Shown one piece after another: positions 1-64,000 of a stretch of DNA of 64,000 nucleotides (positions are counted from its first letter, which is position 1; every line of letters starts with the position of its first letter). Where the stretch lies: contig NZ_ADKM02000085.1 in assembly GCF_000178155.2 (NCBI RefSeq), forward strand, positions 62,001 through 126,000, written 5' to 3'. Origin of the DNA: Hominimerdicola alba 8. Lineage in GTDB: Bacteria > Bacillota > Clostridia > Oscillospirales > Ruminococcaceae. The translations under genes and the position numbers were made by a program. The notes below the pieces were generated by a model, which saw only the letters and a list, made by a program, of their open reading frames with translations, did not search any database and was not told the origin of the DNA.

Positions 1-1083
1 CGTTTTAATGATGCGAATATGGGGCTGACAGAGGCGAACCTGAAAGTTCAGCAGCTTATGGCACTCCTTTCGCCGCTGCTTATGGTAATCATGAATTTCT
101 CGGTAATTGCAGTCATATATATTGGCGGCTGGCAGGTGCAGGCGAAGGAAATGCAGGTTGGCGAGGTAATGGCGGCTATCACCTATCTGACGCAGGTGCT
201 TCACGGCATTATGATGATCTCGATGATGTTCCAGACGATGGCGAGGGCGAGCGCATCGGGCAAAAGAGTCCTTGAAGTGCTTGATACCGAGCCGGTCATA
301 AATGACGGTGATGGTAATGTAAGCGGTACAGAAAAAGGTACTGTTACATTTAGAAATGTGACTTTCGCATACCCTGAGTCCAGCGGTGAACCTGTGCTGA
401 CCGCCATAGATCTTGAAATAAAATCGGGCGAAACTGTGGCGATACTCGGTGCGACGGGTTCGGGCAAATCTTCGCTGGTAAACCTTATACCGCGCTTTTA
501 CGATGCCGATGCGGGCGAAGTGCTGGTGGACGGCGTGAATGTCAGAGAATACAAGCTGGAGGAACTGCGCAGGCGCGTTGGCATAGTTTTGCAGAAGAGT
601 GAACTGTTCTCTGCTTCGGTGGCTGAAAATATCCGCTGGGGCGACGAGTCTGCCGATATGGAGAACATAATGAATGCCGCTAAGATAGCGCAGGCAGATG
701 AATTCATCTCGCGCATGCCTGATGGTTATGACAGTATGATAGCCGAGAAAGGCGCATCACTTTCGGGTGGACAGAAACAGAGAATGTCCATAGCAAGAGC
801 AGTCCTGAAAAAGCCTGAGATACTTATATTTGATGACTCGACTTCTGCCCTTGACTTAGGTACGGAAGCAAGGCTGCAGGCGGCGCTGAAGGAGAGTCTT
901 AGAGGGACTACGGTCATAATGATAGCACAGCGCATCGCAAGTGTCAAAAACTGCGACAGGATAGTAGTGCTGGATCACGGCGCTGTTGTAGGCTGTGACA
1001 CACATGAAAGACTGTTGGCAGACTGCGAGGTCTACCGCGATATCTATGATTCACAGGTGAAAACGAACGGAGGTGAGGTCTGA
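1..1083 (+). CDS. ABC exporter half-transporter, 5'-truncated by the window edge
   Basis: This is the C-terminal part of a fused membrane-plus-ATPase exporter subunit. The frame is open from base 1, so the true start lies upstream. The visible part has the last transmembrane helices, then an ATPase domain with Walker A GATGSGKSS and signature LSGGQ. Walker B is followed by Asp rather than the catalytic Glu (IFDDSTSALD), which marks a degenerate ATP site, typical of one partner of heterodimeric exporters. It overlaps the next exporter gene by one base (TGATG), so the two are translationally coupled and probably form one heterodimer. The transported substrate cannot be read from the sequence. 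Confidence 0.93.
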   Translation, partial: RFNDANMGLTEANLKVQQLMALLSPLLMVIMNFSVIAVIYIGGWQVQAKEMQVGEVMAAITYLTQVLHGIMMISMMFQTMARASASGKRVLEVLDTEPVINDGDGNVSGTEKGTVTFRNVTFAYPESSGEPVLTAIDLEIKSGETVAILGATGSGKSSLVNLIPRFYDADAGEVLVDGVNVREYKLEELRRRVGIVLQKSELFSASVAENIRWGDESADMENIMNAAKIAQADEFISRMPDGYDSMIAEKGASLSGGQKQRMSIARAVLKKPEILIFDDSTSALDLGTEARLQAALKESLRGTTVIMIAQRIASVKNCDRIVVLDHGAVVGCDTHERLLADCEVYRDIYDSQVKTNGGEV

Positions 1084-2921
1084 TGCCCCCCATGCCACCA
1101 AATCCAAACAATAAACAACAGGGTCCTGGCGGACGGCACGCGGCTCTGGTAAATGCGGAGAAACCGCGCAACGCGAAAGAAACTCTCGGCAAACTGCTGA
1201 GTTACATCGGCAGGAGCAGATACATCTTTTTCGGGCTTATGGCGGTCATGCTGATCATGACATTGCTTGGTCTTGCAGCACCTTACATTCAGCAGATAGC
1301 AATTGACTGCATAACTCTTGATAAAGACAAACTGTCCGTAAACACTGACAAGCTGATGAAGTCACTGATAGCGCTGGGCGGAGTTTATCTGCTTAACTCT
1401 GCGTTTTCTTACATGCAGGGGATATTCTCTGCAAGGCTTTCACAACGTACTGTCAGCACCATGAGGCGCGACTTGTTCGGTGACTTGGTAAGGCTGCCGA
1501 TAAAATACTTCGACACTCACAAACACGGCGATATAATGAGCCGAATGACCAACGATGTCGAAAACATCTCGAATACTATCTCGCAGTCGATAGGGTCGCT
1601 TATATCTGGTGTGCTGACAGTCATCGGGTCGATAGTTATAATGCTGATATATTCGCCGCTGTTGACGCTCATATCGCTTTCAACAGTGGTACTGACAATA
1701 TTTGTGTCAGGCAAGATGACAAAATTCATGCGCAAATATTTCCTTGAACAGCAGATAATACTCGGTCGGCTGAACGGTCATGTGGAGGAAATGGTGACGG
1801 GCTGCCGAACTGTGGCTTCATATTCTAAGGAGAAAGCGGCGGCACAGCAGTTCAATGAAATGAGCGATGAACTTCGCAAAACAGGCATTCGTGCGCAGAT
1901 CTGCGGCGGCGTTATGGGTCCGCTGATGAACTGCATATCGAATTTCGGGTTTGTGCTGATCGCGGCTTTCGGCGGGTGGTTCAGTTTTAAAGGCTGGATC
2001 ACTGTCGGTACTATACAGGCATTTATTTTGTACTCGAAACAGTTTTCGCGACCTATCAACGAGATAGCGAACCAGTATGCGAATATACAGACAGCTATCG
2101 CGGGTGCGGAACGCATATTTGAGGTGATGGAAACCAAACCTGAACCCGATGACGGGAAGTCTGAAATGAAAGCAGAGAATGTTCGCGGTGACATTGATTT
2201 TGAGGATATTCGCTTCGGCTATGATGCTGACAAGCCTGTGCTAAAGGGTTTTTCGCTGGAGATCGAGCAAGGACGCAAGATAGCGATAGTCGGCGCTACA
2301 GGTTCGGGCAAGACTACGATAGTCAATCTGCTGACACGTTTTTATGAACCTGACGGTGGCAGGATAACAGTCGATGGCATGGACATTACGGATATACCAA
2401 AAGACGAACTAAGACGATCGATAGGCATAGTTTTGCAGGATACTGTGCTGTTTCGCGGTACGATCGAGGAAAACATCCGCTATGGCAGGGAAGATGCACC
2501 CGAAGAAGATGTTATCCGCGCGGCACGCCATGCAAATGCTGATGAGTTTATACGCCGACTGCCCGATGGTTATAAGACACAGCTGGCAGAAGGCGGTACG
2601 AATCTTTCACAGGGACAGCGTCAGCTGTTGACGATAGCGCGCGCGGTGCTTGCTGACCCTAAAATACTCATTCTTGATGAAGCAACTTCAAGTGTCGATA
2701 CCAGAACTGAAATGCACATTCAGTCTGCAATGGTGGCGCTTATGAAGAACAGGACTTCGCTGATAATCGCACACAGGCTTTCTACCATACGTGATGCTGA
2801 CACCATTGTTGTCATCGATGGCGGGCGTGTTGCCGAAAGCGGCAGACATGAAGAACTCATCGCGAAAAAGGGCTGCTATTATGACCTTTATCAGACGCAG
2901 TTTGCAGGAAACAAGACATAG
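1083..2921 (+). CDS. ABC exporter, transmembrane and ATPase domains (second heterodimer subunit)
   Basis: A 612-residue type IV ABC exporter subunit. A Pro/Asn/Gln-rich cytoplasmic N-terminus of about 35 residues precedes six expected membrane helices (about 45-340) and an ATPase domain. Walker A GATGSGKTT lies near 404-412, the signature LSQGQ near 508, and Walker B ILILDEATSSVD with catalytic Glu about 533. The ATP site is canonical, which complements the degenerate site of the upstream partner. The start overlaps the upstream stop. Family knowledge suggests export of lipids, drugs or peptides; the substrate is unknown. Confidence 0.95.
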   Translation: MPPMPPNPNNKQQGPGGRHAALVNAEKPRNAKETLGKLLSYIGRSRYIFFGLMAVMLIMTLLGLAAPYIQQIAIDCITLDKDKLSVNTDKLMKSLIALGGVYLLNSAFSYMQGIFSARLSQRTVSTMRRDLFGDLVRLPIKYFDTHKHGDIMSRMTNDVENISNTISQSIGSLISGVLTVIGSIVIMLIYSPLLTLISLSTVVLTIFVSGKMTKFMRKYFLEQQIILGRLNGHVEEMVTGCRTVASYSKEKAAAQQFNEMSDELRKTGIRAQICGGVMGPLMNCISNFGFVLIAAFGGWFSFKGWITVGTIQAFILYSKQFSRPINEIANQYANIQTAIAGAERIFEVMETKPEPDDGKSEMKAENVRGDIDFEDIRFGYDADKPVLKGFSLEIEQGRKIAIVGATGSGKTTIVNLLTRFYEPDGGRITVDGMDITDIPKDELRRSIGIVLQDTVLFRGTIEENIRYGREDAPEEDVIRAARHANADEFIRRLPDGYKTQLAEGGTNLSQGQRQLLTIARAVLADPKILILDEATSSVDTRTEMHIQSAMVALMKNRTSLIIAHRLSTIRDADTIVVIDGGRVAESGRHEELIAKKGCYYDLYQTQFAGNKT

Positions 2922-3140
2922 AGCTATGGATAAAACAGTTTAGACTGTATAGAGATAGAAACGGTGCATGTCTGTGTTAACAGATATGCGCTGTTCTTTT
3001 TATGATAAGAATTATCAAATATTGCGGCCGTATAAAATAGATCGGAATGCCGATAATATCGCTTCTTCGCCCTATATGGCAACAGTTCATGACCGATTAT
3101 TGCTGTAATTATATAAAAGTGCGCAAATGCGCCCGAAAAC

Positions 3141-3169
3141 TTGACGATAAGTCATAAAAGTGATATAAT
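3141..3169 (+). promoter_or_regulatory. sigma-A promoter of the GH44 gene
   Basis: TTGACG at 3141-3146 and a perfect TATAAT at 3164-3169 are separated by 17 bp, about 45 bp upstream of the GH44 start. The roughly 220 bp upstream of it, back to the ABC gene, contain no gene I can support. Confidence 0.85.
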
Positions 3170-3213
3170 ACAAATGATATACTTTTGTAAAATAACAATT
3201 ATTGGGAGGGTAT

Positions 3214-5010
3214 ATGAGAAAACTTCGTAAGATCTCTGCGCTGGCGGCGGCAGCTGCGGCGCTTTGCATTGTGGCTACTGCTGCCCATGCTGACGGCGGT
3301 TCGGTAGATATCATGATAGACCTCAGCGCTGAAAAAACACCGATATCGCCCTATATTTTCGGCATAAACGAGGAACTTATGGGCGGTGATGTGATGCCGA
3401 CGGCTATCCGCGCGGGCGGCAACCGTTCTTCTGCTTACAACTGGGAAACCAACGCTTCAAACGCCGGGTCTGACAGGTCGCATATGTCGGATAATTACTT
3501 CCAGCAGACTATGTCGCAGGATCTCTGGGATACACCCGGTGCTATGTCCATCAACCTGCGCAAACGCTGTGACGAGAAACGGAATGCTTATGCCATGACC
3601 ACTTTGCAGCTGGCGGGATATGTTTCGGCAGATATGGACGGGGAGGTCACGCAGGCGCAAAAAGCGCCCTCTGACCGCTGGAACAAAGTGGAACTCGTCA
3701 AGGGCAGTGATCTTACCATGACACCCGATCTTAACGATGGGACTGTTTACATGGACGAATATGTAAACTATCTGATAAATACTCTCGGCACTGCCAAAAA
3801 CGGCGGCATTCAGGGCTATTCGATGGATAATGAGCCGGGACTGTGGCACATGACTCACGCACGCATGCACCCCGAACAGTGTACCTGTGAGGAGATAGTG
3901 GAGAAAAACATAACTATGGCGAAAGCTGTCAAGGAACTTGACCCCGATGCTGAGGTATTCGGACCTGCGCTTTTCGGGTACAGTGCTTTTCAGAGTTTTG
4001 TGAATGCGCCCGACTGGAACGAGATAAAATCGTGGCGTCCTGATTACCGCTGGTTCATTGACTATTATCTGGAAAAGATGAAAGAGGCTGAGGACGAAAA
4101 CGGTGTGCGGCTGATAGATGCCCTTGATATACACTATTACACTGAGGCAAAAGGCGAGTGCGGAGAGCGTTCATGCAAGCACTATACCAACGAAAACTGT
4201 GTAAAGGCGCGGTTCGATTCGGTGCGCAGTCTGTGGGACGAGTCCTATAAAGAGGATAGCTGGATAACCGATACAGGCGGAGAGTTCCTGCCGCTGCTCC
4301 CTAATCTAAAGCAGTCCATCGACCAATTTTATCCAGGTACTAAGATAGCTATAACCGAATATGATTTCGGCGGAAGCTACGATATCTGCGGCGGCATAGC
4401 TGAGGCGGAAGCACTGGGCGTGTTTGCAAAGAATGAAGTCTACCTTGCAACGCTTTTTGCGATGGAGGCTGACTATCAGTGTGCCGCCATCGACCTGTAT
4501 ACCAATTATGACGGGAACGGCGGTCATTTCGGTGATAATCTGCTCAGCTGTGAAAGTTCCGATTTTGAGCGTTCGACCGGCTACGCGGCTATTCACGGTG
4601 ACAACACCGATGTTGTTACACTTGTACTGACCAACAAGGCTTTCAAGGACAAGACAACTGCAAACATAAAGATAAAAGGCGGCGATTACAGTTATGTTCA
4701 TTTATATGGAATGAACAATCTTGCGCCGCAGGTATTTGATATGACTGACAGCAATCCTGCGGTGACTGTCAGCGGTGATACCATCACATATGAGATGGAG
4801 CCTGAAACGGTATCGATGCTGGTCATAGCAAAGGATAAAGACTCGGTGCCTGCCGCAGATGGTCAGTCTGCAAAAGAAGATGCGTCCAAAAAAGAGGATA
4901 GCAAATCTGATAAAAAGAGTTCTTCAAGCGGGACAGCGGCAGCGTTTGCAGGTATCGGCGCGGCTGTTCTCGGTGGGGGATATTTCCTGATGCGCAGGAA
5001 AAAGCAGTAG
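3214..5010 (+). CDS. Secreted, membrane-anchored GH44 endo-beta-glucanase/xyloglucanase
   Basis: This 598-residue precursor matches glycoside hydrolase family 44, retaining enzymes that cut cellulose-type beta-1,4-glucans and xyloglucan. A signal peptide covers about residues 1-27. The GH44 N-terminal signature PISPYIFGINEEL follows at about 45. Putative acid/base Glu207 lies in DNEPG and putative nucleophile Glu382 in ITEYDFG. A C-terminal beta domain precedes a Ser/Lys/Asp-rich linker, then a hydrophobic helix and MRRKKQ tail. No dockerin, carbohydrate-binding module or LPXTG motif is visible, so the enzyme is probably held in the membrane by its C-terminus. ATG 3214 is chosen because GGGAGGG lies 3 bases upstream; an in-frame TTG at 3202 is less likely. 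Confidence 0.93.
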   Translation: MRKLRKISALAAAAAALCIVATAAHADGGSVDIMIDLSAEKTPISPYIFGINEELMGGDVMPTAIRAGGNRSSAYNWETNASNAGSDRSHMSDNYFQQTMSQDLWDTPGAMSINLRKRCDEKRNAYAMTTLQLAGYVSADMDGEVTQAQKAPSDRWNKVELVKGSDLTMTPDLNDGTVYMDEYVNYLINTLGTAKNGGIQGYSMDNEPGLWHMTHARMHPEQCTCEEIVEKNITMAKAVKELDPDAEVFGPALFGYSAFQSFVNAPDWNEIKSWRPDYRWFIDYYLEKMKEAEDENGVRLIDALDIHYYTEAKGECGERSCKHYTNENCVKARFDSVRSLWDESYKEDSWITDTGGEFLPLLPNLKQSIDQFYPGTKIAITEYDFGGSYDICGGIAEAEALGVFAKNEVYLATLFAMEADYQCAAIDLYTNYDGNGGHFGDNLLSCESSDFERSTGYAAIHGDNTDVVTLVLTNKAFKDKTTANIKIKGGDYSYVHLYGMNNLAPQVFDMTDSNPAVTVSGDTITYEMEPETVSMLVIAKDKDSVPAADGQSAKEDASKKEDSKSDKKSSSSGTAAAFAGIGAAVLGGGYFLMRRKKQ

Positions 5011-5056
5011 TGACAGCCGATATTTCTGACAGTCTGTAAAAGTAAATAGTATTGAA

Positions 5057-5089
5057 AATTCCGTCTGCAATTCTTTTGCAGGCGGAATT
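5057..5089 (+). terminator. Rho-independent terminator after the GH44 gene
   Basis: A 14-bp stem (AATTCCGTCTGCAA paired with TTGCAGGCGGAATT, one G-T pair) has a short T-rich loop. The downstream U tract is weak. Confidence 0.65.
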
Positions 5090-5280
5090 TCTGTACAGGC
5101 ATACGTTGGCTGATCTTTATATCACCAAAATGATCTGCCGTTTACATTGTTTGTTTATAGATCTTTGAAAAAATATCAAAATCTTTGCATTATGGAAATG
5201 ATACAAAACTTAACTTATTGATATAATTATTCTGCAAAAAGTGATACTATATAATCACGGAAAATGAAGCGACGGCGGCT

Positions 5281-5384
5281 TATAGCGATCCGCCTTAAAA
5301 TTCAGACAAAATCCAGTCACAAAACCCATAAATCCCAGCTTTTGCGACTGGATTTTGTGAATTTAAAAAGTTGGATTGCTATAG
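5281..5384. repeat. 104-bp hairpin repeat, copy 1 (leader of the GH16 gene)
   Basis: The element begins TATAGCGATCC and ends GGATTGCTATAG, nearly perfect terminal inverted repeats. It also has a long internal inverted repeat (CAAAATCCAGTC and GACTGGATTTTG), so the whole unit folds into one imperfect hairpin. A copy differing at one base lies at 26324-26427. It encodes nothing and resembles a miniature inverted-repeat element. It lies only about 28 bp upstream of the GH16 start. The remainder of the 5011-5412 gap holds the GH44 terminator and AT-rich DNA with a TATAAT at 5250-5255 that lacks a good -35. Confidence 0.85.
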
Positions 5385-5412
5385 TAAAGCCGCAGACGAA
5401 TGGAGGATACAC

Positions 5413-6207
5413 ATGAAAAAAATTACAGCACTTACTCTTGCATTTATGACCGTATTTTCACTGAGCGCCTGCGGTGATAATGCCGAAAAGAATGACAGCA
5501 AAGATGAGGTCGCTTCTGTTGCTGAAGCTGCTTCTGAGGCTGAAGCACCTGCTGAGGAAGAAAACAGCCCCTACACTCTGCTGGGAGATTTCACTAAGGG
5601 TGACTCAGACAAATTCATGTGCTCTGACGGCTGGTCTAACGGCAACATGTTCAACTGCACATGGAAAAAGGACAACACAAGTTTTGAAGACGGTGTGATG
5701 AAGCTGAAAATAGACAGTATCATACCCGATGAATACACGGCGGCTGAACACCGCACCAATGACTTCTACGGCTACGGTCTGTACGAGGTCAGTATGAAGC
5801 CCATCAAGAATGTTGGCGTGGTTTCATCGTTCTTTACATACACAGGTCCGTCCGACGGCAACCCGTGGGACGAGATAGACATCGAATTTCTGGGCAAGGA
5901 CACCACCATCGTACAGTTCAATTATTTTACCGATGGGCAGGGCAACCATGAGTTCGTTTATGATCTGGGCTTTGATGCGGCTGAGGAATTTCATACTTAC
6001 GGTTTTGAGTGGAAGCCTGACAGCATAACTTGGTACGTTGACGGCGAAGCTGTTCACACTGCTGAGGAGAACATACCCTCGACACCAAGCAAGATAATGA
6101 TGAATGTATGGAACGGTAAGGGCGTTGACAGCTGGCTCGGCAAATATGACGGCACCACGCCGCTGACTGCTGAGTATCAGTTTGCCCGCTTCACCGCCGC
6201 TGAATAA
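5413..6207 (+). CDS. GH16 lichenase-type beta-glucanase lipoprotein
   Basis: A 264-residue family 16 glycoside hydrolase, probably an endo-beta-1,3-1,4-glucanase (licheninase) acting on mixed-linkage glucans. The N-terminus is a lipoprotein signal with lipobox LSAC, then a linker rich in Glu and Ala, so the enzyme should be tethered outside the membrane. The catalytic signature DEIDIEF places the nucleophile at Glu154, a helper Asp at 156 and the acid/base at Glu158. The start at 5413 has a GGAGG ribosome site. The gene lies downstream of GH44 but is separated by a terminator and a repeat, so it is probably transcribed separately. No dockerin is visible. Confidence 0.95.
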
Positions 6208-6281
6208 CTTACGCATTCCACATTTACCCAACCATATCCATATATCCTGCCGCCTGTTTACCCGCGGGCGGCGCAGCAGCT

Positions 6282-6314
6282 GACCTTTCTTCGGAAGGGT
6301 CTTTTGCTTTTTAT
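6282..6314 (+). terminator. Terminator after the GH16 gene
   Basis: GACCTTTC and GAAGGGTC form an 8-bp stem (one G-T pair) around a TTCG tetraloop, followed by TTTTGCTTTTT. Confidence 0.85.
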
Positions 6315-6359
6315 GCAGACTTTTCACACTTATTCTGTCAATTTTTTCATATGTGGAAG

Positions 6360-6388
6360 TTGACTTGAAGAGCGCGATGTGTTATAAT
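6360..6388 (+). promoter_or_regulatory. sigma-A promoter of the LacI-family gene
   Basis: TTGACT at 6360-6365 and TATAAT at 6383-6388 have 17-bp spacing, upstream of a strong GGGAGGA ribosome site at 6422-6428. Confidence 0.85.
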
Positions 6389-6434
6389 TGATATGAGAAA
6401 GGACTTGCGTTTTATACGTATGGGAGGATATAGA

Positions 6435-7430
6435 ATGAGTGTTACTATAAAGGAAGTTGCAAGGGAAGCCGGCGTTTCCGTAGCAACTGTTTCAAGGGTG
6501 CTGAACGGCAGCTGCAATGTGTCTGAGGATTCTGCGGCGCGGGTCAATGATGCCATAAAAAAGCTGAACTATTCGCCAAATTATCTGGGCAGAAATCTTA
6601 GAAAGCGCGAAACGAATGTAATTCTCTGCATAATGCCGTCTTCTGAGCATTCACTGTATTCAAAGATAGTTGGCGGCATGCAGCGCTATGCCTCGAAGAT
6701 AGGATATGATGTGATAACTGCGGTATCTGACGGCGTTTCGACCGTTGAGGCGCGTCAGATGAACATGCTTTATAACCGCACTGTTGACGGTGTGGTACTG
6801 CTTGGTACGCTGTTCGATGCGCAGTCGCTTAACCGACTGGCTGAGAATTATGATATCGCTCTTTGCTGTGAGGGTGTTACAGGTGCAAATGTGCTGACTG
6901 TTGCGGTGGACGATGAGGGTGCGGCTATCGATGCAGTAAAGGCACTGGTCAAAAAGGGGCACAGTGATATCGCGTTTATCGGTACTAAGTCGGAGGCTAT
7001 ATCTTCCACAGCCCGCGAGAACGGCTACAAGATGGCGCTGGAAGAATGCGGCATACCATATCGTGAGGAACTGGTCTATAAGGACAGTTACGAGTATGCC
7101 TGCGGCTTTGACGCTATGAACTATTTCAACAGCCTTGAAAAGCGCCCGACTGCTATATTTGCTGTTTCCGACCTGTTGGCGATAGCGGCTATACACCGCG
7201 CGTATGAACTGGGTATCGAGGTGGGCAAGGATATCTCGATAATGGGCTTTGACAACATAACCATGTGCGAGATGATGCTTCCAACTGTTTCCACCGTTGA
7301 ACAGCCTTGCGAGAAGATGGGTGAACTTGTCATAGCAAAGCTGATAGAGAATATCCATTCCACCGAAAAAGATAATAAATATTACACTGTTGACCATCGT
7401 GTTATCCTGAGGCAGTCAACAGGCGACTGA
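6435..7430 (+). CDS. LacI-family transcriptional regulator near the beta-glucanases
   Basis: This 331-residue protein has an N-terminal LacI helix-turn-helix (TIKEVAREAGVSVATVSRVL, residues about 4-23), a hinge helix and a periplasmic-binding-protein-like effector domain. ATG 6435 follows GGGAGGA at 6422-6428; the longer in-frame extension has no ribosome site. Such proteins repress or activate sugar genes in response to a sugar ligand. Its position beside GH44 and GH16 suggests a beta-glucan oligosaccharide response, which is inference: I could not identify a convincing shared operator in the GH44 or GH16 upstream regions. It has its own promoter and terminator. Confidence 0.93.
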   Translation: MSVTIKEVAREAGVSVATVSRVLNGSCNVSEDSAARVNDAIKKLNYSPNYLGRNLRKRETNVILCIMPSSEHSLYSKIVGGMQRYASKIGYDVITAVSDGVSTVEARQMNMLYNRTVDGVVLLGTLFDAQSLNRLAENYDIALCCEGVTGANVLTVAVDDEGAAIDAVKALVKKGHSDIAFIGTKSEAISSTARENGYKMALEECGIPYREELVYKDSYEYACGFDAMNYFNSLEKRPTAIFAVSDLLAIAAIHRAYELGIEVGKDISIMGFDNITMCEMMLPTVSTVEQPCEKMGELVIAKLIENIHSTEKDNKYYTVDHRVILRQSTGD

Positions 7431-7438
7431 ACTATACA

Positions 7439-7469
7439 AAAAAGCGGACTGTAAATCAGTCCGCTTTTA
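7439..7469. terminator. Bidirectional terminator between convergent genes
   Basis: AAAGCGGACTG and CAGTCCGCTTT form a stem flanked by A- and T-rich runs. It ends the LacI gene on the + strand and the murT-gatD transcript on the - strand. Confidence 0.85.
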
Positions 7470-7847
7470 TTATGCTTTTTCTTCATGTATCTTTTTCAGG
7501 TCGATCATTATGCCGACCTTAGCGAGGGCTTTTACCGCAGTTTCGATGTCAACAGGGAAAATATCGCTCCTGCCTGTCTGACGCTCGCCATCAAAATGAA
7601 GCAACTGTATGAAATTCTCGGAAAAGTCTTCTTCTGAATACAGCATGCCCATGATATAGCTGTTTTTGATCGCATAGTAGTTGACGGGCTTAAGGCGCAT
7701 CAGTGCTTTTCAGTCCTGCTTCATATCGCGGCACAGACCATCAAAGTCATCGTCAACAAAATTTATCTTGCGGCACTTCATGTTCTGCACGCGCTTTTTC
7801 AGCGGAGATCCAGCCTCCGCTGTTTTCTTTTTGAAAAACGGGAACAT
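7470..7847 (-). pseudogene. Small protein of unknown function with an in-frame TGA
   Basis: Read on the - strand, ATG at 7847 opens a frame of 45 codons to a TGA at 7710-7712. The same frame then continues for 80 codons, 76 of them from the next ATG, to TAA at 7470. The join reads MKQD-stop-KALMRLKP; a TGG-to-TGA change (Trp to stop) would restore one 125-residue protein. A GAGGG ribosome site precedes the 7847 start, and the gene sits 12 bases after gatD, so it appears to be the third gene of the murT operon. The N-terminus is basic (FPFFKKK); no known domain was recognised. A sequencing error, a recent nonsense mutation or readthrough are all possible. Confidence 0.6.
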
Positions 7848-7859
7848 GGGCTTTTACCC

Positions 7860-8603
7860 TCACTTTTTCAGAAGCCTTTCCAGCAGCACCTTGCGGCATT
7901 CGGCTTCAAGTTTGTCGTTTATCTGTTCAGGTTTGTACGGCTGACCTGTCTTGCGCGTCATGCAGTAGGAGATTATGTGGTCTGCAAGTCGAGGGTTCTT
8001 TGAAAGCAGCGGACCGTGAAGATATGTGGCAGTTACATTTTTTTCGGTATAACCCTCTACCGAACTTGCAAACTCATTGCCGTTGCCTGCCAGAACTTTG
8101 CCGAAAGGCGTTTTTACGTTGGTGGTCTGACCGCCGTGATTTTCAAAGCCGATGACTTTGTATTTCTTGTCGCCTAAAGTTGTTTCTACCACGATGTTGC
8201 CGATACACCTTTCGCGCTTGTTGGTAGAAGCCACTGTGTAGTAGTCAAAAAGTCCCAGACCCGGTATCTTCTTGCCGTTGGAATCCTTGTAATACTGCCC
8301 CATCAGCTGGTAGCCGCCGCATATCATCAGGAAGTATACGCCGTTCTCATAAGCCTTGCGTATATTGTCTTTCAGACCCAGCAGGTCATCTGCAAGCAGC
8401 TGTTGTTCAAAGTCAGCACCGCCGCCCAGATAAACTATATCAACGCCGCTGAAATCGGTATCCTTATCGCCGAGATCGTGTTTTATTACCTCAGTTTCGA
8501 TGCCGCGCATCCTGCATCTGTATGAAAGTATCTCAACATTGCCGCTGTCGCCGTATAGATCCAGCATGGCGGGGTACATGTGTAATATCCTCAGTTTATC
8601 CAT
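7860..8603 (-). CDS. gatD: Lipid II isoglutaminyl synthase, glutaminase subunit GatD
   Basis: A 247-residue CobB/CobQ-type class I glutamine amidotransferase. It supplies ammonia to MurT, which converts D-glutamate of the lipid II stem peptide to isoglutamine. The nucleophile is Cys95 in LMICGGYQLMG and the catalytic His is about 196 in TYLHGP. The length is normal for GatD. The start overlaps the end of murT by 8 bases, as expected for the stoichiometric MurT-GatD complex. It acts in the cytoplasm on membrane-bound lipid II. Confidence 0.95.
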   Translation of the reverse strand: MDKLRILHMYPAMLDLYGDSGNVEILSYRCRMRGIETEVIKHDLGDKDTDFSGVDIVYLGGGADFEQQLLADDLLGLKDNIRKAYENGVYFLMICGGYQLMGQYYKDSNGKKIPGLGLFDYYTVASTNKRERCIGNIVVETTLGDKKYKVIGFENHGGQTTNVKTPFGKVLAGNGNEFASSVEGYTEKNVTATYLHGPLLSKNPRLADHIISYCMTRKTGQPYKPEQINDKLEAECRKVLLERLLKK

Positions 8604-9948
8604 TTTCCCTGCCCTCCTTGACCTTTGCTTTGTAGCGCTTTATTGCGGCGCGTGTCGGCTGTATAGCTGTATAGTTGGCGATGGCGTATTTGTCGCCCTT
8701 GTTTTTGAAAAATTCCGCCATAGCATCGTCAAGTTCGGGCTTTACGACTATTTTATCAGGGTCATATCCCGAACATTTTATCCTTATCGCTATGTCATAC
8801 GCTCTTGTGCCGCTGGTGACGACCCTTGTGACATCGTTGAACACCGAGAAATTGATATCCCATATCCACGAAACATCGTGACCGTCAGCAAGGTTGTCGT
8901 TAAGCACGAAAAGCAGTTCCTTTTCGCCCTTGTGTTCGTTCATGACACGTAAGGTCATGTTTGCACCCACAGGGTTCTTAGCCAGATTTACCAGTAAGCT
9001 GCTGCCGTCTACATTGAACTTTTCAAGTCTGCCATTGTTGACCTCGAATTTCTCAAAAGTTTCGTGCAGCACTTTTTTGTCAAAATTATAGAGGCTTGCC
9101 GCCGCATATACCGCTGAAAGGTTGTACACGTAGTAGATGCTGTTGTGGCTTATCTTGTATTCTTCGCCCTCAAATTCGATGGAGGGAACATCCAGCTTTA
9201 CATTTTTGGCGGTGACATACGGCTTTACATCACCGAAACCGCATTTCGGACAGCGGAATTTTCCCACATGGGAGTACTGGTAGTAGTCATATTTAAGTTC
9301 TTCACCACAGCGCGGGCAGAACTTGCCTTCACCGACTTCATAAGGCTTTTCCGTAGCACCTGCGTATTTCTCAACGCTGAAATAGAAAATGTTCTTGTTT
9401 TTGGGATTTGCAAGCCCCAGTCTTGAAACGTTTGGGTCATCGGCATTCAGCACAACGTTGCCCTCAAATGTTTCAAGGAATTTCTTGACTTTGAGGATAA
9501 GCGTTTCGACCTCACCGTTGCGGTCGAGCTGGTCGCGGAAGAAGTTTAAAAGCACCAGCGTTTCCAGCTTCATTTTCGAGAAGATGACAGGCACATGGCT
9601 CTCGTCTATCTCCAGCACCAGATAATCTGCCTTGACCCTGCCTTTCATATCGCAGTTCTGCAAAAGCAGTGAGGTTATGCCTGTATCGAGGTTATTGCCC
9701 TGTTTATTGGTGATTATCTTTTTGCCTGTGCTTTCAAATATGTGGTTCAGGTAATTTGTCACAGATGTTTTGCCGTTTGTGCCTGTGACTGCGATGATCG
9801 GGCAGTCCACCTTGAAAGCCTTAAGGCAGTCCTTGTTCATCTCCCAGAGTATCAGTCCGGGAGCGTTGCCTGCATCTCTGCCCAGCAGATGCAGTGCCTT
9901 TACCATAAATTTGCCGAACCAGATGGTCAGCGTATTTTTTATGCTCAT
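8596..9948 (-). CDS. murT: Lipid II isoglutaminyl synthase, Mur-ligase subunit MurT
   Basis: A 450-residue Mur-ligase homologue that activates the alpha-carboxylate of D-Glu in lipid II with ATP, then amidates it with ammonia from GatD. The P-loop is GTNGKTS at about 55-61. A four-cysteine zinc ribbon (CPRC and CPKC, about residues 207-233) sits in the central domain, as in characterised MurT. The C-terminal DUF1727 region follows. GGAGATTTGAT lies just upstream of ATG 9948. It is the first gene of the murT-gatD operon; no clear promoter was found between it and the repeat at 9984. Confidence 0.95.
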   Translation of the reverse strand: MSIKNTLTIWFGKFMVKALHLLGRDAGNAPGLILWEMNKDCLKAFKVDCPIIAVTGTNGKTSVTNYLNHIFESTGKKIITNKQGNNLDTGITSLLLQNCDMKGRVKADYLVLEIDESHVPVIFSKMKLETLVLLNFFRDQLDRNGEVETLILKVKKFLETFEGNVVLNADDPNVSRLGLANPKNKNIFYFSVEKYAGATEKPYEVGEGKFCPRCGEELKYDYYQYSHVGKFRCPKCGFGDVKPYVTAKNVKLDVPSIEFEGEEYKISHNSIYYVYNLSAVYAAASLYNFDKKVLHETFEKFEVNNGRLEKFNVDGSSLLVNLAKNPVGANMTLRVMNEHKGEKELLFVLNDNLADGHDVSWIWDINFSVFNDVTRVVTSGTRAYDIAIRIKCSGYDPDKIVVKPELDDAMAEFFKNKGDKYAIANYTAIQPTRAAIKRYKAKVKEGRENG

Positions 9949-9983
9949 ATCAAATCTCCGAATAAATCAATAATTTTCTTTAT

Positions 9984-10142
9984 GACTATCCCCTTAACAC
10001 ACCACTGCAAAATACCTCTATCAATGAGGAAAAACTGAGTTGATGTTATCTTTCCCCCGCCGCAGGCGGGGGAAAGATAACCGCCAACTGTATTCAATTC
10101 CCGATATAACATCGTTTATTTTGGTGTATCAGCGGGATAATC
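9984..10142. repeat. Modular palindromic repeat, copy R1 (divergent)
   Basis: The ends are GACTATCCC..CACACCA and TGGTGTATCAGCGGGATAA, imperfect inverted repeats shared with copies at 11159, 49749, 57740 and 59209. The core holds the palindrome TTTCCCCCGCCGCAGGCGGG with its flanks. The internal arms differ from the other copies, so this is the oldest or most diverged member. The 9949-10393 gap contains only this and the next repeat. Confidence 0.75.
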
Positions 10143-10160
10143 ACAATTTTCTTTATTATG

Positions 10161-10276
10161 TGTCTCCCAATTTTGATGTGTATTGCTGATGATACAAAAT
10201 GGCTGCTCTTTCGTATTGTTCCCCCGCCTACGGCGGGGGAACAATACACAACCAAATTGGGATTTATGTGTATCCC
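10161..10276. repeat. Second palindromic module beside R1
   Basis: Outer arms CCCAATTTTG and CCAAATTGGG flank a strong GC hairpin (TTCCCCCGCC and GGCGGGGGAA). A degenerate relative of its left half lies at 11044-11155 (shared ATGTGTATTGC and TTCGTATTG). It has no coding capacity I can support. Confidence 0.6.
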
Positions 10277-10393
10277 ATGCCGCCTGAGAACGGCTTGTCC
10301 GAAAAAACAAAAATGTCTGCCAGACCTTTCTTTTGGGGGCATCATGAAATATATGTATGTTTCTGCGGATATACGTGATCTTTGTGCTCGGCA

Positions 10394-10867
10394 CTACTTG
10401 TTTTCATTTTTGCCGAATACCTCGAAATATCGTCTGAAAACGGGTCTTATTGGCGGTGATATCATATTAATTTCTATCTCCTGCGGTGTGAAAAAACGAA
10501 GTTCTTCTATCTCTTCGGGCTGAGGTCTTGGTTCACCGCTGAACTTGCGGCAGATGTATATTATCTCAACATTAGAAACTTCATCGCCGTTTGGGTAGAT
10601 GTAATGGGCGTCACTGCCTGAGTTTACGCAGAAAAACTCCAGCTCTTCTGCGGTAAGACCTGTTTCCTCGAAAAGTTCGCGCTTGGCGCAGTCCTCGACC
10701 TTTTCATCTATCTCGACAGAACCGCCTGCGTAGCCCCACAGGTGGTTGTCAGTGCGTTTGCCCAGCAGAAGTCTGCCATGTTCGTCAACGCATATCACAC
10801 TGCCCGCACACTGTATTATCGTTTTATGTCCGACCAGCTTGCGCATCTCGGAAATATATCCGCTCAC
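10394..10867 (-). CDS. Nudix hydrolase
   Basis: A 157-residue Nudix protein that should hydrolyse a nucleoside-diphosphate-linked substrate. The Nudix box begins GGSVEIDEKVEDCAKRELFE and continues EETGL, at about residues 48-71, with all the metal-binding Glu residues present. The start is GTG 10867, chosen because AGGAGG lies 8 bases upstream. A promoter with TTGACA and TATTAT lies upstream at 10971-10999. The gene is flanked on both sides by palindromic repeats. The exact substrate cannot be deduced. Confidence 0.9.
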   Translation of the reverse strand: MSGYISEMRKLVGHKTIIQCAGSVICVDEHGRLLLGKRTDNHLWGYAGGSVEIDEKVEDCAKRELFEETGLTAEELEFFCVNSGSDAHYIYPNGDEVSNVEIIYICRKFSGEPRPQPEEIEELRFFTPQEIEINMISPPIRPVFRRYFEVFGKNENK

Positions 10868-10970
10868 AGCACAAACCTCCTATACTATCTCCATCATACA
10901 GCTGAAAGCATCGCCGTCTTTTAATGCCGATGGAACATATCTGTACGCTCCCTCATCGGCATACTATTCT

Positions 10971-10999
10971 ATAATATAACAAATCAGCCGAAATGTCAA
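10971..10999 (-). promoter_or_regulatory. sigma-A promoter of the Nudix gene
   Basis: On the - strand, TTGACA (10994-10999) and TATTAT (10971-10976) are 17 bp apart. Confidence 0.75.
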
Positions 11000-11043
11000 T
11001 AGCGAAGATTACCGAAGTTTGCTGTCTGGGGTGCGTTTTTGTT

Positions 11044-11155
11044 TTTCTGCCAATTCTTATGTGTATTGCCGGCAACATGAAATGTCTGTTGTTCGTATTG
11101 CTTTATCCGCCGAAGGCAAGGAAAGAAATATACAGCGGGATCTGGATTTGTTTTT
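11044..11155. repeat. Degenerate copy of the 10161 palindromic module
   Basis: It shares blocks such as ATGTGTATTGC and TTCGTATTG with 10166-10216, but its GC core is eroded to TATCCGCCGAAGGCAAGGA. It abuts repeat R2. The whole 10868-11401 interval holds the Nudix promoter, this module and R2, with no gene. Confidence 0.5.
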
Positions 11156-11158
11156 GTG

Positions 11159-11312
11159 GTTATCCCGCTGACACACCACAAAAACAGCGGCTATACAGAA
11201 CTTAAGGTTCTTGGCGTATATCTTTCCCCCGCCGCAGGCGGGGGAAAGATATACAACGCTCAATTATCCTTTTGTTCACCGCATTTTTAGTTGGTGTGCT
11301 AAAGGGATAGTC
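11159..11312. repeat. Modular palindromic repeat, copy R2 (inverted orientation)
   Basis: This copy matches the copy at 57740-57893 almost base for base when reverse-complemented. It has the termini GTTATCCCGCTGACACACCA and TGGTGTGCTAAAGGGATAGT, the AAGAACCTTAAG-type palindrome and the GC core with ATATC flanks. It ends 89 bp before the P-type ATPase start. Confidence 0.85.
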
Positions 11313-11401
11313 ATATTTGTTTTTACTAAATATCAGCTTGTCATTTTAAATTTTCCGACTGCATAGTATTAGATATACGACTTGTCTTACAGAAAGGAAA
11401 G

Positions 11402-14062
11402 ATGATAATGCTTGGGATCTTAGAACAAAGCCTTGAACACGCCGCGCCGAAGATGTCGCAGTCTGAGCGGCGCGGACTGACCTCAGCTGAGGCAGAACAT
11501 CGCTTGTCGGAGGACGGTGCAAATCTGCTTGGCGGCAAAAAGAAGAAAGGTCCGCTGAAAATATTTGTGGGGCAGTTCCATGATGTTATGGTGATGATAC
11601 TTCTCGGAGCGATGGTTGTTTCGGTACTGCTGGGGCAGTACACCGATGCTGTACCCATCATTGCGGTTGTGGTCATAAACGCCTTTTTAGGATTTATCCA
11701 GGAGTACCGCTGTGAGAAGACCCTCGAAAAGCTGGAAGCTATGACTGCCCCCACTGCACGAGTCTACCGTGATGGCGTACTGAAAAAACTGCCTGCCGAA
11801 AAGTTGGTCTGCGGTGATGTTTTTGCCGTTGAAGCTGGCGACAAGATACCCGCTGACGGCTACATAATCAGTTGTAAAGCCCTCTGCTGTGACGAAGCTA
11901 TACTCACAGGTGAAGCTGAACCTGCCCGCAAACAGCCCCGCCGTGATGAAGTGGATTTTTCATCGCTGAATAAGGAATATATGGCTTATATGGGTACTGT
12001 TGTCACTAAAGGCACTGCCATTATCGAAACAACTGCCACAGGCAAGCGTACACAGATGGGGCGCGTTTCGGTGATGCTTGACAGCATCGGGGAAGAACTT
12101 ACACCTTTGCAAAAAAAGCTGGCTGAACTGGGCAGAACACTGGCAGTCATCTGCATAGTCATATGCTTTATCGTTTTCATAGCGGGACTTCTGCGGGGCG
12201 AACCTCTGCTTGATATGGCTATGACAGGCATAACTATCGCCATCGCCGCCATACCTGAGGGTCTGCCTGCGGCTGTGACGATAGCACTTTCGCTGGCGGT
12301 GCGCAAAATGCTTAAGAGAAACGCACTTGTTCACAGACTTCATTCTGTGGAAACGCTGGGCTGTGCATCAGTTATCTGCACCGATAAAACAGGTACAGTC
12401 ACTCAGAACAAGATGAAAGTCACCACCCTGACCGATGCAGAGGGTACGCCGATCTCGGCAGATGAACTGCCTGCCGAATTGCCCGATGCTATCCGTGAAC
12501 TGCTGACCTGCGGGGCTGTATGCTCAAATGCTGAACTGGTGGAAAATTCGCCGTCACTGTTAAAAGGCAAGAACTCTCTGCCGCGATTTACCGCCAACGG
12601 CGACCCGACCGAATGCGCCATAGTTACTGCGGCGGCTGAGGCGGGCATTCGCGCTGACACCTTAGAACTCACAAGACAGGACGAGATACCCTTTGACAGC
12701 GAGAGCCGTTCAATGACAGTGATATGCCGTGACAGGGCGGGACAGGTCATTTCCTACAAAAAGGGGAGCGCTGATGTTATAATAAATGAATGCACTGCCG
12801 CACTGTCTTCCGCTGGCGTAAAGCCTTTCGTTAGTGCTGAAAAGCTGGCTGTTCTGCGTCAGGGCGATACCCTTGCGGCTGAGGGTCTGCGGGTGCTGGC
12901 TTTCTGCAAGATAGAGGGGGGAAGAACTGTCTTTCTTGGGCTGATGGGCATGCAAGACCCGCCTCGACCCGAAGCGGCGGCGGCAGTCCGTCAATGTCAG
13001 CGGGCGGGTATAAGGACTGTGATGATAACAGGCGACCACAAGCTGACTGCCGCCGCCATCGCAAGGCAGGTGGGTATCATGAAGCAGGGGAGCCTTGTTC
13101 TTACAGGTGCCGAACTTGATGCGATCACTGATGAACGTCTGACTGAGATAATCGACAACTGCGCTGTTTTCGCGCGAGTGACACCTGCGCACAAGCTGAG
13201 GATAGTCAAGGCTTTCAAGGCTAAGGGTCATATCTGTGCCATGACAGGCGACGGTGTCAATGATGCGCCTGCCGTAAAGGAAGCTGATATCGGCGTTTCG
13301 ATGGGCATTCAGGGTACTGAGGTAACAAAGCAGGCGGCAGACATAATACTGCTAGATGACAATTTTGCAACGCTTGTCAGTGCAGTGGAGGACGGCAGGA
13401 CGATATATGCGAATATACGCAAGTTCGTGCGTTATATGATCTCAAGCAATATCGGTGAAGTGGTGACGATGTTCGGAGGGATAATGATGGGTCTGCCGAT
13501 GGTGATGCTGCCTGCGCAGATATTGCTGGTCAACCTTGTGACAGACAGTCTGCCTGCGGTGGCGCTGGGGCTTGAACCGCCCGAAAAATCTGTGATGGAA
13601 AGAAAACCGCGTAAAGAGAGCGACAGCTTTTTCAGCGGGGGACTTCTCTGGCGAATGCTTCTGAGGGGCATTCTTATCGGTATATGCACCCTTGCGACAT
13701 TCACTGTGCTCCTGAAAGCGGGCGAACCTCTTTCTGCGGCACGTACAGGTGCGCTTATCACCCTTGTGCTGAGTCAGCTTATACATGTTTTCGAGTGCAA
13801 GTCCGAAGAGAAAACTCTGTTCACGGTTCCGCATTTTAACAACGGATTTCTCCTATTCGCGGTGACGGCTTCTGCGGCGGCGCTGTTTGCGGGAATTTAT
13901 ATACCTGTGCTCGGTAAGATATTCAGCACTGCTGTGCCCGATCTGCGCTGTCTTATATTGTCGGTTTGCTCGGCATTCTCTGTGCCTGTGCTGTCGGGAT
14001 CTGTGTGGTCAGCAAAGAAGTTAGGCAGACGCAGTACATTCGATATGCCTGCGAAAGAATAG
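11402..14062 (+). CDS. P-type ATPase, calcium-transporting type
   Basis: An 886-residue P2-type cation ATPase that probably pumps Ca2+ out of the cytoplasm. Features in order: N-terminal cation-ATPase domain; TGEA actuator motif (ILTGEAEPARK); M4 motif IPEGLPAAVTIAL; phosphorylation motif CDKTGTVTQNK; hinge GDGVNDAPAVKEADIGVSMG; M6 motif NLVTDSLPAVALGLE. The last matches the Ca2+-site pattern of SERCA/PMR1-like pumps. Start ATG 11402 follows AGAAAGGAAAG; a second ATG lies two codons on. It stands alone, ended by a terminator. Confidence 0.92.
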   Translation: MIMLGILEQSLEHAAPKMSQSERRGLTSAEAEHRLSEDGANLLGGKKKKGPLKIFVGQFHDVMVMILLGAMVVSVLLGQYTDAVPIIAVVVINAFLGFIQEYRCEKTLEKLEAMTAPTARVYRDGVLKKLPAEKLVCGDVFAVEAGDKIPADGYIISCKALCCDEAILTGEAEPARKQPRRDEVDFSSLNKEYMAYMGTVVTKGTAIIETTATGKRTQMGRVSVMLDSIGEELTPLQKKLAELGRTLAVICIVICFIVFIAGLLRGEPLLDMAMTGITIAIAAIPEGLPAAVTIALSLAVRKMLKRNALVHRLHSVETLGCASVICTDKTGTVTQNKMKVTTLTDAEGTPISADELPAELPDAIRELLTCGAVCSNAELVENSPSLLKGKNSLPRFTANGDPTECAIVTAAAEAGIRADTLELTRQDEIPFDSESRSMTVICRDRAGQVISYKKGSADVIINECTAALSSAGVKPFVSAEKLAVLRQGDTLAAEGLRVLAFCKIEGGRTVFLGLMGMQDPPRPEAAAAVRQCQRAGIRTVMITGDHKLTAAAIARQVGIMKQGSLVLTGAELDAITDERLTEIIDNCAVFARVTPAHKLRIVKAFKAKGHICAMTGDGVNDAPAVKEADIGVSMGIQGTEVTKQAADIILLDDNFATLVSAVEDGRTIYANIRKFVRYMISSNIGEVVTMFGGIMMGLPMVMLPAQILLVNLVTDSLPAVALGLEPPEKSVMERKPRKESDSFFSGGLLWRMLLRGILIGICTLATFTVLLKAGEPLSAARTGALITLVLSQLIHVFECKSEEKTLFTVPHFNNGFLLFAVTASAAALFAGIYIPVLGKIFSTAVPDLRCLILSVCSAFSVPVLSGSVWSAKKLGRRSTFDMPAKE

Positions 14063-14075
14063 ATAATAACATAAA

Positions 14076-14108
14076 AATGCTGTGCGGCACCGATGACCGC
14101 ACAGCATT
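14076..14108. terminator. Terminator after the P-type ATPase
   Basis: A 12-bp perfect stem, AATGCTGTGCGG and CCGCACAGCATT, has a 9-base loop. It lies between convergent units and could serve both strands, though U tracts are short. Confidence 0.7.
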
Positions 14109-14586
14109 ATCGTTTATCAGAACAGCGCCTTTATCCTGTCTGTGACAGCGGTCAAATATCGCCAGGTCGCAGATATTCACCTTATCCACCACAAGACTGC
14201 GGCAGCTTTGTAAATACATGGCTATCGTTGAAGCATCGGCTGCAAAGACCGTCCGGAAGATCAGCCGGATTTTCGGGCTTGTTCATAAGCAGGTCGTTGA
14301 GATGCCACATGCCGTTGTACTCGATGACCACTCTGTCAGCGCCGCATTCGTCAGAAAGTTTTAACAGCGAACTTTCTTCAAGTTCTGTGCTTTCTTCCAT
14401 CACATGCAGGGTGATATTGTTTTGTTTCAGCTTTGAAAGGTCGTATTCTTCAAGACCTTCTTCACATACAAGCAGTAAAATGTTCTCGCCGTTACCAAAG
14501 CGTTTGTTTGCAAGCGTTTTCTGTATAAGAGTAGTTTTGCCGCTTTCAAGAAAGCCGAGAAAAAGGTAAACAGGTATTTTTTTCAT
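14109..14586 (-). pseudogene. Decayed CobW/COG0523-type GTPase (frameshifted and truncated)
   Basis: The N-terminal half reads MKKIPVYLFLGFLESGKTTL, a G3E P-loop start, with GAGGAACG as ribosome site. The frame is intact to about 14268, after EYNGMWHLNDLLMNKPEN. There the reading shifts: the following frame gives FAADASTIAMYL and then SLVVDKVNICDLAIFDRC, which is the expected family continuation, while the original frame runs into a stop at 14182. The shifted frame then reaches the terminator hairpin near 14108 instead of a C-terminal domain, so the 3' end is also lost. It follows the intact GTPase gene at 14651 on the same strand. Confidence 0.7.
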
Positions 14587-14650
14587 CATTCGTTCCTCAT
14601 TCAAAAACAAAGTGCAGAAAAACTGCCGTCCTTCTGCACTTGTGTAGTAT

Positions 14651-15757
14651 TTATATCGTCAGACAGCTTTCCAGCTTTGCAAGAATATCTGCCTTTTTAT
14701 AGCCCTTGCCGATGAATACCAGCTGGTTTATTCGGTCGCCGTACTTGTCGTCCCAGTCTTCTTTCAGGTCGGGATAGCTTTCAAGTATGGCTTCAACTTC
14801 TTCCTGCGGGCAGGAAGCCAGCCACTCATTCAGTTCGGTGACACTTGCGTTGCGCCCCGCCTGCTCGAAAAGCTGTATATGCACATCGTCATCAGCGAAC
14901 CACATATAGCCTTTTGTGCGGATAAGTTCTGCGGGGTACTCGTCCACCAGTGCCATGAACTTTTCTCTGTCAAAGGGACGCACTTCCTCATACACGAAAG
15001 AGGTTATTCCGTATTCGTCCATGCAGGCTTCCTTGTCATTAGGTTCATTGGTGTTCAGCGCACGCTGTATCGATGATGAAGCCTTTACCGAATGATAGTC
15101 GAATTCTCTGCCGTGAAGTATCTTGTCGGTATCTACAACGCTGTTGACAGCGGGTATTATCTCGGCTTCCGACTGTATATCGCGTATCGCTTTTGTGACC
15201 TCTTCTATCTGTCTTTCGCACAAAAGGTCGGTCTTGTTGAGTATTACAAGGTCACAGAATTCTATCTGGTCGATTATAAGGTTTATGATGTCGCCCTCTT
15301 CTGTGTCGTTCTCCATAGTTATCTCCCGCAGGAATTCGTTGTATATGCGGTCAGCATCTACCACCGATACGACAGAACTGAGATAAACGTTGGTATCGGG
15401 GGTGTCCTCTGTGTATATCACAAACGATGCCGCAATATTCGACGGTTCACTTATGCCCGATGCTTCAACGAAAACAGCTTCGATGTCGGGCAGCTGTGAT
15501 ATGCGCTCTATCTCAGCGATAAATTCATCACGCAAAGTACAGCAGATACAGCCGTTCTGGAGTTCCACCATTTCAACAGAAGCTATGCGGTCACGATTTT
15601 TGTTGAGCAGTGCAGCATCTATGTTGACACTGCCCATGTCATTGACTATAAGCGCTATCTTGCGCTGTTCCTGTTTCAAAAGGTTCTGCATGAGGGTAGT
15701 CTTGCCCGAACCGAGATAGCCTGTTATAAGTATGACCGGTATTTTTTTATTGTTCAT
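14651..15757 (-). CDS. COG0523-family GTPase, putative zinc metallochaperone
   Basis: A 368-residue G3E GTPase with P-loop GYLGSGKTT, metal-binding motif CICC (in [11 protein letters not shown]) and base-recognition NKTD. The C-terminal CobW_C-like domain is present. COG0523 proteins deliver or allocate metals, often zinc under limitation. Here it follows a zinc-binding lipoprotein and a Fur-family regulator on one strand, which supports a zinc role by context. ATG 15757 is preferred because GAGG lies 6 bases upstream; an ATG at 15769 overlaps the previous stop and has no ribosome site. Confidence 0.88.
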
Positions 15758-15765
15758 ACTGCACC

Positions 15766-17415
15766 TCATTTCAGCACGCCTGCGAGAACATCATAGTTCT
15801 TCTGCATTATGGAAAGATAGCTTGTGCCGTTTGCTATGTCGTCCGCTGATATCGACTGGAGTGAGTTGAGTTCTGCGATCTCTGCACTTTTGCCCGATGC
15901 TGATATGATGGAATTCGCTATATCTTTAGAAGAATTTTCAAGAGTGAATATGGTGCCGCAGTCAAGTTCATTTACCTTGTCAGCGAGGAAAGCTATCGTT
16001 TCAAAACTGGCTTCTGTTTCGGCAGAACAGCCGATGAATGCAGCGTAATAGTCCAGACCGTAATCATCAACAAAATATCTGAACGGGAATCTGTCACCAA
16101 AAACAAGTGTCTTTGAGGAAGCACTGTCAACAAGTGTCTTGAAGCTGTTGTCAAGTTCGTCCAGCTTTGCGGTGTAGCTTTCGAGGTTCGCCTTATAGTC
16201 GGCGGCATTGTCGGGGTCTATGGCTTCAAGTTCTTTCTCTATCGCCCCGCAGATGGTTTTTGCATTTTTCACCGAGAGCCAAACATGCTCATCGTACTCT
16301 TCTTCACCCTCTTCATGATGGTGTTCGTGTTCATCTTCATGCTCTTCTTCGTGTTCTTCTTCGTGCTCATGTTCTTCTTCATCTTCATCCTCATCACTGT
16401 GACCGTGACCGATGACTTCATCACAAACCTCATCGGGAGTCAGTGCGGCATCAAAGAAAGTAGGCCAGTTGCCTTCCGGGTCAACTATGGCATCGTAGCT
16501 TTCATTGCTCATTCTGAGATGGAAATGTTCTGCCTTTTCAGGCTCGATCATATGGTCGTTGAACTCGATATACACAGGTGCGCCTGACTCTTTGTCAACT
16601 GCTTCAAAACGGTACATGGCTGCCTTTGTGCCTGTTGACCAGTTCTGAATGAAATAGCCTGTGTATTCATAATCCGAATTTACTGTCTTTCCGTCATCGT
16701 AGGTAAATGTTATGTTGTCACCATCTATTTTTACAGAACTGATGTCAGTCTTATAACCGATCGTATAGTAATCCTTGTACTCTTCTGCGGTCATACTGCC
16801 GTCCTCTGACTTATGCTCCCACGCTTCATCAAGTGAACCGTCCAGCACCAGCGGATATGCAGACTGCCATTCGCCTGCCCAGTCTGAAAGGCTTCTGTCC
16901 TTAACTTCATCGTCCTCAAAGGTGGAAACTTCCTTGCTGTGATCGTGGTCATGCTCGTGTTCATCTTCCTGCATGCCTTCTTTGAGTTCTTCGACTTTTG
17001 CGGAGTCACCCAGAACGTCCATCAGCTCCACAACTTTCATATCTTCGTTATTTGCTTCTGCAAGGGCATTTTCGACCCATTCATCAGACTCTCCGCCAAC
17101 ATACACGAACAGGTCGCAGGAGGATATTTTCAGTATATCGTCAGCGGTGGGCTGATAGTTGTGCAGGTCAACGCCGTTGTCCAGCAGATAAGTGATCTCT
17201 GCATCGTCAGCATGCTCACCGAGAATTTCCTTTGTCCAGTCATATTCAGGGAAGATGGTGCATACCACGCTGAATGACTTGTTACCTTCCTTGCCGCCCG
17301 ATTTTGACAAAGGCTTTTCGGAAGAATTTGCTTTTTCAGCGGTACCGCAGCCTGCAAGTCCCGCTGCTGCCATTGCTAATATCAGGGCATAAATGCCTAT
17401 TTTTTTCTTTAACAT
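15766..17415 (-). CDS. Zinc-binding ABC lipoprotein with a ZinT domain nested inside (ZnuA/AdcA-like)
   Basis: A 549-residue solute-binding lipoprotein, lipobox LAGC. The ZnuA N-lobe occupies about 48-155 and includes the ligand-type His in [13 protein letters not shown] His/Asp stretch (HEHDHDH) follows. A ZinT domain then covers about 172-335, from [10 protein letters not shown] to its [11 protein letters not shown] metal motif. A long Glu/His tract follows at about 337-375. The ZnuA C-lobe resumes at [11 protein letters not shown]. In AdcA the ZinT domain is C-terminal, so nesting is unusual. GGAGGTC lies upstream of ATG 17415. No permease or ATPase gene accompanies it here. Confidence 0.9.
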
Positions 17416-17603
17416 AAATTAATGACCTCCGGATAGAATAATTAAACGCGGTGGCTGTGTTACCGTCCATTGCGGTGACACGCCATAAGAAAGAATTTTT
17501 CGTTGCGTATAAAACGCCGTTCTCGCCATGTATTACAGCACTGATATTTCAAGGAGGAAATATATTCTTTCATTATATAGCATACATGGTCGTTCTTTTA
17601 TGC

Positions 17604-17906
17604 TCAATCCAGAAGTTCGACTTTGAGGGAGATAAGGGTGGTGTGTACCCGACCTCTTCTGCTGACAGCACTGCATATCACTGCAAGTAAGCAGGATATC
17701 ATCACAGGCTGTATCGTCCCGGCAGAAGCCGTCCCGAAAGTTCGCAGTGTTTTGTGGCACTCAGACAGTGCTGTGCAGACAACACATTCTCCGCCCGTAC
17801 AGTCGTGTTCGGCATGGGCGATGATAAATGCAGATGAACCCAGTATCACGAACCACAGTGCCGCAAGCACTATCCACGATACGATTTTCTTTCTGCTTTC
17901 TGACAT
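17604..17906 (-). CDS. Small two-helix membrane protein of the zinc cluster
   Basis: A 100-residue protein with hydrophobic segments at about 10-30 and 63-82. Between them lies a Cys/His-rich loop, HAEHDCTGGECVVC, with a further CH pair. This loop probably faces outside and could bind metal. It lies between the Fur-family gene and the zinc-binding lipoprotein, 16 bases after the former, so it is probably co-transcribed. A GAGGTGAGC ribosome site precedes ATG 17906. I recognise no named family and assign no function beyond a likely link to zinc. Confidence 0.75.
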   Translation of the reverse strand: MSESRKKIVSWIVLAALWFVILGSSAFIIAHAEHDCTGGECVVCTALSECHKTLRTFGTASAGTIQPVMISCLLAVICSAVSRRGRVHTTLISLKVELLD

Positions 17907-17922
17907 GTCTGCTCACCTCACT

Positions 17923-18315
17923 TTACTTACAGTCATCACATATCACAAGTATCTCGATATCTCCGTCAGTCCCCATAGAGCCGTGATCATTCAGCTCGTT
18001 GATCATCTCACGACAGACTTCTTCATCTATCTGCTGTACTTTGCCGCATATCCTGCACCGCACGATCACCCTGCCTTTTTTGTCATCTGACAAGCGGTAT
18101 TGATATTCGCGATTGCGGTTGATATCACGCTTTGCGATACCGCTTTTCACAAGGTTGCCCATGATACGGTAGACGGTGCTCTCAGGCAGAGATATACCTG
18201 TGCTGCTGTCAGCACGTATACCCGCTATCATCTCTTTAACGGTAAATGCCTGACCCATATTTGTTTTAAGAAAAGATAGTATGACAGTCCTCTGCATTGT
18301 ATTGTAAGTTGCCAT
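17923..18315 (-). CDS. Fur-family metalloregulator, Zur-like
   Basis: A 130-residue Fur-family repressor. The winged helix includes STVYRIMGNLVKSGIAKR (recognition helix), and two CXXC pairs (CRIC and CDDC at the C-terminus) should hold structural zinc. The usual HHHH-type motif before the first CXXC is replaced by KKGRVIVRC, so the regulatory metal site is atypical. The start at 18315 has an AAGGTGAT site; an upstream ATG at 18357 would overlap the operator. It heads the zinc cluster and is probably autoregulated through the palindrome at 18339-18360. Confidence 0.88.
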   Translation of the reverse strand: MATYNTMQRTVILSFLKTNMGQAFTVKEMIAGIRADSSTGISLPESTVYRIMGNLVKSGIAKRDINRNREYQYRLSDDKKGRVIVRCRICGKVQQIDEEVCREMINELNDHGSMGTDGDIEILVICDDCK

Positions 18316-18338
18316 TATATCACCTTCGATCATCTGAG

Positions 18339-18360
18339 ATTTGAAAGTAACTATCATTTT
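18339..18360. promoter_or_regulatory. Putative Zur/Fur box 1, overlapping the transcription start
   Basis: ATTTGAAAGTAACTATCATT plus two T form an imperfect palindrome (TGATAGT-T-ACTTTCA on the - strand). It begins 9 bp downstream of the -10 element, an expected repressor position. A sister site is at 18429-18450. Confidence 0.65.
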
Positions 18361-18369
18361 CGTTTTTAT

Positions 18370-18398
18370 ATTATAACTGTTTGACCGGCTTTTGTCAA
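18370..18398 (-). promoter_or_regulatory. sigma-A promoter of the zinc cluster
   Basis: On the - strand, consensus TTGACA (18393-18398) and consensus TATAAT (18370-18375) are 17 bp apart. Confidence 0.88.
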
Positions 18399-18428
18399 TA
18401 CGTTACCATTAACTTCTAAATCTCCGAT

Positions 18429-18450
18429 AAAATGAAAGTAACTCTCAAAT
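18429..18450. promoter_or_regulatory. Putative Zur/Fur box 2
   Basis: AAAATGAAAGTAACTCTCAA plus AT matches box 1 as TGANAGTNACTNTCA. It lies upstream of the -35 element, so it could act with box 1 or serve an unseen transcript on the + strand. Confidence 0.55.
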
Positions 18451-18592
18451 TGCTTTTGTGAAATTTTGACAAAGAAAAAGTAGGTTTTTTTATATGTTGC
18501 TTTTACCTTCTGCTTCAATTACAGCACGTACTTTCGTGCGATGTATAAAAGACTTTTTTTCGTAGATAAGCATTAATGTCCAAAAAAATCCC

Positions 18593-18690
18593 CGGATATT
18601 GACGATCCTATCAGTGAGCGGATATCCGAAAAAGACATTCAGCTTTTGGAAAACAACGGTATTAAAGTTGAAGTCAAACTACCGCGTTAA
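18593..18690 (+). pseudogene. Possible 3' remnant of a lost gene
   Basis: The frame reads PDIDDPISERISEKDIQLLE then NNGIKVEVKLPR and stops at TAA. Composition looks like a real protein C-terminus, but there is no start, ribosome site or upstream continuation. A strong terminator follows 53 bp later, as expected for a decayed gene. I do not recognise the family. The rest of the 18451-18896 gap is AT-rich and holds only that terminator. Confidence 0.3.
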
Positions 18691-18742
18691 AATATAATTA
18701 GTTATAATTATATAGATATGAAGTAACAAAATATGTGCTTAC

Positions 18743-18786
18743 TAAAAAAGGAAGAAACCTCAGAATGAAGTTTCTTCCTTTTTTTA
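18743..18786. terminator. Bidirectional terminator near the end of the dnaK operon
   Basis: AAAAAAGGAAGAAAC and the complementary GTTTCTTCC/TTTCTTCCTTTTTTT arms form a long stem with A and T runs on both sides. On the - strand it lies about 110 bp after dnaJ. Confidence 0.75.
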
Positions 18787-18896
18787 CGTATTGAATATGT
18801 CTTTATTATTAGTTTTAAAAAAATTTTTAAGAGTGCCGACCTTGCGAGAAAATGCTTTGCGATATCAGATCAAACGTGAATGATAGAATAAGGATC

Positions 18897-20051
18897 TTAC
18901 TTGAAAATATCTTTTATCTTTTCCAGCTTATCTTTGAAAGTGTTGCGCTTAGCGTAGTTCTTTTCGTTGAGGGAAGCCTCAAATTCGCGCAGCTTTTCTT
19001 TCTGGTCGCGGGTGAGGTTGCGGGGGACTTCTACATTTATGCGCACATAATGGTCACCGTAATCACTGCGGTTAAGGCGCTTGATACCCTTGCCCTTAAG
19101 CCTGAAAACGGTGTTGTTCTGTGTGCCTTCGGGCACTGTGTACTTGACCTTGCCGCCGACTGTGGGAACAGTTATCTCATCGCCCAGTGTTGCCTGTGCA
19201 TAGGTTATCGGTATGTCTGTCCAGACGTCGTAGCCGTCGCGCTCAAATATCGGGTCGGGTCTGACCGTGATATTGATATGCAGATCGCCGCTGGGACCAC
19301 CGTTTGTGCCGCGATTGCCCTCGCCTGCGACTCTGAGTGTCTGACCGTCGTCGATACCTGCGGGAATGTCGATATCGCGCTCGATCGTCTTCTTTACCAT
19401 ACCCTGACCGCTGCATGTACGGCATGGGTTATCAACTATCCTGCCCTTGCCGCCGCAGCGTGAACAAGTGGCAGTCTGTGAGATGTTGCCAAAAGGTGTG
19501 CGCTGGCTTATCCTTACAGTGCCGGTACCGTGACAGTCCGGGCAGGTCTTTGGTGAAGTGCCTGCTGCTGCACCTGTACCGTTACAATCTGGACAGGATT
19601 CGCTGCGTGGATACTTCATCTTGACTTTTTTGCCTGTGCATGCTTCCATAAAGTCTATGGTCAGGTTTGCACGTATATCTGCGCCGCGTCTGGGGGCGTT
19701 GGGGTTAGCCGCGCGTCCGCCGCCGGAACCAAATCCGAATCCGCTGAAGATCGAGTCGAAGATATCGCCCATGTCGCCAAAGCCGCCGAAACCGCCTGCA
19801 CCTGCGCCGCCGCCATAGTTGGGGTCAACGCCTGCATGACCGAACTGATCGTATCTCGACCGCTTTTCGGGGTCAGAAAGCACCTCATATGCTTCGTTGA
19901 CCTCTTTGAATTTTTCCTCTGCCTCCTTGTCGCCCGGGTGCAGATCGGGGTGATACTGCTTGGCGAGCTTACGGAAAGCCTTTTTCAGTTCGTCCTCCGA
20001 CGCACCTTTCTGCACGCCGAGCACTTCGTAGTAATCTCTTTTATCTGCCAT
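18897..20051 (-). CDS. dnaJ: Chaperone DnaJ
   Basis: A 384-residue type I Hsp40 that delivers unfolded substrates to DnaK and stimulates its ATPase. The order is J domain with HPD ([10 protein letters not shown]), Gly/Phe-rich linker, four zinc-finger repeats ([32 protein letters not shown]) and the C-terminal substrate domain. ATG 20051 follows AGGAGCG; a longer in-frame extension to 20090 crosses the intergenic hairpin and is unlikely. It is the last gene of hrcA-grpE-dnaK-dnaJ. Confidence 0.97.
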
Positions 20052-20074
20052 ATATATCGCTCCTATATCAGCAT

Positions 20075-20104
20075 AGCCTCCGTCCCGCATATGGAACGGA
20101 GGCT
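20075..20104 (-). other. Intercistronic hairpin between dnaK and dnaJ
   Basis: AGCCTCCGT and ACGGAGGCT pair around a 12-base loop just upstream of dnaJ. There is no U run after it on the - strand, so it looks like an mRNA processing, stability or partial-attenuation element, not a full terminator. Confidence 0.55.
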
Positions 20105-20121
20105 GCCGTCATCTTATCGAA

Positions 20122-21987
20122 TTAGTCTGCGTCAGTGAACTCAGCGTCGATAACATCATCGCCGCCCTTGTTGCTGTTGTCAGCTGCACCTGCAGCTGCG
20201 CCGCCCATGTTCATGTTGTTGGGGTCAAAGCCCTGAGCGCCGCCCTGTGCACCGGCCTGCTGGTAGATCTTAGTAGCTACCTGCTGGAATGTTTCCTCCA
20301 GATCCTTGTGCTTAGCCTTGATAGCCTCCAAATCAGTACCCTTGAGTGCCTCCTTAAGAGCTTCGATCTTGCTTTCGCAGTTTGCCTTGTCAGCAGCGTC
20401 TACCTTGTCGCCGAAGTCCTTGAGGGACTTTTCAGCCTGGAATGCCAGCTGATCTGCGTTGTTTCTGGTGTCAACCTCTTCCTTCTTCTTAGCGTCCTCA
20501 GCTGCGAAAGCCTCAGCTTCCTTTACAGCCTTGTCTATGTCTTCCTTAGACATGTTGGTGGAAGAAGTGATAGTGATGTTCTGTTCCTTGCCTGTGCCCA
20601 GATCCTTAGCGGATACGTGAACGATGCCGTTTGCATCTATATCGAAAGTAACTTCGATCTGAGGTATACCTCTGGGAGCAGGTGCGATGCCGTCCAGTCT
20701 GAACATACCCAGCTGCTTGTTATCTTTTGCAAATTCTCTTTCGCCCTGCAGAACGTTGATGTCAACAGCGCTCTGGTTATCAGCAGCGGTGGAGAATATC
20801 TGGCTCTTCTTGGTAGGGATAGTGGTGTTTCTCTCGATGATCTTAGTGCAGACGCCGCCCATAGTTTCCAGACCGAGTGACAGAGGAGTTACGTCCAGCA
20901 GCAGCAGACCGTCCTTAACATCGCCGCCAAGAACGCCGCCCTGATATGCAGCACCGAGAGCAACGCACTCATCGGGGTTGATGCCCTTGAATGGCTCTTT
21001 GCCGATGAATCTCTTAACAGCTTCCTGAACAGCGGGTATTCTGGAAGAACCGCCGACCATCAGTACCTTCTTGAGATCGCCTGCGGACAGACCTGAGTCG
21101 CTCAATGCCTGTCTTACAGGACCCATTGTGGATTCTACCAGATCAGCAGTCATCTCGTTGAACTTAGCCTGTGTCAGTGTCATCTCCAGGTGCTTAGGAC
21201 CTGTGGAGTCAGCAGTGATGAACGGCAGTGAGATAGTCGAAGAAGGAGTGCTTGACAGTTCTATCTTAGCCTTTTCAGCAGCTTCCTTCAATCTCTGCAT
21301 AGCCAGCTTGTCAGCGGTCAGGTCAACACCCTCAGCAGCCTTGAACTCATTTACCATCCAGTCGATGATCCTCTGGTCGAAGTCATCGCCGCCCAGCTTG
21401 TTGTTACCTGCGGTAGCCAGAACTTCGGTAACGCCGTCACCCATCTCGATGATGGAAACATCGAATGTACCGCCGCCCAGATCGTATACCATTACCTTCT
21501 GATCCTCTTCCTTGTCGATACCGTAGGAAAGAGCAGCAGCGGTAGGCTCGTTGATTATTCTCTTAACAGTCAGACCTGCGATCTGACCTGCGTCCTTAGT
21601 AGCCTGTCTCTGAGCATCGGTGAAGTAAGCAGGAACAGTGATGACAGCTTCTGTTACCTTTTCGCCCAGATAAGCCTCAGCGTCAGCTTTCAGCTTCTGG
21701 AGTATCATAGCGGAGATCTCCTGAGGGGTGTATTCCTTGCCGCCCATAGTAGCCTTATAGTCTGAACCCATGTGTCTCTTTATAGAAATAACAGTGTTCT
21801 CGTAGTTGGTAACAGCCTGTCTCTTAGCGACCTGACCTACAAGTCTGTCGCCTGTCTTTGAAAGACCAACTACCGAAGGAGTTGTTCTAGCGCCCTCGCT
21901 GTTGGGGATAACTACTGCTTCGCCGCCTTCCATAACTGCTACGCAGGAGTTTGTTGTACCGAGGTCAATACCTATTATCTTTGCCAT
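20122..21987 (-). CDS. dnaK: Chaperone DnaK (Hsp70)
   Basis: A 621-residue Hsp70 ATPase that binds and refolds exposed hydrophobic peptides with DnaJ and GrpE. N-terminal signature [19 protein letters not shown], phosphate-2 motif [12 protein letters not shown] and the adenosine motif [12 protein letters not shown] are all present, followed by the beta-sandwich substrate domain and an alpha-helical lid. The C-terminal Gly/Asn/Met-rich tail ends [12 protein letters not shown]. It is on the HrcA-controlled transcript. Confidence 0.98.
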
Positions 21988-22077
21988 AAAATATCATCCT
22001 TTCGATCTTTCTCTTTTAAAATGGTTTAAGTGATAATATATAATGCGGAACTTACCGCGTTCTATATACTTAATTTA

Positions 22078-22650
22078 CTATGGATTTGCCACAACGACCA
22101 TCGCATATCTGATGACCTTATCGCCTATCCTGTAGCCTTTCTGGAAGACCTGTGCAACTACGTTTTCTCCAAGTTCGGGGTCTTCTATCTGGTTTACTGC
22201 ATTAGCGATGTTCGGGTCAAATACTTCGCCTACAGGGTCGATGGGCTCGATACCCAGCTTAGTCAGTGCATCGGTGAACTGCTTGAAGATCATCTCGATG
22301 CCCTGTTTGTAAGCCTCGTCCTCTGTTTCGGTGTTCAGCGCTCTCTCGAAATTATCGAGAACGGGAAGTATATCCGACACCGTATCGCCCTTTACCGCAG
22401 CCGAAAGTTCAAGTCTTTCTTTAGCCGAACGCTTGCGGAAGTTATCGTACTCTGCCATAAGTCTGAGGTACTTGTCCTTGCTTTCGGCAAGTTCAGCTTT
22501 CAGCTTGTCTTCCTCGCTGATCTCTTCGGCAGTTTCTTCGGCGTTTTCTTTTTCCTCTTTCTCCTCTGTTTCTTCGGCTGTTTCCTCAGCCGAGTCATTC
22601 AGTTCCTCTTCCAGTTCGTCCTGTTTCTCTATATCCTTTTCAGACATCAT
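22078..22650 (-). CDS. grpE: Nucleotide exchange factor GrpE
   Basis: A 190-residue GrpE that releases ADP from DnaK. A long acidic Glu-rich N-terminal helix (about 1-70) precedes the dimer coiled coil (AEYDNFRKRSAKE) and the C-terminal beta domain (GYRIGDKVIRYAMVVVANP). The start is uncertain: ATG 22650 and ATG 22647 both lie near AGGCAGG, whereas ATG 22671 overlaps the hrcA stop and has no ribosome site. Acidic N-terminal extension is common in Clostridia. Confidence 0.93.
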   Translation of the reverse strand: MMSEKDIEKQDELEEELNDSAEETAEETEEKEEKENAEETAEEISEEDKLKAELAESKDKYLRLMAEYDNFRKRSAKERLELSAAVKGDTVSDILPVLDNFERALNTETEDEAYKQGIEMIFKQFTDALTKLGIEPIDPVGEVFDPNIANAVNQIEDPELGENVVAQVFQKGYRIGDKVIRYAMVVVANP

Positions 22651-22670
22651 ATGCGCCTGCCTTTCTGTCA

Positions 22671-23687
22671 TTATTTATCATCATCAGTTTCGTCCCGCTC
22701 GGTTATCATATCGGTTATACGCGATGTGAAATATTCGAGATACGGGATAAACTTCGCATAATCTATTCTCATCGGACCGATCAGACCCAGTGTACCCGCT
22801 GTTTTGCCGCCCTTTGAGAACGGTGCTGTGATTATCGAGGAATTGTGTATCACAAAGCCATCGGTTTCGGGTGAGAATTTCACATTCAGCCCTGAGAATG
22901 TGCTGTCGATGAAATCCATCAGTTCTTTTTCATTCTCCATGAACGTGATTATCTCGGTCTGGTCGAAATCCTTGCAGGTCAGCAGATTTTTCTGACCCTT
23001 GACCATCACATCTCTGTCAAGTTCTTTGGTCATTTTCAGCAGTTCACTGACAAGCGGTGAAAGGGTCATCATATACGTGCCCATCGCTTCTGTCAGCTTT
23101 TCGATGTTTGCATCTGTCAATTCACTTAGCGGTATACCGCTAAGGTTCTGCTTGACAAAATTATCAAAGAACTCAAGCTGTTCATGTGTCAGGTCAAATT
23201 CAAGTCTGCACACCTTGTTTTTTATCTCGCCGCTGGAGGTTATCATAAGTATCACATACATGCGTTTGCCTGTAGGTATTACCTCGACCTTTGATATCAG
23301 CGAGAATTTAGGCGTTGAATTTGCGACTACCGTAGCGCATTTTGTAAGATCGGCAAGTGCCAGCGAAGCGCTCTCAACAAGATCTTTCTCGGTGATGAAA
23401 TCATCGGGAAGCATCGAATCCAGCTGTTTTTTCTCTTCCTCGCTCAGAGGATCCTGCTCCATCAGCTTATCGACATACAGCCTGTAACCTTTATAAGTGG
23501 GTACTCTGCCCGCCGAAGTGTGAGGCTGTTCGAGAAAGCCTTGTTTTTCCAACTCAGCCATCTCGTTGCGTATCGTTGCCGACGATGCTTTGACATGTGC
23601 CATGATAGCCTTTGAACCGACAGGTTCACCCGTGACGATATATTCATCAACGACCGCCGATAAAATTTTTAGCTTTCTGTCGTCCAT
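22671..23687 (-). CDS. hrcA: Heat-inducible repressor HrcA
   Basis: A 338-residue repressor that binds CIRCE and is folded with help of GroEL. A winged-helix domain at the N-terminus (ILSAVVDEYIVTGEPVGSKA, about 7-26) precedes the GAF-like HrcA domain. ATG 23687 has AAGGTGAG just upstream, which rules out the longer frame. It is the first gene of the operon, directly behind the CIRCE operators, so it represses itself and grpE-dnaK-dnaJ. Confidence 0.96.
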   Translation of the reverse strand: MDDRKLKILSAVVDEYIVTGEPVGSKAIMAHVKASSATIRNEMAELEKQGFLEQPHTSAGRVPTYKGYRLYVDKLMEQDPLSEEEKKQLDSMLPDDFITEKDLVESASLALADLTKCATVVANSTPKFSLISKVEVIPTGKRMYVILMITSSGEIKNKVCRLEFDLTHEQLEFFDNFVKQNLSGIPLSELTDANIEKLTEAMGTYMMTLSPLVSELLKMTKELDRDVMVKGQKNLLTCKDFDQTEIITFMENEKELMDFIDSTFSGLNVKFSPETDGFVIHNSSIITAPFSKGGKTAGTLGLIGPMRIDYAKFIPYLEYFTSRITDMITERDETDDDK

Positions 23688-23722
23688 ATGCTCACCTTCC
23701 TGTACTCCGTAAAGCTGGTAGT

Positions 23723-23772
23723 TTAGCACTCACGACTTTCGGGTGTTAGCACTCACTCTCTCTGAGTGCTAA
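23723..23772. promoter_or_regulatory. Two overlapping CIRCE operators
   Basis: A perfect CIRCE, TTAGCACTC-N9-GAGTGCTAA, occupies 23746-23772. A second, imperfect one, TTAGCACTC-N9-GGGTGTTAG, occupies 23723-23749 and shares four bases (TTAG) with it. Both lie between the promoter and hrcA. Confidence 0.93.
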
Positions 23773-23776
23773 GTAT

Positions 23777-23805
23777 AGTTTAAACCTTTTTTCACTTTTT
23801 GTCAA
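23777..23805 (-). promoter_or_regulatory. Promoter of the hrcA operon
   Basis: On the - strand, TTGACA (23800-23805) and TAAACT (23777-23782) are 17 bp apart, immediately upstream of the CIRCE pair. The interval 23806-24014 between the two minus-strand units is AT-rich; I see nothing else in it. Confidence 0.75.
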
Positions 23806-24014
23806 GTCCTTTAGACTAATTTTCCCGCCAAAGTTATAAAATTATTCAAGTAAAAATTGTGCATTTTACACAACTTGTACTGCACTTTATTCCGTAATGC
23901 GGCAAATACTGCTTTTGAGAGCATCTGACGGATAAAAAGCAGGTCGATATGCTTTTACACAAAGGCAGAACTTTTTTACTGCGTATCTGCAACAGTGTCG
24001 TTTCTATTGCGCGA

Positions 24015-24052
24015 AAAAAGATCCCGAAGCGAGTTTGGACGCTTCGGGATCT
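24015..24052 (-). terminator. Terminator of the 24062-24526 gene
   Basis: A 12-bp perfect stem, GATCCCGAAGCG and CGCTTCGGGATC, with TTTTTTCG on the - strand side. Confidence 0.88.
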
Positions 24053-24061
24053 GTCAGCTTA

Positions 24062-24526
24062 TCACTGCGGCTTGCCGCCGTTTTTCTTCATTATGAATTT
24101 CATGTAATTGGGTGTTACAAGAAATATAAAAAGGTATGCGACCACAAGGCTTACCACCATAGATTTGCCCAGCATTGGAGCGAATTTCAGCGGCGCGCCG
24201 TGTTTTGTTGCCTGCTTGTATGCCATGAATACCATTACGACAGTTATTATCGGTGTGTAGATAAGGTCTGATACAAGACTTTCAAGTGCGCGGCATGCCA
24301 GAGGCTTGCCCGTGACACCTGCTTTGTCACATACCGCATCACCGACCTTTTTCATCGGCACGAACATGCCTATTATAAGACTTATCACAAGGCTTTCAAG
24401 AAAACTCATTATAAATGCGGGCAAAGTGAACTGACCCGATGTAAATACCCCAACGAATGACAGCACAAGACTTAGCGTGACCCCCATCATCAAACTCATC
24501 TGTCTGCCGATTTTTTTCATATCCAT
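24062..24526 (-). CDS. Four-helix membrane protein of unknown function
   Basis: A 154-residue protein with about four hydrophobic segments (approximately 11-32, 37-57, 86-106 and 120-142) and a Lys-rich C-terminus. Between segments two and three is a motif VCDKAGVTGKPLACRALESL, which might mark the internal duplication of two helix pairs. I do not recognise a characterised family. It has its own promoter and terminator. AGGGGG lies 6 bases before ATG 24526. Confidence 0.75.
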   Translation of the reverse strand: MDMKKIGRQMSLMMGVTLSLVLSFVGVFTSGQFTLPAFIMSFLESLVISLIIGMFVPMKKVGDAVCDKAGVTGKPLACRALESLVSDLIYTPIITVVMVFMAYKQATKHGAPLKFAPMLGKSMVVSLVVAYLFIFLVTPNYMKFIMKKNGGKPQ

Positions 24527-24577
24527 AAAAAACCCCCTATTAGAAAATTTGTGTCAATTTCCATTTTTCTAATTTAT

Positions 24578-24606
24578 ATTATGTCATTTTTTGTTTTATT
24601 TGTCAA
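24578..24606 (-). promoter_or_regulatory. sigma-A promoter of the membrane-protein gene
   Basis: On the - strand, TTGACA (24601-24606) and CATAAT (24578-24583) are 17 bp apart. Confidence 0.8.
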
Positions 24607-24675
24607 GCCCTTTTTATGAAATGTTATGAACTATCCATTAAATGTCATGTAAATGATATTTTGTCCGAAATGTGC

Positions 24676-24704
24676 TTGACAAATATTTGTCATAGTAGTA
24701 TAAT
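24676..24704 (+). promoter_or_regulatory. sigma-A promoter of pyk
   Basis: Consensus TTGACA and TATAAT with 17-bp spacing. The predicted mRNA has a leader of about 180 nt up to ATG 24893. The 24527-24892 gap holds only this, the divergent promoter and that leader, in which I recognise no riboswitch. Confidence 0.88.
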
Positions 24705-24892
24705 AAAAACAAATATTGTTTTTTTACGGTCAACTATTTTGACGCCGACTTGCTGTTTTTTCGGGCTTTTCAGTTTTTGTATGTAAGCTGAGGCTTACTT
24801 TCGCGATGACCTGACCTTGTCTGATGGAACTCCGTTTTATACATGGCGTGTATATCTGCTGACTGAATTGTTTATATTAGGAGTTGTTTTAT

Positions 24893-26311
24893 ATGCGTAA
24901 AACAAAAATCGTCTGCACCATTGGTCCTGCTACCGATGATGAGAACGTACTGCGTGACATGATGAAAAACGGAATGGATGTTGCACGCTTCAATTTCTCC
25001 CATTCCGAACATGAAACACATCAGAAGCGCTTTGAAACCATCACACGTCTGCGTGATGAGATGGGTCTGAACATTGCGACACTGATGGATACAAAGGGTC
25101 CTGAGATAAGACTGAAAAATTTCAAGGATCACAAGCCTGTCACCATAAAGGACGGCGACACTTTCACATTGACCACAAGAGATGTTGAGGGCGATGAGAG
25201 CATCTGCTCCATCACTTTTCCAAGACTGCCTAAGGATATCTCCACAGGTACACGTATCCTTATAAACGATGGTGTCATCGAACTTAAGGCTGTCAAGATA
25301 GACTCCACAGATATCCAGTGCGAAGTTATACACGGCGGCGTAGTGTCAGACCATAAGGGTATCAATGTTCCCGGTGTCAAGCTGTCAATGCCTTACATCT
25401 CCGATGCAGATATGGCTGACCTCGCTTTCGGTGCTAAGATGGGCTTTGATTTCATTGCGGCTTCTTTTGTAAGAACAGGTGCAGATGTTACCTATCTGAG
25501 GAAATTCACTCAGAGTCTTGGCTGGTTCAACCCGCGCATAATTGCAAAGATCGAGAATGCTGAGGGCGTTGAGAATATAGACGAGATACTTGAAGTTGCT
25601 GACGGCATAATGGTAGCGCGCGGCGACATGGGTGTTGAGATACCTTTCGAGAAGATACCTGCCATACAGAAAGAGCTGATACATAAGGCTTATAATGCAG
25701 GCAAACAGGTCATCACTGCGACTCAGATGCTGGAGTCTATGATAACCAATCCACGCCCCACAAGAGCCGAGATCACTGATGTTGCAAACGCTATCTATGA
25801 CGGCACATCTGCTATAATGCTTTCGGGCGAAACTGCTGCTGGCAAGTACCCTGTTGATGTTGTAAAGACCATGAGTCTCATAGCTGAAACTACTGAGGGC
25901 GATATCGACTATGTGCGCCGCTTCCAGAAGCGTGACAATGTGGATCATCCCAGCATAACAGATGCTATCTGCCACGCGACTGTCACCACTGCACATGACC
26001 TTAAGGCAGCGGCTGTGCTGACTGTTACCAAGAGCGGTGCAACTGCACGCATACTCTCAAAGTACAGACCTGACTGCCCGATAATCGGTCTGACCACCGA
26101 TACGGTGACCTGTCATCAGATGAATATGTCATGGGGCGTTCTTCCCGGTCTTGTAGAAGAGATGGACAATACTGATGAACTTATCTCCCGCGCAATAAAA
26201 GTTGCGCTTGAAAAGGGCTACCTGAAAGAGGGCGACCTTGTAGTTGTCACTGCCGGCGTACCTCTGGGTATAAGCGGCACCACAAACCTTATGAAGGTCG
26301 AAAGAGTTTGA
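24893..26311 (+). CDS. pyk: Pyruvate kinase
   Basis: A 472-residue pyruvate kinase, converting phosphoenolpyruvate and ADP to pyruvate and ATP in the last step of glycolysis. Visible motifs: MRKTKIVCTIGP N-terminus, substrate loop DTKGPEIR, B domain (SDHKGINVPGVKLSMP), active-site IIAKIENAEGVENIDEIL and VARGDMGVEIP, and MLESMITNPRPTRAEITDVA. The C domain is complete, without the extra phosphotransferase-like domain of some Bacillus enzymes. AGGAG lies 10 bases before ATG 24893. Confidence 0.97.
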   Translation: MRKTKIVCTIGPATDDENVLRDMMKNGMDVARFNFSHSEHETHQKRFETITRLRDEMGLNIATLMDTKGPEIRLKNFKDHKPVTIKDGDTFTLTTRDVEGDESICSITFPRLPKDISTGTRILINDGVIELKAVKIDSTDIQCEVIHGGVVSDHKGINVPGVKLSMPYISDADMADLAFGAKMGFDFIAASFVRTGADVTYLRKFTQSLGWFNPRIIAKIENAEGVENIDEILEVADGIMVARGDMGVEIPFEKIPAIQKELIHKAYNAGKQVITATQMLESMITNPRPTRAEITDVANAIYDGTSAIMLSGETAAGKYPVDVVKTMSLIAETTEGDIDYVRRFQKRDNVDHPSITDAICHATVTTAHDLKAAAVLTVTKSGATARILSKYRPDCPIIGLTTDTVTCHQMNMSWGVLPGLVEEMDNTDELISRAIKVALEKGYLKEGDLVVVTAGVPLGISGTTNLMKVERV

Positions 26312-26323
26312 TAAAAAGTAATA

Positions 26324-26427
26324 TATAGCAATCCGCCTTAAAATTCAGACAAAATCCAGTCACAAAACCCATAAATCCCAGCTTTTGCGACTGGATTTTG
26401 TGAATTTAAAAAGTTGGATTGCTATAG
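26324..26427. repeat. 104-bp hairpin repeat, copy 2
   Basis: Identical to 5281-5384 except for one base in the left end, where this copy has the better inverted repeat (TATAGCAATCC with GGATTGCTATA). It begins 12 bases after the pyk stop, before the pyk terminator. Confidence 0.88.
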
Positions 26428-26428
26428 A

Positions 26429-26464
26429 TTGCCGATCGTCTGCGAAGACGGTCGGCAATTTTTG
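26429..26464 (+). terminator. Terminator of pyk
   Basis: GCCGATCGTC and GACGGTCGGC form a stem (one G-T pair) followed by AATTTTTGG. The rest of the gap to 26855 is AT-rich, with two AGGAGG-like sequences near 26543 and 26567 that head only 3- to 4-codon frames. Confidence 0.8.
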
Positions 26465-26631
26465 GTAATTTTATGCCGCGATTTTAATATATATTGCTAT
26501 ATTATCCTTGTTGGCAGACTTGATATATGCTATAATATAATAGAGGAGGTTGCGCAAATAATTTCAGGAGGTGATGCGGGGATAGTTCAGTAATTTTATG
26601 GAATGTGTTTTAAATAATTATCATATCTGCC

Positions 26632-26660
26632 TTGTAAAATGCGTTTGAGTATGATATAAT
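26632..26660 (+). promoter_or_regulatory. Promoter of the two-component genes
   Basis: TTGTAA (26632-26637) and TATAAT (26655-26660), 17 bp apart, about 195 bp upstream of the response-regulator start. Confidence 0.65.
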
Positions 26661-26855
26661 TATGTAAATGACATAGACTTATTTAATTGGGGATGACCGT
26701 AATTATTTTTTTGCAGCAGATGTGGTCAGCTAAGTCGTGTCGTGTGATTTAAACTATATTTAAGCTGTATCTGATACGATATGATAGGGTACAGCAGTGT
26801 TACGGCGGAGATTATCTGCTGTGGCGAAAAATACATCAATAAGGAGTGGACCCAC

Positions 26856-27533
26856 ATGAGATTATTGCTGGCAGAAGACGAAAAGGAACTTTCAAACGCA
26901 TTGGTCGCTGTTTTCAAACATAACAACTATTCTGTTGATGCCGTGTATGATGGGCTTGACGCTTATGATTACATCATCGGCGCTGAGTATGACGGAATAA
27001 TACTGGACATAATGATGCCAGGTATGGACGGCATAACTGTTCTTAAGCGGATACGTGACAAGGGTATACAGACCCCTGTATTACTGCTGACTGCAAAGTC
27101 GCAGGTGGAGGACAGGATAACAGGTCTTGACAGCGGCGCTGATGATTATCTGACCAAGCCTTTTGCTATGGGCGAATTGCTGGCTCGTATCAGGGCTATG
27201 ACAAGACGCAAGACTGAATTTGCACCGAACTCTCTTAAAGTCGGGAATGTCACCCTTGACAGGGAGAGGTTCGTCATATCGACTCCTGAGGGCGGTGAAC
27301 AGAAACTGGGCAACAAGGAATTCCAGGTGCTGGAGATGCTTATGCTCAACCGAAATGTGCTGATATCTACCGAACGCCTTATGGAGAAGATATGGGGCTT
27401 TGATGCTGAGGCTGAAATAAGCGTGGTGTGGGTGTATATATCCTATATACGCAAAAAGCTGACTGCGGTCAAGGCTGATATCGAGATAAAAGCCAGCAGA
27501 GGTGTAGGCTACACGCTGGAGGTCAGGGAATGA
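26856..27533 (+). CDS. OmpR/PhoB-family response regulator
   Basis: A 225-residue regulator with an N-terminal receiver domain: acidic pair in AEDEKE, phospho-acceptor Asp51 in LDIMMPGMDG, and Lys in the TKPF loop. The C-terminal winged-helix DNA-binding domain ends GVGYTLEVRE. ATG 26856 follows AAGGAGTGG. It overlaps the kinase gene by 4 bases (ATGA), indicating a cognate pair. The nearest downstream unit is the VTC/DUF4956 group, a plausible but unproven target. Confidence 0.95.
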   Translation: MRLLLAEDEKELSNALVAVFKHNNYSVDAVYDGLDAYDYIIGAEYDGIILDIMMPGMDGITVLKRIRDKGIQTPVLLLTAKSQVEDRITGLDSGADDYLTKPFAMGELLARIRAMTRRKTEFAPNSLKVGNVTLDRERFVISTPEGGEQKLGNKEFQVLEMLMLNRNVLISTERLMEKIWGFDAEAEISVVWVYISYIRKKLTAVKADIEIKASRGVGYTLEVRE

Positions 27534-28867
27534 TAAAGCGGCTTCAGCGAAGGTTTATACTGATAGCCGCGCTGAGTGTGCTGATAGTTGAACTGGTAGT
27601 CGTAGGGTCTATAAATGCCATAAATATAAGGCAGATAAACAAGCGTGAAACGCAGATAATGCAGATACTCTGCGAAAATGACGGCGATTTTCCTGATTTT
27701 ATGCGCAGAGAACAGAAAAGCATCAAGCCTGATAACCGATACGGTGATGTGAATAATTCTGCTGGTCAGAATGCACCGCCGCCATCGCCGAATCAGGATA
27801 TGAAGCGTAACGACAGCTTTGGTTTAAAACTCAACGAAGAAACACGCTACCAGACCAGATATTTCTATGTGCGGTATGACCGTGACCTGAAGCCTGTAAG
27901 GGTCAACACCGGTCATATAGCGGCTGTATCCAGTTATGAAGCGCTTGAATATGCAGAACGGGTAAATGCCGAGAAAAAGACTTCGGGCTTTGCAGACAAT
28001 TACAGATATGCAGTCAAGGATACCGCTGACGGCGGTGTATTGTACATATTCCTTGATTGCCGTGACGGTATACAGACCAAGCAGAACTTCATACTGGTAT
28101 CTGCGGCGATATCGCTGGGCGGCTGGATGCTGATATGTGTGCTGATAATGGTATTATCGAAAATGGCTGTCAAGCCGTTCATCGATAACTATGAGAAACA
28201 GCGCATGTTTATAACAGATGCGGGACATGAGATAAAAACTCCGCTGGCGATCATATCGGCTAACACAGAAGTCATTGAGATGATAAGCGAACCCAGTGAG
28301 TGGACTGAGAGCATCAAAAACCAGATAGAACGGCTGAACGGACTCATTGCCAACCTCCTTAAGCTGGCACGCATGGACGAAGATGCGGTCAAGCTGACTT
28401 TTGAGGAGTTCAGCCTTACTGACGCTTTCATCGATATCGCAGAGCCTTTCAAGACTCTTGCGGCGAACAAGGGTCTGAGCCTTGAGATAGAGGCGCAGGA
28501 GGGTATCCGTGTAAACGGTGATGAAGGTGCACTGAGACAACTGGTTTCGATACTCACTGAGAATGCCGTTAAATACTGCGACAAGGACGGTTCGATAAAG
28601 GCTGTGCTTACAAAGTCGGGGAGTGGACGGCATGCAGTGATATCGGTAGAGAACGACTGCAAAGAACCGCCATCACACCCTGAACGCCTGTTTGACCGAT
28701 TTTACAGAGCAGACAGTTCACGCAAGAGAGATGACGGCGAGAAAAAGACAGGTTACGGCATCGGGCTTTCGGTAGCGAAAGCTACTGTTGATGCACATAA
28801 GGGCAAGATAGATTGCAAAACTGAGAACGGCAGGATCATTTTCAGGGCAAAACTTAAGATGGTATGA
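27530..28867 (+). CDS. Membrane sensor histidine kinase
   Basis: A 445-residue HisKA-type kinase. Helix 1 is about 9-32, the extracellular sensor region about 33-185 with a Pro-rich stretch (APPPSPNQ), and helix 2 about 187-210. The phosphorylated His233 lies in DAGHEIKTPLA. The N box (ENAVKYC), a G1-like region and DRFYRADSSRKR followed by GYGIGLSVAKATVDAH complete the ATPase domain. There is no obvious HAMP domain. The ligand is unknown. It is translationally coupled to the response regulator. Confidence 0.95.
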   Translation: MIKRLQRRFILIAALSVLIVELVVVGSINAINIRQINKRETQIMQILCENDGDFPDFMRREQKSIKPDNRYGDVNNSAGQNAPPPSPNQDMKRNDSFGLKLNEETRYQTRYFYVRYDRDLKPVRVNTGHIAAVSSYEALEYAERVNAEKKTSGFADNYRYAVKDTADGGVLYIFLDCRDGIQTKQNFILVSAAISLGGWMLICVLIMVLSKMAVKPFIDNYEKQRMFITDAGHEIKTPLAIISANTEVIEMISEPSEWTESIKNQIERLNGLIANLLKLARMDEDAVKLTFEEFSLTDAFIDIAEPFKTLAANKGLSLEIEAQEGIRVNGDEGALRQLVSILTENAVKYCDKDGSIKAVLTKSGSGRHAVISVENDCKEPPSHPERLFDRFYRADSSRKRDDGEKKTGYGIGLSVAKATVDAHKGKIDCKTENGRIIFRAKLKMV

Positions 28868-29106
28868 CGGCAGAAAACGGATATCGGCGCGGTGGCTTTA
28901 TAAATGATAAGGCGACTGCGCTGATGTTTGTTTAAACACTAGCTAAAACCAAACTTAAATTAATAACCGAAAGACACTTTCCTGTGTATGAAAAACGTTT
29001 AGAACTACTGTCGCATAAGTAACGACAGTAAGCTAAAAGACTTAAAATTCGGGTTTTTTTACGTCCGAAAATTATATTATGATTTTTTCAAAAGTTTCAC
29101 TCAATG

Positions 29107-29144
29107 TTAAGTTAAGTTTAAGGTCGAGGGCTTATACTTATAAT
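29107..29144 (+). promoter_or_regulatory. Putative activator-dependent promoter of the VTC operon
   Basis: TATAAT at 29139-29144 has only GTTTAA at the -35 position. Instead, TTAAG is repeated at 29107, 29112 and 29118, a tandem direct repeat of the type bound by OmpR-family regulators. The rest of the 28868-29196 gap includes a small hairpin (ACTGTCG and CGACAGT near 29008-29031) and no gene. Confidence 0.45.
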
Positions 29145-29196
29145 CATAGAAGGGAAGCGAACCTGAAAAAAAACCAAAACGAAAGGACTGATATTT

Positions 29197-29961
29197 ATGG
29201 CAGCTATTCAAGAGATCTTCAAGCGTGTCGAGAAGAAATATATCGTCACTGACGAGCAGCAGGAAGAACTGGTAAGGTTCATGGCAGGCAAAGCCGCAGC
29301 AGATAACTACGGACTGACTACCATCTGCAATATCTATTACGACACACCCGATCATCAATTGATAAGAACTTCTATGGAAAAGCCCGTATATAAGGAAAAA
29401 CTCCGTATAAGAAGCTACGGCGTACCTAATAAAGACAGTAAGGTCTTTGTTGAACTTAAAAAGAAGTACAAAGGCGTTGTCTACAAAAGGCGCGTTGATA
29501 TGTCGCTGATAGACAGCTACGAGTTCGTTAATTTCGGCGTGATGCCGGGTAAGAACCCGCAGATCGAAAAGGAGATAGACTATTTCCTGCATTTCTACAA
29601 AGACATTGCGCCTGCGATGTACTTAAGCTATGACAGGATAGCTTATGCAGGTATCGGCAACCCGGATCTTCGCATAACCTTCGACAGCAACATTACTTAC
29701 CGTGAGGAAGAGGTACGACTGGAGAAAGGTGTGTGGGGCGACAAACTGCTCGACCCACACACAAGGATCATGGAGATCAAGATACCCGGTGTTATGCCAC
29801 TTTGGCTGAGTCACCTGTTAGACGATCTTAAGATCTATCCCGCCAGCTTCTCAAAATACGGTGAAGCATATAAGCGGGTTTTCAGCGAAGCCCTCGACCA
29901 GAATGAATATCTTAAACTTGACAACTTAAACAGTAAAGGAAAGGTGAATGACTGTGCTTAA
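29197..29961 (+). CDS. VTC-domain polyphosphate polymerase-like protein
   Basis: A 254-residue stand-alone VTC domain, a triphosphate-tunnel-type fold that in yeast Vtc4 makes polyphosphate from ATP. Basic motifs lining the tunnel are visible: FKRVEKKY near the start, YKEKLRIRSYG, VELKKKYKGVVYKRR and MEIKIPG, plus YDR and YGEAYKRV. It has no SPX domain or membrane helix. It overlaps the DUF4956 gene by 14 bases, a pairing known in many bacteria. Activity on polyphosphate is inferred from the family. GAAAGGACTG precedes ATG 29197. Confidence 0.9.
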   Translation: MAAIQEIFKRVEKKYIVTDEQQEELVRFMAGKAAADNYGLTTICNIYYDTPDHQLIRTSMEKPVYKEKLRIRSYGVPNKDSKVFVELKKKYKGVVYKRRVDMSLIDSYEFVNFGVMPGKNPQIEKEIDYFLHFYKDIAPAMYLSYDRIAYAGIGNPDLRITFDSNITYREEEVRLEKGVWGDKLLDPHTRIMEIKIPGVMPLWLSHLLDDLKIYPASFSKYGEAYKRVFSEALDQNEYLKLDNLNSKGKVNDCA

Positions 29962-30655
29962 CAATTTTCAAACATTTTCTCTCGATCTCACTTCATCTGT
30001 GGGAACATCTACTATCAATAATTCGACGTTTTTTATCTGCTCTGTCGTTTCACTCCTGGTTGGCGCGGCTATAGCATTCAGCTTCTGCTATAAGCAGGGC
30101 AAGAGCAAGAGTTTTGCGACTACACTGGCACTTCTGCCTGTGATAGTACAGGTGATAATCATGCTGGTCAACGGCAATCTCGGAACAGGTGTTGCTGTGG
30201 CAGGTGCGTTCAGCTTAGTACGCTTCCGTTCGATGCCGGGCAATGCAAAGGATATACTTGCGATATTCCTTTCAATGGCAGTAGGTCTGGCAACAGGCAC
30301 GAATCATCTGGTGCTGGCAGCTCTCTTTACAGTGATAGTTATTGCCGGCAATATAGTTTACATGATACTTCCTCTCGGTGAAAGCGCTGAGAATGAGAAG
30401 TCACTGATGATAACCATTCCTGAGAGCCTTGATTACAGCGAAGTATTCGACGATATATTCGATAAGTTCACAACTAAGGCAAAGCTGGAACAGGTCAAGA
30501 CCACTAATATGGGCAGCCTTTTCAAGCTGAGATATGACATCACTCTCAAAAAGGGTGTCAATGAGAAAGCGTTCATTGATGAACTGAGAGTACGCAACGG
30601 CAATCTGGAGATACTCGTGGCAAGAAAATTGCCTGATATGGAAAAGCAGCTCTAA
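29948..30655 (+). CDS. DUF4956 membrane protein
   Basis: A 235-residue protein. Hydrophobic helices at about 25-45, 55-77, 80-95, 98-115 and 118-138 are followed by a soluble C-terminal domain of about 90 residues. The signature AFSLVRFRSMPGNAKDILAIF lies between helices, with GAFSLVRFRSMPG as its core. The family is consistently found beside VTC-domain genes, suggesting a membrane partner or channel for polymer handling. AAAGGAAAGG precedes ATG 29948, inside the end of the VTC gene. Confidence 0.9.
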   Translation: MTVLNNFQTFSLDLTSSVGTSTINNSTFFICSVVSLLVGAAIAFSFCYKQGKSKSFATTLALLPVIVQVIIMLVNGNLGTGVAVAGAFSLVRFRSMPGNAKDILAIFLSMAVGLATGTNHLVLAALFTVIVIAGNIVYMILPLGESAENEKSLMITIPESLDYSEVFDDIFDKFTTKAKLEQVKTTNMGSLFKLRYDITLKKGVNEKAFIDELRVRNGNLEILVARKLPDMEKQL

Positions 30656-30673
30656 TTCATAAATATGTAACTA

Positions 30674-30711
30674 AACACTCACCTGACAGAGTTTTATCGC
30701 AGGTGAGTGTT
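30674..30711 (+). terminator. Stem-loop after DUF4956
   Basis: A 12-bp perfect stem (AACACTCACCTG and CAGGTGAGTGTT) with a 14-base loop. There is no U tract, so it may only partially terminate or may stabilise the upstream mRNA before the lipoprotein gene. Confidence 0.55.
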
Positions 30712-30768
30712 GCTGTATAAAAATATAGGGTAAATGATTTAATAAATTAATGGAACGGAGGGAATTCC

Positions 30769-32838
30769 ATGAAAAAGGATAGTATGAAAAGGTTTGCGGC
30801 TTTCGCAGCAGCGATAGCAGTCATAAGCATGGCAGGCTGCGCTGAAACAGGCAGCAAAGTATCTGACAAGAACAATGCAGAGAGCGCAGCTGTGGTGACT
30901 GCGGCAGAAGCAGGCATCGAAGCAGATGACATCGAGGTGGGATACGAAGAGTCTGATTCGGCGGCTGTGATATTCAGTGATGACGGAGCAGATGTTTCCG
31001 GAACAGGTGTAAGTGCAGATGGTACAACAGTCACCATAACAGAAGATGGCACTTACGTGCTCAGCGGAAGCTGTTCAAACGGCAGGATAATAGTTGAAGC
31101 AGCTGACACCGCCAAGATAAAGCTGGTCCTGAACGAACTAAGTCTGACTTGCGCTGACAATGCACCTGTGCTTGTAAAGTCGGCTGACAAAGTATTCATG
31201 CTGCTGGAGAGCGGTACTGTAAATTCACTGACTGATGGTGCAAGTTATGCCCTTGCTGATGGTGAGAACACTGATGGGGCAGTATTCTCAAAGTCAGATC
31301 TGACTATAAACGGTGACGGCTCGCTGACTGTCAACGCAAATTACAAACACGGTATAGTGTCAAAAGATGACCTTGTCATAACAGGCGGCAATGTGACTGT
31401 CACATCTGCAAGTTCGGCGCTTGTGGGTAAAGACAGTGTCAAGATAAGTGCGGGCGTATTTGACCTGACATCAGGCACTGATGCTGTAAAGTCAACAAAC
31501 AGCGAAGAAGATGGCAAGGGAATAGTCAGCATAACAGGCGGCAGTTTCAAAGTAAACGCTGGCGGAGATGCTTTCTTCGCTAAGACCGACCTGCAATTTT
31601 CAGGCGGCGATTTTGATATAACCACAGGCGGCGGAAGCGAAAATGCTTCTGTGAAAGCTGACGGCAGTCCTAACGGCGACTGGCAGAATGGCTTCGGTAA
31701 AGGCGGCAGACGCGATGAGAACGGCGGTTTTGGCGGCAGACCCGATGACTTCGGCAATTTTGACGGAGATATGGGTACTCCTCCCGATGGCTTTGACGGC
31801 GGAGATATGGGTACACCACCTGATGGTTTCGGCGGCGGTGAGATGGGAACTCCCCCTGATATGGGTGACATGGGCGATATGAAACCCGTGAGCAGTGACG
31901 GTGGTTTTGAGGTATCCTTTCTGTCAGATGAAACTGTCAGCACTGAAAGCACAGGCACATCGGCAAAAGCGCTGAAAGCAGGCGGAAATATCGTCATTGA
32001 GGACGGAACTTTTACAATTGATTCAGCTGATGATGCACTGCACTGTGATGGTGCGGCACACATAAGCGGCGGCAGTTTCACGGCTAGTTCAGGCGATGAT
32101 GGAATACATGTAGGCGGCGATCTTGTCATTGACGGCGGCAAGATAGACATTTCCAAAAGCTATTAGGGCATAGAGGGAATGACTGTCACTATCAGCGGCG
32201 GTGAAATCAGCGTTACTTCACGCGATGACGGTATCAACTGCGCAGGCGGCAGTGACACAGGTTCCGACATGCGTATGGGCAGAGATGCTTTTGCAGCGCA
32301 GGAAGGAGTTTTCCTGAAAATAACAGGTGGTACGCTCAATGTTGATTCGGGCGGTGACGGTCTTGATTCCAACGGTGACCTCATTATTGAGGGCGGACTG
32401 ATCTATGTGAGCGGTCCTGAGAACAGCGGTAACGGTTCGGTAGACCACAACGGTTCTGCAAGCATCACAGGCGGTACCATAATTGCCAGTGGCGCGATAG
32501 GCATGGAGGAGATGTTTGAAGAAGATGGCACTACCCAGTGCGCGGTCTGCTACGATTTCACACAGTCTTTCCCTGCCGACACTGAGTTCACTGTGACCGA
32601 CAGTGACGGAAACGTCCTGCTGACTTTCACTAACCAAAAGACATGGCAGGGTGTTATCTTCTCCTGTCCCGAATTTGTTCAGGGTGAGAGTTACACTGTC
32701 AGTGCAGGTGACGAGAGCGAAACTATCACACTTGACAGCGTGATAACTTCCAACAGCACAGGAGGAATGGGCGGTTTCGGCGGCGGTATGCACGACGGAA
32801 ACGGCGGCATGGGCGGCTGGAGAGATGGCGGATTTTAA
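30769..32838 (+). pseudogene. DUF4353-type carbohydrate-binding-domain lipoprotein, interrupted by in-frame TAG
   Basis: ATG 30769 (GGAGGG site) opens a lipoprotein with lipobox MAGC. The body is repeated beta-helix-like units of the type ITGGNVTVTS, with a low-complexity MGTPPDGF/Gly region near 31760-31890. A TAG at 32164-32166 stops it after 465 residues. The same frame then runs another 224 codons to TAA 32838 with the same repeats. The join reads KSY-stop-GIEG; GAG instead of TAG would give the expected KSYEGIEG. Family members often sit beside VTC and DUF4956 genes. A point nonsense mutation, a base-call error or readthrough are the options. Confidence 0.65.
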
Positions 32839-32852
32839 AGATTTGCAGTAAC

Positions 32853-32882
32853 TTGACAAACAGCTTGCTTGTATGATATAAT
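32853..32882 (+). promoter_or_regulatory. Promoter of the receiver-like gene
   Basis: TTGACA (32853-32858) and TATAAT (32877-32882), 18 bp apart. Confidence 0.8.
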
Positions 32883-32903
32883 TTCCCTGATAGGGGGATC
32901 GAT

Positions 32904-33209
32904 ATGGGACTTAAGCTGTTTGTCGATGATCTGCGTACATTTCCCGAAAAGGGCTTTGAATGCGTGAGAAACTATGATGACTGTCTGCTTTACTACAGCA
33001 TCTTCGGTGATTTTGATTTTGTCAGCCTTGATTTTGATCTTGGTGACGGTCATACAGGTCTGGAGATATTGCAGTGGCTCAAAGCCAACGGAAAAAATCC
33101 TAAGCACATAAATATCCACAGCACGCATATCGAGGGCAGGCGTGAGATGCAAAAATTCGCGCTGGAGAATTTTCCTCAGGCGGCTGTTACGATGAACATG
33201 ACCGAATAA
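32904..33209 (+). CDS. Stand-alone receiver-like protein (cyclic-phosphate processing receiver type)
   Basis: A 101-residue protein resembling the cREC-type receiver family: KLFVDDLRTFPEKGFECVRN at the N-terminus, an Asp-rich strand end (VSLDFDLGDGHTGLEILQW) at the phosphoacceptor position, and HINIHSTH near the third strand. His residues near the active site suggest phosphate-ester chemistry rather than classical phosphotransfer, by family inference. It has its own promoter and terminator and no kinase partner. GGGGGATCG precedes ATG 32904. Confidence 0.75.
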   Translation: MGLKLFVDDLRTFPEKGFECVRNYDDCLLYYSIFGDFDFVSLDFDLGDGHTGLEILQWLKANGKNPKHINIHSTHIEGRREMQKFALENFPQAAVTMNMTE

Positions 33210-33210
33210 C

Positions 33211-33241
33211 AAAAGGCTCGGTACTTGACCGAGCCTTTTTT
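33211..33241. terminator. Bidirectional terminator
   Basis: AAAAGGCTCGGT and ACCGAGCCTTTTTT form a near-perfect stem with a 5-base loop between convergent genes. Confidence 0.9.
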
Positions 33242-33253
33242 ATATCTGTAATA

Positions 33254-34588
33254 CTATGGATTGAGTCTGTTAGGACCTCTGAATATGAACATAGCTTCCT
33301 TGATGTGCAGACCTGTCAGCAGCATTGTAAGTCTGTCAACACCCAGTCCGAAACCGCCGTGAGGAGGACAGCCATACTTGAAGAATTCAAGATAAAACTT
33401 AACATCTTCGTCCAGCCCCTTCTCCTGCGCTTGCTTTTTCAGAATTTCATATCTGTGCTCTCTCTGTGCGCCTGTGGTGATCTCAACACCTCTCCAGATC
33501 AGGTCGTAACCCATAGGTACGCCGTTTTCGTCGCGCATGTGGTAGAATGCTCTCTTTTCAGCATCGTAGTCTGTGATGAACAGGAACTCGTGGTTATAGT
33601 GCTTCTTGACCCACTCATAGCTGAGTTTTTCAGCGTCGGTAGTGAGGTCGCCCTTTTCCTCTTCCGGAACAGTGTAGCCGTACTCTTCTTCCAGAGCCTT
33701 GTACAGGTCAGCCAGCTTTACAACAGGGAAAGGAGTTTCGGGAACGATGACCTCCTGACCGAACAGCTCCTTGATCTGTTCGCCGTACTGCTCCTTAACA
33801 GCAGTCAGACCGACTTTGAGCAGCTGCTCTTCCATAGCCATAACGTCTTTGTAGCTCTCGATATAGCTGAATTCAAGGTCAAAGCCTGTGAACTCGGTGG
33901 TGTGCTTGCTGGTATAGCTCTTCTCGGCTCTGAAAACAGGTCCTACCTCGAAGATGCGCTCAAAGCCGCTCGCCATAGCCATCTGCTTGTAGAACTGAGG
34001 TGACTGTGCCAGATAAGCCTTTCTGTCAAAATACTCTACCTCAAAAACGCTTGAACCGCTCTCGCTTGCCGCGCCTATCAGCTTAGGTGTGTGTATCTCG
34101 ATGAAATTCTGACCAAGCAGGAAATTGCGCATCGCATTTACAAAGCAAGTCTGTACCTTAAACATCAGCTGGTTCTCGTCAGTTCTCAGGTCTATCCAGC
34201 GGTAGTCTATACGCTGGTCGATACTGGAACGCTCAACAGCCTTTTTCTTTTTGGTGGCAGGTATCTCCTTGCGGGTGATGGGCAGGGCATCAGCAATGCT
34301 CTCACAGATGATGTCCTCAGGTATCATTTCCAGACCGCCCAGCTTTACATAATCGTTCTCCATTACCTGACCGATTATGGTAACTACCGAATCGCCTGTC
34401 AGCATATCCAGCTTTTCATTAAGCTCAGGGTGCTTCTCCTTTTCAACAGTTACTTGCAATTTGCCTGTTATGTCCTTTACAACGATGAAAGCCATAGCGC
34501 GGCTGTTGCGGAAATTCTCCACAAAGCCCTGAACCTTGATGGTTTCGCCAAGATTTGCTTTCACGTCCTTTATGTATGTTCTGTTCAT
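33254..34588 (-). CDS. Aspartate--tRNA(Asp/Asn) ligase, archaeal-type non-discriminating
   Basis: A 444-residue class IIb aminoacyl-tRNA synthetase. The N-terminal OB fold (VQGFVENFRNSRAMAFIVVK) binds the anticodon. Motif 2 is FRAEKSYTSKHTTEFTGFDL-like and motif 3 GFGLGVDRLTML. It lacks the bacterial GAD insertion and is short, so it belongs to the archaeal/eukaryotic AspRS group. In Clostridia such enzymes charge tRNA-Asn with Asp for later amidation. That specificity is inference. It has its own promoter at 34638-34666. Confidence 0.92.
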   Translation of the reverse strand: MNRTYIKDVKANLGETIKVQGFVENFRNSRAMAFIVVKDITGKLQVTVEKEKHPELNEKLDMLTGDSVVTIIGQVMENDYVKLGGLEMIPEDIICESIADALPITRKEIPATKKKKAVERSSIDQRIDYRWIDLRTDENQLMFKVQTCFVNAMRNFLLGQNFIEIHTPKLIGAASESGSSVFEVEYFDRKAYLAQSPQFYKQMAMASGFERIFEVGPVFRAEKSYTSKHTTEFTGFDLEFSYIESYKDVMAMEEQLLKVGLTAVKEQYGEQIKELFGQEVIVPETPFPVVKLADLYKALEEEYGYTVPEEEKGDLTTDAEKLSYEWVKKHYNHEFLFITDYDAEKRAFYHMRDENGVPMGYDLIWRGVEITTGAQREHRYEILKKQAQEKGLDEDVKFYLEFFKYGCPPHGGFGLGVDRLTMLLTGLHIKEAMFIFRGPNRLNP

Positions 34589-34637
34589 TTAACTTCCTCC
34601 GTTCGGGAATAGACCCATTATTCTTACATACCCTATT

Positions 34638-34666
34638 ATTATACAGCTTTTTAGGCTGATTGTCAA
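34638..34666 (-). promoter_or_regulatory. sigma-A promoter of the AspRS gene
   Basis: On the - strand, TTGACA (34661-34666) and TATAAT (34638-34643) are 17 bp apart, both consensus. Confidence 0.9.
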
Positions 34667-34747
34667 GGGTAATTTGGAAAGGGCGGCAGGAGTTTTATTA
34701 ACTCTATATTAACAAATCTTAACAGTCATTTTTATACAAAATGTCAA

Positions 34748-34776
34748 TATACTTTGGCGAAAAATTTGTTTATAAT
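34748..34776 (+). promoter_or_regulatory. Possible promoter of the 34804 gene
   Basis: A consensus TATAAT at 34771-34776 has only TATACT at the 17-bp -35 position. Confidence 0.4.
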
Positions 34777-34803
34777 ATAAGTATATGAAATGGGGGATCT
34801 TCA

Positions 34804-35181
34804 ATGGATAAAGCGGCAGAACTTTACAAGACTTTGATAGACGAACTTGTAAAGATATCGGAACACAGTGTAGGGGCTGATAATGTCAGAAAAGGCAGAG
34901 TGCCTGCCGCTGACAGCGAGAAGATAAACAGAGTGCTGGCAAAGCTGTCATCAGCTGACAGGGAAGTGCTGGCGGCTTTTGTCGCAGAGGAATATGTCAG
35001 CGGCATATTTGATGTGCTTGACCTGCTTGAATGGTACACATGCTGCCGCGATATGAAAATATCCGTTGACGGTGAGATACTCCCGACAGGGAAGTTCGAG
35101 GGCATGCAAAACGATTTTATCGGCAGGCGCGGCGGCTGGAAATTTCCCGATGACAGACCAAAAAAACAACTGATAATATGA
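34804..35181 (+). CDS. Conserved-looking protein of unknown function
   Basis: A 125-residue, mainly helical, probably cytoplasmic protein with no signal or membrane segment. A helical first half (LYKTLIDELVKISEHS) is followed by a Trp/Cys-containing segment EWYTCCRDMKISVDGEILP and a basic C-terminal tail. GGGGGATC precedes ATG 34804. It ends 17 bases before the polyphosphate:AMP phosphotransferase start and is probably co-transcribed with it. I do not recognise its function. Confidence 0.75.
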   Translation: MDKAAELYKTLIDELVKISEHSVGADNVRKGRVPAADSEKINRVLAKLSSADREVLAAFVAEEYVSGIFDVLDLLEWYTCCRDMKISVDGEILPTGKFEGMQNDFIGRRGGWKFPDDRPKKQLII

Positions 35182-35198
35182 TAAAGGAGCCAAATAAT

Positions 35199-36716
35199 AT
35201 GCTTGAAACGATAGAACAACGCAAGACCAAAAAAGCCGATGCTATTGACGAACTGACCGCTATGCGCAGCGAACTTATAGACCTCGCAAATGCTGCAAAG
35301 GCGAACAAGATACCTGTTATAATAACCATTGACGGCTGGTCAGCAGCGGGCAAGGGTTCGCAGATAGCTAAGCTGATAAAGTATATGGATCCTCGATTTT
35401 ACAATGTTGAGTCGATACGCACGCCGAATGTTGTGGAACTGCGCAAACCCTGGCTTCATCGTTTCTGGCAAAGGCTCCCGAAGCAGGGCGAATTTCTGAT
35501 ACTTGACGGCAGCTGGTACAGAGATACCGTAAATGCCTATATGTTTGAGGAGATAAGCAAGTCGGAGTACAAGGCACGTATCGAGGACATCAACACCTTT
35601 GAACGCCAACTGGCTGATGACGGCTATCTTATCATAAAATTTTTCCTGCATATCACAAAGGATGAACAAGCTAAGCGTCTGCAAAAGCTGTCAGCTTCCG
35701 AGATAACACGCTGGCGCGTCAACGAGCAGGATATCATCAACAATGAGAATTACGAGAAATTTTTCAAGCGCTATGACAAGACACTTATGCGCACCAACAC
35801 AGCGTTCGCACCCTGGCACATAATCGCCGCCAACGATAAGGTAACAGCGCAGTTCTCGATAATGATGACCGTCACCAATGCCATAAAGGGCGCATGTGCA
35901 GCAAAAGCTGAGGGCAGGCAGTTCTTTGACAAGCCTGAATTTCCTGTTATCGACTATGTTAAGCCCGAATTCAAGATGGCAAAGCCGAAGAAGCTGTCTG
36001 AGGTCGATATGGACAAGTCGCTGACAGATGAAGAATATGCCGCCAAGCTGGAAAAGTACCAGACCCGTCTTTTTGAACTGCAAAACCGCTGCTATCAGAA
36101 GAAGATACCTGTTATAATAGCATATGAGGGCTGGGACGCAGGCGGCAAGGGCGGCAACATCAAGCGTGTGGCAGCTGCACTTGACCCGCGCGGGTACGAA
36201 GTTAAGCCCATAGCCGCACCTGAGCCGTCAGAACTGGCAAGGCACTACCTCTGGCGCTTCTGGACAAGGTTGGAAAATGATGGTCACTTCACCATTTTCG
36301 ACCGCACATGGTATGGCAGGGTGATGGTAGAGCCGATAGAGAAGATAACCCCGCAGGAACGTGCGGACATGGCTTATCAGGAGATCAATGAGTTTGAACA
36401 CCAGCTGACCGAATGGGGTGCTGTGGTGATAAAATTCTGGATAAACATTGATAAGGACGAGCAGTACCGCCGTTTCAAGGAGCGTGAGAGCACACCCTCA
36501 AAGCAATGGAAAATAACCGATGAGGACTGGCGAAACCGTGAAAAGTGGGACGAGTATGAAAAGGCAGTTGACCGTATGGTAGAACTGACCTCGACAAACT
36601 TCGCACCCTGGACGATAGTTGAGGGCAACGACAAAAAGTATGCCCGCATCAAAGCGCTCAAGACGATCTGCAAGCGCCTTGAGGAAAGACTGCTGGAACT
36701 GGACGACCTCAGATAA
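35199..36716 (+). CDS. pap: Polyphosphate:AMP phosphotransferase (two-domain PPK2)
   Basis: A 505-residue tandem PPK2 protein. Each half has a P-loop and lid region: GWSAAGKGSQIAKL in the first, GWDAGGKGGNIKRV in the second, plus paired RFWQRLP and RFWTRLE motifs and SWYRDTV and TWYGRVMVEP segments. Fused two-domain PPK2 proteins phosphorylate AMP to ADP with polyphosphate. ATG 35199 is preferred since AAAGGAG lies 9 bases upstream; ATG 35178 precedes that site. The VTC-type polymerase 5 kb away could make its substrate. Confidence 0.92.
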   Translation: MLETIEQRKTKKADAIDELTAMRSELIDLANAAKANKIPVIITIDGWSAAGKGSQIAKLIKYMDPRFYNVESIRTPNVVELRKPWLHRFWQRLPKQGEFLILDGSWYRDTVNAYMFEEISKSEYKARIEDINTFERQLADDGYLIIKFFLHITKDEQAKRLQKLSASEITRWRVNEQDIINNENYEKFFKRYDKTLMRTNTAFAPWHIIAANDKVTAQFSIMMTVTNAIKGACAAKAEGRQFFDKPEFPVIDYVKPEFKMAKPKKLSEVDMDKSLTDEEYAAKLEKYQTRLFELQNRCYQKKIPVIIAYEGWDAGGKGGNIKRVAAALDPRGYEVKPIAAPEPSELARHYLWRFWTRLENDGHFTIFDRTWYGRVMVEPIEKITPQERADMAYQEINEFEHQLTEWGAVVIKFWINIDKDEQYRRFKERESTPSKQWKITDEDWRNREKWDEYEKAVDRMVELTSTNFAPWTIVEGNDKKYARIKALKTICKRLEERLLELDDLR

Positions 36717-36719
36717 AAC

Positions 36720-36755
36720 AAGGACACTTCTGCACGATGCGGAAGTGTCCTTTTT
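36720..36755 (+). terminator. Terminator of pap
   Basis: AAGGACACTTC and GAAGTGTCCTT form an 11-bp stem followed by TTTTT. Confidence 0.9.
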
Positions 36756-36772
36756 GGTGGGATATTTAGTTC

Positions 36773-37480
36773 TCAGCATATCTTTTCGAGATTTGCTCTT
36801 ATGGCTTTGAGCGTTTTCTTTTCAAGGCGCGATATGTATGACTGTGATATGCCCACAGTCTGCGCGACTTCTTTCTGGGTCATCTCATGCCTGCCGTTCA
36901 GCCCGAAGCGCATCTCCATTATCATGCGTTCGCGCTCGCCCAGCTTGTCTATCTCGCGCCGCAGGAGAGTCTTTTCCACCTCGCTTTCAATGCCCTTGTG
37001 TACGGTATCTTCATCTGTGCCCAGAATGTCTGACAGCAGAAGTTCGTTGCCGTCGTGGTCAGTGTTGAGCGGTTCATCTATGGATATTTCTGTCCGCCGC
37101 TGAGAGGCTTTGCGCAGGAACATCAGTATCTCATTCTCGATGCAGCGCGAAGCGTAAGTGGCAAGTTTTATGTTCTTATCGGGGCGGAAAGTGTTTACTG
37201 CCTTTATCAGCCCTATCGAACCGATGGATATAAGGTCTTCAAGACCAACGCCTGCGTTCTCGAATTTTCTGGAGATGTAGACTACCAGCCTGAGATTATG
37301 TACTATCAGCAGTTCTTTTGCTTTTTTCTCATCGGTGGCGAACAGTTCAAAGGCTTTCCGTTCTTCTTCTTTTGTCAGCGGGGGCGGTAACTTGTCAGCA
37401 CCGTTTATATAGTCTATCTCTTCACTGCTGCCGAGTAATTTTGATATAAGTTCGCCAAATCTTGTTCTTATGCTTTTCAT
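36773..37480 (-). CDS. sigE: Sporulation sigma factor, pro-sigma-E
   Basis: A 235-residue sigma-70 group 3 factor for the mother-cell sporulation programme. It carries the pro-sequence of about 27 residues before YINGADKLPPPLTKEEE, where SpoIIGA cleaves in Bacillus. Region 2 (NLRLVVYISRKFENAGVGLE) and region 4 (MTQKEVAQTVGISQSYISRL) are intact. ATG 37480 follows AAAGGAG; an upstream ATG at 37498 overlaps the spoIIGA stop. It is coupled to spoIIGA. Confidence 0.95.
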   Translation of the reverse strand: MKSIRTRFGELISKLLGSSEEIDYINGADKLPPPLTKEEERKAFELFATDEKKAKELLIVHNLRLVVYISRKFENAGVGLEDLISIGSIGLIKAVNTFRPDKNIKLATYASRCIENEILMFLRKASQRRTEISIDEPLNTDHDGNELLLSDILGTDEDTVHKGIESEVEKTLLRREIDKLGERERMIMEMRFGLNGRHEMTQKEVAQTVGISQSYISRLEKKTLKAIRANLEKIC

Positions 37481-37494
37481 TGCTTTTTCTCCTT

Positions 37495-38325
37495 TCATTC
37501 CAACAACACAGGGTCAAACACCGCGCGGCTGTGTTTGCCTGATGATGGCTTAACGCCTGTACAGCATCGCAGTACTTTATTATTACCATGTTCGTCTGTT
37601 ATGGTTACAGTGCCTTTTGAGGTAACAGCTATCAGTCCGCTTCCGTCGATGGTACTGTAGGGTGTCAGGCGGAATCCTGTGCGTGCGGCAGCTTCAGGGT
37701 CGTAGAGCGTGTAATGGCTGTACATCTCGTCACAGCAGAATACCACTACAGGCAGACCTGTGAAGCTGTCATTAAGGCGATTTCCCGTGTCTGCCACTGC
37801 GGGCAGCTGTACCTCATAATCTCCGCTGCGGTAGACTGCCCTATAGCAGACGGCTCTGTTTCTGAAACGCCGTTTAAGGAACTCACAGACTGTCAGCAGG
37901 CAGTAGGCTGTTATCAGCGCAGCTGTCAGTTTAAGCAGTGAGATGTCGAAATAGGTGGTGAAGTTGCGCACCATTATCCGCCTGCTTTGAGAAAATTCCC
38001 ACCAGATTATGATAAGCCCTGTATATGCCGCCCGCACAGCAAGATATATCATAAGTGTACGGAAAAAATCTCCCACGCGGCTGAACTTTACGCCGATAAG
38101 CAGTGTCAGCAGTAAGCTGACTGCTTTTGATATGGTTATCGCAAGCGCACCTGCAAAAGTTCCGCCATCAGCACAGAACAGCAGCGACATCGCCCCGCCG
38201 AACAGACAAGCCGCGCAAAGCCGCCCTTTGCTGAGCCTACGGTGGGTAAACAGCGCTGTGGTCTGTAAATATATCAGTTCGACTATGCAGTTTGTCACCA
38301 CCAGCACATCGGCGTATATCTTCAT
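37495..38325 (-). CDS. spoIIGA: Pro-sigma-E processing peptidase SpoIIGA
   Basis: A 276-residue membrane-embedded aspartic protease. Five hydrophobic helices fill the first ~150 residues. The cytoplasmic protease domain has the catalytic Asp in PAVADTGNRLND. The C-terminus ends FDPVLLE as in other family members. It removes the pro-sequence of sigma-E after SpoIIR signalling. It precedes sigE on the same transcript. No spoIIR is visible in the window. Confidence 0.93.
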   Translation of the reverse strand: MKIYADVLVVTNCIVELIYLQTTALFTHRRLSKGRLCAACLFGGAMSLLFCADGGTFAGALAITISKAVSLLLTLLIGVKFSRVGDFFRTLMIYLAVRAAYTGLIIIWWEFSQSRRIMVRNFTTYFDISLLKLTAALITAYCLLTVCEFLKRRFRNRAVCYRAVYRSGDYEVQLPAVADTGNRLNDSFTGLPVVVFCCDEMYSHYTLYDPEAAARTGFRLTPYSTIDGSGLIAVTSKGTVTITDEHGNNKVLRCCTGVKPSSGKHSRAVFDPVLLE

Positions 38326-38348
38326 CGCACCGCCCCCTTACTGTTAAT

Positions 38349-38384
38349 ATTATACCCCTGTCTGTATCGGAAATTTGTCGTATA
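38349..38384 (-). promoter_or_regulatory. Possible spoIIG-type promoter with a 0A-like box
   Basis: On the - strand a TATAAT (38349-38354) lies 24 bp before spoIIGA. A TTTGTCG sequence (38374-38380, + strand) resembles half of a Spo0A box, but no good -35 is present. Evidence is weak. Confidence 0.3.
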
Positions 38385-38407
38385 AGCAGACCGCCCGACC
38401 ACAAAAA

Positions 38408-38434
38408 AAGAAGCCTGCCGAAGCAGACTTCTTA
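38408..38434 (-). terminator. Terminator of the prfA operon
   Basis: AGAAGTCTGC and GCAGGCTTCT around TTCG on the - strand, followed by TTTTTTTG. Confidence 0.85.
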
Positions 38435-38445
38435 TAGATAAAAAC

Positions 38446-39855
38446 TTATTTATCCTCGAAGAATACCTTGAATGATTTGTAAGCCATATAGTTATCCAGC
38501 TTTGAAGTTATCTCAAAAGGTGCGTGCATCGAAAGCACCGAAACGCCCACATCTATCACATCGAAATCGAGGTTTGCGATGAACTGTGCAACAGTTCCGC
38601 CGCCGCCTGCGTCTACCTTGCCGAGTTCGCCTGTCTGCCAGATGATGCCGTTCTTGTCGAACAGTCTTCTTACTCTGCCAACAAATTCAGCCGAAGCGTC
38701 AGATGTGCCCGACTTGCCCCTTGCACCTGTGAACTTTGTGGCTACAACGCCATAGTTCAGCTGTGAGCAGTTCCTTATTTCAAAAGGCTCGATAAAAGTT
38801 GGGTCAACAGCGGCATTAACGTCAGCTGACAGGCATTCTGATCTGCTCATTACATTGTAGCCGTTCACGCCGTAAACTTCTGCCAGATCGTTTATGAAAT
38901 AAGGCAGATAGCTGCTGTTAAGACCTGTATTTCCATCGCTGCCTGTTTCCTCCTTGTCGGTGAGGACGGTCATGCAGGTGTATTCGGGCTTTTTAAGCTG
39001 GAGTATAGCCTGAAGAGCAGTGTATGCGCAAACTCTGTCGTCCTGACCGTAAGCGCCTACCAGACTTCTGTCAAAGCCAACATCAGATGCCTTGAATGCA
39101 GGTACAGCTTCAAGTTCGGCAGAAATAAAGTCATCTTCAACGATGCCGTACTTCTCGTTCAGTATAGCCATTATGTTCAGCTTGACTTTCTGAGATATCT
39201 TGTCGTCCTTGAAAGGTCTTGAACCAACGATGATATTCAGTTCCTCACCTGTTATCAGCTTTGGAGCGGGGCGCTTGTACTGGCTCTCTGCCAGATGGGG
39301 CAGTATATCGCTTATGCAGAATACAGGGTCGCCTTCGTCTTCACCGATCCTTACCTTAACGCTCTCGCCGTCAGCCTTGATGATCACACCATGCAGAGAT
39401 AGCGGAACAGTAGGCCACTGATATTTCTTGATGCCGCCGTAGTAGTGGGTCTTGAAATAAGCTATCTCTTTATCCTCGTATAGCGGGTTCTGCTTCATGT
39501 CGAGTCTTGGCGAGTCGATGTGTGCAGCTGCCAGCCTGATGCCCTCAGCGATGCTCTTTTTGCCCATAACGGTCAGTATAACAGCCTTTTTCCTGTTTAC
39601 GAAATAGAACTTGTCGCCTGCCTTATATTTTTTGCCGCGCTCAAAGACCTTGAAGCCTGCCGCCTCAGCCTGTGCAGTTATTTCCTCGACTGCCTCGCGT
39701 TCGGTCTTTGCTGTGTTAAGGAATGCTTTGTAGCCCTCGTTGAAATCATCGCAAGCCTTAAGTTCCTTGTCATCTACGCGAAGAATGCCGTTCTTTGGCT
39801 TTGAAAGCAGCTTTTCGCTGAGTTCCTCCGCAGCAGTTTTCTTCTTGTCTGCCAT
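38446..39855 (-). CDS. M18-family aminopeptidase
   Basis: A 469-residue metallo-aminopeptidase of family M18, which trims N-terminal residues from peptides using two metal ions. Metal-binding motifs are AAHIDSPRLD (His), YGQDDRVCAY (bridging Asp), TDKEETGSDG (Glu pair) and LSMHAPFE (C-terminal His). The length is normal. GGAGGTATCATAA precedes ATG 39855. It is the last gene of the six-gene operon starting with DUF951, 30 bases after the lytic transglycosylase. Confidence 0.94.
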   Translation of the reverse strand: MADKKKTAAEELSEKLLSKPKNGILRVDDKELKACDDFNEGYKAFLNTAKTEREAVEEITAQAEAAGFKVFERGKKYKAGDKFYFVNRKKAVILTVMGKKSIAEGIRLAAAHIDSPRLDMKQNPLYEDKEIAYFKTHYYGGIKKYQWPTVPLSLHGVIIKADGESVKVRIGEDEGDPVFCISDILPHLAESQYKRPAPKLITGEELNIIVGSRPFKDDKISQKVKLNIMAILNEKYGIVEDDFISAELEAVPAFKASDVGFDRSLVGAYGQDDRVCAYTALQAILQLKKPEYTCMTVLTDKEETGSDGNTGLNSSYLPYFINDLAEVYGVNGYNVMSRSECLSADVNAAVDPTFIEPFEIRNCSQLNYGVVATKFTGARGKSGTSDASAEFVGRVRRLFDKNGIIWQTGELGKVDAGGGGTVAQFIANLDFDVIDVGVSVLSMHAPFEITSKLDNYMAYKSFKVFFEDK

Positions 39856-39885
39856 TTATGATACCTCCTCTAAAAGATCATTTTA

Positions 39886-40581
39886 TTACTCATCGGCTTT
39901 TGAGATGCTGCTTTCGGTGTTTCTTTCCTCCAGCAGTTCTTTGTAAGCCGAATAAGCATCGTTTATTTTGTTTACATAGTGTGAAGTCTGGTCGTTCTCT
40001 TCGGGAATATCGTTTACATCGAAATTCTCCGCAGAGATGGTACCATCTTCCAGCCAGCTGTCTACCAGACCCATGCCGCAGTGATAAGCCGCCGCAGTAA
40101 GGTCTATCGAACCGTCATATCTCTCCATAAGAAAACTGAGATAATAGCTGCCGTATTTTATGTTTATTTCAGGGTCGTACATGTCATCAAAGCTTTCGCT
40201 GTCGTCATCAAGTCTGAACTTTACCCAGTCGTAGGCATCACTCATAAGCTGCATGAGCCCGCGTGCTCCGACATTTGAAGTTGCTCTCGGCTGAAAATTG
40301 CTCTCGACCTTTATCACCGAGAATATAAGCACAGGATCGACCTCGAACTCCTCACTGTATTTAAGCACATATTCTTCATAATCAGTGGGGTATGTAAAGC
40401 CCTGCGGCACATATTCCTGAGTTTTCTCTTTCATCTCACGCAGACCGTCGCTGACACCGTTTTTCAGTATCGTGACCGTTGCAATAAGTATGCCGAAAGC
40501 CACTGCGATACCGAAAAGTACCGCTAACCAGTTGCCGATGGTACTGCTGCTTTTTTTCTTTTTACCTTTTGCTGCCGCCAA
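39886..40581 (-). CDS. Membrane-anchored lytic transglycosylase
   Basis: A 231-residue protein with a Lys-rich N-terminus, a single helix at about 17-40 and an extracytoplasmic SLT domain (catalytic Glu in VIKVESNFQPRATSN, then GARGLMQLM, YGSYYLSFLMERY, AAYHCGMG). It should cleave the MurNAc-GlcNAc bond in peptidoglycan. The start is TTG 40581 with AAGGAAGG five bases upstream, and it overlaps coaE by 20 bases in another frame. Confidence 0.92.
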   Translation of the reverse strand: MAAAKGKKKKSSSTIGNWLAVLFGIAVAFGILIATVTILKNGVSDGLREMKEKTQEYVPQGFTYPTDYEEYVLKYSEEFEVDPVLIFSVIKVESNFQPRATSNVGARGLMQLMSDAYDWVKFRLDDDSESFDDMYDPEINIKYGSYYLSFLMERYDGSIDLTAAAYHCGMGLVDSWLEDGTISAENFDVNDIPEENDQTSHYVNKINDAYSAYKELLEERNTESSISKADE

Positions 40582-41176
40582 TTTTACCTTCCTTTATCTC
40601 GTTTATTATTTTTAAAGCCTGCGCTTCCGATTCTGCACTGCTCCCGTTATTTCTTATTATATAGTCGCTGTGCGCTTCAAAGAAATCTTCGTCGTGTTGT
40701 GATGAAAAGCGCTTTTTAACGCTTTCCTCATCGATCCCGTCACGTTTAGTGACTCTTTTGAGCCGCAGTTTTTCATCTGCTGTTACAGATACTATCACAT
40801 CACATTTGCTGTCAGCCCCCGCTTCAAATAGTGTGGGCGCATCCAGCAGTATGAAGTCACAGCACAGGCTGAGTTCTTTAATTTTTTCGTCTATCAGCGC
40901 GTTTATGTATTTGAATATTATGCTGTTCAGCAGGTCGAGCTTTTCTCTGTCAGCGAAGACTATCCGTCCCATCGCCCGCCTGTCAAGCACGAACTCTTCA
41001 TCAAAGCACTCGGGGAAATATCCTGCAAGTTCTTTGTTGCATCCACTGCCCGCTTCTGTGACTTCACGCGCCACATGGTCGCAGTTTATGATCCCGAAAC
41101 CCTCTCGTTCAAATACTGCCGAGATAAGCGTCTTGCCTGCGCCGCTCTGTCCCGTAAGACCCACAACCGTACTCAT
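40562..41176 (-). CDS. coaE: Dephospho-CoA kinase
   Basis: A 204-residue P-loop kinase that phosphorylates dephospho-CoA in the last step of CoA synthesis. P-loop GLTGQSGAGKT is at about 6-16; the INCDHVAREV motif and LLDAPTLFEAG (substrate and acid motif) follow; the lid is KRVTKRDG. Its start overlaps the end of the threonylcarbamoyl-AMP synthase gene by 4 bases. Confidence 0.95.
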   Translation of the reverse strand: MSTVVGLTGQSGAGKTLISAVFEREGFGIINCDHVAREVTEAGSGCNKELAGYFPECFDEEFVLDRRAMGRIVFADREKLDLLNSIIFKYINALIDEKIKELSLCCDFILLDAPTLFEAGADSKCDVIVSVTADEKLRLKRVTKRDGIDEESVKKRFSSQHDEDFFEAHSDYIIRNNGSSAESEAQALKIINEIKEGKIGGSKR

Positions 41177-42189
41177 GGTACTATCACCCGAAAAGCCGCC
41201 GCTCTCAGCAGGCGGTTATATACTGCAAGTCCGACACCTGTTTTATTGGGACATCTTGCATAGACTTTCTTTGCGCCCATCTCGTCAAGTTCTCTCAGCG
41301 CATCGAAAAGGCGCTGTGCCTGTTCTTCATCACTTTTGCCGAGAACCAGCAGACGGTTTTCAAGACCCGCCGCATCGCTTTCATCAAAGACCATCAGCAC
41401 ATCATCAGCCGATGCGTTCTTCATGCAAAAGCCATTGAATTCGCCGCTGTTTCCGCAGACTATGCTCACCTCAGCCTTTGGCGCATAATGCTTGTATTTC
41501 ATGCCGGGACTGCTTACGCGGGCATTCTCATCAAGCATTTCCAGCACGCCTTTGTCTATCAGTACATTTTCAGTCACTTCACGCAGGTCTTCTGCTGAAA
41601 CGAAACCCGGTCTTAAAAGCCTTATCCCGTCACCCTCAAATGATATGACTGTACTTTCCACCCCGACACCGCAGGCACCGCCGTCGATTATTGCAGGTAT
41701 CCTGCCTTTCATGTCATTTAACACATGGCTCGCAGTGGTTGGTGATGGACTGCCGGAAAGATTTGCCGACGGTGCGGCTATGGGGCAGCTGCATTCTTTG
41801 ATAAAAGCCCTTGCGGTATTGTTTGACGGCATGCGTATTCCGACTGTGTCCAATCCGCCGCTGGTCACCATAGGTATCATGTCAGACTTTGGCATTATCA
41901 TAGTCAGCGGTCCGGGCCAGAAGAGTTCAGCGCACTTTCGGGCAAGTACGGGTATCTCGGTCACAAGGGGAGATATCTCCTCAAAACTGCTGACATGTAC
42001 TATCAGCGGATTGTCAGCCGGTCTGCCCTTTGCAGCGAATATCTTTCGCACTGCATTTTCATTGAAAGCATTTGCCGCCAGCCCATAGACCGTTTCGGTG
42101 GGCATTCCCACTACTTCGCCCGTGCGTATCAGATCTGACGCCTTTTTTATGGAATTCTCGCTGCTGTCCAGCAGCATTGTATCAAACAT
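41173..42189 (-). CDS. Threonylcarbamoyl-AMP synthase, Sua5 type
   Basis: A 338-residue protein with YrdC catalytic domain (about 10-200; TGEVVGMPTETVYGLAANAF, KGRPADNPLIVHV, IAAPSANLSGSPSPT) and the C-terminal Sua5 domain joined by the linker ending SPGMKYKHYAP. It makes threonylcarbamoyl-AMP for the t6A37 modification of ANN-decoding tRNAs. The gene lies 12 bases after prfA and overlaps coaE. AGAAGGCG precedes ATG 42189. Confidence 0.95.
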   Translation of the reverse strand: MFDTMLLDSSENSIKKASDLIRTGEVVGMPTETVYGLAANAFNENAVRKIFAAKGRPADNPLIVHVSSFEEISPLVTEIPVLARKCAELFWPGPLTMIMPKSDMIPMVTSGGLDTVGIRMPSNNTARAFIKECSCPIAAPSANLSGSPSPTTASHVLNDMKGRIPAIIDGGACGVGVESTVISFEGDGIRLLRPGFVSAEDLREVTENVLIDKGVLEMLDENARVSSPGMKYKHYAPKAEVSIVCGNSGEFNGFCMKNASADDVLMVFDESDAAGLENRLLVLGKSDEEQAQRLFDALRELDEMGAKKVYARCPNKTGVGLAVYNRLLRAAAFRVIVP

Positions 42190-42201
42190 ATCTACGCCTT
42201 C

Positions 42202-43281
42202 TTATTCTTCCTGCTGTGCCGCCAGCTTTGCAGCCTGGTCGGCAGTGGCAAGTGCATCTATAACTTCATCGAGGTTTCCGTTGAGTATCTGTTCCAGTTT
42301 GTAGAGTGTCAGTTTTATGCGGTGGTCGGAGATTCGGCTTTCAGGAAAATTGTAAGTCCTTATCTTCTCCGAGCGGTCGCCTGTGCCGACCTGTGAACGC
42401 CTGTTTGAAGCTATTTCATTCTCCTGCGCCCGTACCTTTTCATCAAGCAGCTTTGCTCTCAGCATTTTCAGGGCTTTGTCCCTGTTCTGGAACTGCGAGC
42501 GCTCGTTCTGGCACTCAACTACTGTACCTGTGGGTATGTGTATCAGTCTTACCGCAGAAGAGGTCTTGTTTATATGCTGACCGCCTGCGCCCGAAGAACG
42601 GAAAACTTCCATTTTGATATCTCTCTCTTCATTGAGGTCAAGCTCAACTTCTTCGGCTTCGGGCAATACTGCAACAGTAACAGTCGATGTGTGTACACGC
42701 CCCTGACTTTCTGTTTCGGGCACACGCTGTACTCTGTGTACGCCGCTCTCGTATTTCAGTCTTGAGTATGCGCCCTGACCGGATACGGTAAAGGTTATCT
42801 CCTTATAGCCACCCAGTTCTGTTTCATTGGCGCTCATAACATCTATCTGCCAGCCCTTCTGTGCGGCATACATCGTGTACATTCTATATAGTGAGTTTGC
42901 GAACAGTGCCGCTTCTTCACCGCCTGCACCGCCGCGTATCTCGATTATGACATTGCGGTCATCATTGGGGTCTTTGGGCAGCAGAAGTATCTTCAGGTCA
43001 TCTTCAAGCTGAGCCATAGCAGTTTTAGACTCGTCATACTGCTCCTGCACCATTTCTTTCATATCCTTGTCAAGTCCGCCATCGTTCATCATCTCGACAG
43101 CTTCATCAAACTCAGCCTTTGCCTTGTCATACTCTTTCAGCTTTTCAACTATCGGCTGGAGATCTCTATATTCGATCATCAGCTCGGTATATAGCTTTGA
43201 ATCGTTTACGACTTCGGGCTGCATGAGCCTTTCATTTATCTCGTTGAATTTATCTTCAAGTGCTCTTAATTTATCAAACAT
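42202..43281 (-). CDS. prfA: Peptide chain release factor 1
   Basis: A 359-residue class I release factor recognising UAA and UAG. The GGQ catalytic loop is RSSGAGGQHINKTSSAV, the peptidyl-hydrolase core is complete, and the RF1-type length and context (next to sua5) separate it from RF2. No programmed frameshift is present. GGAGTAATAGCT precedes ATG 43281. Confidence 0.95.
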   Translation of the reverse strand: MFDKLRALEDKFNEINERLMQPEVVNDSKLYTELMIEYRDLQPIVEKLKEYDKAKAEFDEAVEMMNDGGLDKDMKEMVQEQYDESKTAMAQLEDDLKILLLPKDPNDDRNVIIEIRGGAGGEEAALFANSLYRMYTMYAAQKGWQIDVMSANETELGGYKEITFTVSGQGAYSRLKYESGVHRVQRVPETESQGRVHTSTVTVAVLPEAEEVELDLNEERDIKMEVFRSSGAGGQHINKTSSAVRLIHIPTGTVVECQNERSQFQNRDKALKMLRAKLLDEKVRAQENEIASNRRSQVGTGDRSEKIRTYNFPESRISDHRIKLTLYKLEQILNGNLDEVIDALATADQAAKLAAQQEE

Positions 43282-43337
43282 AGCTATTACTCCTTTTTAT
43301 TTCAATTTATTATATTGTGAGATACATGTGAGCGTAG

Positions 43338-43526
43338 CTATGACTCCGCCTCGCGGATAACAGTTTTCACATTTTTTTCAGCTTTGCTGCGCGGTATCAT
43401 GAATTCACGTCCGCAGCCGACACAGCGAAGCTTGAAGTCCATGCCCGAGCGCAGCACAAGCATCTCGTTGCTGCCGCAGGGGTGTTTTTTCTTCATAACA
43501 AGCCTGTCGCCCTTGATGATATCCAT
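43338..43526 (-). CDS. DUF951-family small protein
   Basis: A 62-residue basic protein beginning MDIIKGDRLVMKKKHPCGSN with a Cys motif (HPCGSNEM, then RCVGCGREFMIPRS) that looks like a small zinc or nucleic-acid-binding fold. ATG 43526 is chosen as the start that matches the family N-terminus, with GGACGGTGAAG upstream. It is the first gene of the prfA operon, 56 bases before prfA, behind a good promoter at 43700-43728. Confidence 0.88.
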   Translation of the reverse strand: MDIIKGDRLVMKKKHPCGSNEMLVLRSGMDFKLRCVGCGREFMIPRSKAEKNVKTVIREAES

Positions 43527-43699
43527 ATGCTTCACCGTCCTCTCTATGATGTTCCAATACCTGCGATATATGCCATAAGAACACATAAATGTTCACAGAT
43601 ATTCCTTAAGAAAAATGAATGCTGCGGTATGACCGTAAAGATCTTATCCGCCGATACATCGGTAGATATTTTTACTGTCATATACCAGCATACCTATAA

Positions 43700-43728
43700 A
43701 TTATAACACTTTTCGGTCGGTTTGGCAA
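43700..43728 (-). promoter_or_regulatory. Promoter of the DUF951-prfA operon
   Basis: On the - strand, TTGCCA (43723-43728) and TATAAT (43700-43705) are 17 bp apart. The 43527-43887 gap has only this promoter, a leader of about 165 nt and the divergent moxR promoter. Confidence 0.82.
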
Positions 43729-43814
43729 TAGCTGTGCGAAAAATTAAGATTTTCATAATATGGCTTTTCGGTTCGGGATAGTCCTGCATTTTGGTGAAAA
43801 TTATGTGATTTGTC

Positions 43815-43843
43815 TTGAAAAATAAATCGGTATATGATATAAT
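43815..43843 (+). promoter_or_regulatory. Promoter of the moxR operon
   Basis: TTGAAA (43815-43820) and TATAAT (43838-43843), 17 bp apart. Confidence 0.82.
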
Positions 43844-43887
43844 AAAAATATATGTAGTCAAAAATAAATAAAGACAGGAGAATAGAA

Positions 43888-44856
43888 ATGAGTTCAAATC
43901 TTACAGAAGGACAGCGCGCTGTCCTCAGTATGTCACAAAACGTTATCGGTGAAGTAAAGAAAGTAGTTATAGGCAAGGACGAGATAATCATCAAGGTGCT
44001 GCTGTCGATACTGGCAGGCGGTCATGTGCTGATAGAGGATATTCCCGGAGTGGGCAAGACTACGCTGGCAGTGGCGCTGTCTAAGGCGCTGTCACTGGAT
44101 TATAAGCGTTTGCAGTTCACGCCTGATGTTTTGCCTACTGATGTTACCGGTTTCAACATACTCAACAAGCAGACCCAGCGCTTTGAGTACAAGCAGGGCG
44201 CTGCGCTGACAAATCTTTTTCTGGCGGACGAGATAAACCGTACCTCTTCAAAGACACAGTCGGCACTGCTGGAGATAATGGAAGAGGGCAAGGTCACCGT
44301 TGACGGCGTGACCAGAAAAGCACCCGATCCTTATATAGTCATCGCCACACAGAACCCTATAGGTTCGATAGGTACGCAAATGCTGCCCGAATCGCAGATG
44401 GACAGATTCATTGTCAAGCTGACAATGGGCTATCCGTCGGTCGAGAGCGAAGTTATGATGCTCAAAGCAAAGCAGAGTCTTGTGCCGATGGATAATGTTC
44501 ATGCTGTCGTGTCCGCTGAGGATATCATCGCTGCGCGCAGAGAGGTCGAAAATATATATGTGGCTGACCAGGTCTTTGACTATATAGCAAGGCTTGCGGC
44601 TGCCACAAGAAATCACCCGATGATAAAGCTGGGTCTTTCGCCAAGAGGCACCATAGCACTGCTTAGAATGACAAAAGCAACGGCACTTCTTAAGGGCAGG
44701 GACTATGTCATACCCGATGATGTGGCGTATTCCTTCAATGATGTTGTGCTGCACCGTGTTATTTTCAACTCAAAGGCGAAGATAAACGGCGTTACAGGCG
44801 CACAGGTACTCAAAGAGATAATCAACACTGTAGATGTACCCAGAATAAGCAAATAA
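43888..44856 (+). CDS. MoxR-family AAA+ ATPase
   Basis: A 322-residue AAA+ ATPase with Walker A GVGKTT (in EDIPGVGKTTLAVALSK), Walker B LFLADEINRTS, sensor 1 ATQNP and sensor 2 GLSPRGTIALL. MoxR proteins act as chaperones or activators for the proteins encoded next to them. Here DUF58 and transglutaminase proteins follow with 10- and 19-base gaps. CAGGAG precedes ATG 43888. Confidence 0.94.
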   Translation: MSSNLTEGQRAVLSMSQNVIGEVKKVVIGKDEIIIKVLLSILAGGHVLIEDIPGVGKTTLAVALSKALSLDYKRLQFTPDVLPTDVTGFNILNKQTQRFEYKQGAALTNLFLADEINRTSSKTQSALLEIMEEGKVTVDGVTRKAPDPYIVIATQNPIGSIGTQMLPESQMDRFIVKLTMGYPSVESEVMMLKAKQSLVPMDNVHAVVSAEDIIAARREVENIYVADQVFDYIARLAAATRNHPMIKLGLSPRGTIALLRMTKATALLKGRDYVIPDDVAYSFNDVVLHRVIFNSKAKINGVTGAQVLKEIINTVDVPRISK

Positions 44857-44866
44857 GGAGCGGACT

Positions 44867-46063
44867 ATGCCTTTTTTATACATGGTGCTGCTCATAGCCT
44901 CTGTGTTTTTTTATATACTCTATGAGCACGCATTTTCTTTCTATTTGTTTGCTTTTTTGCTGCTTGTGCCGATAATACTGCTGATATTGACAATATATAC
45001 TGCAAAGCGCACAAGTGTGAGTTTTGTGGACAGGCAGAGCAATGCCGGCAGGTCTGCGAAGATGCCTGTAAGATTGCGGGTGGTGAACAAATCACCGCTG
45101 CCATGCCCGAATCTCCTTATAGAGATAGAGTACTGTAATCTTCTTGACGGCAAAAAAACGGTGCTGAAAATAAACACACCTGTTTATCCCCATGAAGACC
45201 AGCTTATGACGCTTACGGTCTCGGCTATGCACTGCGGCACAGTTGATTTCAGGATAAAGCGATGCAAGATCAGCGATATGCTGAGGCTGTTCAGCCTGCG
45301 GCTGGGGAAGAACAGCACCGAAAGTATCGGCTCGAATTGTACTATAACTATAATGCCTGAGTATGTGTCACTTGAAAACCCCATAGACAACTATGCTGAT
45401 ATGGGGCTTGAAACAGACGAGTACTCAAAGACACAAAAGGGCGATGACCCGTCTGAGATATTTGATATACGTGATTATGTGGACGGTGACAAGCTAAACC
45501 GCATACACTGGAAACTCTCGGCTAAGCAGGATAAGACTATGGTCAAGGACTATTCACTGCCCATATCTAATTCCATCACACTTCTGCTGGAACTTGTAAG
45601 ACCAAAAAGTGATGGTGATGAACTGGCGCGGTTCGATGCACTTATCGAAACTGCGGCTTCGGTGTCAAATTATCTGCTGGAGAATGCGGTACCGCATAGA
45701 GTTGCATTCTATGATGTTGTCAGCGGCAGGCTGAATGAACTTGAGATAAACGATGATGAGAGCCACGCTGAGATGATAAGCATGCTGCTGTCGGCAAGGC
45801 TGTATGATGAACAGGATATGGCAGTGAAGTATTTTATCGCTGCTGATGATCGGGCAAGGTGCGGGCACATACTTTATTTATCGGATGTCTACAGCCCCCT
45901 CGCTACAGAACTTTTGAGCGATGCTGAACTCGCTAACAAATACACATATCTGCTGATGACAGATGACAGGGAAGAGCCGGTTGAAATGTATGATGAATTC
46001 GCTGAACTGATACCTGTATGCAGCAGCAGACTGGCAGAGTCGGTACAGGAACTCTGTCTGTAA
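44867..46063 (+). CDS. DUF58 membrane protein
   Basis: A 398-residue protein with two N-terminal helices (about 2-22 and 24-44) and a large soluble part that includes the DUF58 signature RDYVDGDKLNRIHWKLSAKQ, followed by a vWA-like fold (LLLELVRPKSDGDELARFD). It is the standard partner of MoxR in this operon type. Function is not established; envelope assembly or stress roles have been proposed for relatives. AAGGAG precedes ATG 44867. Confidence 0.92.
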   Translation: MPFLYMVLLIASVFFYILYEHAFSFYLFAFLLLVPIILLILTIYTAKRTSVSFVDRQSNAGRSAKMPVRLRVVNKSPLPCPNLLIEIEYCNLLDGKKTVLKINTPVYPHEDQLMTLTVSAMHCGTVDFRIKRCKISDMLRLFSLRLGKNSTESIGSNCTITIMPEYVSLENPIDNYADMGLETDEYSKTQKGDDPSEIFDIRDYVDGDKLNRIHWKLSAKQDKTMVKDYSLPISNSITLLLELVRPKSDGDELARFDALIETAASVSNYLLENAVPHRVAFYDVVSGRLNELEINDDESHAEMISMLLSARLYDEQDMAVKYFIAADDRARCGHILYLSDVYSPLATELLSDAELANKYTYLLMTDDREEPVEMYDEFAELIPVCSSRLAESVQELCL

Positions 46064-46082
46064 AAAAGAACAAGGTGACAAA

Positions 46083-48809
46083 ATGAGAAACGATAAAATA
46101 AAAGAAACAGGTATCGTCGGCAGCGGCGGGGTCTGCATAGATGGCGATATCGCCATGCGGTTCGGCAGTTACCACTCAGCGAGTATGTTTTTTGCATTCA
46201 GGATAATGCTGGCGTTTCTTGCCACATTCTCGACAGCTTTGCTGGCTGTCAGCTTTACTGATGCAAAAATAAGACCTGTGTTGATATTCTATGATTGTGC
46301 TGTGGCTGTGCTCTCGCTGAGCCTTATGTTTTCAAAGCACAGCGTGGTCAGGATATGCTCGGCACTGGTCGCGGGGATATATGCGGCTCCGATAATATTC
46401 CATATAAAAATGACTGCTTACGGTTTCATGATAGCTGCCAACGGCTACCTGACCAAAGGTGAACTGCCCGAACAGGGGACAGGACAGTTCAAACATCTGC
46501 TCACGACACAGAGCGAAGTATCACAAAGTTTGTATTACTTCTTTACAGGGCTGATATTCATTGTAGCACTGGGAGCGGTCATCGCCTGTGTGATGAGGAT
46601 AGATTTCCCTGTGCTGTTCATAGTTACTTTCCCTGTGGTAGAACTGGGGCTTTATCTCGGATTTGAAGTGCCTGTATTTGCGGCGCTGCTTATGATAGTT
46701 TCATGGGTGACAGTGCTTTCGATGAACATAATAAACCACACCACCAACAAAGCAGGCAGGAAGAATACTTTTGCCGTCCACGAAAGGACGAAGACTTTCT
46801 ATTTCACATCGTCACAGGCGAAGGCTGAATTCTACACTGTTTATATAAGGTTTGTGGCACTGCTTACGGCAGGCGTGTTCATACTGGTGGTGCTGTTCTC
46901 TAAGATAAGCGGGTTTTATCGTCCTGCATCTTTTGATGAACTGAGGTATAATCTGCACCATGCTGTCGAGCGGTTTGACCTTACCCACGCAGACGATTTT
47001 CTGATAGATGTCAACGGCGGCTCTAACCTTTACGGGGTAACTACTGTGGGCGGCACCAACGGTGGTGTGCTTGGTACCACCAACGGCATAACTTTCAACG
47101 GTTCAAAGGCACTCCAAATAAAGACTGAGGCTTTCAATTATACCATGTACCTGCGCGGATATGTGGCAGGGGAGTACAAAGACAACAAGTGGCAGCCGCA
47201 CGATGGTGACAGCACTATACGTGAAGTTGGTGATGAACTGGCACAAAAAGGCTACTACGTTCAGGATCTGGACTACATGCTGCTGGACGGCTATGATGAA
47301 TCAACAGGTTCACACACCGCTCAGATGGAGATAAAAGTCAAGGGCGCATGCTCGAAATTCGTATATGCACCCTACGGCACTGATTACAGCACATCATCGG
47401 TGATGTCGGAAAATGAGATGACACCATACAATGATGCTTATGTGCGTATAAGCCAGTCAAATACGGACTACAATATGATCTACAAGAATTTCAGTGCGCC
47501 CGACTGGTATTCACGTTCGGCAATGCTCGGCTCTTGCATGCTGGATTACGAAAAGTCCATCGCGCCCACTATGGCGATGTACGAGGACTATATCTCCAAA
47601 CATTACACTAAGTCGGAAAAGCTGAAGTCGCTGGATGAAATGTATGACTATATCTGCACCAACTATCTTGACGGTTCGCCTGAATATGCAGGCTATCAGC
47701 AGGTGTGTCAGGCAATAAAGCTGTATTTCCACGATATGGGATTTACATACGACACAAATCCGGGAAAAACACCTGATGGCGAAGATTTCATCGAATACTT
47801 CCTCACCAAACAGAAAAAAGGCTACTGTGCTTATTTTGCTTCGGTGGGCGCTCAGCTTATGAGAAAGTTCGGATACCCCTCAAGATATGTTGAGGGATAC
47901 ATGATTCTTCCCTCACAGCTGAATATCAGCACAGAGAGCGATGGCATCTACGATGTGGAGGTAAAAGACAAATGCGCCCATGCGTGGGCTGAGGTCTTTA
48001 TAGACGGCGTTGGCTGGGTGCCTGCGGAGTTCACACCCGGATATGACAACGACAACCCGAATCTTACCCCTAAGGAAAAGGGAACTGACAAGAAAAACGA
48101 CAGCAGTTCACAGAGCAGCAAGCCTGATACATCGTCAAGCTCTTCACCCGAGAAGCCAAAGTCCGACAGCAGCAAGTCTAATGTCAGCAAGAGCGGCGGA
48201 AATAACAGCAAGCCTTCCTCTGACAGCCGCAAGTCACAGGGCGGCGGCGGACAGAAGACAGGCGGAAAGTCAGGCGGTAGCAATAGTTCTCAGGCAGGCA
48301 AGCCGGCGGGCAAGGGCGGCACTAACAGCGGAGGAAAAGGCGGCGGTGTCAGCACGGGAATATCGCCTGCGGCAAGGACTGTACTGATGACTCTGGGCGC
48401 TATTGTAATAGGCATCGCGGCGGTGCTGATAAACCGCAGAAGAAACCTTGACAAGATGCACGACCGGTGCAGCCAGAAAGACCTGAACAAGCGTGTGATG
48501 GCGATATACAGCTATTCGCTGAAATATCTTTCGGTGCTGAACATTGAAGTGAAGAAGAATATCTCGGATATGCAGCTTTGTAATGAATTGCTGGTCAAGT
48601 GCCATGAGCAGCGCATTCATGAACTGGACAGCAAGCTGGCAGAACTGACAGCTATCGCGGTGCAGGCACATATGTCGCCCGAACGAATAAGCGAGGAAGA
48701 TGCTGAAAAGGCTGCTGAGATACTCAGGTGCATATCAGAAGAAGTCGTGGCGAAGCGCGCTGATGCGCTGACTATGTTATCAGCGAAGTTTTTATACTGT
48801 CTGTATTGA
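46083..48809 (+). CDS. Transglutaminase-like membrane protein
   Basis: A 908-residue protein. Several N-terminal helices (about 35-270) are followed by an extracellular transglutaminase core with catalytic Cys in KKGYCAYFASVGAQLMRKFG and His in DKCAHAWAEVFIDGVGWVP. After this comes a long Ser/Gly/Lys/Pro-rich linker (about 660-760), one more helix (about 764-782) and a cytoplasmic tail. The third gene of a MoxR-DUF58-transglutaminase operon. The linker may cross or bind the cell wall. The substrate is unknown. Confidence 0.93.
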   Translation: MRNDKIKETGIVGSGGVCIDGDIAMRFGSYHSASMFFAFRIMLAFLATFSTALLAVSFTDAKIRPVLIFYDCAVAVLSLSLMFSKHSVVRICSALVAGIYAAPIIFHIKMTAYGFMIAANGYLTKGELPEQGTGQFKHLLTTQSEVSQSLYYFFTGLIFIVALGAVIACVMRIDFPVLFIVTFPVVELGLYLGFEVPVFAALLMIVSWVTVLSMNIINHTTNKAGRKNTFAVHERTKTFYFTSSQAKAEFYTVYIRFVALLTAGVFILVVLFSKISGFYRPASFDELRYNLHHAVERFDLTHADDFLIDVNGGSNLYGVTTVGGTNGGVLGTTNGITFNGSKALQIKTEAFNYTMYLRGYVAGEYKDNKWQPHDGDSTIREVGDELAQKGYYVQDLDYMLLDGYDESTGSHTAQMEIKVKGACSKFVYAPYGTDYSTSSVMSENEMTPYNDAYVRISQSNTDYNMIYKNFSAPDWYSRSAMLGSCMLDYEKSIAPTMAMYEDYISKHYTKSEKLKSLDEMYDYICTNYLDGSPEYAGYQQVCQAIKLYFHDMGFTYDTNPGKTPDGEDFIEYFLTKQKKGYCAYFASVGAQLMRKFGYPSRYVEGYMILPSQLNISTESDGIYDVEVKDKCAHAWAEVFIDGVGWVPAEFTPGYDNDNPNLTPKEKGTDKKNDSSSQSSKPDTSSSSSPEKPKSDSSKSNVSKSGGNNSKPSSDSRKSQGGGGQKTGGKSGGSNSSQAGKPAGKGGTNSGGKGGGVSTGISPAARTVLMTLGAIVIGIAAVLINRRRNLDKMHDRCSQKDLNKRVMAIYSYSLKYLSVLNIEVKKNISDMQLCNELLVKCHEQRIHELDSKLAELTAIAVQAHMSPERISEEDAEKAAEILRCISEEVVAKRADALTMLSAKFLYCLY

Positions 48810-48849
48810 GATATCTGACCATACAATAATATGAAAGGAACTGAACACT

Positions 48850-49068
48850 ATGGCAAATAAGAAGAAAAACAAGTACGGCAATCCCCAGAAGAATATCGAT
48901 GCCCTGAAAGAAGCTGAGGCTGCAAAGTTAGCCAGACAGGTCGATAAGGCGCTTGTCGAGCAGAGGACACCAACTGACAGCAAGCCGATGTTTATGCGCA
49001 TCATTGTGCTGGCTATCGTTGCTGTTATGATACTCGGCGTAGTCATCGGGGCGGTGGTCAGTGTCTGA
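48850..49068 (+). CDS. Small single-helix membrane protein
   Basis: A 72-residue protein. A Lys/Asn-rich cytoplasmic N-terminus and helical stretch (about 15-40) precede one hydrophobic helix at about 50-70. ATG 48850 follows AAAGGAACTG. It overlaps ung by one base (TGATG), so it is part of the moxR operon. No family was recognised. Confidence 0.75.
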   Translation: MANKKKNKYGNPQKNIDALKEAEAAKLARQVDKALVEQRTPTDSKPMFMRIIVLAIVAVMILGVVIGAVVSV

Positions 49069-49742
49069 TGGTCAATATAGGAAACAGCTGGGACAGCATA
49101 CTTGCAGATGAATTCAAAAGTCCCTATTATTTACAGCTTCGGGAATTTCTCAAGCGTGAGTATGCGACACAGACGATCTACCCCGACATGTATGATATAT
49201 TCAATGCACTGAAATACACCGCCTACGAAGATGTGAAAGCCGTCATTATAGGGCAGGACCCATATCATGGAGAGGGGCAGGCACACGGGTTGTGCTTTTC
49301 TGTAAAGAGGGGCATAGCACCTCCGCCAAGTTTACAGAATATCTTCAAGGAATTACAGAACGATGTGGGATTCCGCATACCGAACAACGGCGAACTGACT
49401 GACTGGACGAAGCAAGGTGTGCTTCTGCTGAACGCGGTGCTGACAGTTCGTGCGGGGCAGGCGAATTCTCACAGGGGTAAAGGCTGGGAAAAACTGACTG
49501 ATGCAGTGATACGTAAACTGAACGAGCGCGAAAAGCCCATAGTTTTCATGCTTTGGGGCAGGAACGCCAAAGAAAAGCAGGCACTTATAACAAACAGCCA
49601 CCATCTGGTACTGACTGCGGCGCACCCATCACCGCTTTCGGCTTATAATGGATTTTTCGGATGCAGGCACTTTTCTACTGCCAATGATTTTCTGAAATAC
49701 ACAGGTCAGCAGCCTATAGACTGGTCTGTGAGCGACAAGTGA
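49068..49742 (+). CDS. ung: Uracil-DNA glycosylase
   Basis: A 224-residue family 1 UDG that removes uracil from DNA. Catalytic Asp lies in AVIIGQDPYHGEGQAHGLCF, and the leucine-loop motif is AHPSPLSAYNGFFGCRHF. The length is normal. Its start overlaps the preceding small membrane gene. It is the last gene before a strong terminator and a palindromic repeat. Confidence 0.96.
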   Translation: MVNIGNSWDSILADEFKSPYYLQLREFLKREYATQTIYPDMYDIFNALKYTAYEDVKAVIIGQDPYHGEGQAHGLCFSVKRGIAPPPSLQNIFKELQNDVGFRIPNNGELTDWTKQGVLLLNAVLTVRAGQANSHRGKGWEKLTDAVIRKLNEREKPIVFMLWGRNAKEKQALITNSHHLVLTAAHPSPLSAYNGFFGCRHFSTANDFLKYTGQQPIDWSVSDK

Positions 49743-49748
49743 AAATAT

Positions 49749-49844
49749 GACTATCCCTTTATCACACCAACTGAAAATGCGGTAAACAAAAGGATAATTG
49801 AGTGTTGTATAGCCGCTGTTTTTGTGGTGTGTCAGCGGGATAAC
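49749..49844. repeat. Modular palindromic repeat, copy R3 (short form)
   Basis: It carries the GACTATCCCTTTATCACACC end and the GTGTGTCAGCGGGATAAC end but lacks both the GC-rich core and the AAGAACC palindrome. The missing part is bounded by GTATA in the full copy at 57740, as if lost by recombination between short repeats. It lies 6 bases after the ung stop. Confidence 0.85.
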
Positions 49845-49856
49845 CACAAATGAAAA

Positions 49857-49895
49857 AGAACTCCCGACAAGCAGTTTGCTTGTGCGGGAGTTCTT
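49857..49895 (+). terminator. Terminator of the moxR-ung operon
   Basis: AAGAACTCCCG-CAAGCA and TGCTTG-CGGGAGTTCTT pair over 17 bp with one bulge, followed by TTTG. Confidence 0.8.
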
Positions 49896-49905
49896 TGTTG
49901 TGCAA

Positions 49906-49938
49906 AAAGATCCCCTGCCGCGCGGCAGGGGATTTTTG
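49906..49938. terminator. Terminator of lysA (bidirectional)
   Basis: ATCCCCTGCCG and CGGCAGGGGAT form a perfect stem with T runs on both strands. Confidence 0.88.
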
Positions 49939-49943
49939 TATGC

Positions 49944-51212
49944 TTATTTCTCCAGATACTTGTCCATTATACCTGTAAAATCGAATGTCGCAAAATAGTC
50001 TGCGGGAGTTTCGGCGCGTCTTATAAGCTGTACATCGCCGTCCTCTTTCAGCAGAAGTTCTGCCGAACGCAGCTTGCCGTTGTAGTTGTAGCCCATCGAG
50101 AAACCGTGTGCGCCTGTATCGTGTATGCAAAGGATATCACCCTTTTCAAGTTCGGGCAGCATACGGTCGATGGCGAACTTGTCATTATTCTCACAAAGAC
50201 CGCCTGTGACATCATATTTGTGGTCGCAGGGAGCATTTTCTTTGCCGAGAACTGTTATGTGGTGATAAGCACCATACATAGCAGGACGCATCAGGTTGCA
50301 TGCGCATGCGTCAACACCTGCATATTCCTTGTGGGTGTGCTTGAAGTGCTTAACGGTGGTGATAAGATGACCGTAGGGAGCAAGCATGTATCTGCCAAGT
50401 TCGGTGAATATAGCAACATCGCCCATGCCTGCGGGAACGAGTATCTCATCGAATGCTTTGTGAACGCCCTCGCCGATGGCGAAGATATCATTCTGCGGCT
50501 TGTCAGGCTCATATGCGATACCGACACCGCCCGACAGATTGATGAATTTGAACTCAACGCCTGTCTTTTCCTTTATCTCTACTGCCAGTTCAAAGAGTAT
50601 GCGCGCCAGCTTAGGGTAATACTCGTTGGTAACAGTGTTGGATGCGAGGAAAGCGTGCAGACCGAAGTATTTAGCGCCCTTTTCTTTCAGCACTTTGAAG
50701 CCTTCGATTATCTGTTCGTGGGTGAAACCATACTTTGCATCACCCGGATTATCCATTATCTTTGTTGCGATGGAGAACTTTCCGCCGGGATTGTAGCGGC
50801 AGCAGATGGTTTCGGGGATACCGCACAGCTGATCGAGATACTCGATATGCGTGAAGTCATCAAGGTTGATATATGCGCCTAGTTCACGGGCTTTCAGATA
50901 GTCCTCTGCGGGAGTGACATTCGAGGAGAACATGATGTCATCGCCCTTGAAGCCGCAGCACTCACTCATCATGAGTTCGGTCAGTGAAGAGCAGTCAACT
51001 CCGCAGCCCTCTTCCTGCAAAATTTTCAGTATATAGGGGTTAGGGGTAGCCTTGACCGCGAAATATTCCTTGTAACCCTTGTTCCAGCTGAATGCTTTGT
51101 AAAGGTTCCTTGCATTTTCGCGTATACCCTTTTCGTCATAGATATGGAAAGGCGTGGGATATGTCTTGATTATCTCCTGTGCCTTTTCTTTGGTGATAAA
51201 CGGTTTCTTCAT
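49944..51212 (-). CDS. lysA: Diaminopimelate decarboxylase
   Basis: A 422-residue fold-III PLP enzyme converting meso-diaminopimelate to lysine. The PLP Lys lies in FAVKATPNPYIL. GGGVGIAYEP-like glycines bind phosphate (INLSGGVGIAYEPDKPQ). The C-terminal active-site Cys is in DVTGGLCENNDKFA, and a Tyr in HDTGAHGFSMGYNYNG. It stands alone with its own promoter and terminator. The family also includes carboxynorspermidine and ornithine enzymes, but these motifs fit LysA best. Confidence 0.92.
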   Translation of the reverse strand: MKKPFITKEKAQEIIKTYPTPFHIYDEKGIRENARNLYKAFSWNKGYKEYFAVKATPNPYILKILQEEGCGVDCSSLTELMMSECCGFKGDDIMFSSNVTPAEDYLKARELGAYINLDDFTHIEYLDQLCGIPETICCRYNPGGKFSIATKIMDNPGDAKYGFTHEQIIEGFKVLKEKGAKYFGLHAFLASNTVTNEYYPKLARILFELAVEIKEKTGVEFKFINLSGGVGIAYEPDKPQNDIFAIGEGVHKAFDEILVPAGMGDVAIFTELGRYMLAPYGHLITTVKHFKHTHKEYAGVDACACNLMRPAMYGAYHHITVLGKENAPCDHKYDVTGGLCENNDKFAIDRMLPELEKGDILCIHDTGAHGFSMGYNYNGKLRSAELLLKEDGDVQLIRRAETPADYFATFDFTGIMDKYLEK

Positions 51213-51252
51213 ATTTCATCGTCCTTTGCTGTAAAATTCAAATTACCATTAT

Positions 51253-51281
51253 ATAATAACATTATTTTCATGATAAGTCAA
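51253..51281 (-). promoter_or_regulatory. Promoter of lysA
   Basis: On the - strand, TTGACT (51276-51281) and TATTAT (51253-51258) are 17 bp apart. Confidence 0.75.
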
Positions 51282-51396
51282 GAGCCGATGACGGCAAAAA
51301 AGAACATTCCTGCAAAGATATCTGATAATACAAGGTAATTTCAAACAGCTGTCATTCTGTTTTCGTCGAACTTTGCGAAAAATGTGTTTCAAACAC

Positions 51397-51425
51397 TTGA
51401 CTTATTGCGGAAAATGTTGTATAAT
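51397..51425 (+). promoter_or_regulatory. Promoter of the PrsA-like gene
   Basis: TTGACT (51397-51402) and TATAAT (51420-51425), 17 bp apart. Confidence 0.88.
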
Positions 51426-51477
51426 GATTTGGTTAAAGACTGTTTTGATATAAAAGCAGGAAAGGATCTGAATTATA

Positions 51478-52788
51478 ATGAAAAATCTGAAAAAGGCGCT
51501 GGCTGCGCTTGCGGCTTCTGCTATGATGTTTTCAATGGCAGGCTGCTCTGATACAAGATACGCTATGACATATAACGGCGGTGAAAAGGTGAATGCGGGC
51601 GTGTACATCTACAATCTGTACACCGAGATGTCTTATGAACTTACTATGGCATACTATACCACAGGTGCCGCTACCATAGACCTCGACAGTGATAAGGACG
51701 GCAAGAAGCTGCGTGAATATCTGGTGGAAGAAGCAAGAAAGGCTACTAAGGAGTATGCGGCTATAACTTACGAGTTCAATAAGCTGGGTCTTGAACTGAC
51801 CGATGAGGAACTCAGCACCGTCAATGACAGTGTGAAGAGTGTATGGGAACAGAGCGGCGAACTGCTGGAAGAGGAAGGTGTTTCAAAGGAGTCGGTTCGT
51901 CAGGTGTACAAGGCGCAGACAATGCGCACAAGATTGTTCGATTACTACTATGCTGCTGACGGCGTAGAGGGTGTCAGTGATGATGTGATGAAGCAGTATG
52001 TTGAAGACAACTATGTCAGATACAAGGCTGTAAAGATACCAAAGTCTGCGGCTGAGGACGCAACTGAAAAGGATAACGAAAACAAAGAGAACGAGTCGGT
52101 CAGAGATGAGTTCCTTGCTAAGGCTGAGGGCATGACCTTTGATGAGTTCGATGCTATAATCGATGAATATAACGCTTATGCACAGGCTAAGCAGGAGGAA
52201 GAAACTTCGGCTGAAGAAGACGCTGCTGATGATGGTACCGTAGGTCCTGTGATGGGTGAAGAAACTGATACTGAGGTAGAAGCTCCCGAAGAGGAAGTCC
52301 CCGCAGAAGAGGGCAATGAGTCTGCTGCTGAGAGCGAAAGCGGTCTTGAAGAAGAGGCTGTGCTGGACGAAGAAGAGGAGAGCGTTGACGTTTCCGAACT
52401 GGCTACAGCTGACGAAGACGAGGCTGCTAACAGCAATGAGGTAATGTTCAATTACGGCGAGATGGACGAGGAGTCAAAGGCTTCCGAGAACGGCAAGCTG
52501 GTCGAATTTATAAATGGTCTGGATATCAACAAGGTAACTGCTTATGATGACGACAGCTTCTATTATATCGTTATCAAGGGTGATATCACCGAAAACAGCG
52601 CAGATTATGCTGAAACAAACCACGACTCGCTTCTCCAGACAATGAAGGGTGAAGAATTCCAGACTAAGATAGACAGCTGGGTAGAGGAGATAGGCATATC
52701 TGAAAACTCCGATGCTATCAAGAGATACACCGCTCAGGCTGTTTACGATAAGCAGAGCGAATACTATAACAAGCATTCCAACGTATAG
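51478..52788 (+). CDS. PrsA/SurA-like foldase lipoprotein with an acidic insertion
   Basis: A 436-residue lipoprotein, lipobox MAGC. The helical N-terminal part (about 30-180) resembles the SurA/PrsA chaperone domain (TDEELSTVNDSVKSVWEQSG). A degenerate parvulin-like region follows (YVRYKAVKIPKS, then FLAKAEGMTFDEFDAI). It is interrupted at about residues 238-322 by a very acidic Glu/Asp/Ala stretch, then resumes (KLVEFINGLDINKVTAYDDD) to a C-terminal helix. It would act outside the membrane in folding secreted proteins. Prolyl isomerase activity is doubtful. Confidence 0.8.
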   Translation: MKNLKKALAALAASAMMFSMAGCSDTRYAMTYNGGEKVNAGVYIYNLYTEMSYELTMAYYTTGAATIDLDSDKDGKKLREYLVEEARKATKEYAAITYEFNKLGLELTDEELSTVNDSVKSVWEQSGELLEEEGVSKESVRQVYKAQTMRTRLFDYYYAADGVEGVSDDVMKQYVEDNYVRYKAVKIPKSAAEDATEKDNENKENESVRDEFLAKAEGMTFDEFDAIIDEYNAYAQAKQEEETSAEEDAADDGTVGPVMGEETDTEVEAPEEEVPAEEGNESAAESESGLEEEAVLDEEEESVDVSELATADEDEAANSNEVMFNYGEMDEESKASENGKLVEFINGLDINKVTAYDDDSFYYIVIKGDITENSADYAETNHDSLLQTMKGEEFQTKIDSWVEEIGISENSDAIKRYTAQAVYDKQSEYYNKHSNV

Positions 52789-52802
52789 ATCTACAGCACA
52801 TT

Positions 52803-52832
52803 ACTCCCGTTCTTTTGAACGGGAGTTTTTTG
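52803..52832 (+). terminator. Terminator of the PrsA-like gene
   Basis: ACTCCCGTTC and GAACGGGAGT with a TTTT loop, then TTTTT. Confidence 0.92.
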
Positions 52833-52939
52833 TGACAACAAAATAATATTTGGTATAAGATCAGCTTATATTTTACATATCACATGGCAAAATATCGGTT
52901 TTGTTTATAAAAAATTCACTATTTCAGCCGACATATGGC

Positions 52940-52968
52940 TTGACATCGGGGAAAACTTATGTTAAAAT
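52940..52968 (+). promoter_or_regulatory. Promoter of the DUF2325-DUF3793 unit
   Basis: TTGACA (52940-52945) and TAAAAT (52963-52968), 17 bp apart. The same hexamers and spacing occur at feoA (54055-54083). Confidence 0.8.
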
Positions 52969-52974
52969 ATATAT

Positions 52975-52992
52975 AGTTAGTAAATACTAACT
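52975..52992. promoter_or_regulatory. Palindromic operator 1 (DtxR/IdeR-like box)
   Basis: AGTTAG-TAAATA-CTAACT, a perfect outer palindrome beginning 6 bp after the -10 element. It resembles the TTAGGTTAG/CTAACCTAA-type boxes of DtxR-family regulators. Confidence 0.7.
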
Positions 52993-53031
52993 GATTTGCG
53001 CGGACTTTGTGCCGCTTTATATATTAGCATA

Positions 53032-53051
53032 TGGTTAGTTAGTTCTAACCA
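53032..53051. promoter_or_regulatory. Palindromic operator 2 (DtxR/IdeR-like box)
   Basis: TGGTTAG-TTAGTT-CTAACCA, a perfect 7-bp inverted repeat with 6-bp spacer, in the leader 33 bp before the DUF2325 start. Confidence 0.7.
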
Positions 53052-53083
53052 GACCGTATCGTTTAAAAGAAATGAGGTATAAT

Positions 53084-53395
53084 ATGAGTGTGGTCATCAT
53101 AGGCGGCAACGACCGAATGAGTACCAGATATAAGGAAATATGCAAGTCTTTCGATGTTAAGGCTAAGGTGTTTATAAAGTATGCCACCGATCTTGACAAA
53201 AAAATAGGATCTCCGGATTTTGCAGTGGTGTTCACTGACACAGTATCGCACAAAATGCTGAACAGCTTGAACGCAAGGGCTGAAAAGCTGAATTTCCCTG
53301 TAGAACTTTGTCACAGTTCAAGCGTATCGGCGTTGAAAAAGGTGCTGTGCAAGTATTGCGGCGGTAATTGTGAAAAGTGTAGATTGGCTCAGTAA
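53084..53395 (+). CDS. DUF2325 protein with a cysteine-rich tail
   Basis: A 103-residue protein beginning MSVVIIGGNDRMSTRYKEIC, the DUF2325 Rossmann-like core, with VVFTDTVSHKM in the second half. The last 20 residues contain four Cys (CKYCGGNCEKC), a possible metal or Fe-S ligand set. ATG 53084 follows GAGGT; an in-frame ATG at 53072 lies inside that site. It sits behind two operator-like palindromes and 14 bases before the DUF3793 gene, so an iron-linked role is inferred from context. Confidence 0.85.
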   Translation: MSVVIIGGNDRMSTRYKEICKSFDVKAKVFIKYATDLDKKIGSPDFAVVFTDTVSHKMLNSLNARAEKLNFPVELCHSSSVSALKKVLCKYCGGNCEKCRLAQ

Positions 53396-53409
53396 CAGGC
53401 GGTGATAAT

Positions 53410-53976
53410 ATGTCTGAAACCAAAGAATTTGAGCGTGAACTTGCTCTGCATACTGCACCTGCCATGTTGGGCGCAAAGCCTGCCAATCTTCTGACGATGG
53501 AGGGCAATAGCCGTACCATTAGCGAAAATGTTGCCAGGTTCAACAAAAAGGCTGCGCAGAAAGGTCTGCACATAAAGGAATTGCGCAGGATAGGCAACAG
53601 GACACTGATGCTACTCTACAACGAGCGGCTGCTGAATAAGCGCTTGTGTGAAGAAGAGGTGCGTAAGATGTTTTGCGGCTTCGGCTACGGGGCTTGCAAA
53701 GATTGCCCGCAGTATCTCGAAAAACTGTGCGACCGCATGGATGAAAGTGGAGATTTTCCGCATGAGATAGGTCTTTTTCTGGGCTACCCTGTGGGTGACA
53801 TCAAGGGCTTTATCGCCAATAAAGGGCAGAATTGTCTGCTCTGCGGCTACTGGAAAGTCTACAGCGATGCAGAGGGTGCGCGCAGGACTTTCAAAAGATA
53901 CAACAACTGCACAAAGTATATGGTCGATTGTCTGGCGCATGGTAAGGATATCTACAGTGCGCTTAGGATAAGCTGA
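53410..53976 (+). CDS. DUF3793 protein
   Basis: A 188-residue cytoplasmic protein: FERELALHTAPAMLGAKPAN at the N-terminus, then NRTLMLLYNERLLNKRL, a Cys segment (CGFGYGACKDCPQYLEKLC), FPHEIGLFLGYPVGDIKGFI and NCLLCGYWKVYSD. The Cys-rich segments could bind metal. The family often occurs near iron or flavodoxin genes in gut Clostridia (from memory, not searched). AGGCGGTGA precedes ATG 53410. Confidence 0.88.
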   Translation: MSETKEFERELALHTAPAMLGAKPANLLTMEGNSRTISENVARFNKKAAQKGLHIKELRRIGNRTLMLLYNERLLNKRLCEEEVRKMFCGFGYGACKDCPQYLEKLCDRMDESGDFPHEIGLFLGYPVGDIKGFIANKGQNCLLCGYWKVYSDAEGARRTFKRYNNCTKYMVDCLAHGKDIYSALRIS

Positions 53977-54001
53977 AATTGTACAAAATGGTTATTTGAT
54001 A

Positions 54002-54028
54002 CTAACTTTAGTTTGTTAAAACTAACGA
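54002..54028. promoter_or_regulatory. Degenerate operator-like site upstream of feoA
   Basis: TTAG-N10-CTAA with additional CTAAC and GTTA half-sites. It resembles the neighbouring boxes but has a longer spacer, so it may be a weak or relic site. Confidence 0.35.
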
Positions 54029-54054
54029 AATATTTCAAAGGAACCGAAAATCGG

Positions 54055-54083
54055 TTGACAAAAGGCTTTTTAGCTGATAAAAT
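54055..54083 (+). promoter_or_regulatory. Promoter of feoA and the DtxR-like gene
   Basis: TTGACA (54055-54060) and TAAAAT (54078-54083), 17 bp apart, the same arrangement as at 52940. Confidence 0.8.
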
Positions 54084-54088
54084 ATTAT

Positions 54089-54108
54089 AGGTTAGAATTG
54101 TCTAACCT
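54089..54108. promoter_or_regulatory. Palindromic operator 3 (DtxR/IdeR-like box)
   Basis: AGGTTAG-AATTGT-CTAACCT, a perfect 7-bp inverted repeat 5 bp after the -10 element, the best match in the window to a classical IdeR/DtxR box. Confidence 0.75.
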
Positions 54109-54138
54109 TTCAGTCCATAGCAAAGGGAGGAAAAAAAC

Positions 54139-54348
54139 ATGCCCCTGACGCTCGCAGCAGCAGGAGAAACAAATATCATAAAGGGAATAGACGGTACAGC
54201 TGAAACCAAGAGATTTCTTGAAAATCTAGGATTCAAAGAGGGTTGCAGCGTGACCGTGATAAACAGTATGTGCGGCAGCCTGATAGTGGGTCTGCACGAG
54301 GATATGGTGGCGGTATCGCAGGATATGGCAGCGCGTATAATCGTATAA
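54139..54348 (+). CDS. feoA: FeoA-family protein
   Basis: A 69-residue SH3-like protein: ETKRFLENLGFKEGCSVTVI, GSLIVGLHEDMVAVSQDMAA then RIIV. FeoA supports the FeoB ferrous iron permease. No feoB is present in the window, so it may serve a distant FeoB. GGGAGG precedes ATG 54139, and it directly follows promoter and operator 3. Confidence 0.9.
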   Translation: MPLTLAAAGETNIIKGIDGTAETKRFLENLGFKEGCSVTVINSMCGSLIVGLHEDMVAVSQDMAARIIV

Positions 54349-54376
54349 ATATTAAGATAGTTCGGAGGAAAGTATC

Positions 54377-54748
54377 TTGCTGACCAAGTCACAGAAAAAG
54401 TATCTGTTTGCTATCTATCTTCTGGGTCAGGACGGCGGTTCGGTGAAATCCACCTCAGTGTCGGATTTCCTGAACGTTTCAAAGGCAAGCACTGTTAAAA
54501 TGACCCAGAAACTTATAGAAGAACAGTACATAATCAAAGAGCCGTATCGTGAGATAAGGCTGACACAAAAAGGCATACGTGAGGCGAACAAGCTGTTCAC
54601 ACCGAGCGTGATATTGCAGAATTTTCTCATAGCAACGGTAGGCGTGCCTTCCGACAAAGCCCGCGAAGCAAGTGTGATAATTGCTTCGGAACTTGATGAG
54701 GAAACTCTCGATAAGCTGGTGAAATACAGTCTTTCTCTTGCCAAATAA
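54377..54748 (+). CDS. DtxR/MntR-like regulator lacking canonical metal ligands
   Basis: A 123-residue protein with the winged-helix of the iron-dependent repressor family (TSVSDFLNVSKASTVKMTQK, then YREIRLTQKGIREA). The dimerisation region is present but lacks the usual ligands: the MntR-type Asp8/Glu11 positions are KKYLF, the RHELLEQF-like His is absent (FTPSVILQNFL), and the EH ligands are replaced by SELDE. No third SH3 domain follows. The start is TTG 54377 with GGAGG 8 bases upstream. It follows feoA by 28 bases and probably acts on the three boxes nearby. Confidence 0.82.
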   Translation: MLTKSQKKYLFAIYLLGQDGGSVKSTSVSDFLNVSKASTVKMTQKLIEEQYIIKEPYREIRLTQKGIREANKLFTPSVILQNFLIATVGVPSDKAREASVIIASELDEETLDKLVKYSLSLAK

Positions 54749-54755
54749 CACCCTG

Positions 54756-54784
54756 AAAAGTCCCGCTTTAGGCGGGATTTTTCA
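54756..54784 (+). terminator. Terminator of the feoA unit
   Basis: AAGTCCCGC and GCGGGATTT with a short loop followed by TTTTT. Confidence 0.88.
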
Positions 54785-54846
54785 TTTTTGTGTGATGTCG
54801 TTTCATAGAGTATCAACATTATTTTATTTAAATTTGAAGAAAACTC

Positions 54847-54875
54847 TTGACAAATTGACGAAAATTGTTTATAAT
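54847..54875 (+). promoter_or_regulatory. Promoter of the second LacI-family gene
   Basis: Consensus TTGACA (54847-54852) and TATAAT (54870-54875), 17 bp apart. Confidence 0.9.
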
Positions 54876-54919
54876 AAAGTTAATATTAAGTTTTAGGACT
54901 TAACCAAGGAGTGATAACA

Positions 54920-55921
54920 ATGAAAAAACCTGTTACCCTTATCGACATCGCAAAAGCCTGCAACACCAGCAACGTTACTGTTTCTAAAGCACTTGCAGAC
55001 AAGAGCGGCGTTAGTGATGAGTTGAGAGCAAAGATAAAGCAGGTTGCTGAGGAAATGGGCTATGTTCCCTCAAAGACTGTGACATCGCGCAAGAAGAGCA
55101 ATATCGGTGTGCTTATACCCGAAAAGTATGTGGGGCTGAGCGGTTCATTCTACTGGACGCTTTATAACAGCCTTGTACAAAGGCTCAAGCGCGAAAATCT
55201 CTACTGTGTCATCGAAAATCTGGAGTATAAGGACGAGCAGAACCTTGTGCTGCCGAACATCGTCACAGACAGGAAGATATCTGCACTGATATCGCTGGGT
55301 GAGATATCCCATGTGTATGCGCAGCGTCTTTCGGAGAATGTTGAGCATCTGATACTGCTGGATTACTATGTGCCCGGTCTGAAAGTCGATTCGATAGTCA
55401 CCAACGGCTACAACGGCGGCTATAAGCTGGCAAATTATCTTATCAGTTTAGGTCACAGGCGTATAGGTTTCATAGGCTCCAAGACTGCGACTTCCAGCAT
55501 ATTTGACAGATATATGGGCTATCTCAAAGCGCTCATAGAACACGACCTGGAGATACGTGATGACTGGATAGTTGAGGACAGGGATAAGTACAGTGACCCC
55601 ATTGAACTTGTATTCCCGAAGGACATGCCGACCGCTTTTGTATGCAACTGCGATGAAGCTGCATTTCAGGCGATAAAGGCTCTGCGTGAGCATGGTTATG
55701 CGGTGCCTGATGATGTATCTGTAGTAGGATATGATAACTATCTTATCTCGGAGGTCAGTGACCCCACGATCACTACTATCAGTATCGATGCTGAGTACAT
55801 GGCTGAATTGACTGTCAATACTCTTATACAGAGGCTCAACGACCCAAGCACTGTTTACCGTATGCGTACCATCGAGGGTGACCTTGTTATAAAGAACTCG
55901 GTGCTGCCGCTCAACAGGTAA
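54920..55921 (+). CDS. LacI-family transcriptional regulator near GH5
   Basis: A 333-residue regulator with N-terminal LacI helix-turn-helix (TLIDIAKACNTSNVTVSKAL) and a type I periplasmic-binding-like sensor domain (FIGSKTATSSIFDRYMGYLK; VPDDVSVVGYDN). AAGGAG precedes ATG 54920; an earlier ATG at 54911 overlaps that site. The GH5 gene lies 570 bp downstream, so it may control intracellular beta-glucan oligomer use. The operator has not been identified. Confidence 0.93.
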   Translation: MKKPVTLIDIAKACNTSNVTVSKALADKSGVSDELRAKIKQVAEEMGYVPSKTVTSRKKSNIGVLIPEKYVGLSGSFYWTLYNSLVQRLKRENLYCVIENLEYKDEQNLVLPNIVTDRKISALISLGEISHVYAQRLSENVEHLILLDYYVPGLKVDSIVTNGYNGGYKLANYLISLGHRRIGFIGSKTATSSIFDRYMGYLKALIEHDLEIRDDWIVEDRDKYSDPIELVFPKDMPTAFVCNCDEAAFQAIKALREHGYAVPDDVSVVGYDNYLISEVSDPTITTISIDAEYMAELTVNTLIQRLNDPSTVYRMRTIEGDLVIKNSVLPLNR

Positions 55922-55946
55922 TACATAACTATAATTGAAATTTATG

Positions 55947-55976
55947 ACCGCAGTCGGTATCGGCTGCGGTTTTTGA
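55947..55976 (+). terminator. Terminator of the LacI-family gene
   Basis: ACCGCAG and CTGCGGT with a 10-base loop, then TTTTT. Confidence 0.8.
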
Positions 55977-55989
55977 TAAGGAGAAAACT

Positions 55990-56358
55990 ATGTCAATTAA
56001 GACTGATAAAGCGATAGAGAACCACAAAAACGGTTATACATGTTCAGGTGCGGTGATGTGTGCCTTTGCAGATGATGCAGGTTTGTCCGAGCAAGAGGCT
56101 TTCGATGTTTCAAGACCATTTGCAGGCGGTAGAATGGGCAAATGTGGGGCTGTTCTGGCGGCTGAACAGGTGCTTAGGGAGAAGTTCGGAGAAAAAGCAG
56201 ACAGCATGATAGCCGAGTTGGAACGCCGTTTCACCGAGATGAACAGCAGTGTTGTCTGTCGTGAACTGAAAGGCTTCGGGACGGGTAAGGTGCTTCGTCC
56301 ATGTCGCGGCTGTGTGACCGATGCAGCTGCTATCCTGGAAAAAATGCTGTCTGAATGA
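55990..56358 (+). CDS. C_GCAxxG_C_C-family-like protein
   Basis: A 122-residue protein with the spaced-Cys plan of the C_GCAxxG_C_C family: Cys in GYTCSGAVMCAF, then GGRMGKCGAVLAAEQVL (variant of the GCAxxG motif), Cys in SSVVCREL and CRGCVTDAAAILE. These Cys could bind a cofactor or metal; function is unproven. AAGGAGAAAACT precedes ATG 55990. Only a terminator lies between it and the regulator gene. Confidence 0.8.
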   Translation: MSIKTDKAIENHKNGYTCSGAVMCAFADDAGLSEQEAFDVSRPFAGGRMGKCGAVLAAEQVLREKFGEKADSMIAELERRFTEMNSSVVCRELKGFGTGKVLRPCRGCVTDAAAILEKMLSE

Positions 56359-56487
56359 CTGAGGCAAATAGGATAACATTCTGATATTTTTGTTACAGCA
56401 GTGATATTATATTAAGCAGATATGTGGTATCCTATAAACATGAAAGGCGATGCAGCTATTTCAAGTGAAACGAACGGAGGTCATAAA

Positions 56488-57513
56488 ATGAAGGTATTTG
56501 ATGGTTTTCAGAAGGGCGTAGACCTCGGCGGCTGGCTCTCTCAGGGCAGCTACGACAGAGCGCATCTCGACAGCTTTATAACAGAAACGGACTTTGAGAA
56601 GATAGCAGGCTGGGGATGTGACCATGTTCGCCTGCCTGTTGATTACAACATATTCGAGAAAGAGGACGGCACGCCTGTCGGTGACGGCTTTGAACTGTTG
56701 GATAAGGCTCTGGCATGGTGTGAAAAATATTCGCTGAACATGCTGATAGATGTACATAAGGTCTATGGCTATTCGTTCTATTCGGGCGATGGTGAGAACG
56801 GATTCTTTGACAGCGAAGCGCTTCAGGAACGTTATTATAAGCTGTGGCAGCGCATAGCTGAGAGATATGGCAGATATCCTGAAAGAGTGGCTTTTGAACT
56901 GCTCAATGAAGTCAATGATAAGGAGTTCAGCGCGCGTTGGAATGCTATTGCAAAACGCGCAACCGAACTGATAAGACCACTTGCACCCACTACCAAGATA
57001 GTTCTGGGCAGCTATTGGAACAACTCTGTAGACGCTCTGGCTGACCTTGATATGCCGTATGATGAGAACATCGTCTACAATTTTCACTGCTATGACCCGT
57101 TTATGTTCACGCATCAGGGGGCTGACTGGGTAGACGAGATGCCGCTTGACCTCAGACTTGACTATCCCGGCGATATAAATGATTACCGCCTTAAAGCTAA
57201 GGAAACAGGTCTTACACGCATTCAGGATTATCTTGATGTACCTGAAAGCGGCTTTGATGCAAGCTATTTCGAGAAGCGTTTTATCGGAGCTGTGAAACTC
57301 TGTGAAGAGAGGGGAGTTGCCCTCTACTGTGGCGAATACGGTGTTATCGACAGGGCTGACCCTATCCAGATACTTGCATGGTACAAAGATATCAATTCTG
57401 CTTTCAAAAAATTCGGTATAGGCAGGGCTGCATGGAATTACAAGGAGAAGGATTTCGGTCTTTCTGCTGAGAGAATGCTGCCTGTTATCGATGAACTGGT
57501 CAAATACCTGTAA
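56488..57513 (+). CDS. Intracellular GH5 beta-glucanase
   Basis: A 341-residue GH5 (clan A) enzyme without a signal peptide, so it should act in the cytoplasm on imported oligosaccharides. Catalytic residues: acid/base Glu141 in ELLNEVND and nucleophile Glu283 in YCGEYGV. Other conserved features are GVDLGGWLSQG, RLPVDYNIF, IDVHKVYGY, NFHCYDPF and AWNYKEKDFGL. Start ATG 56488 has GGAGG upstream; an earlier in-frame ATG at 56422 has no site. A preference for cellulose-type or mixed-linkage oligomers is inference. Confidence 0.92.
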   Translation: MKVFDGFQKGVDLGGWLSQGSYDRAHLDSFITETDFEKIAGWGCDHVRLPVDYNIFEKEDGTPVGDGFELLDKALAWCEKYSLNMLIDVHKVYGYSFYSGDGENGFFDSEALQERYYKLWQRIAERYGRYPERVAFELLNEVNDKEFSARWNAIAKRATELIRPLAPTTKIVLGSYWNNSVDALADLDMPYDENIVYNFHCYDPFMFTHQGADWVDEMPLDLRLDYPGDINDYRLKAKETGLTRIQDYLDVPESGFDASYFEKRFIGAVKLCEERGVALYCGEYGVIDRADPIQILAWYKDINSAFKKFGIGRAAWNYKEKDFGLSAERMLPVIDELVKYL

Positions 57514-57552
57514 AACGATCACCAAAGCCATAACATAATATTTTTCTCCCAT

Positions 57553-57588
57553 TCCCCGCAGGGCTCAAAGTCTTGCGGGGTCTTTTTT
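57553..57588 (+). terminator. Terminator of the GH5 gene
   Basis: CCCCGCA and TGCGGGG around a 13-base loop, then TCTTTTTT. Confidence 0.88.
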
Positions 57589-57617
57589 ATCTCAGCGTAT
57601 CTTACTTGTTTATTGTA

Positions 57618-57649
57618 AAAAAAGACTGCTGCAAAAAAGCAGCAGTCCT
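57618..57649 (-). terminator. Terminator for minus-strand transcription (after the PrsW-like gene)
   Basis: GACTGCTGC and GCAGCAGTC form a perfect stem; the - strand continues with TTTTTTT. The 57514-57925 gap holds this, the GH5 terminator and repeat R4, and no gene. Confidence 0.8.
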
Positions 57650-57739
57650 GTAATGATCGACATAAAATATTGCTCATATCCCTACCACAGAGCCAAATAT
57701 CACATGCTTGTCGGGTGGTTTATGGTAAAATATTTATAT

Positions 57740-57893
57740 GACTATCCCTTTAGCACACCAACTAAAAATGCGGTAAACAAAAGGATAATTGAGCGTTGTA
57801 TATTTTTCCCCCGCCGCAGGCGGGGGAAAAATATACGCCAAGAACCTTAAGTTCTGTATAGCCGCTGTTTTTGTGGTGTGTCAGCGGGATAAC
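57740..57893. repeat. Modular palindromic repeat, copy R4 (full form)
   Basis: The left end is GACTATCCCTTTAGCACACC and the right end GGTGTGTCAGCGGGATAAC. Inside are the GC core (TTTTTCCCCCGCC and its complement) and the palindrome AGAACCTTAAGTTCT. It matches R2 in reverse orientation and defines the complete module order. Confidence 0.88.
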
Positions 57894-57925
57894 CACAAAT
57901 TTTTATGTTGTTTACTATGATGTTT

Positions 57926-59164
57926 TTATGTTCTGGTTCCGCATACTGGGCAGACCGTTTCGTTTGCCTGCATGCGGCAGCCGCACTCACTGCAAAAATG
58001 TACACCTGTATCGGCAGACTGCGGCTGATAGCTTCTTTCAGGTATAGTCCGAACCATTGTCTGACCGTATCCTGTGGGCTGTTGAACGCTTGTATAGCCT
58101 CCATTGTTCGGGTAGCCGCCCTGATATCCTCCTTGCGGTATCGCGCCGTAGGTGGCATTTCTGACATGCTCAGACACAGGTCTGCCGCCGAATCTCATCG
58201 GGTCACAATTCTGTGGATCAAATGCGGGCGGAGCATATGGAGTCTGTCCGAAAGCGGGGTGTTTATACATCTGCTGACTCATGACATCATGCCCGAAAAC
58301 AGGCTGTGCGTAGTTCTGCGGCATGCTGTTCGGCTGTGCCGACGGAATGGGCGAATAGCCCGTCATCTTATCGCTGGTCTTGTCGCACATATCCTGATAT
58401 ACGCCATTAAGATGCTCGTAGTAGTACTTATTGTATATAGGCTGGTCATCGCGTCTGGCTTTCTTTATGGTGAAAATCATCATCAGGTAGACTACTATCA
58501 TTATAACGATGATAGCAATTATCGTGAGTAATGCGAAGTATTTCGGCGCGTCCTTTGCATCGTTAGCCATAAGGAAAAAGTCGTACAGCGCATGTACTAT
58601 GACAGCTATGAGATAGGCACGCCGCTGAGGGTTTTTGTCGTGTTTAATGTCATTGTATTTCTTGTACTTTGATATGCCGAAATAGTAGCCCATGAATATG
58701 CCTGTGCATGCGTGCAGCGGTACCGACAGTACAGCCCTTATAACACCTGTGCCGAACCCGCCTTGAAAAACATAGAGTATATTTTCCAGTGTAGCAAATC
58801 CCAGAGCCGCCGCCGCACCGTATATGACACCGTCATATGTGTTGTCGAATGCTCGGTCGTGGAATATCATCAGCTTGAAAGAAAAGTACTTGCAGCCTTC
58901 CTCGACCATTGCTATGACGAATATCGTTTGGAAAAGCATGCCCATAACAGTCTTGTAATCCTGCCCCATAGAACTGAACAGTGTTTCCATCAGTTTGTCA
59001 CCGATTTCTTCGAGTATTATCGCCGCGATGGTGGAAGCCACGCTTAGAAAAAATACTTTAGCCACCTTGCGGAATGGTTCTTTAGCCGCCCGCGCATTCT
59101 TTATTACTATCGCAAATATGACGAAAGTCGGCAGTACTGCGATGGAAAGAAGTGCTTTTCCCAT
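57926..59164 (-). CDS. PrsW-family membrane protease with C-terminal zinc ribbon
   Basis: A 412-residue protein. About eight membrane helices fill residues 1-235, with PrsW signatures VEEGCKYFSFK (EExxK), ATLENILYVF (second Glu), and HALYDFF. PrsW enzymes are glutamic-type intramembrane proteases acting on anti-sigma factors. The remaining ~175 residues are a disordered Gln/Pro/Gly/Tyr-rich region ending in a four-Cys zinc ribbon (HFCSECGCRM and VCPVCGTRT). AAGGAGGAAAC precedes ATG 59164. No anti-sigma gene is adjacent. Confidence 0.9.
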   Translation of the reverse strand: MGKALLSIAVLPTFVIFAIVIKNARAAKEPFRKVAKVFFLSVASTIAAIILEEIGDKLMETLFSSMGQDYKTVMGMLFQTIFVIAMVEEGCKYFSFKLMIFHDRAFDNTYDGVIYGAAAALGFATLENILYVFQGGFGTGVIRAVLSVPLHACTGIFMGYYFGISKYKKYNDIKHDKNPQRRAYLIAVIVHALYDFFLMANDAKDAPKYFALLTIIAIIVIMIVVYLMMIFTIKKARRDDQPIYNKYYYEHLNGVYQDMCDKTSDKMTGYSPIPSAQPNSMPQNYAQPVFGHDVMSQQMYKHPAFGQTPYAPPAFDPQNCDPMRFGGRPVSEHVRNATYGAIPQGGYQGGYPNNGGYTSVQQPTGYGQTMVRTIPERSYQPQSADTGVHFCSECGCRMQANETVCPVCGTRT

Positions 59165-59208
59165 TTTGTTTCCTCCTTATGTATCTGTATATTTATAATT
59201 CTATATAT

Positions 59209-59327
59209 GACTATCCCTTTAGCACACCAACTAAAAATGCGGTAAACAAAAGGATAATTTAGCGCCATACGCCAAGAACCTTAAGTTCTGTATAGCCGCT
59301 GTTTTTGTGGTGTGTCAGCGGGATAAC
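59209..59327. repeat. Modular palindromic repeat, copy R5 (core deleted)
   Basis: This copy keeps both ends and the AGAACCTTAAGTTCT palindrome but lacks the GC-rich core hairpin. It is otherwise almost identical to R4. It lies just upstream of the PrsW-like gene and 19 bases after the ogg1 stop (read on the - strand). Confidence 0.87.
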
Positions 59328-59346
59328 TATATTTCTGTTTATATGT

Positions 59347-60162
59347 TCATATCTCCTCAAATGCACCCGATGTGCGTATATAGTGGAAAAGATACTGCTG
59401 TGCTATGCCCTCTGCACCTTTTGTACATTCGGGCAGACCGTTTGGGTACCAGTTAGCCATCACACGCTTGACCCATACGTCCATTGGAAACGCTTCTGTT
59501 CTGTAAAAACCGAACAGGAGTGTGCACTCAGCAACTTTCGGACCTACGCCTTTGATGGTCTGTAAAGTTTTGCGTGCATCTGCGATGTCCATTTTTGCCA
59601 CTTCGTCAAGGTCAATTTCACCGCTTGATATCTTTGCAACGGCGTCCACAAGGTATTTTGCGCGAAAACCCGAACGAAGATATGCAAGGCTTTCTGCTGT
59701 TTCATCTTTCATTTCCTGCCATGAGGGATAACCGTCGTAATGCTCACAAAGCCGACCTATTATGCCCTTGATGCGCGGGATATTGTTGTTCTGACTTATG
59801 ATGAATGATGACAGCGCTTCCCACCTGTCCTGTTTGAGAATGCGTATGCCGCCCGCGTAACCGCAGGCTTTGGCAAGGGTACTGTCTTCCGAAAAACGCC
59901 TTTTCAACTCGCCGTAATCGGTGTATAGGTCGAAGTATTCAGCCCAAATTTCCAGAAGGTCAGACTCATTGGTGTCGTGCAGTCTGAAAATGCCTTTTTC
60001 CTCTTCACTGCTTATCACAAGTCCTTTGTTGAGGAAAGCGCCCTTGTATGTATTGTCAGATATCTTTTCCCACCTGAAAGCCTGACCGCAGTCAAGTGTT
60101 TCATCAAGGTCGAAATCCGCCTGTTTCAGCAGGATATCATGACCGTCTTTTCTATAGTCCAT
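59347..60162 (-). CDS. 8-oxoguanine DNA glycosylase OGG1-type
   Basis: A 271-residue HhH-GPD DNA glycosylase-lyase of the OGG1 group. Motifs: ETLDCGQAFRWEKI, SSFIISQNNNIPRIKGIIGR, the helix-hairpin-helix TIKGVGPKVAECTLL with the catalytic Lys, and the catalytic Asp in AFPMDVWVKRV. It should excise 8-oxoG and nick the strand. Start ATG 60162 lies behind ACGGAG; an upstream in-frame ATG at 60186 falls within the preceding gene. It follows the Imm1-like gene by 5 bases. Confidence 0.93.
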   Translation of the reverse strand: MDYRKDGHDILLKQADFDLDETLDCGQAFRWEKISDNTYKGAFLNKGLVISSEEEKGIFRLHDTNESDLLEIWAEYFDLYTDYGELKRRFSEDSTLAKACGYAGGIRILKQDRWEALSSFIISQNNNIPRIKGIIGRLCEHYDGYPSWQEMKDETAESLAYLRSGFRAKYLVDAVAKISSGEIDLDEVAKMDIADARKTLQTIKGVGPKVAECTLLFGFYRTEAFPMDVWVKRVMANWYPNGLPECTKGAEGIAQQYLFHYIRTSGAFEEI

Positions 60163-60167
60163 TATAT

Positions 60168-60539
60168 TCACACTCCGTCCTGCCATGTGACGCAGGCAGG
60201 TAAATTCAAGCTATGGCAGAATTCTTCTGCGCATAAAACGGCTTCATCAAGGCTTATGACAGCATTTGCAGGTGCGAGCCATTCTTCACCGCCCGCTCTG
60301 AACATGATCTCGTGCGGATAATTTCCCGGTGTCATTTTAATGTTGCCGTTATCAGTGCCAAAAAAATCCACACAGGCGTGATCGCCGTTAAGCAGTATTG
60401 CAATGGCAGGGTAATGCGCATCACCGCTGAGCCATATCTCAGCAGTTCCGTCTGCTGCCGAACGCCTTATAACTGCTTCGATATCAGCGAAGCTATCGAT
60501 GAGGACTGTGCCGTTTTCTGTGCTGACAAGCATTTGCAT
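60168..60539 (-). CDS. Imm1-like small protein
   Basis: A 123-residue acidic protein without signal or helices. The order of motifs (AEIWLSGDAHYPAIAILLNG, EIMFRAGGEEWLAPANAVIS, EAVLCAEEFCHSLNLP ending VTWQDGV) resembles the Imm1 family of immunity proteins to polymorphic toxins. No toxin gene is nearby. It is followed by ogg1 with only 5 bases between, so the two are probably one transcript. Family assignment is by memory of the fold pattern. Confidence 0.55.
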   Translation of the reverse strand: MQMLVSTENGTVLIDSFADIEAVIRRSAADGTAEIWLSGDAHYPAIAILLNGDHACVDFFGTDNGNIKMTPGNYPHEIMFRAGGEEWLAPANAVISLDEAVLCAEEFCHSLNLPACVTWQDGV

Positions 60540-60568
60540 AACTCTTCACCCTATCATATATAAAGCAC

Positions 60569-60597
60569 TTGCAAAATCCTTTAAAATACATTATACT
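60569..60597 (+). promoter_or_regulatory. Promoter of the DUF6062 gene
   Basis: TTGCAA (60569-60574) and TATACT (60592-60597), 17 bp apart, overlapping the opposite promoter at 60590-60618. Confidence 0.6.
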
Positions 60598-60618
60598 ATA
60601 TAATGAAACATTTTTCAA
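60590..60618 (-). promoter_or_regulatory. Promoter of the Imm1-like/ogg1 unit
   Basis: On the - strand, TTGAAA (60613-60618) and TATAAT (60590-60595) are 17 bp apart. Confidence 0.72.
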
Positions 60619-60675
60619 GTGATTTTTTGCACAAGACTTCCTGAGCGTAAGTCTGATAAAGAAAGGACTGATACC

Positions 60676-61359
60676 ATGAGAGAAAGCATTCTTACCATAC
60701 CTGTTACCGAAATATTTGAGCCGAAATGCGGCTGTCCCATATGCCGACTGCGCGATACTCTTGAACAGCGCACTGTTGACTACATAATGGGTGCCGCCAT
60801 GATGGAACCTGATGTGCGTATCGAAACCAACAAACAAGGCTTCTGCAAGGTGCATTTTGAACAGATGCGTGCCTGCAAGAACCGTCTGTCGCTTGCACTG
60901 ATGCTGTCAACGCATCTGCAATCGCTGCAGAAGAACGTGCTAAAGCGCCAAAGCATATTTGAGGGCAAGAATGCCAAACAGAAGCGTGTTTCAGCAGTCA
61001 ACAACGACTGCTTTGTCTGCAATAAGGTCGAGTGGGGTATGTCGCGCATAATGGTGACTCTTTTTGAAATGTATGAACAGCAGAGTGAGTTTCGCTCTCT
61101 GTTCAGCGAGCAGGAGATGTTATGCCTGCCACACTATGATATGCTGGTATCTGCCTGTGAAGATAAGATGGATAAGAAAATACAGGTCGGTTTTAAGGAA
61201 GCGTGCGCGGCACTCACTGAAAAATACCTCTCTGAACTTGAAAAGGATGTTACCCACTATTGCAACATGTACGATTACCGCAACAGCGGCGCTGATGCTG
61301 ACTGGGGCAACTCAAAAGACTCGATCGAGCGTGCGATAAAATTCCTGACTACAAGGTGA
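60676..61359 (+). CDS. DUF6062-family-like cysteine-containing protein
   Basis: A 227-residue cytoplasmic protein. The N-terminus has a Cys pair (CGCPICRLRD), then GFCKVHFEQM, later NDCFVCNKVEWGMSR and a CLPHYDML segment: two CxxC...C..H sets that look like tandem zinc-binding modules. I believe this matches DUF6062, whose function is unknown. ATG 60676 follows GAAAGGACTG; upstream in-frame codons lack a site. Confidence 0.82.
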   Translation: MRESILTIPVTEIFEPKCGCPICRLRDTLEQRTVDYIMGAAMMEPDVRIETNKQGFCKVHFEQMRACKNRLSLALMLSTHLQSLQKNVLKRQSIFEGKNAKQKRVSAVNNDCFVCNKVEWGMSRIMVTLFEMYEQQSEFRSLFSEQEMLCLPHYDMLVSACEDKMDKKIQVGFKEACAALTEKYLSELEKDVTHYCNMYDYRNSGADADWGNSKDSIERAIKFLTTR

Positions 61360-61653
61360 ACTGACAGAAAAAATACACTATGATCGTATAAAAATACTGT
61401 TTTTTGTACAGAATTTTACTGTCGGAAGATATATGCTTAATAGTTGACAAAGTGTACGTATTTGTGTACTGATACGATTTTTTACCCCTAACAAATTAAT
61501 AGTGGTTTCTTTCCCCGAGAACACTCGGATACGATATAGCGGTTCAGTTTAACAGACTTCTGTTTACAAAAAAGTCATACTTTTGGCTCGAAAATCTTTC
61601 GGCTTTGTTTTCAGATTTTCGGGTCGGGTACATATTTTTGTCCATAAACAAAA
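61360..61653. other. Intergenic stretch without a recognised gene
   Basis: AT-rich. It contains TTGACA at 61444-61449 without a clear -10 and a weak hairpin (CGAAAATC and GATTTTCG near 61590-61622). Nothing else could be supported. Confidence 0.4.
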
Positions 61654-61796
61654 TTTTCAACAAAATCAAACATTGTTGAAAACGTGGAAATTACACTGCT
61701 TTTTCAACTGTTTCAACAGAGTTTTCAACATTTTCAGCGTTGATAACTGTTGATAGCTGATAAGTTTTCAACTTTTCAACATCAAATTGTTGAAAG
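61654..61796. promoter_or_regulatory. Array of TTTTCAAC/GTTGAAAA motifs
   Basis: In 143 bp there are eight exact TTTCAAC or GTTGAAA motifs, at 61654, 61675, 61701, 61711, 61722, 61765, 61773 and 61789, plus degenerate copies near 61731, 61739 and 61749. They occur in both orientations with irregular spacing, ending about 55 bp before the small membrane gene. It looks like a protein-binding array. It lacks DnaA-box consensus TTATCCACA. Confidence 0.65.
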
Positions 61797-61850
61797 TACA
61801 TTCAAATGGACTTTAATGTGAAAACCATCTGATGAAATGAGGTCGAAAGG

Positions 61851-62129
61851 TTGATAAAAGGGGTAAACAAGAAAATTATAGACATTAAGTGTACAAACAG
61901 TGAATGTTTCGATAGAGCATTGCTGTTCGTAAATGCAAACTGCATGTTCTCCGAAAATGAGAACGAAGAACTTGCGAAAAAGTATGTCGCGCGGCTGACT
62001 AAGGAGTTCAAAGATGGCGGTGAATGCTGTCACGAACAGCATCGGGCATTCACGAAAAACATTTTCGCTGTGCTGCCCTGGGTGATAGCTGCTGCTGCAC
62101 TGGCTGCAGCGATAAGATTTGCACTGTAA
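61851..62129 (+). CDS. Small membrane protein downstream of the TTTTCAAC array
   Basis: A 92-residue protein starting at TTG 61851, with GAGG 8 bases upstream. A soluble N-terminal region has an ITGKxx-like basic start and paired Cys (KCTNSECFDR; then GGECCHEQH). One hydrophobic helix covers about 72-91 at the C-terminus, so it is probably tail-anchored. No family was recognised. Confidence 0.6.
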   Translation: MIKGVNKKIIDIKCTNSECFDRALLFVNANCMFSENENEELAKKYVARLTKEFKDGGECCHEQHRAFTKNIFAVLPWVIAAAALAAAIRFAL

Positions 62130-62166
62130 ATAACAAAATTAATAAAGCGTATTTGTAACAACTGCA

Positions 62167-62205
62167 AAAAAATCCTTAAGGGCTATTGGCTTTTGAGGAT
62201 TTTTA
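62167..62205. terminator. Terminator after the 61851 gene, overlapping the rlmB promoter
   Basis: AAAAATCCTTAA and TTGAGGATTTTT form a stem with a 14-base loop and T run. The -35 of the next promoter lies inside the loop region. Confidence 0.65.
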
Positions 62206-62214
62206 TGTTATAAT
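62186..62214 (+). promoter_or_regulatory. Promoter of rlmB
   Basis: TTGGCT (62186-62191) and TATAAT (62209-62214), 17 bp apart. Confidence 0.72.
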
Positions 62215-62251
62215 GTTTTATAATTGCATTTGTTTAAAAGAGGAATTTTTT

Positions 62252-63025
62252 ATGCGTGATAAAAACGAAAAAACTAAAAATACAGAAAATGCTGCCGAAG
62301 AAGAACTTATTCTCGGCAGAAACCCCGTGATCGAAGCACTGAAAGCTGACAAACTTATTGATATTATATTTGTCAATCCCGATGCTAAAGGCTCGATCTC
62401 ACTGATACTCAAACTGGCGCGTGAGCGTGACATTCCTGTAAAGCAGGTGCGTGAGCAGAAGCTGGACTTCATGGCTCACGGTGCAGCGCATCAGGGTGTT
62501 ATCGCGATCGGTGCCTGTGCTGAGTATGTTGAGGTCGATGATATACTTAAGATAGCGGCTGACAAGGGCGAAGATCCTTTCATAATAATCTGTGACGAGA
62601 TAGAAGATCCGCATAATCTCGGTGCTATCATAAGAACGGCTGAGGCTGCGGGCGCACATGGCATCATTATCCCGAAAAGGCGCAGCGCTTCGCTCAACCA
62701 CACGGTTTTCAAGACCTCTGCGGGGGCTGCGAGCTGGCTGCCTGTGGCAAGGGTGGCAAATCTGCCTGCGGCGGTCGATGACCTGAAAAAGCAGGGCATA
62801 TGGATATACGGCACCGATGGTGCAGGTGAGAATTATTCGGGCGTAGACATGCGCGGCCCTGTTGGGCTGGTGGTCGGCTCTGAGGGCTTCGGTATGGGCA
62901 GACTTATGAAAGAGAAATGCGATTTTCTGCTCAGCCTGCCGATGGCTGGCAAGATTACTTCGCTAAACGCTTCGGTGGCGGCAGGCATATTTATGTATGA
63001 GGTCGTTCGACAGCGTGCGAAATAG
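62252..63025 (+). CDS. rlmB: 23S rRNA/tRNA 2'-O-methyltransferase, RlmB/TrmH type
   Basis: A 257-residue SPOUT methyltransferase. After an acidic N-terminal tail comes the substrate-binding domain (ILGRNPVIEALKAD) and the knotted catalytic domain with motif 1 DEIEDPHNLGAIIRTAEAAG, motif 2 GLVVGSEGFGMGRL and motif 3 LPMAGKITSLNASVAAGIF. Members methylate G2251 of 23S rRNA or related targets. AGAGGAA precedes ATG 62252. It is followed by the edge gene, which starts 16 bases later. Confidence 0.94.
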   Translation: MRDKNEKTKNTENAAEEELILGRNPVIEALKADKLIDIIFVNPDAKGSISLILKLARERDIPVKQVREQKLDFMAHGAAHQGVIAIGACAEYVEVDDILKIAADKGEDPFIIICDEIEDPHNLGAIIRTAEAAGAHGIIIPKRRSASLNHTVFKTSAGAASWLPVARVANLPAAVDDLKKQGIWIYGTDGAGENYSGVDMRGPVGLVVGSEGFGMGRLMKEKCDFLLSLPMAGKITSLNASVAAGIFMYEVVRQRAK

Positions 63026-63041
63026 ATTTGGAGTGATATGA

Positions 63042-64000
63042 TTGGCTGATAAGCATTCCATAGAAGAAATAATGTCAGAACTCAGCAAAAAGCACCATCT
63101 GCCCTCGGATGAGCAGGACGGAGATGCTTTTGATATCAGGTTCGCCCCAAAAGGTGAGGCGGTAAAGGAAGTTTTCGGCAAGAGCGATGAAGTGCGCGGG
63201 CATGATAGTTCCGTACAAAGAACTGTCAAGGCTTATGATGACAGCAGTGCGGAGAGATCTGCTGTAAGAAGTGTTTCTTCAAAGAAATTATCTGAAGGCA
63301 GTGAAAAAACTGCGGCAGAAGAGAGAACTCTTGTACGCGAAAAGCCTGTTATCCCTGTCATAAGCGAGAGTGCACCTGACGAGAAGCGGGCTGTCGATAA
63401 TGCGCGGCGCATCAGTGAATTGTCAAAGCACAGCGGCAGGGACAAGCGCAAGGGTGAACCTGCCGATGAACCTGTAAGGCGCACAAGCATCAAGGATGTT
63501 GAACTGGGGCTTGAAAATAAGCTGATAGAGGACACTGTTGAGGTCTTGAAGCATGAAACGGCTTCTTCATCGGCTGATGAAGAGTACTTTAGCAAATCTG
63601 CACAGGTAAGTGAACAGCGCCGCAAAAAGGTGGAGGACTTTGTGCTTGACGGCATGTCAGACGATCTAGAAGGATCTGATGAAGTTACACCGAAAAAGGT
63701 ATCATACGGTCAGCGTGAGTTTGAGAACTACGATGATGCACCGAAGATACTCAGTGACATAATGCAGGTAAAGAGCAACTTGTTCCTTAGGTTGTGCGTG
63801 CTTCTGTTCACCGGGCTGTCAAGTCTGCTGATAACCATTGCAAATGACCTTGAACTGCCTGTGATAAAGGTTTTTGACAGGTCGGTGTCGCCATCGGCAT
63901 ACCTGTTTTCAAACACGATAATGGGTCTGCTGGCGCTGGGCGTTTCATATAACATAATGACTGCGGGCATAAAGAACATCTTCACTCGAAAGCCTGATAA
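63042..64000 (+). CDS. Large envelope-associated protein, 3'-truncated by the window edge
   Basis: TTG 63042, with TTGGAG 8 bases upstream, opens a frame still open at base 64000 (about 319 codons seen). The first ~235 residues are highly charged and probably disordered (for example EIMSELSKKHHLPSDEQDGD). Hydrophobic helices begin at about 251-268 (FLRLCVLLFTGLSSLLITIA) and 290-308 (SNTIMGLLALGVSYNIMTAG), so the protein is membrane-embedded. I do not recognise the family. It probably shares the rlmB transcript. Confidence 0.75.
   Translation, partial: MADKHSIEEIMSELSKKHHLPSDEQDGDAFDIRFAPKGEAVKEVFGKSDEVRGHDSSVQRTVKAYDDSSAERSAVRSVSSKKLSEGSEKTAAEERTLVREKPVIPVISESAPDEKRAVDNARRISELSKHSGRDKRKGEPADEPVRRTSIKDVELGLENKLIEDTVEVLKHETASSSADEEYFSKSAQVSEQRRKKVEDFVLDGMSDDLEGSDEVTPKKVSYGQREFENYDDAPKILSDIMQVKSNLFLRLCVLLFTGLSSLLITIANDLELPVIKVFDRSVSPSAYLFSNTIMGLLALGVSYNIMTAGIKNIFTRKPD

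Follow-up and report, generated by a model that had tools for sequence, protein, structure and literature searches.

A probable dispersed DtxR-type iron regulon in Hominimerdicola alba 8, with a metal-ligand-free DtxR-fold protein encoded beside feoA

In the 64,000-nucleotide stretch of Hominimerdicola alba 8 analysed here (the window), two transcription units, DUF2325-DUF3793 and feoA with the gene for a DtxR-fold protein (W), probably belong to a dispersed DtxR-type iron regulon that is run by a second regulator, encoded on contig C2, with W as a metal-blind paralogue. Since W has lost the whole metal-sensing pocket, the iron signal would most likely be read by this sister regulator elsewhere in the genome and not by W. 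This reading is built on direct observations, namely the sites and their spacing, their tendency to occur in genomes that contain a match to the C2 protein, the metal ligands missing from W and the gene neighbourhoods. The interpretation given in a first-pass annotation of the window was partly supported.

The layout of the cluster is presented in Table 1. The two promoters and three perfect palindromes described in the first-pass annotation were recovered exactly by pattern scan, and its four gene identities agree with the Pfam matches. The promoter pattern occurs exactly twice on the plus strand of the window and is absent from the minus strand. The palindromes start 6 bp (promoter 1) and 5 bp (promoter 2) past the -10 hexamer. 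They consist of 8-bp arms around a 2-bp centre (operator 1), 7-bp arms around a 6-bp centre (operator 2) and 8-bp arms around a 4-bp centre (operator 5), and all three include GTTAG-N6-CTAAC. No feoB was found beside the window feoA. The earlier list did not include the degenerate sites that begin at 53991 and 54011; these are spaced by 20 bp, as in the related loci L185 and L186, and the counterparts of operator 4 in L185, L186 and L187 lie 80 bp ahead of an exact site.

Table 1. Features of the candidate iron-responsive cluster (window positions).
Feature	Position	Strand	Basis or remark
Promoter 1, TTGACA-N17-TAAAAT	52940..52968	+	exact pattern scan
Operator 1 (putative), AGTTAGTAAATACTAACT	52975..52992	strandless	just 3' of promoter 1 -10 box
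Operator 2 (putative), TGGTTAGTTAGTTCTAACCA	53032..53051	strandless	between promoter 1 and DUF2325 gene
DUF2325 protein (PF10087)	53084..53395	+	Pfam 104.9 bits, cut-off 33.6
DUF3793 protein (PF12672)	53410..53976	+	Pfam 183.2 bits, cut-off 25.1
Degenerate operator 3 (putative), GTTATTTGATACTAAC	53991..54006	strandless	one mismatch
Degenerate operator 4 (putative), GTTTGTTAAAACTAAC	54011..54026	strandless	one mismatch
Promoter 2, TTGACA-N17-TAAAAT	54055..54083	+	exact pattern scan
Operator 5 (putative), AGGTTAGAATTGTCTAACCT	54089..54108	strandless	counterparts in L185-L187
feoA, stand-alone FeoA-domain protein, 69 aa	54139..54348	+	Pfam FeoA 47.3 bits
W, DtxR-fold protein, 123 aa, TTG start	54377..54748	+	Pfam Fe_dep_repress (PF01325, N-terminal DtxR winged helix) 43.6 bits, cut-off 26
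Intrinsic-terminator-like hairpin and T run, end of cluster	54756..54784	+	by eye

The core TTAG-N6-CTAA occurs three times in the window against 0.93 expected. Because at least three were reached in 7 of 100 shuffles, its occurrence in the window alone is weak evidence and was rejected as such. The longer GTTAG-N6-CTAAC, with up to one mismatch, was counted five times against 1.36 expected, a number reached in 0 of 100 shuffles, and all five sites fall between 52976 and 54106. Across the genome, 19 exact copies were found vs 0 of the reversed pattern, and 61 vs 27 for the reversed control when one mismatch was allowed. This is the enrichment that the first-pass annotation had set beforehand as a check, with several copies before iron genes. 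The exact arms are separated by N6 in 19 cases and by N4 in one, with none at N3, N5 or N7-N9, while the inner G is present in 8% of the 38 half-sites (19 sites, both strands). The exact sites are spread over 11 contigs of the genome, so that the regulon is not the compact one originally described.

Genes adjoining sites encode a flavodoxin, a 2Fe-2S protein, an FMN-binding protein, and a thioesterase with a nonribosomal peptide synthetase (NRPS); Shr-like heme-domain, ZIP and ABC genes are also found beside sites, as are FeoA and FeoB genes. Two one-mismatch sites accompany an FTR1 gene, and one lies about 100 bp upstream of the C2 regulator gene itself. In several cases, an exact site stands ahead of a gene without an obvious tie to iron: enolase, three proteins that match no Pfam family, a MacB/FtsX transporter, a methyltransferase and TetR neighbours. 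A second FeoA-FeoB-like gene (C48) has upstream sites with two mismatches only, and beside the site at C87:103159 the simple script used for gene calling around genome sites found no gene start. Together, the genome-wide sites, their spacing and the iron genes beside several of them support the proposed iron regulon with DtxR-type operators.

The same genes carry sites in related loci. In a survey of loci chosen for W, with at most one mismatch allowed per site, a site was observed upstream of DUF2325 in 13/13 cases, of DUF3793 in 20/25 and of the window-type FeoA in 33/34, vs 14/324 for other ORFs of at least 200 aa; L203 and L211 were set aside, since their contigs are as long as those of L146 and L147, and the count covers genes at least 350 bp away from an edge. 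The first-pass link of DUF2325 and DUF3793 to the iron regulon is upheld by these sites ahead of both genes. In the W-chosen loci, sites were also found upstream of the W gene (19/46), flavodoxin (1/20; it mostly comes after DUF3793) and ZIP (0/2).

Protein W falls short of the Pfam cut-off for the metal-binding and dimerisation domain PF02742 (23.5 bits, cut-off 27; E 5.8e-5), and its predicted structure is DtxR/MntR-like (mean pLDDT 93.1; 1on2, E 2.7e-7; 8pw0, TM 0.80). By alignment, it has 0/6 of the MntR/DtxR metal ligands, lacking Asp8, Glu11, His77, Glu99, Glu102 and His103 of MntR. With no metal site, W cannot be an iron sensor by the known mechanism. The loss is shared by a whole clade, which is set apart in the tree by a branch with support of 100/97. 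In a tally of 71 proteins, from which duplicates and proteins below 45 bits were set aside, 18 had 0/6 ligands, 53 had 6/6 and none was intermediate. Three further W proteins had no ligands, nor had any of the 29 unbroken W proteins above 50 bits, some of which are the same genes as in the tally; this limit leaves out L215 (38 bits), and the frame-broken L214 appears as two pieces. The position of MntR Asp8 is occupied by Lys or Arg in 18/18 and 29/29 W proteins of the two sets. Conservation is higher in the DNA-binding half of W than in the remainder, and by eye the recognition helix is similar to the one in the ligand-bearing proteins. From these sequences, W appears to be a metal-blind paralogue within a clade of ligand-free DtxR-fold proteins, and perhaps a modulator.

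Neighbourhoods were compared in 40 loci, 20 with W and 20 with the ligand-bearing type; the latter were mostly the best-scoring ones rather than randomly chosen, and contig ends cut off several loci in both sets. In 17 of the 20 W loci, the neighbouring genes include feo or DUF3793-flavodoxin, and most of these loci contain sites. In many relatives, W lies directly 3' of feoB on the same strand (e.g. L146, L147, L151, L153, L156, L160 and L161), which is not the case in the window. There and in L185-L187 it accompanies DUF2325-DUF3793-feoA without feoB, L188 also lacks feoA, and in L152 (which ends at a contig end) and L154 its neighbours are DUF3793-flavodoxin, and no feo gene is visible. In 8/40 loci, feoA and the gene for the ligand-bearing type are transcribed away from each other, and an exact site lies in the stretch between them or where feoA starts.

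The ligand-bearing protein on C2 (124 aa) has ligands at 6/6 positions and matches the winged helix PF01325 over the cut-off (41.2 bits). At DtxR positions 102, 105, 106 and 79 it has C, E, H and H, and position 10 is N, not M, which gives a mixed set (N, E, H, C, E, H). Its best PDB sequence match is DtxR; within NCBIfam, MntR models score best, below cut-off. Because the ligand set is mixed, and PgMntR combines a comparable set with manganese control, we infer iron as the signal from the genes beside the sites.

Site density follows the presence of the C2 protein, presence here meaning a sequence match, with the ligands read in the 53 proteins and a few more. Among 119 genomes of the family, those with a match at E <=1e-5 (n=105) contain 2.11 sites/Mb vs 0.68 for the control, and those without (n=14) 0.38 vs 0.94 (Mann-Whitney p 6e-7, for related genomes uncorrected for descent). 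The class survey covered 239 non-family genomes and left out four of the window's family. There, strong matches (E <=1e-25, n=130) go with 1.61 sites/Mb vs 0.72 for the control, weaker ones (n=56) with 0.49 vs 0.92, and no match (n=53) with 0.38 vs 0.79 (strong vs none, p 2e-13, again uncorrected for descent). Exceptions are found on both sides: G203 and G330 have no match and 11 and 5 sites (control 1 each), and nine of the 105 matching family genomes lack an exact site (G011, G015, G030, G038, G070, G079, G088, G095 and G098), G088 even though W is present. The tracking of sites with the C2 protein and the missing metal site of W argue against the first-pass proposal that the operators are read, in a metal-dependent way, by the regulator encoded next to them.

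In the proposed mechanism, a metal-loaded dimer of the C2 protein would bind GTTAG-N6-CTAAC in iron-rich cells. At both promoters, the predicted operators cover the presumed start of transcription, which the bound dimer would block. When iron is poor, the dimer would leave the DNA, and DUF2325-DUF3793 and feoA-W would be expressed, together with the Feo, flavodoxin, heme and siderophore-type genes at other loci. W preserves the DtxR fold, with a comparable DNA-reading helix but without the metal site; made at low iron, it would most likely be a metal-blind modulator of the same operators, acting by competition or by pairing with the true sensor. Extended to the whole clade with Lys/Arg at the ligand position, this idea is tentative: the members of the clade might be metal-blind proteins that share the operators of the true sensor and work with it, whether as heterodimer partners, competitors or locked binders. 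The stand-alone FeoA may take part as well, which would divide between separate proteins what is elsewhere a DtxR protein with FeoA domains.

Other explanations have to be weighed. W could itself be the main metal-dependent reader of the palindromes, through a metal site invisible in the MntR/DtxR comparison. The iron-related neighbours of W, its recognition helix and the slightly higher site density in genomes with W (2.9 vs 1.9 sites/Mb, p 0.04; family, uncorrected for descent) speak for this, and the higher density means that W may bind the sites too. However, the absent ligands, with Lys/Arg in the Asp8 position, make it very unlikely as the main reader, as do the genomes that keep sites without it. 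Confirmed W is present in at least 18 family genomes (at least 21 with a further set), but the 87 with a C2 match and no confirmed W retain 1.92 sites/Mb vs 0.72 for the control. G065, of the window's genus, has 11 sites (control 2) and a C2-protein match of 131.5 bits, yet a window-type profile finds only this matching gene there, and no W. Control by a Fur-family protein is less credible still, and we consider it highly improbable. The genome encodes two such proteins, one at window positions 17923-18357 and the other beside a ZnuA-family gene, which suggests a zinc role for the latter, while the palindrome geometry is DtxR-like and site abundance tracks the DtxR-type protein.

A manganese regulon of the MntR kind would be consistent with the NCBIfam scores of the C2 protein, its PgMntR-like ligand set and a ZIP transporter with a site. 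The flavodoxin, Shr-like heme, FTR1, NRPS and Feo genes beside sites and the DtxR best match point the other way and leave this reading improbable. The role of W is the point on which an alternative deserves more weight. FeoC is a winged-helix protein, and W could be its analogue, a small accessory of the Feo transporter rather than an operator modulator. The frequent position directly after feoB fits, as does the Cys-X-Cys or single Cys in the C-terminal part of several W proteins. A Feo survey (PMC8749426) likewise places FeoC downstream of feoAB, and describes its distribution as uneven, with another small Cys-rich protein in Firmicutes. Nevertheless, we regard this analogy as rather unlikely: no FeoC appears among the Pfam matches of W up to E 1, the window protein is cysteine-free, the DNA-binding half is the better conserved part, and W persists in loci without feoB, without feoA or with no feo in view. 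The preferred reading remains a C2-run iron regulon with W as a metal-blind paralogue.

Compared with known systems, the site shares the TTAG-N6-CTAA single-dimer geometry of the DtxR/IdeR operators of Actinobacteria (TTAGGNNNNCCTAA for IdeR, PMC8464063). The winged helix, the C-E-H ligands of the C2 protein and the iron-acquisition genes beside sites are also common to both. In contrast, the inner G/C (TTAGG...CCTAA) is not conserved here and the outer G/C is, the C2 protein is without an SH3 domain, being only 124 aa long, and the hosts are the Ruminococcus family and its class. Bacillus subtilis MntR and its kin are the closest solved relatives of W in sequence and fold and share its two-domain length, but not the loss of all six ligands. 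PgMntR of Porphyromonas gingivalis (PMC4805248) is of the DtxR type and has two FeoA domains fused to it; it is reported to bind DNA to some extent in the absence of metal, and its manganese control goes along with a ligand set like that of the C2 protein; the tie between DtxR-type and FeoA domains recurs here, although FeoA is a separate gene and W is without a metal site. Among the titles and abstract starts listed for the CC-licensed PMC library, no paper dealt with the motif in this group of bacteria, connected DUF3793 with iron, or described DtxR proteins in feo clusters that lack the ligands; five papers there contain DUF2325 or DUF3793.

These results provide a candidate, testable iron-control operator for the family of Ruminococcus and for a large part of its class, and tie DUF2325 and DUF3793, proteins of unknown function, to iron limitation along with flavodoxin. 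Calling the local gene W a metal-dependent regulator is probably wrong, and the ligand-free clade to which it belongs poses the question of what role a metalloregulator may have without a metal site, and why it is retained beside an iron transporter.

The first-pass annotation had proposed an iron regulon consisting of two promoters and three palindromes, with the neighbouring DtxR-like regulator as their reader, and all of its coordinates for promoters, palindromes and genes were confirmed. Two transcription units occupy this place. The first unit comprises, in order, a promoter, two palindromes, DUF2325 and DUF3793, while the second comprises two degenerate palindromes, a promoter, a palindrome, feoA and the DtxR-like gene encoding protein W. 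The named relatives of W come from Ruminococcus species, with many of the assemblies derived from ruminants, and from strains of R. albus. Both promoters have identical hexamers with a spacing of 17 bp, a combination with no further copy elsewhere in the window. The promoter-proximal palindromes start 5-6 bp past the -10 box and would therefore overlie the transcription start, the position of a repressor site.

Coordinates of the features described (the window spans positions 62001-126000 on contig C52 in the 4.05-Mb draft genome)
Feature	Location	Strand	Remark
W, DtxR fold	window 54377-54748	+	123 aa
DUF3793	window 53410-53976		
Fur-family regulator	window 17923-18357	minus	144 aa; one of two in the genome
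Dispersed repeat, shared 24-mer GTTATCCCGCTGACACACCACAAA	window 11159, 49821, 57870, 59304		4 copies
Shr-like/dockerin protein	L041:2286-5189 (G000, the same genome, contig C75)	minus	967 aa

The bare TTAG-N6-CTAA motif was found 3 times in the 64-kb window against 0.93 expected, which is not convincing as evidence. The longer GTTAG-N6-CTAAC, with at most one mismatch, exceeds chance, with 5 occurrences in the window, all inside a 1.1-kb cluster (0/100 shuffles). The palindrome also held up genome-wide, with 19 exact sites over 11 contigs and none for the reversed control. The sharpest result is the spacer test, in which lengths of 3 to 9 were allowed: 19 matches had a spacer of 6, 1 had a spacer of 4, and none had 3, 5, 7, 8 or 9 (reversed control, 3). 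The aligned sites give the consensus R-GTTAG-N6-CTAAC-Y. In work on IdeR (PMC8464063), the single-dimer target is proposed as TTAGGNNNNCCTAA, that is TTAG-N6-CTAA; the window palindromes share this geometry, and the operator is therefore built like a DtxR operator, although they conserve the outer G/C pair and not the inner G.

Beyond the window there are 16 exact sites, and the genes next to them include those for a flavodoxin, a 2Fe-2S thioredoxin-like protein, an FMN-binding protein, a methyltransferase, a Shr-like heme-interacting protein, a ZIP transporter, several ABC transporters, FeoA with FeoB, and a thioesterase followed by an NRPS. An FTR1 iron permease gene has two one-mismatch sites. 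Other cases fit an iron regulon poorly: one exact site precedes an enolase gene, three are followed by genes whose products have no Pfam match (one product is weakly NifU-like), beside one further exact site no gene start was found, and a second FeoA-FeoB-like gene (783 aa, contig C48) has upstream sites that are all two-mismatch.

The Shr-like heme/haemoglobin-interacting domain of the L041 protein is joined to a dockerin domain, and an exact site lies about 40 bp upstream; the protein may capture heme under iron control while docked on a scaffold of the cellulosome kind. TetR-like genes of this genome, labelled from sequence except in L036, adjoin iron sites together with ABC transporter or Feo genes (L038, L043, L044, L019 and L050), which suggests several iron-linked systems with local regulators. 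Of the genome's two Fur-family proteins, the one not at window 17923-18357 adjoins a ZnuA-family gene. The 24-mer repeat recurs 7 more times in 317 kb examined elsewhere in the genome, and the short ORFs called across it are probably spurious.

In relatives' loci, selected for holding W and scored at one mismatch or fewer, a site lies upstream of DUF2325 in 13/13 cases, DUF3793 in 20/25, window-type feoA in 33/34 and W in 19/46, against 14/324 for the remaining ORFs with a length of 200 aa or more; flavodoxin (1/20) and ZIP (0/2) rarely or never have one. The complete arrangement, seen in G111 (L147), runs site-DUF2325-site-DUF3793-flavodoxin-sites-feoA-feoA-sites-feoB-W. Compared with it, the window cluster is without the flavodoxin, second feoA and feoB, a short form common to L185-L187, with the same site spacing in L185 and L186; the L188 cluster is also without feoA. 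DUF3793 proteins contain an invariant PHE-x-G-x-FL-x-YP-x2-D stretch and, towards the C-terminus, a near-invariant cysteine (24/25) and others at 21/25 and 17/25, which hint at a metal or cofactor site.

The genome encodes two DtxR-type proteins above the family cut-off, W and one on contig C2 (the C2 protein), plus one weak hit. At MntR positions 8, 11, 77, 99, 102 and 103, where D, M, N or E; E; H; C or E; E; and H were accepted as ligands, W has K, F, S, V, A and S (0/6) and the C2 protein has N, E, H, C, E and H, a mixed set. This split is complete across relatives, with 0/6 in 18/71 proteins and 6/6 in 53/71. The 18 W proteins form one side of a branch supported at 100/97; the underlying alignment is short, and some of the branches are long. 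Three more W loci have 0/6, as do all 29 intact W that passed the score limit in 31 loci of named organisms, a set overlapping in part with genes of the other ligand counts. The Asp8 position is Lys or Arg in every W of the 18 and 29 sets. W is predicted to adopt the MntR fold; by sequence, the best solved relative of the C2 protein is DtxR. The W proteins of L058, L060, L061, L062 and L070, outside the window's subgroup, have Cys-X-Cys, or Cys where MntR has His103, a possible redox or iron-sulfur site; the window W has no cysteine.

We infer that the C2 protein binds the palindromes. Across 119 genomes of the family, sites number 2.11 per Mb (control 0.68) in the 105 with a C2 match and 0.38 (control 0.94) in the 14 without. 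In 239 genomes of the class outside the family, the values are 1.61 (control 0.72) with a strong match (130), 0.49 (control 0.92) with a weaker one (56) and 0.38 (control 0.79) with none (53); p values for this co-occurrence overstate the evidence because the genomes are related. G203 and G330 have sites without a C2 match and, as the opposite exception, exact sites are absent from 9 of the 105 family genomes with a match. All 18 W-confirmed genomes have a C2 match elsewhere (E 2.5e-26 or better). In G065, a member of the same genus, no W was found, yet it has a strong C2 match and 11 sites against 2 for the control. In 8/40 loci (L148, L150, L160, L166, L168, L169, L170 and L178), the ligand-bearing gene and feoA are divergently oriented and an exact site accompanies them. 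In PMC4805248, PgMntR, with a ligand set similar to that of the C2 protein, is reported to be manganese-responsive and to show some DNA binding without metal; because such a mixed set goes with manganese there, iron as the likely signal is read from the genes, not the ligands.

For W itself, a Feo accessory role like that of FeoC is the main rival to a modulator role. Feo or DUF3793-flavodoxin genes lie within about 6 kb in 17/20 W loci (feo occurs in 14 and the DUF3793-flavodoxin pair in 6, with 3 loci counted under both) and in 7/20 loci of the ligand-bearing type; W is more conserved in its DNA-binding half than in the rest. We tentatively prefer to see W as a modulator that acts on the same operators without sensing metal, a reading that is possible and still rather doubtful. 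As W lies inside the regulon, its synthesis would be expected chiefly under low iron.
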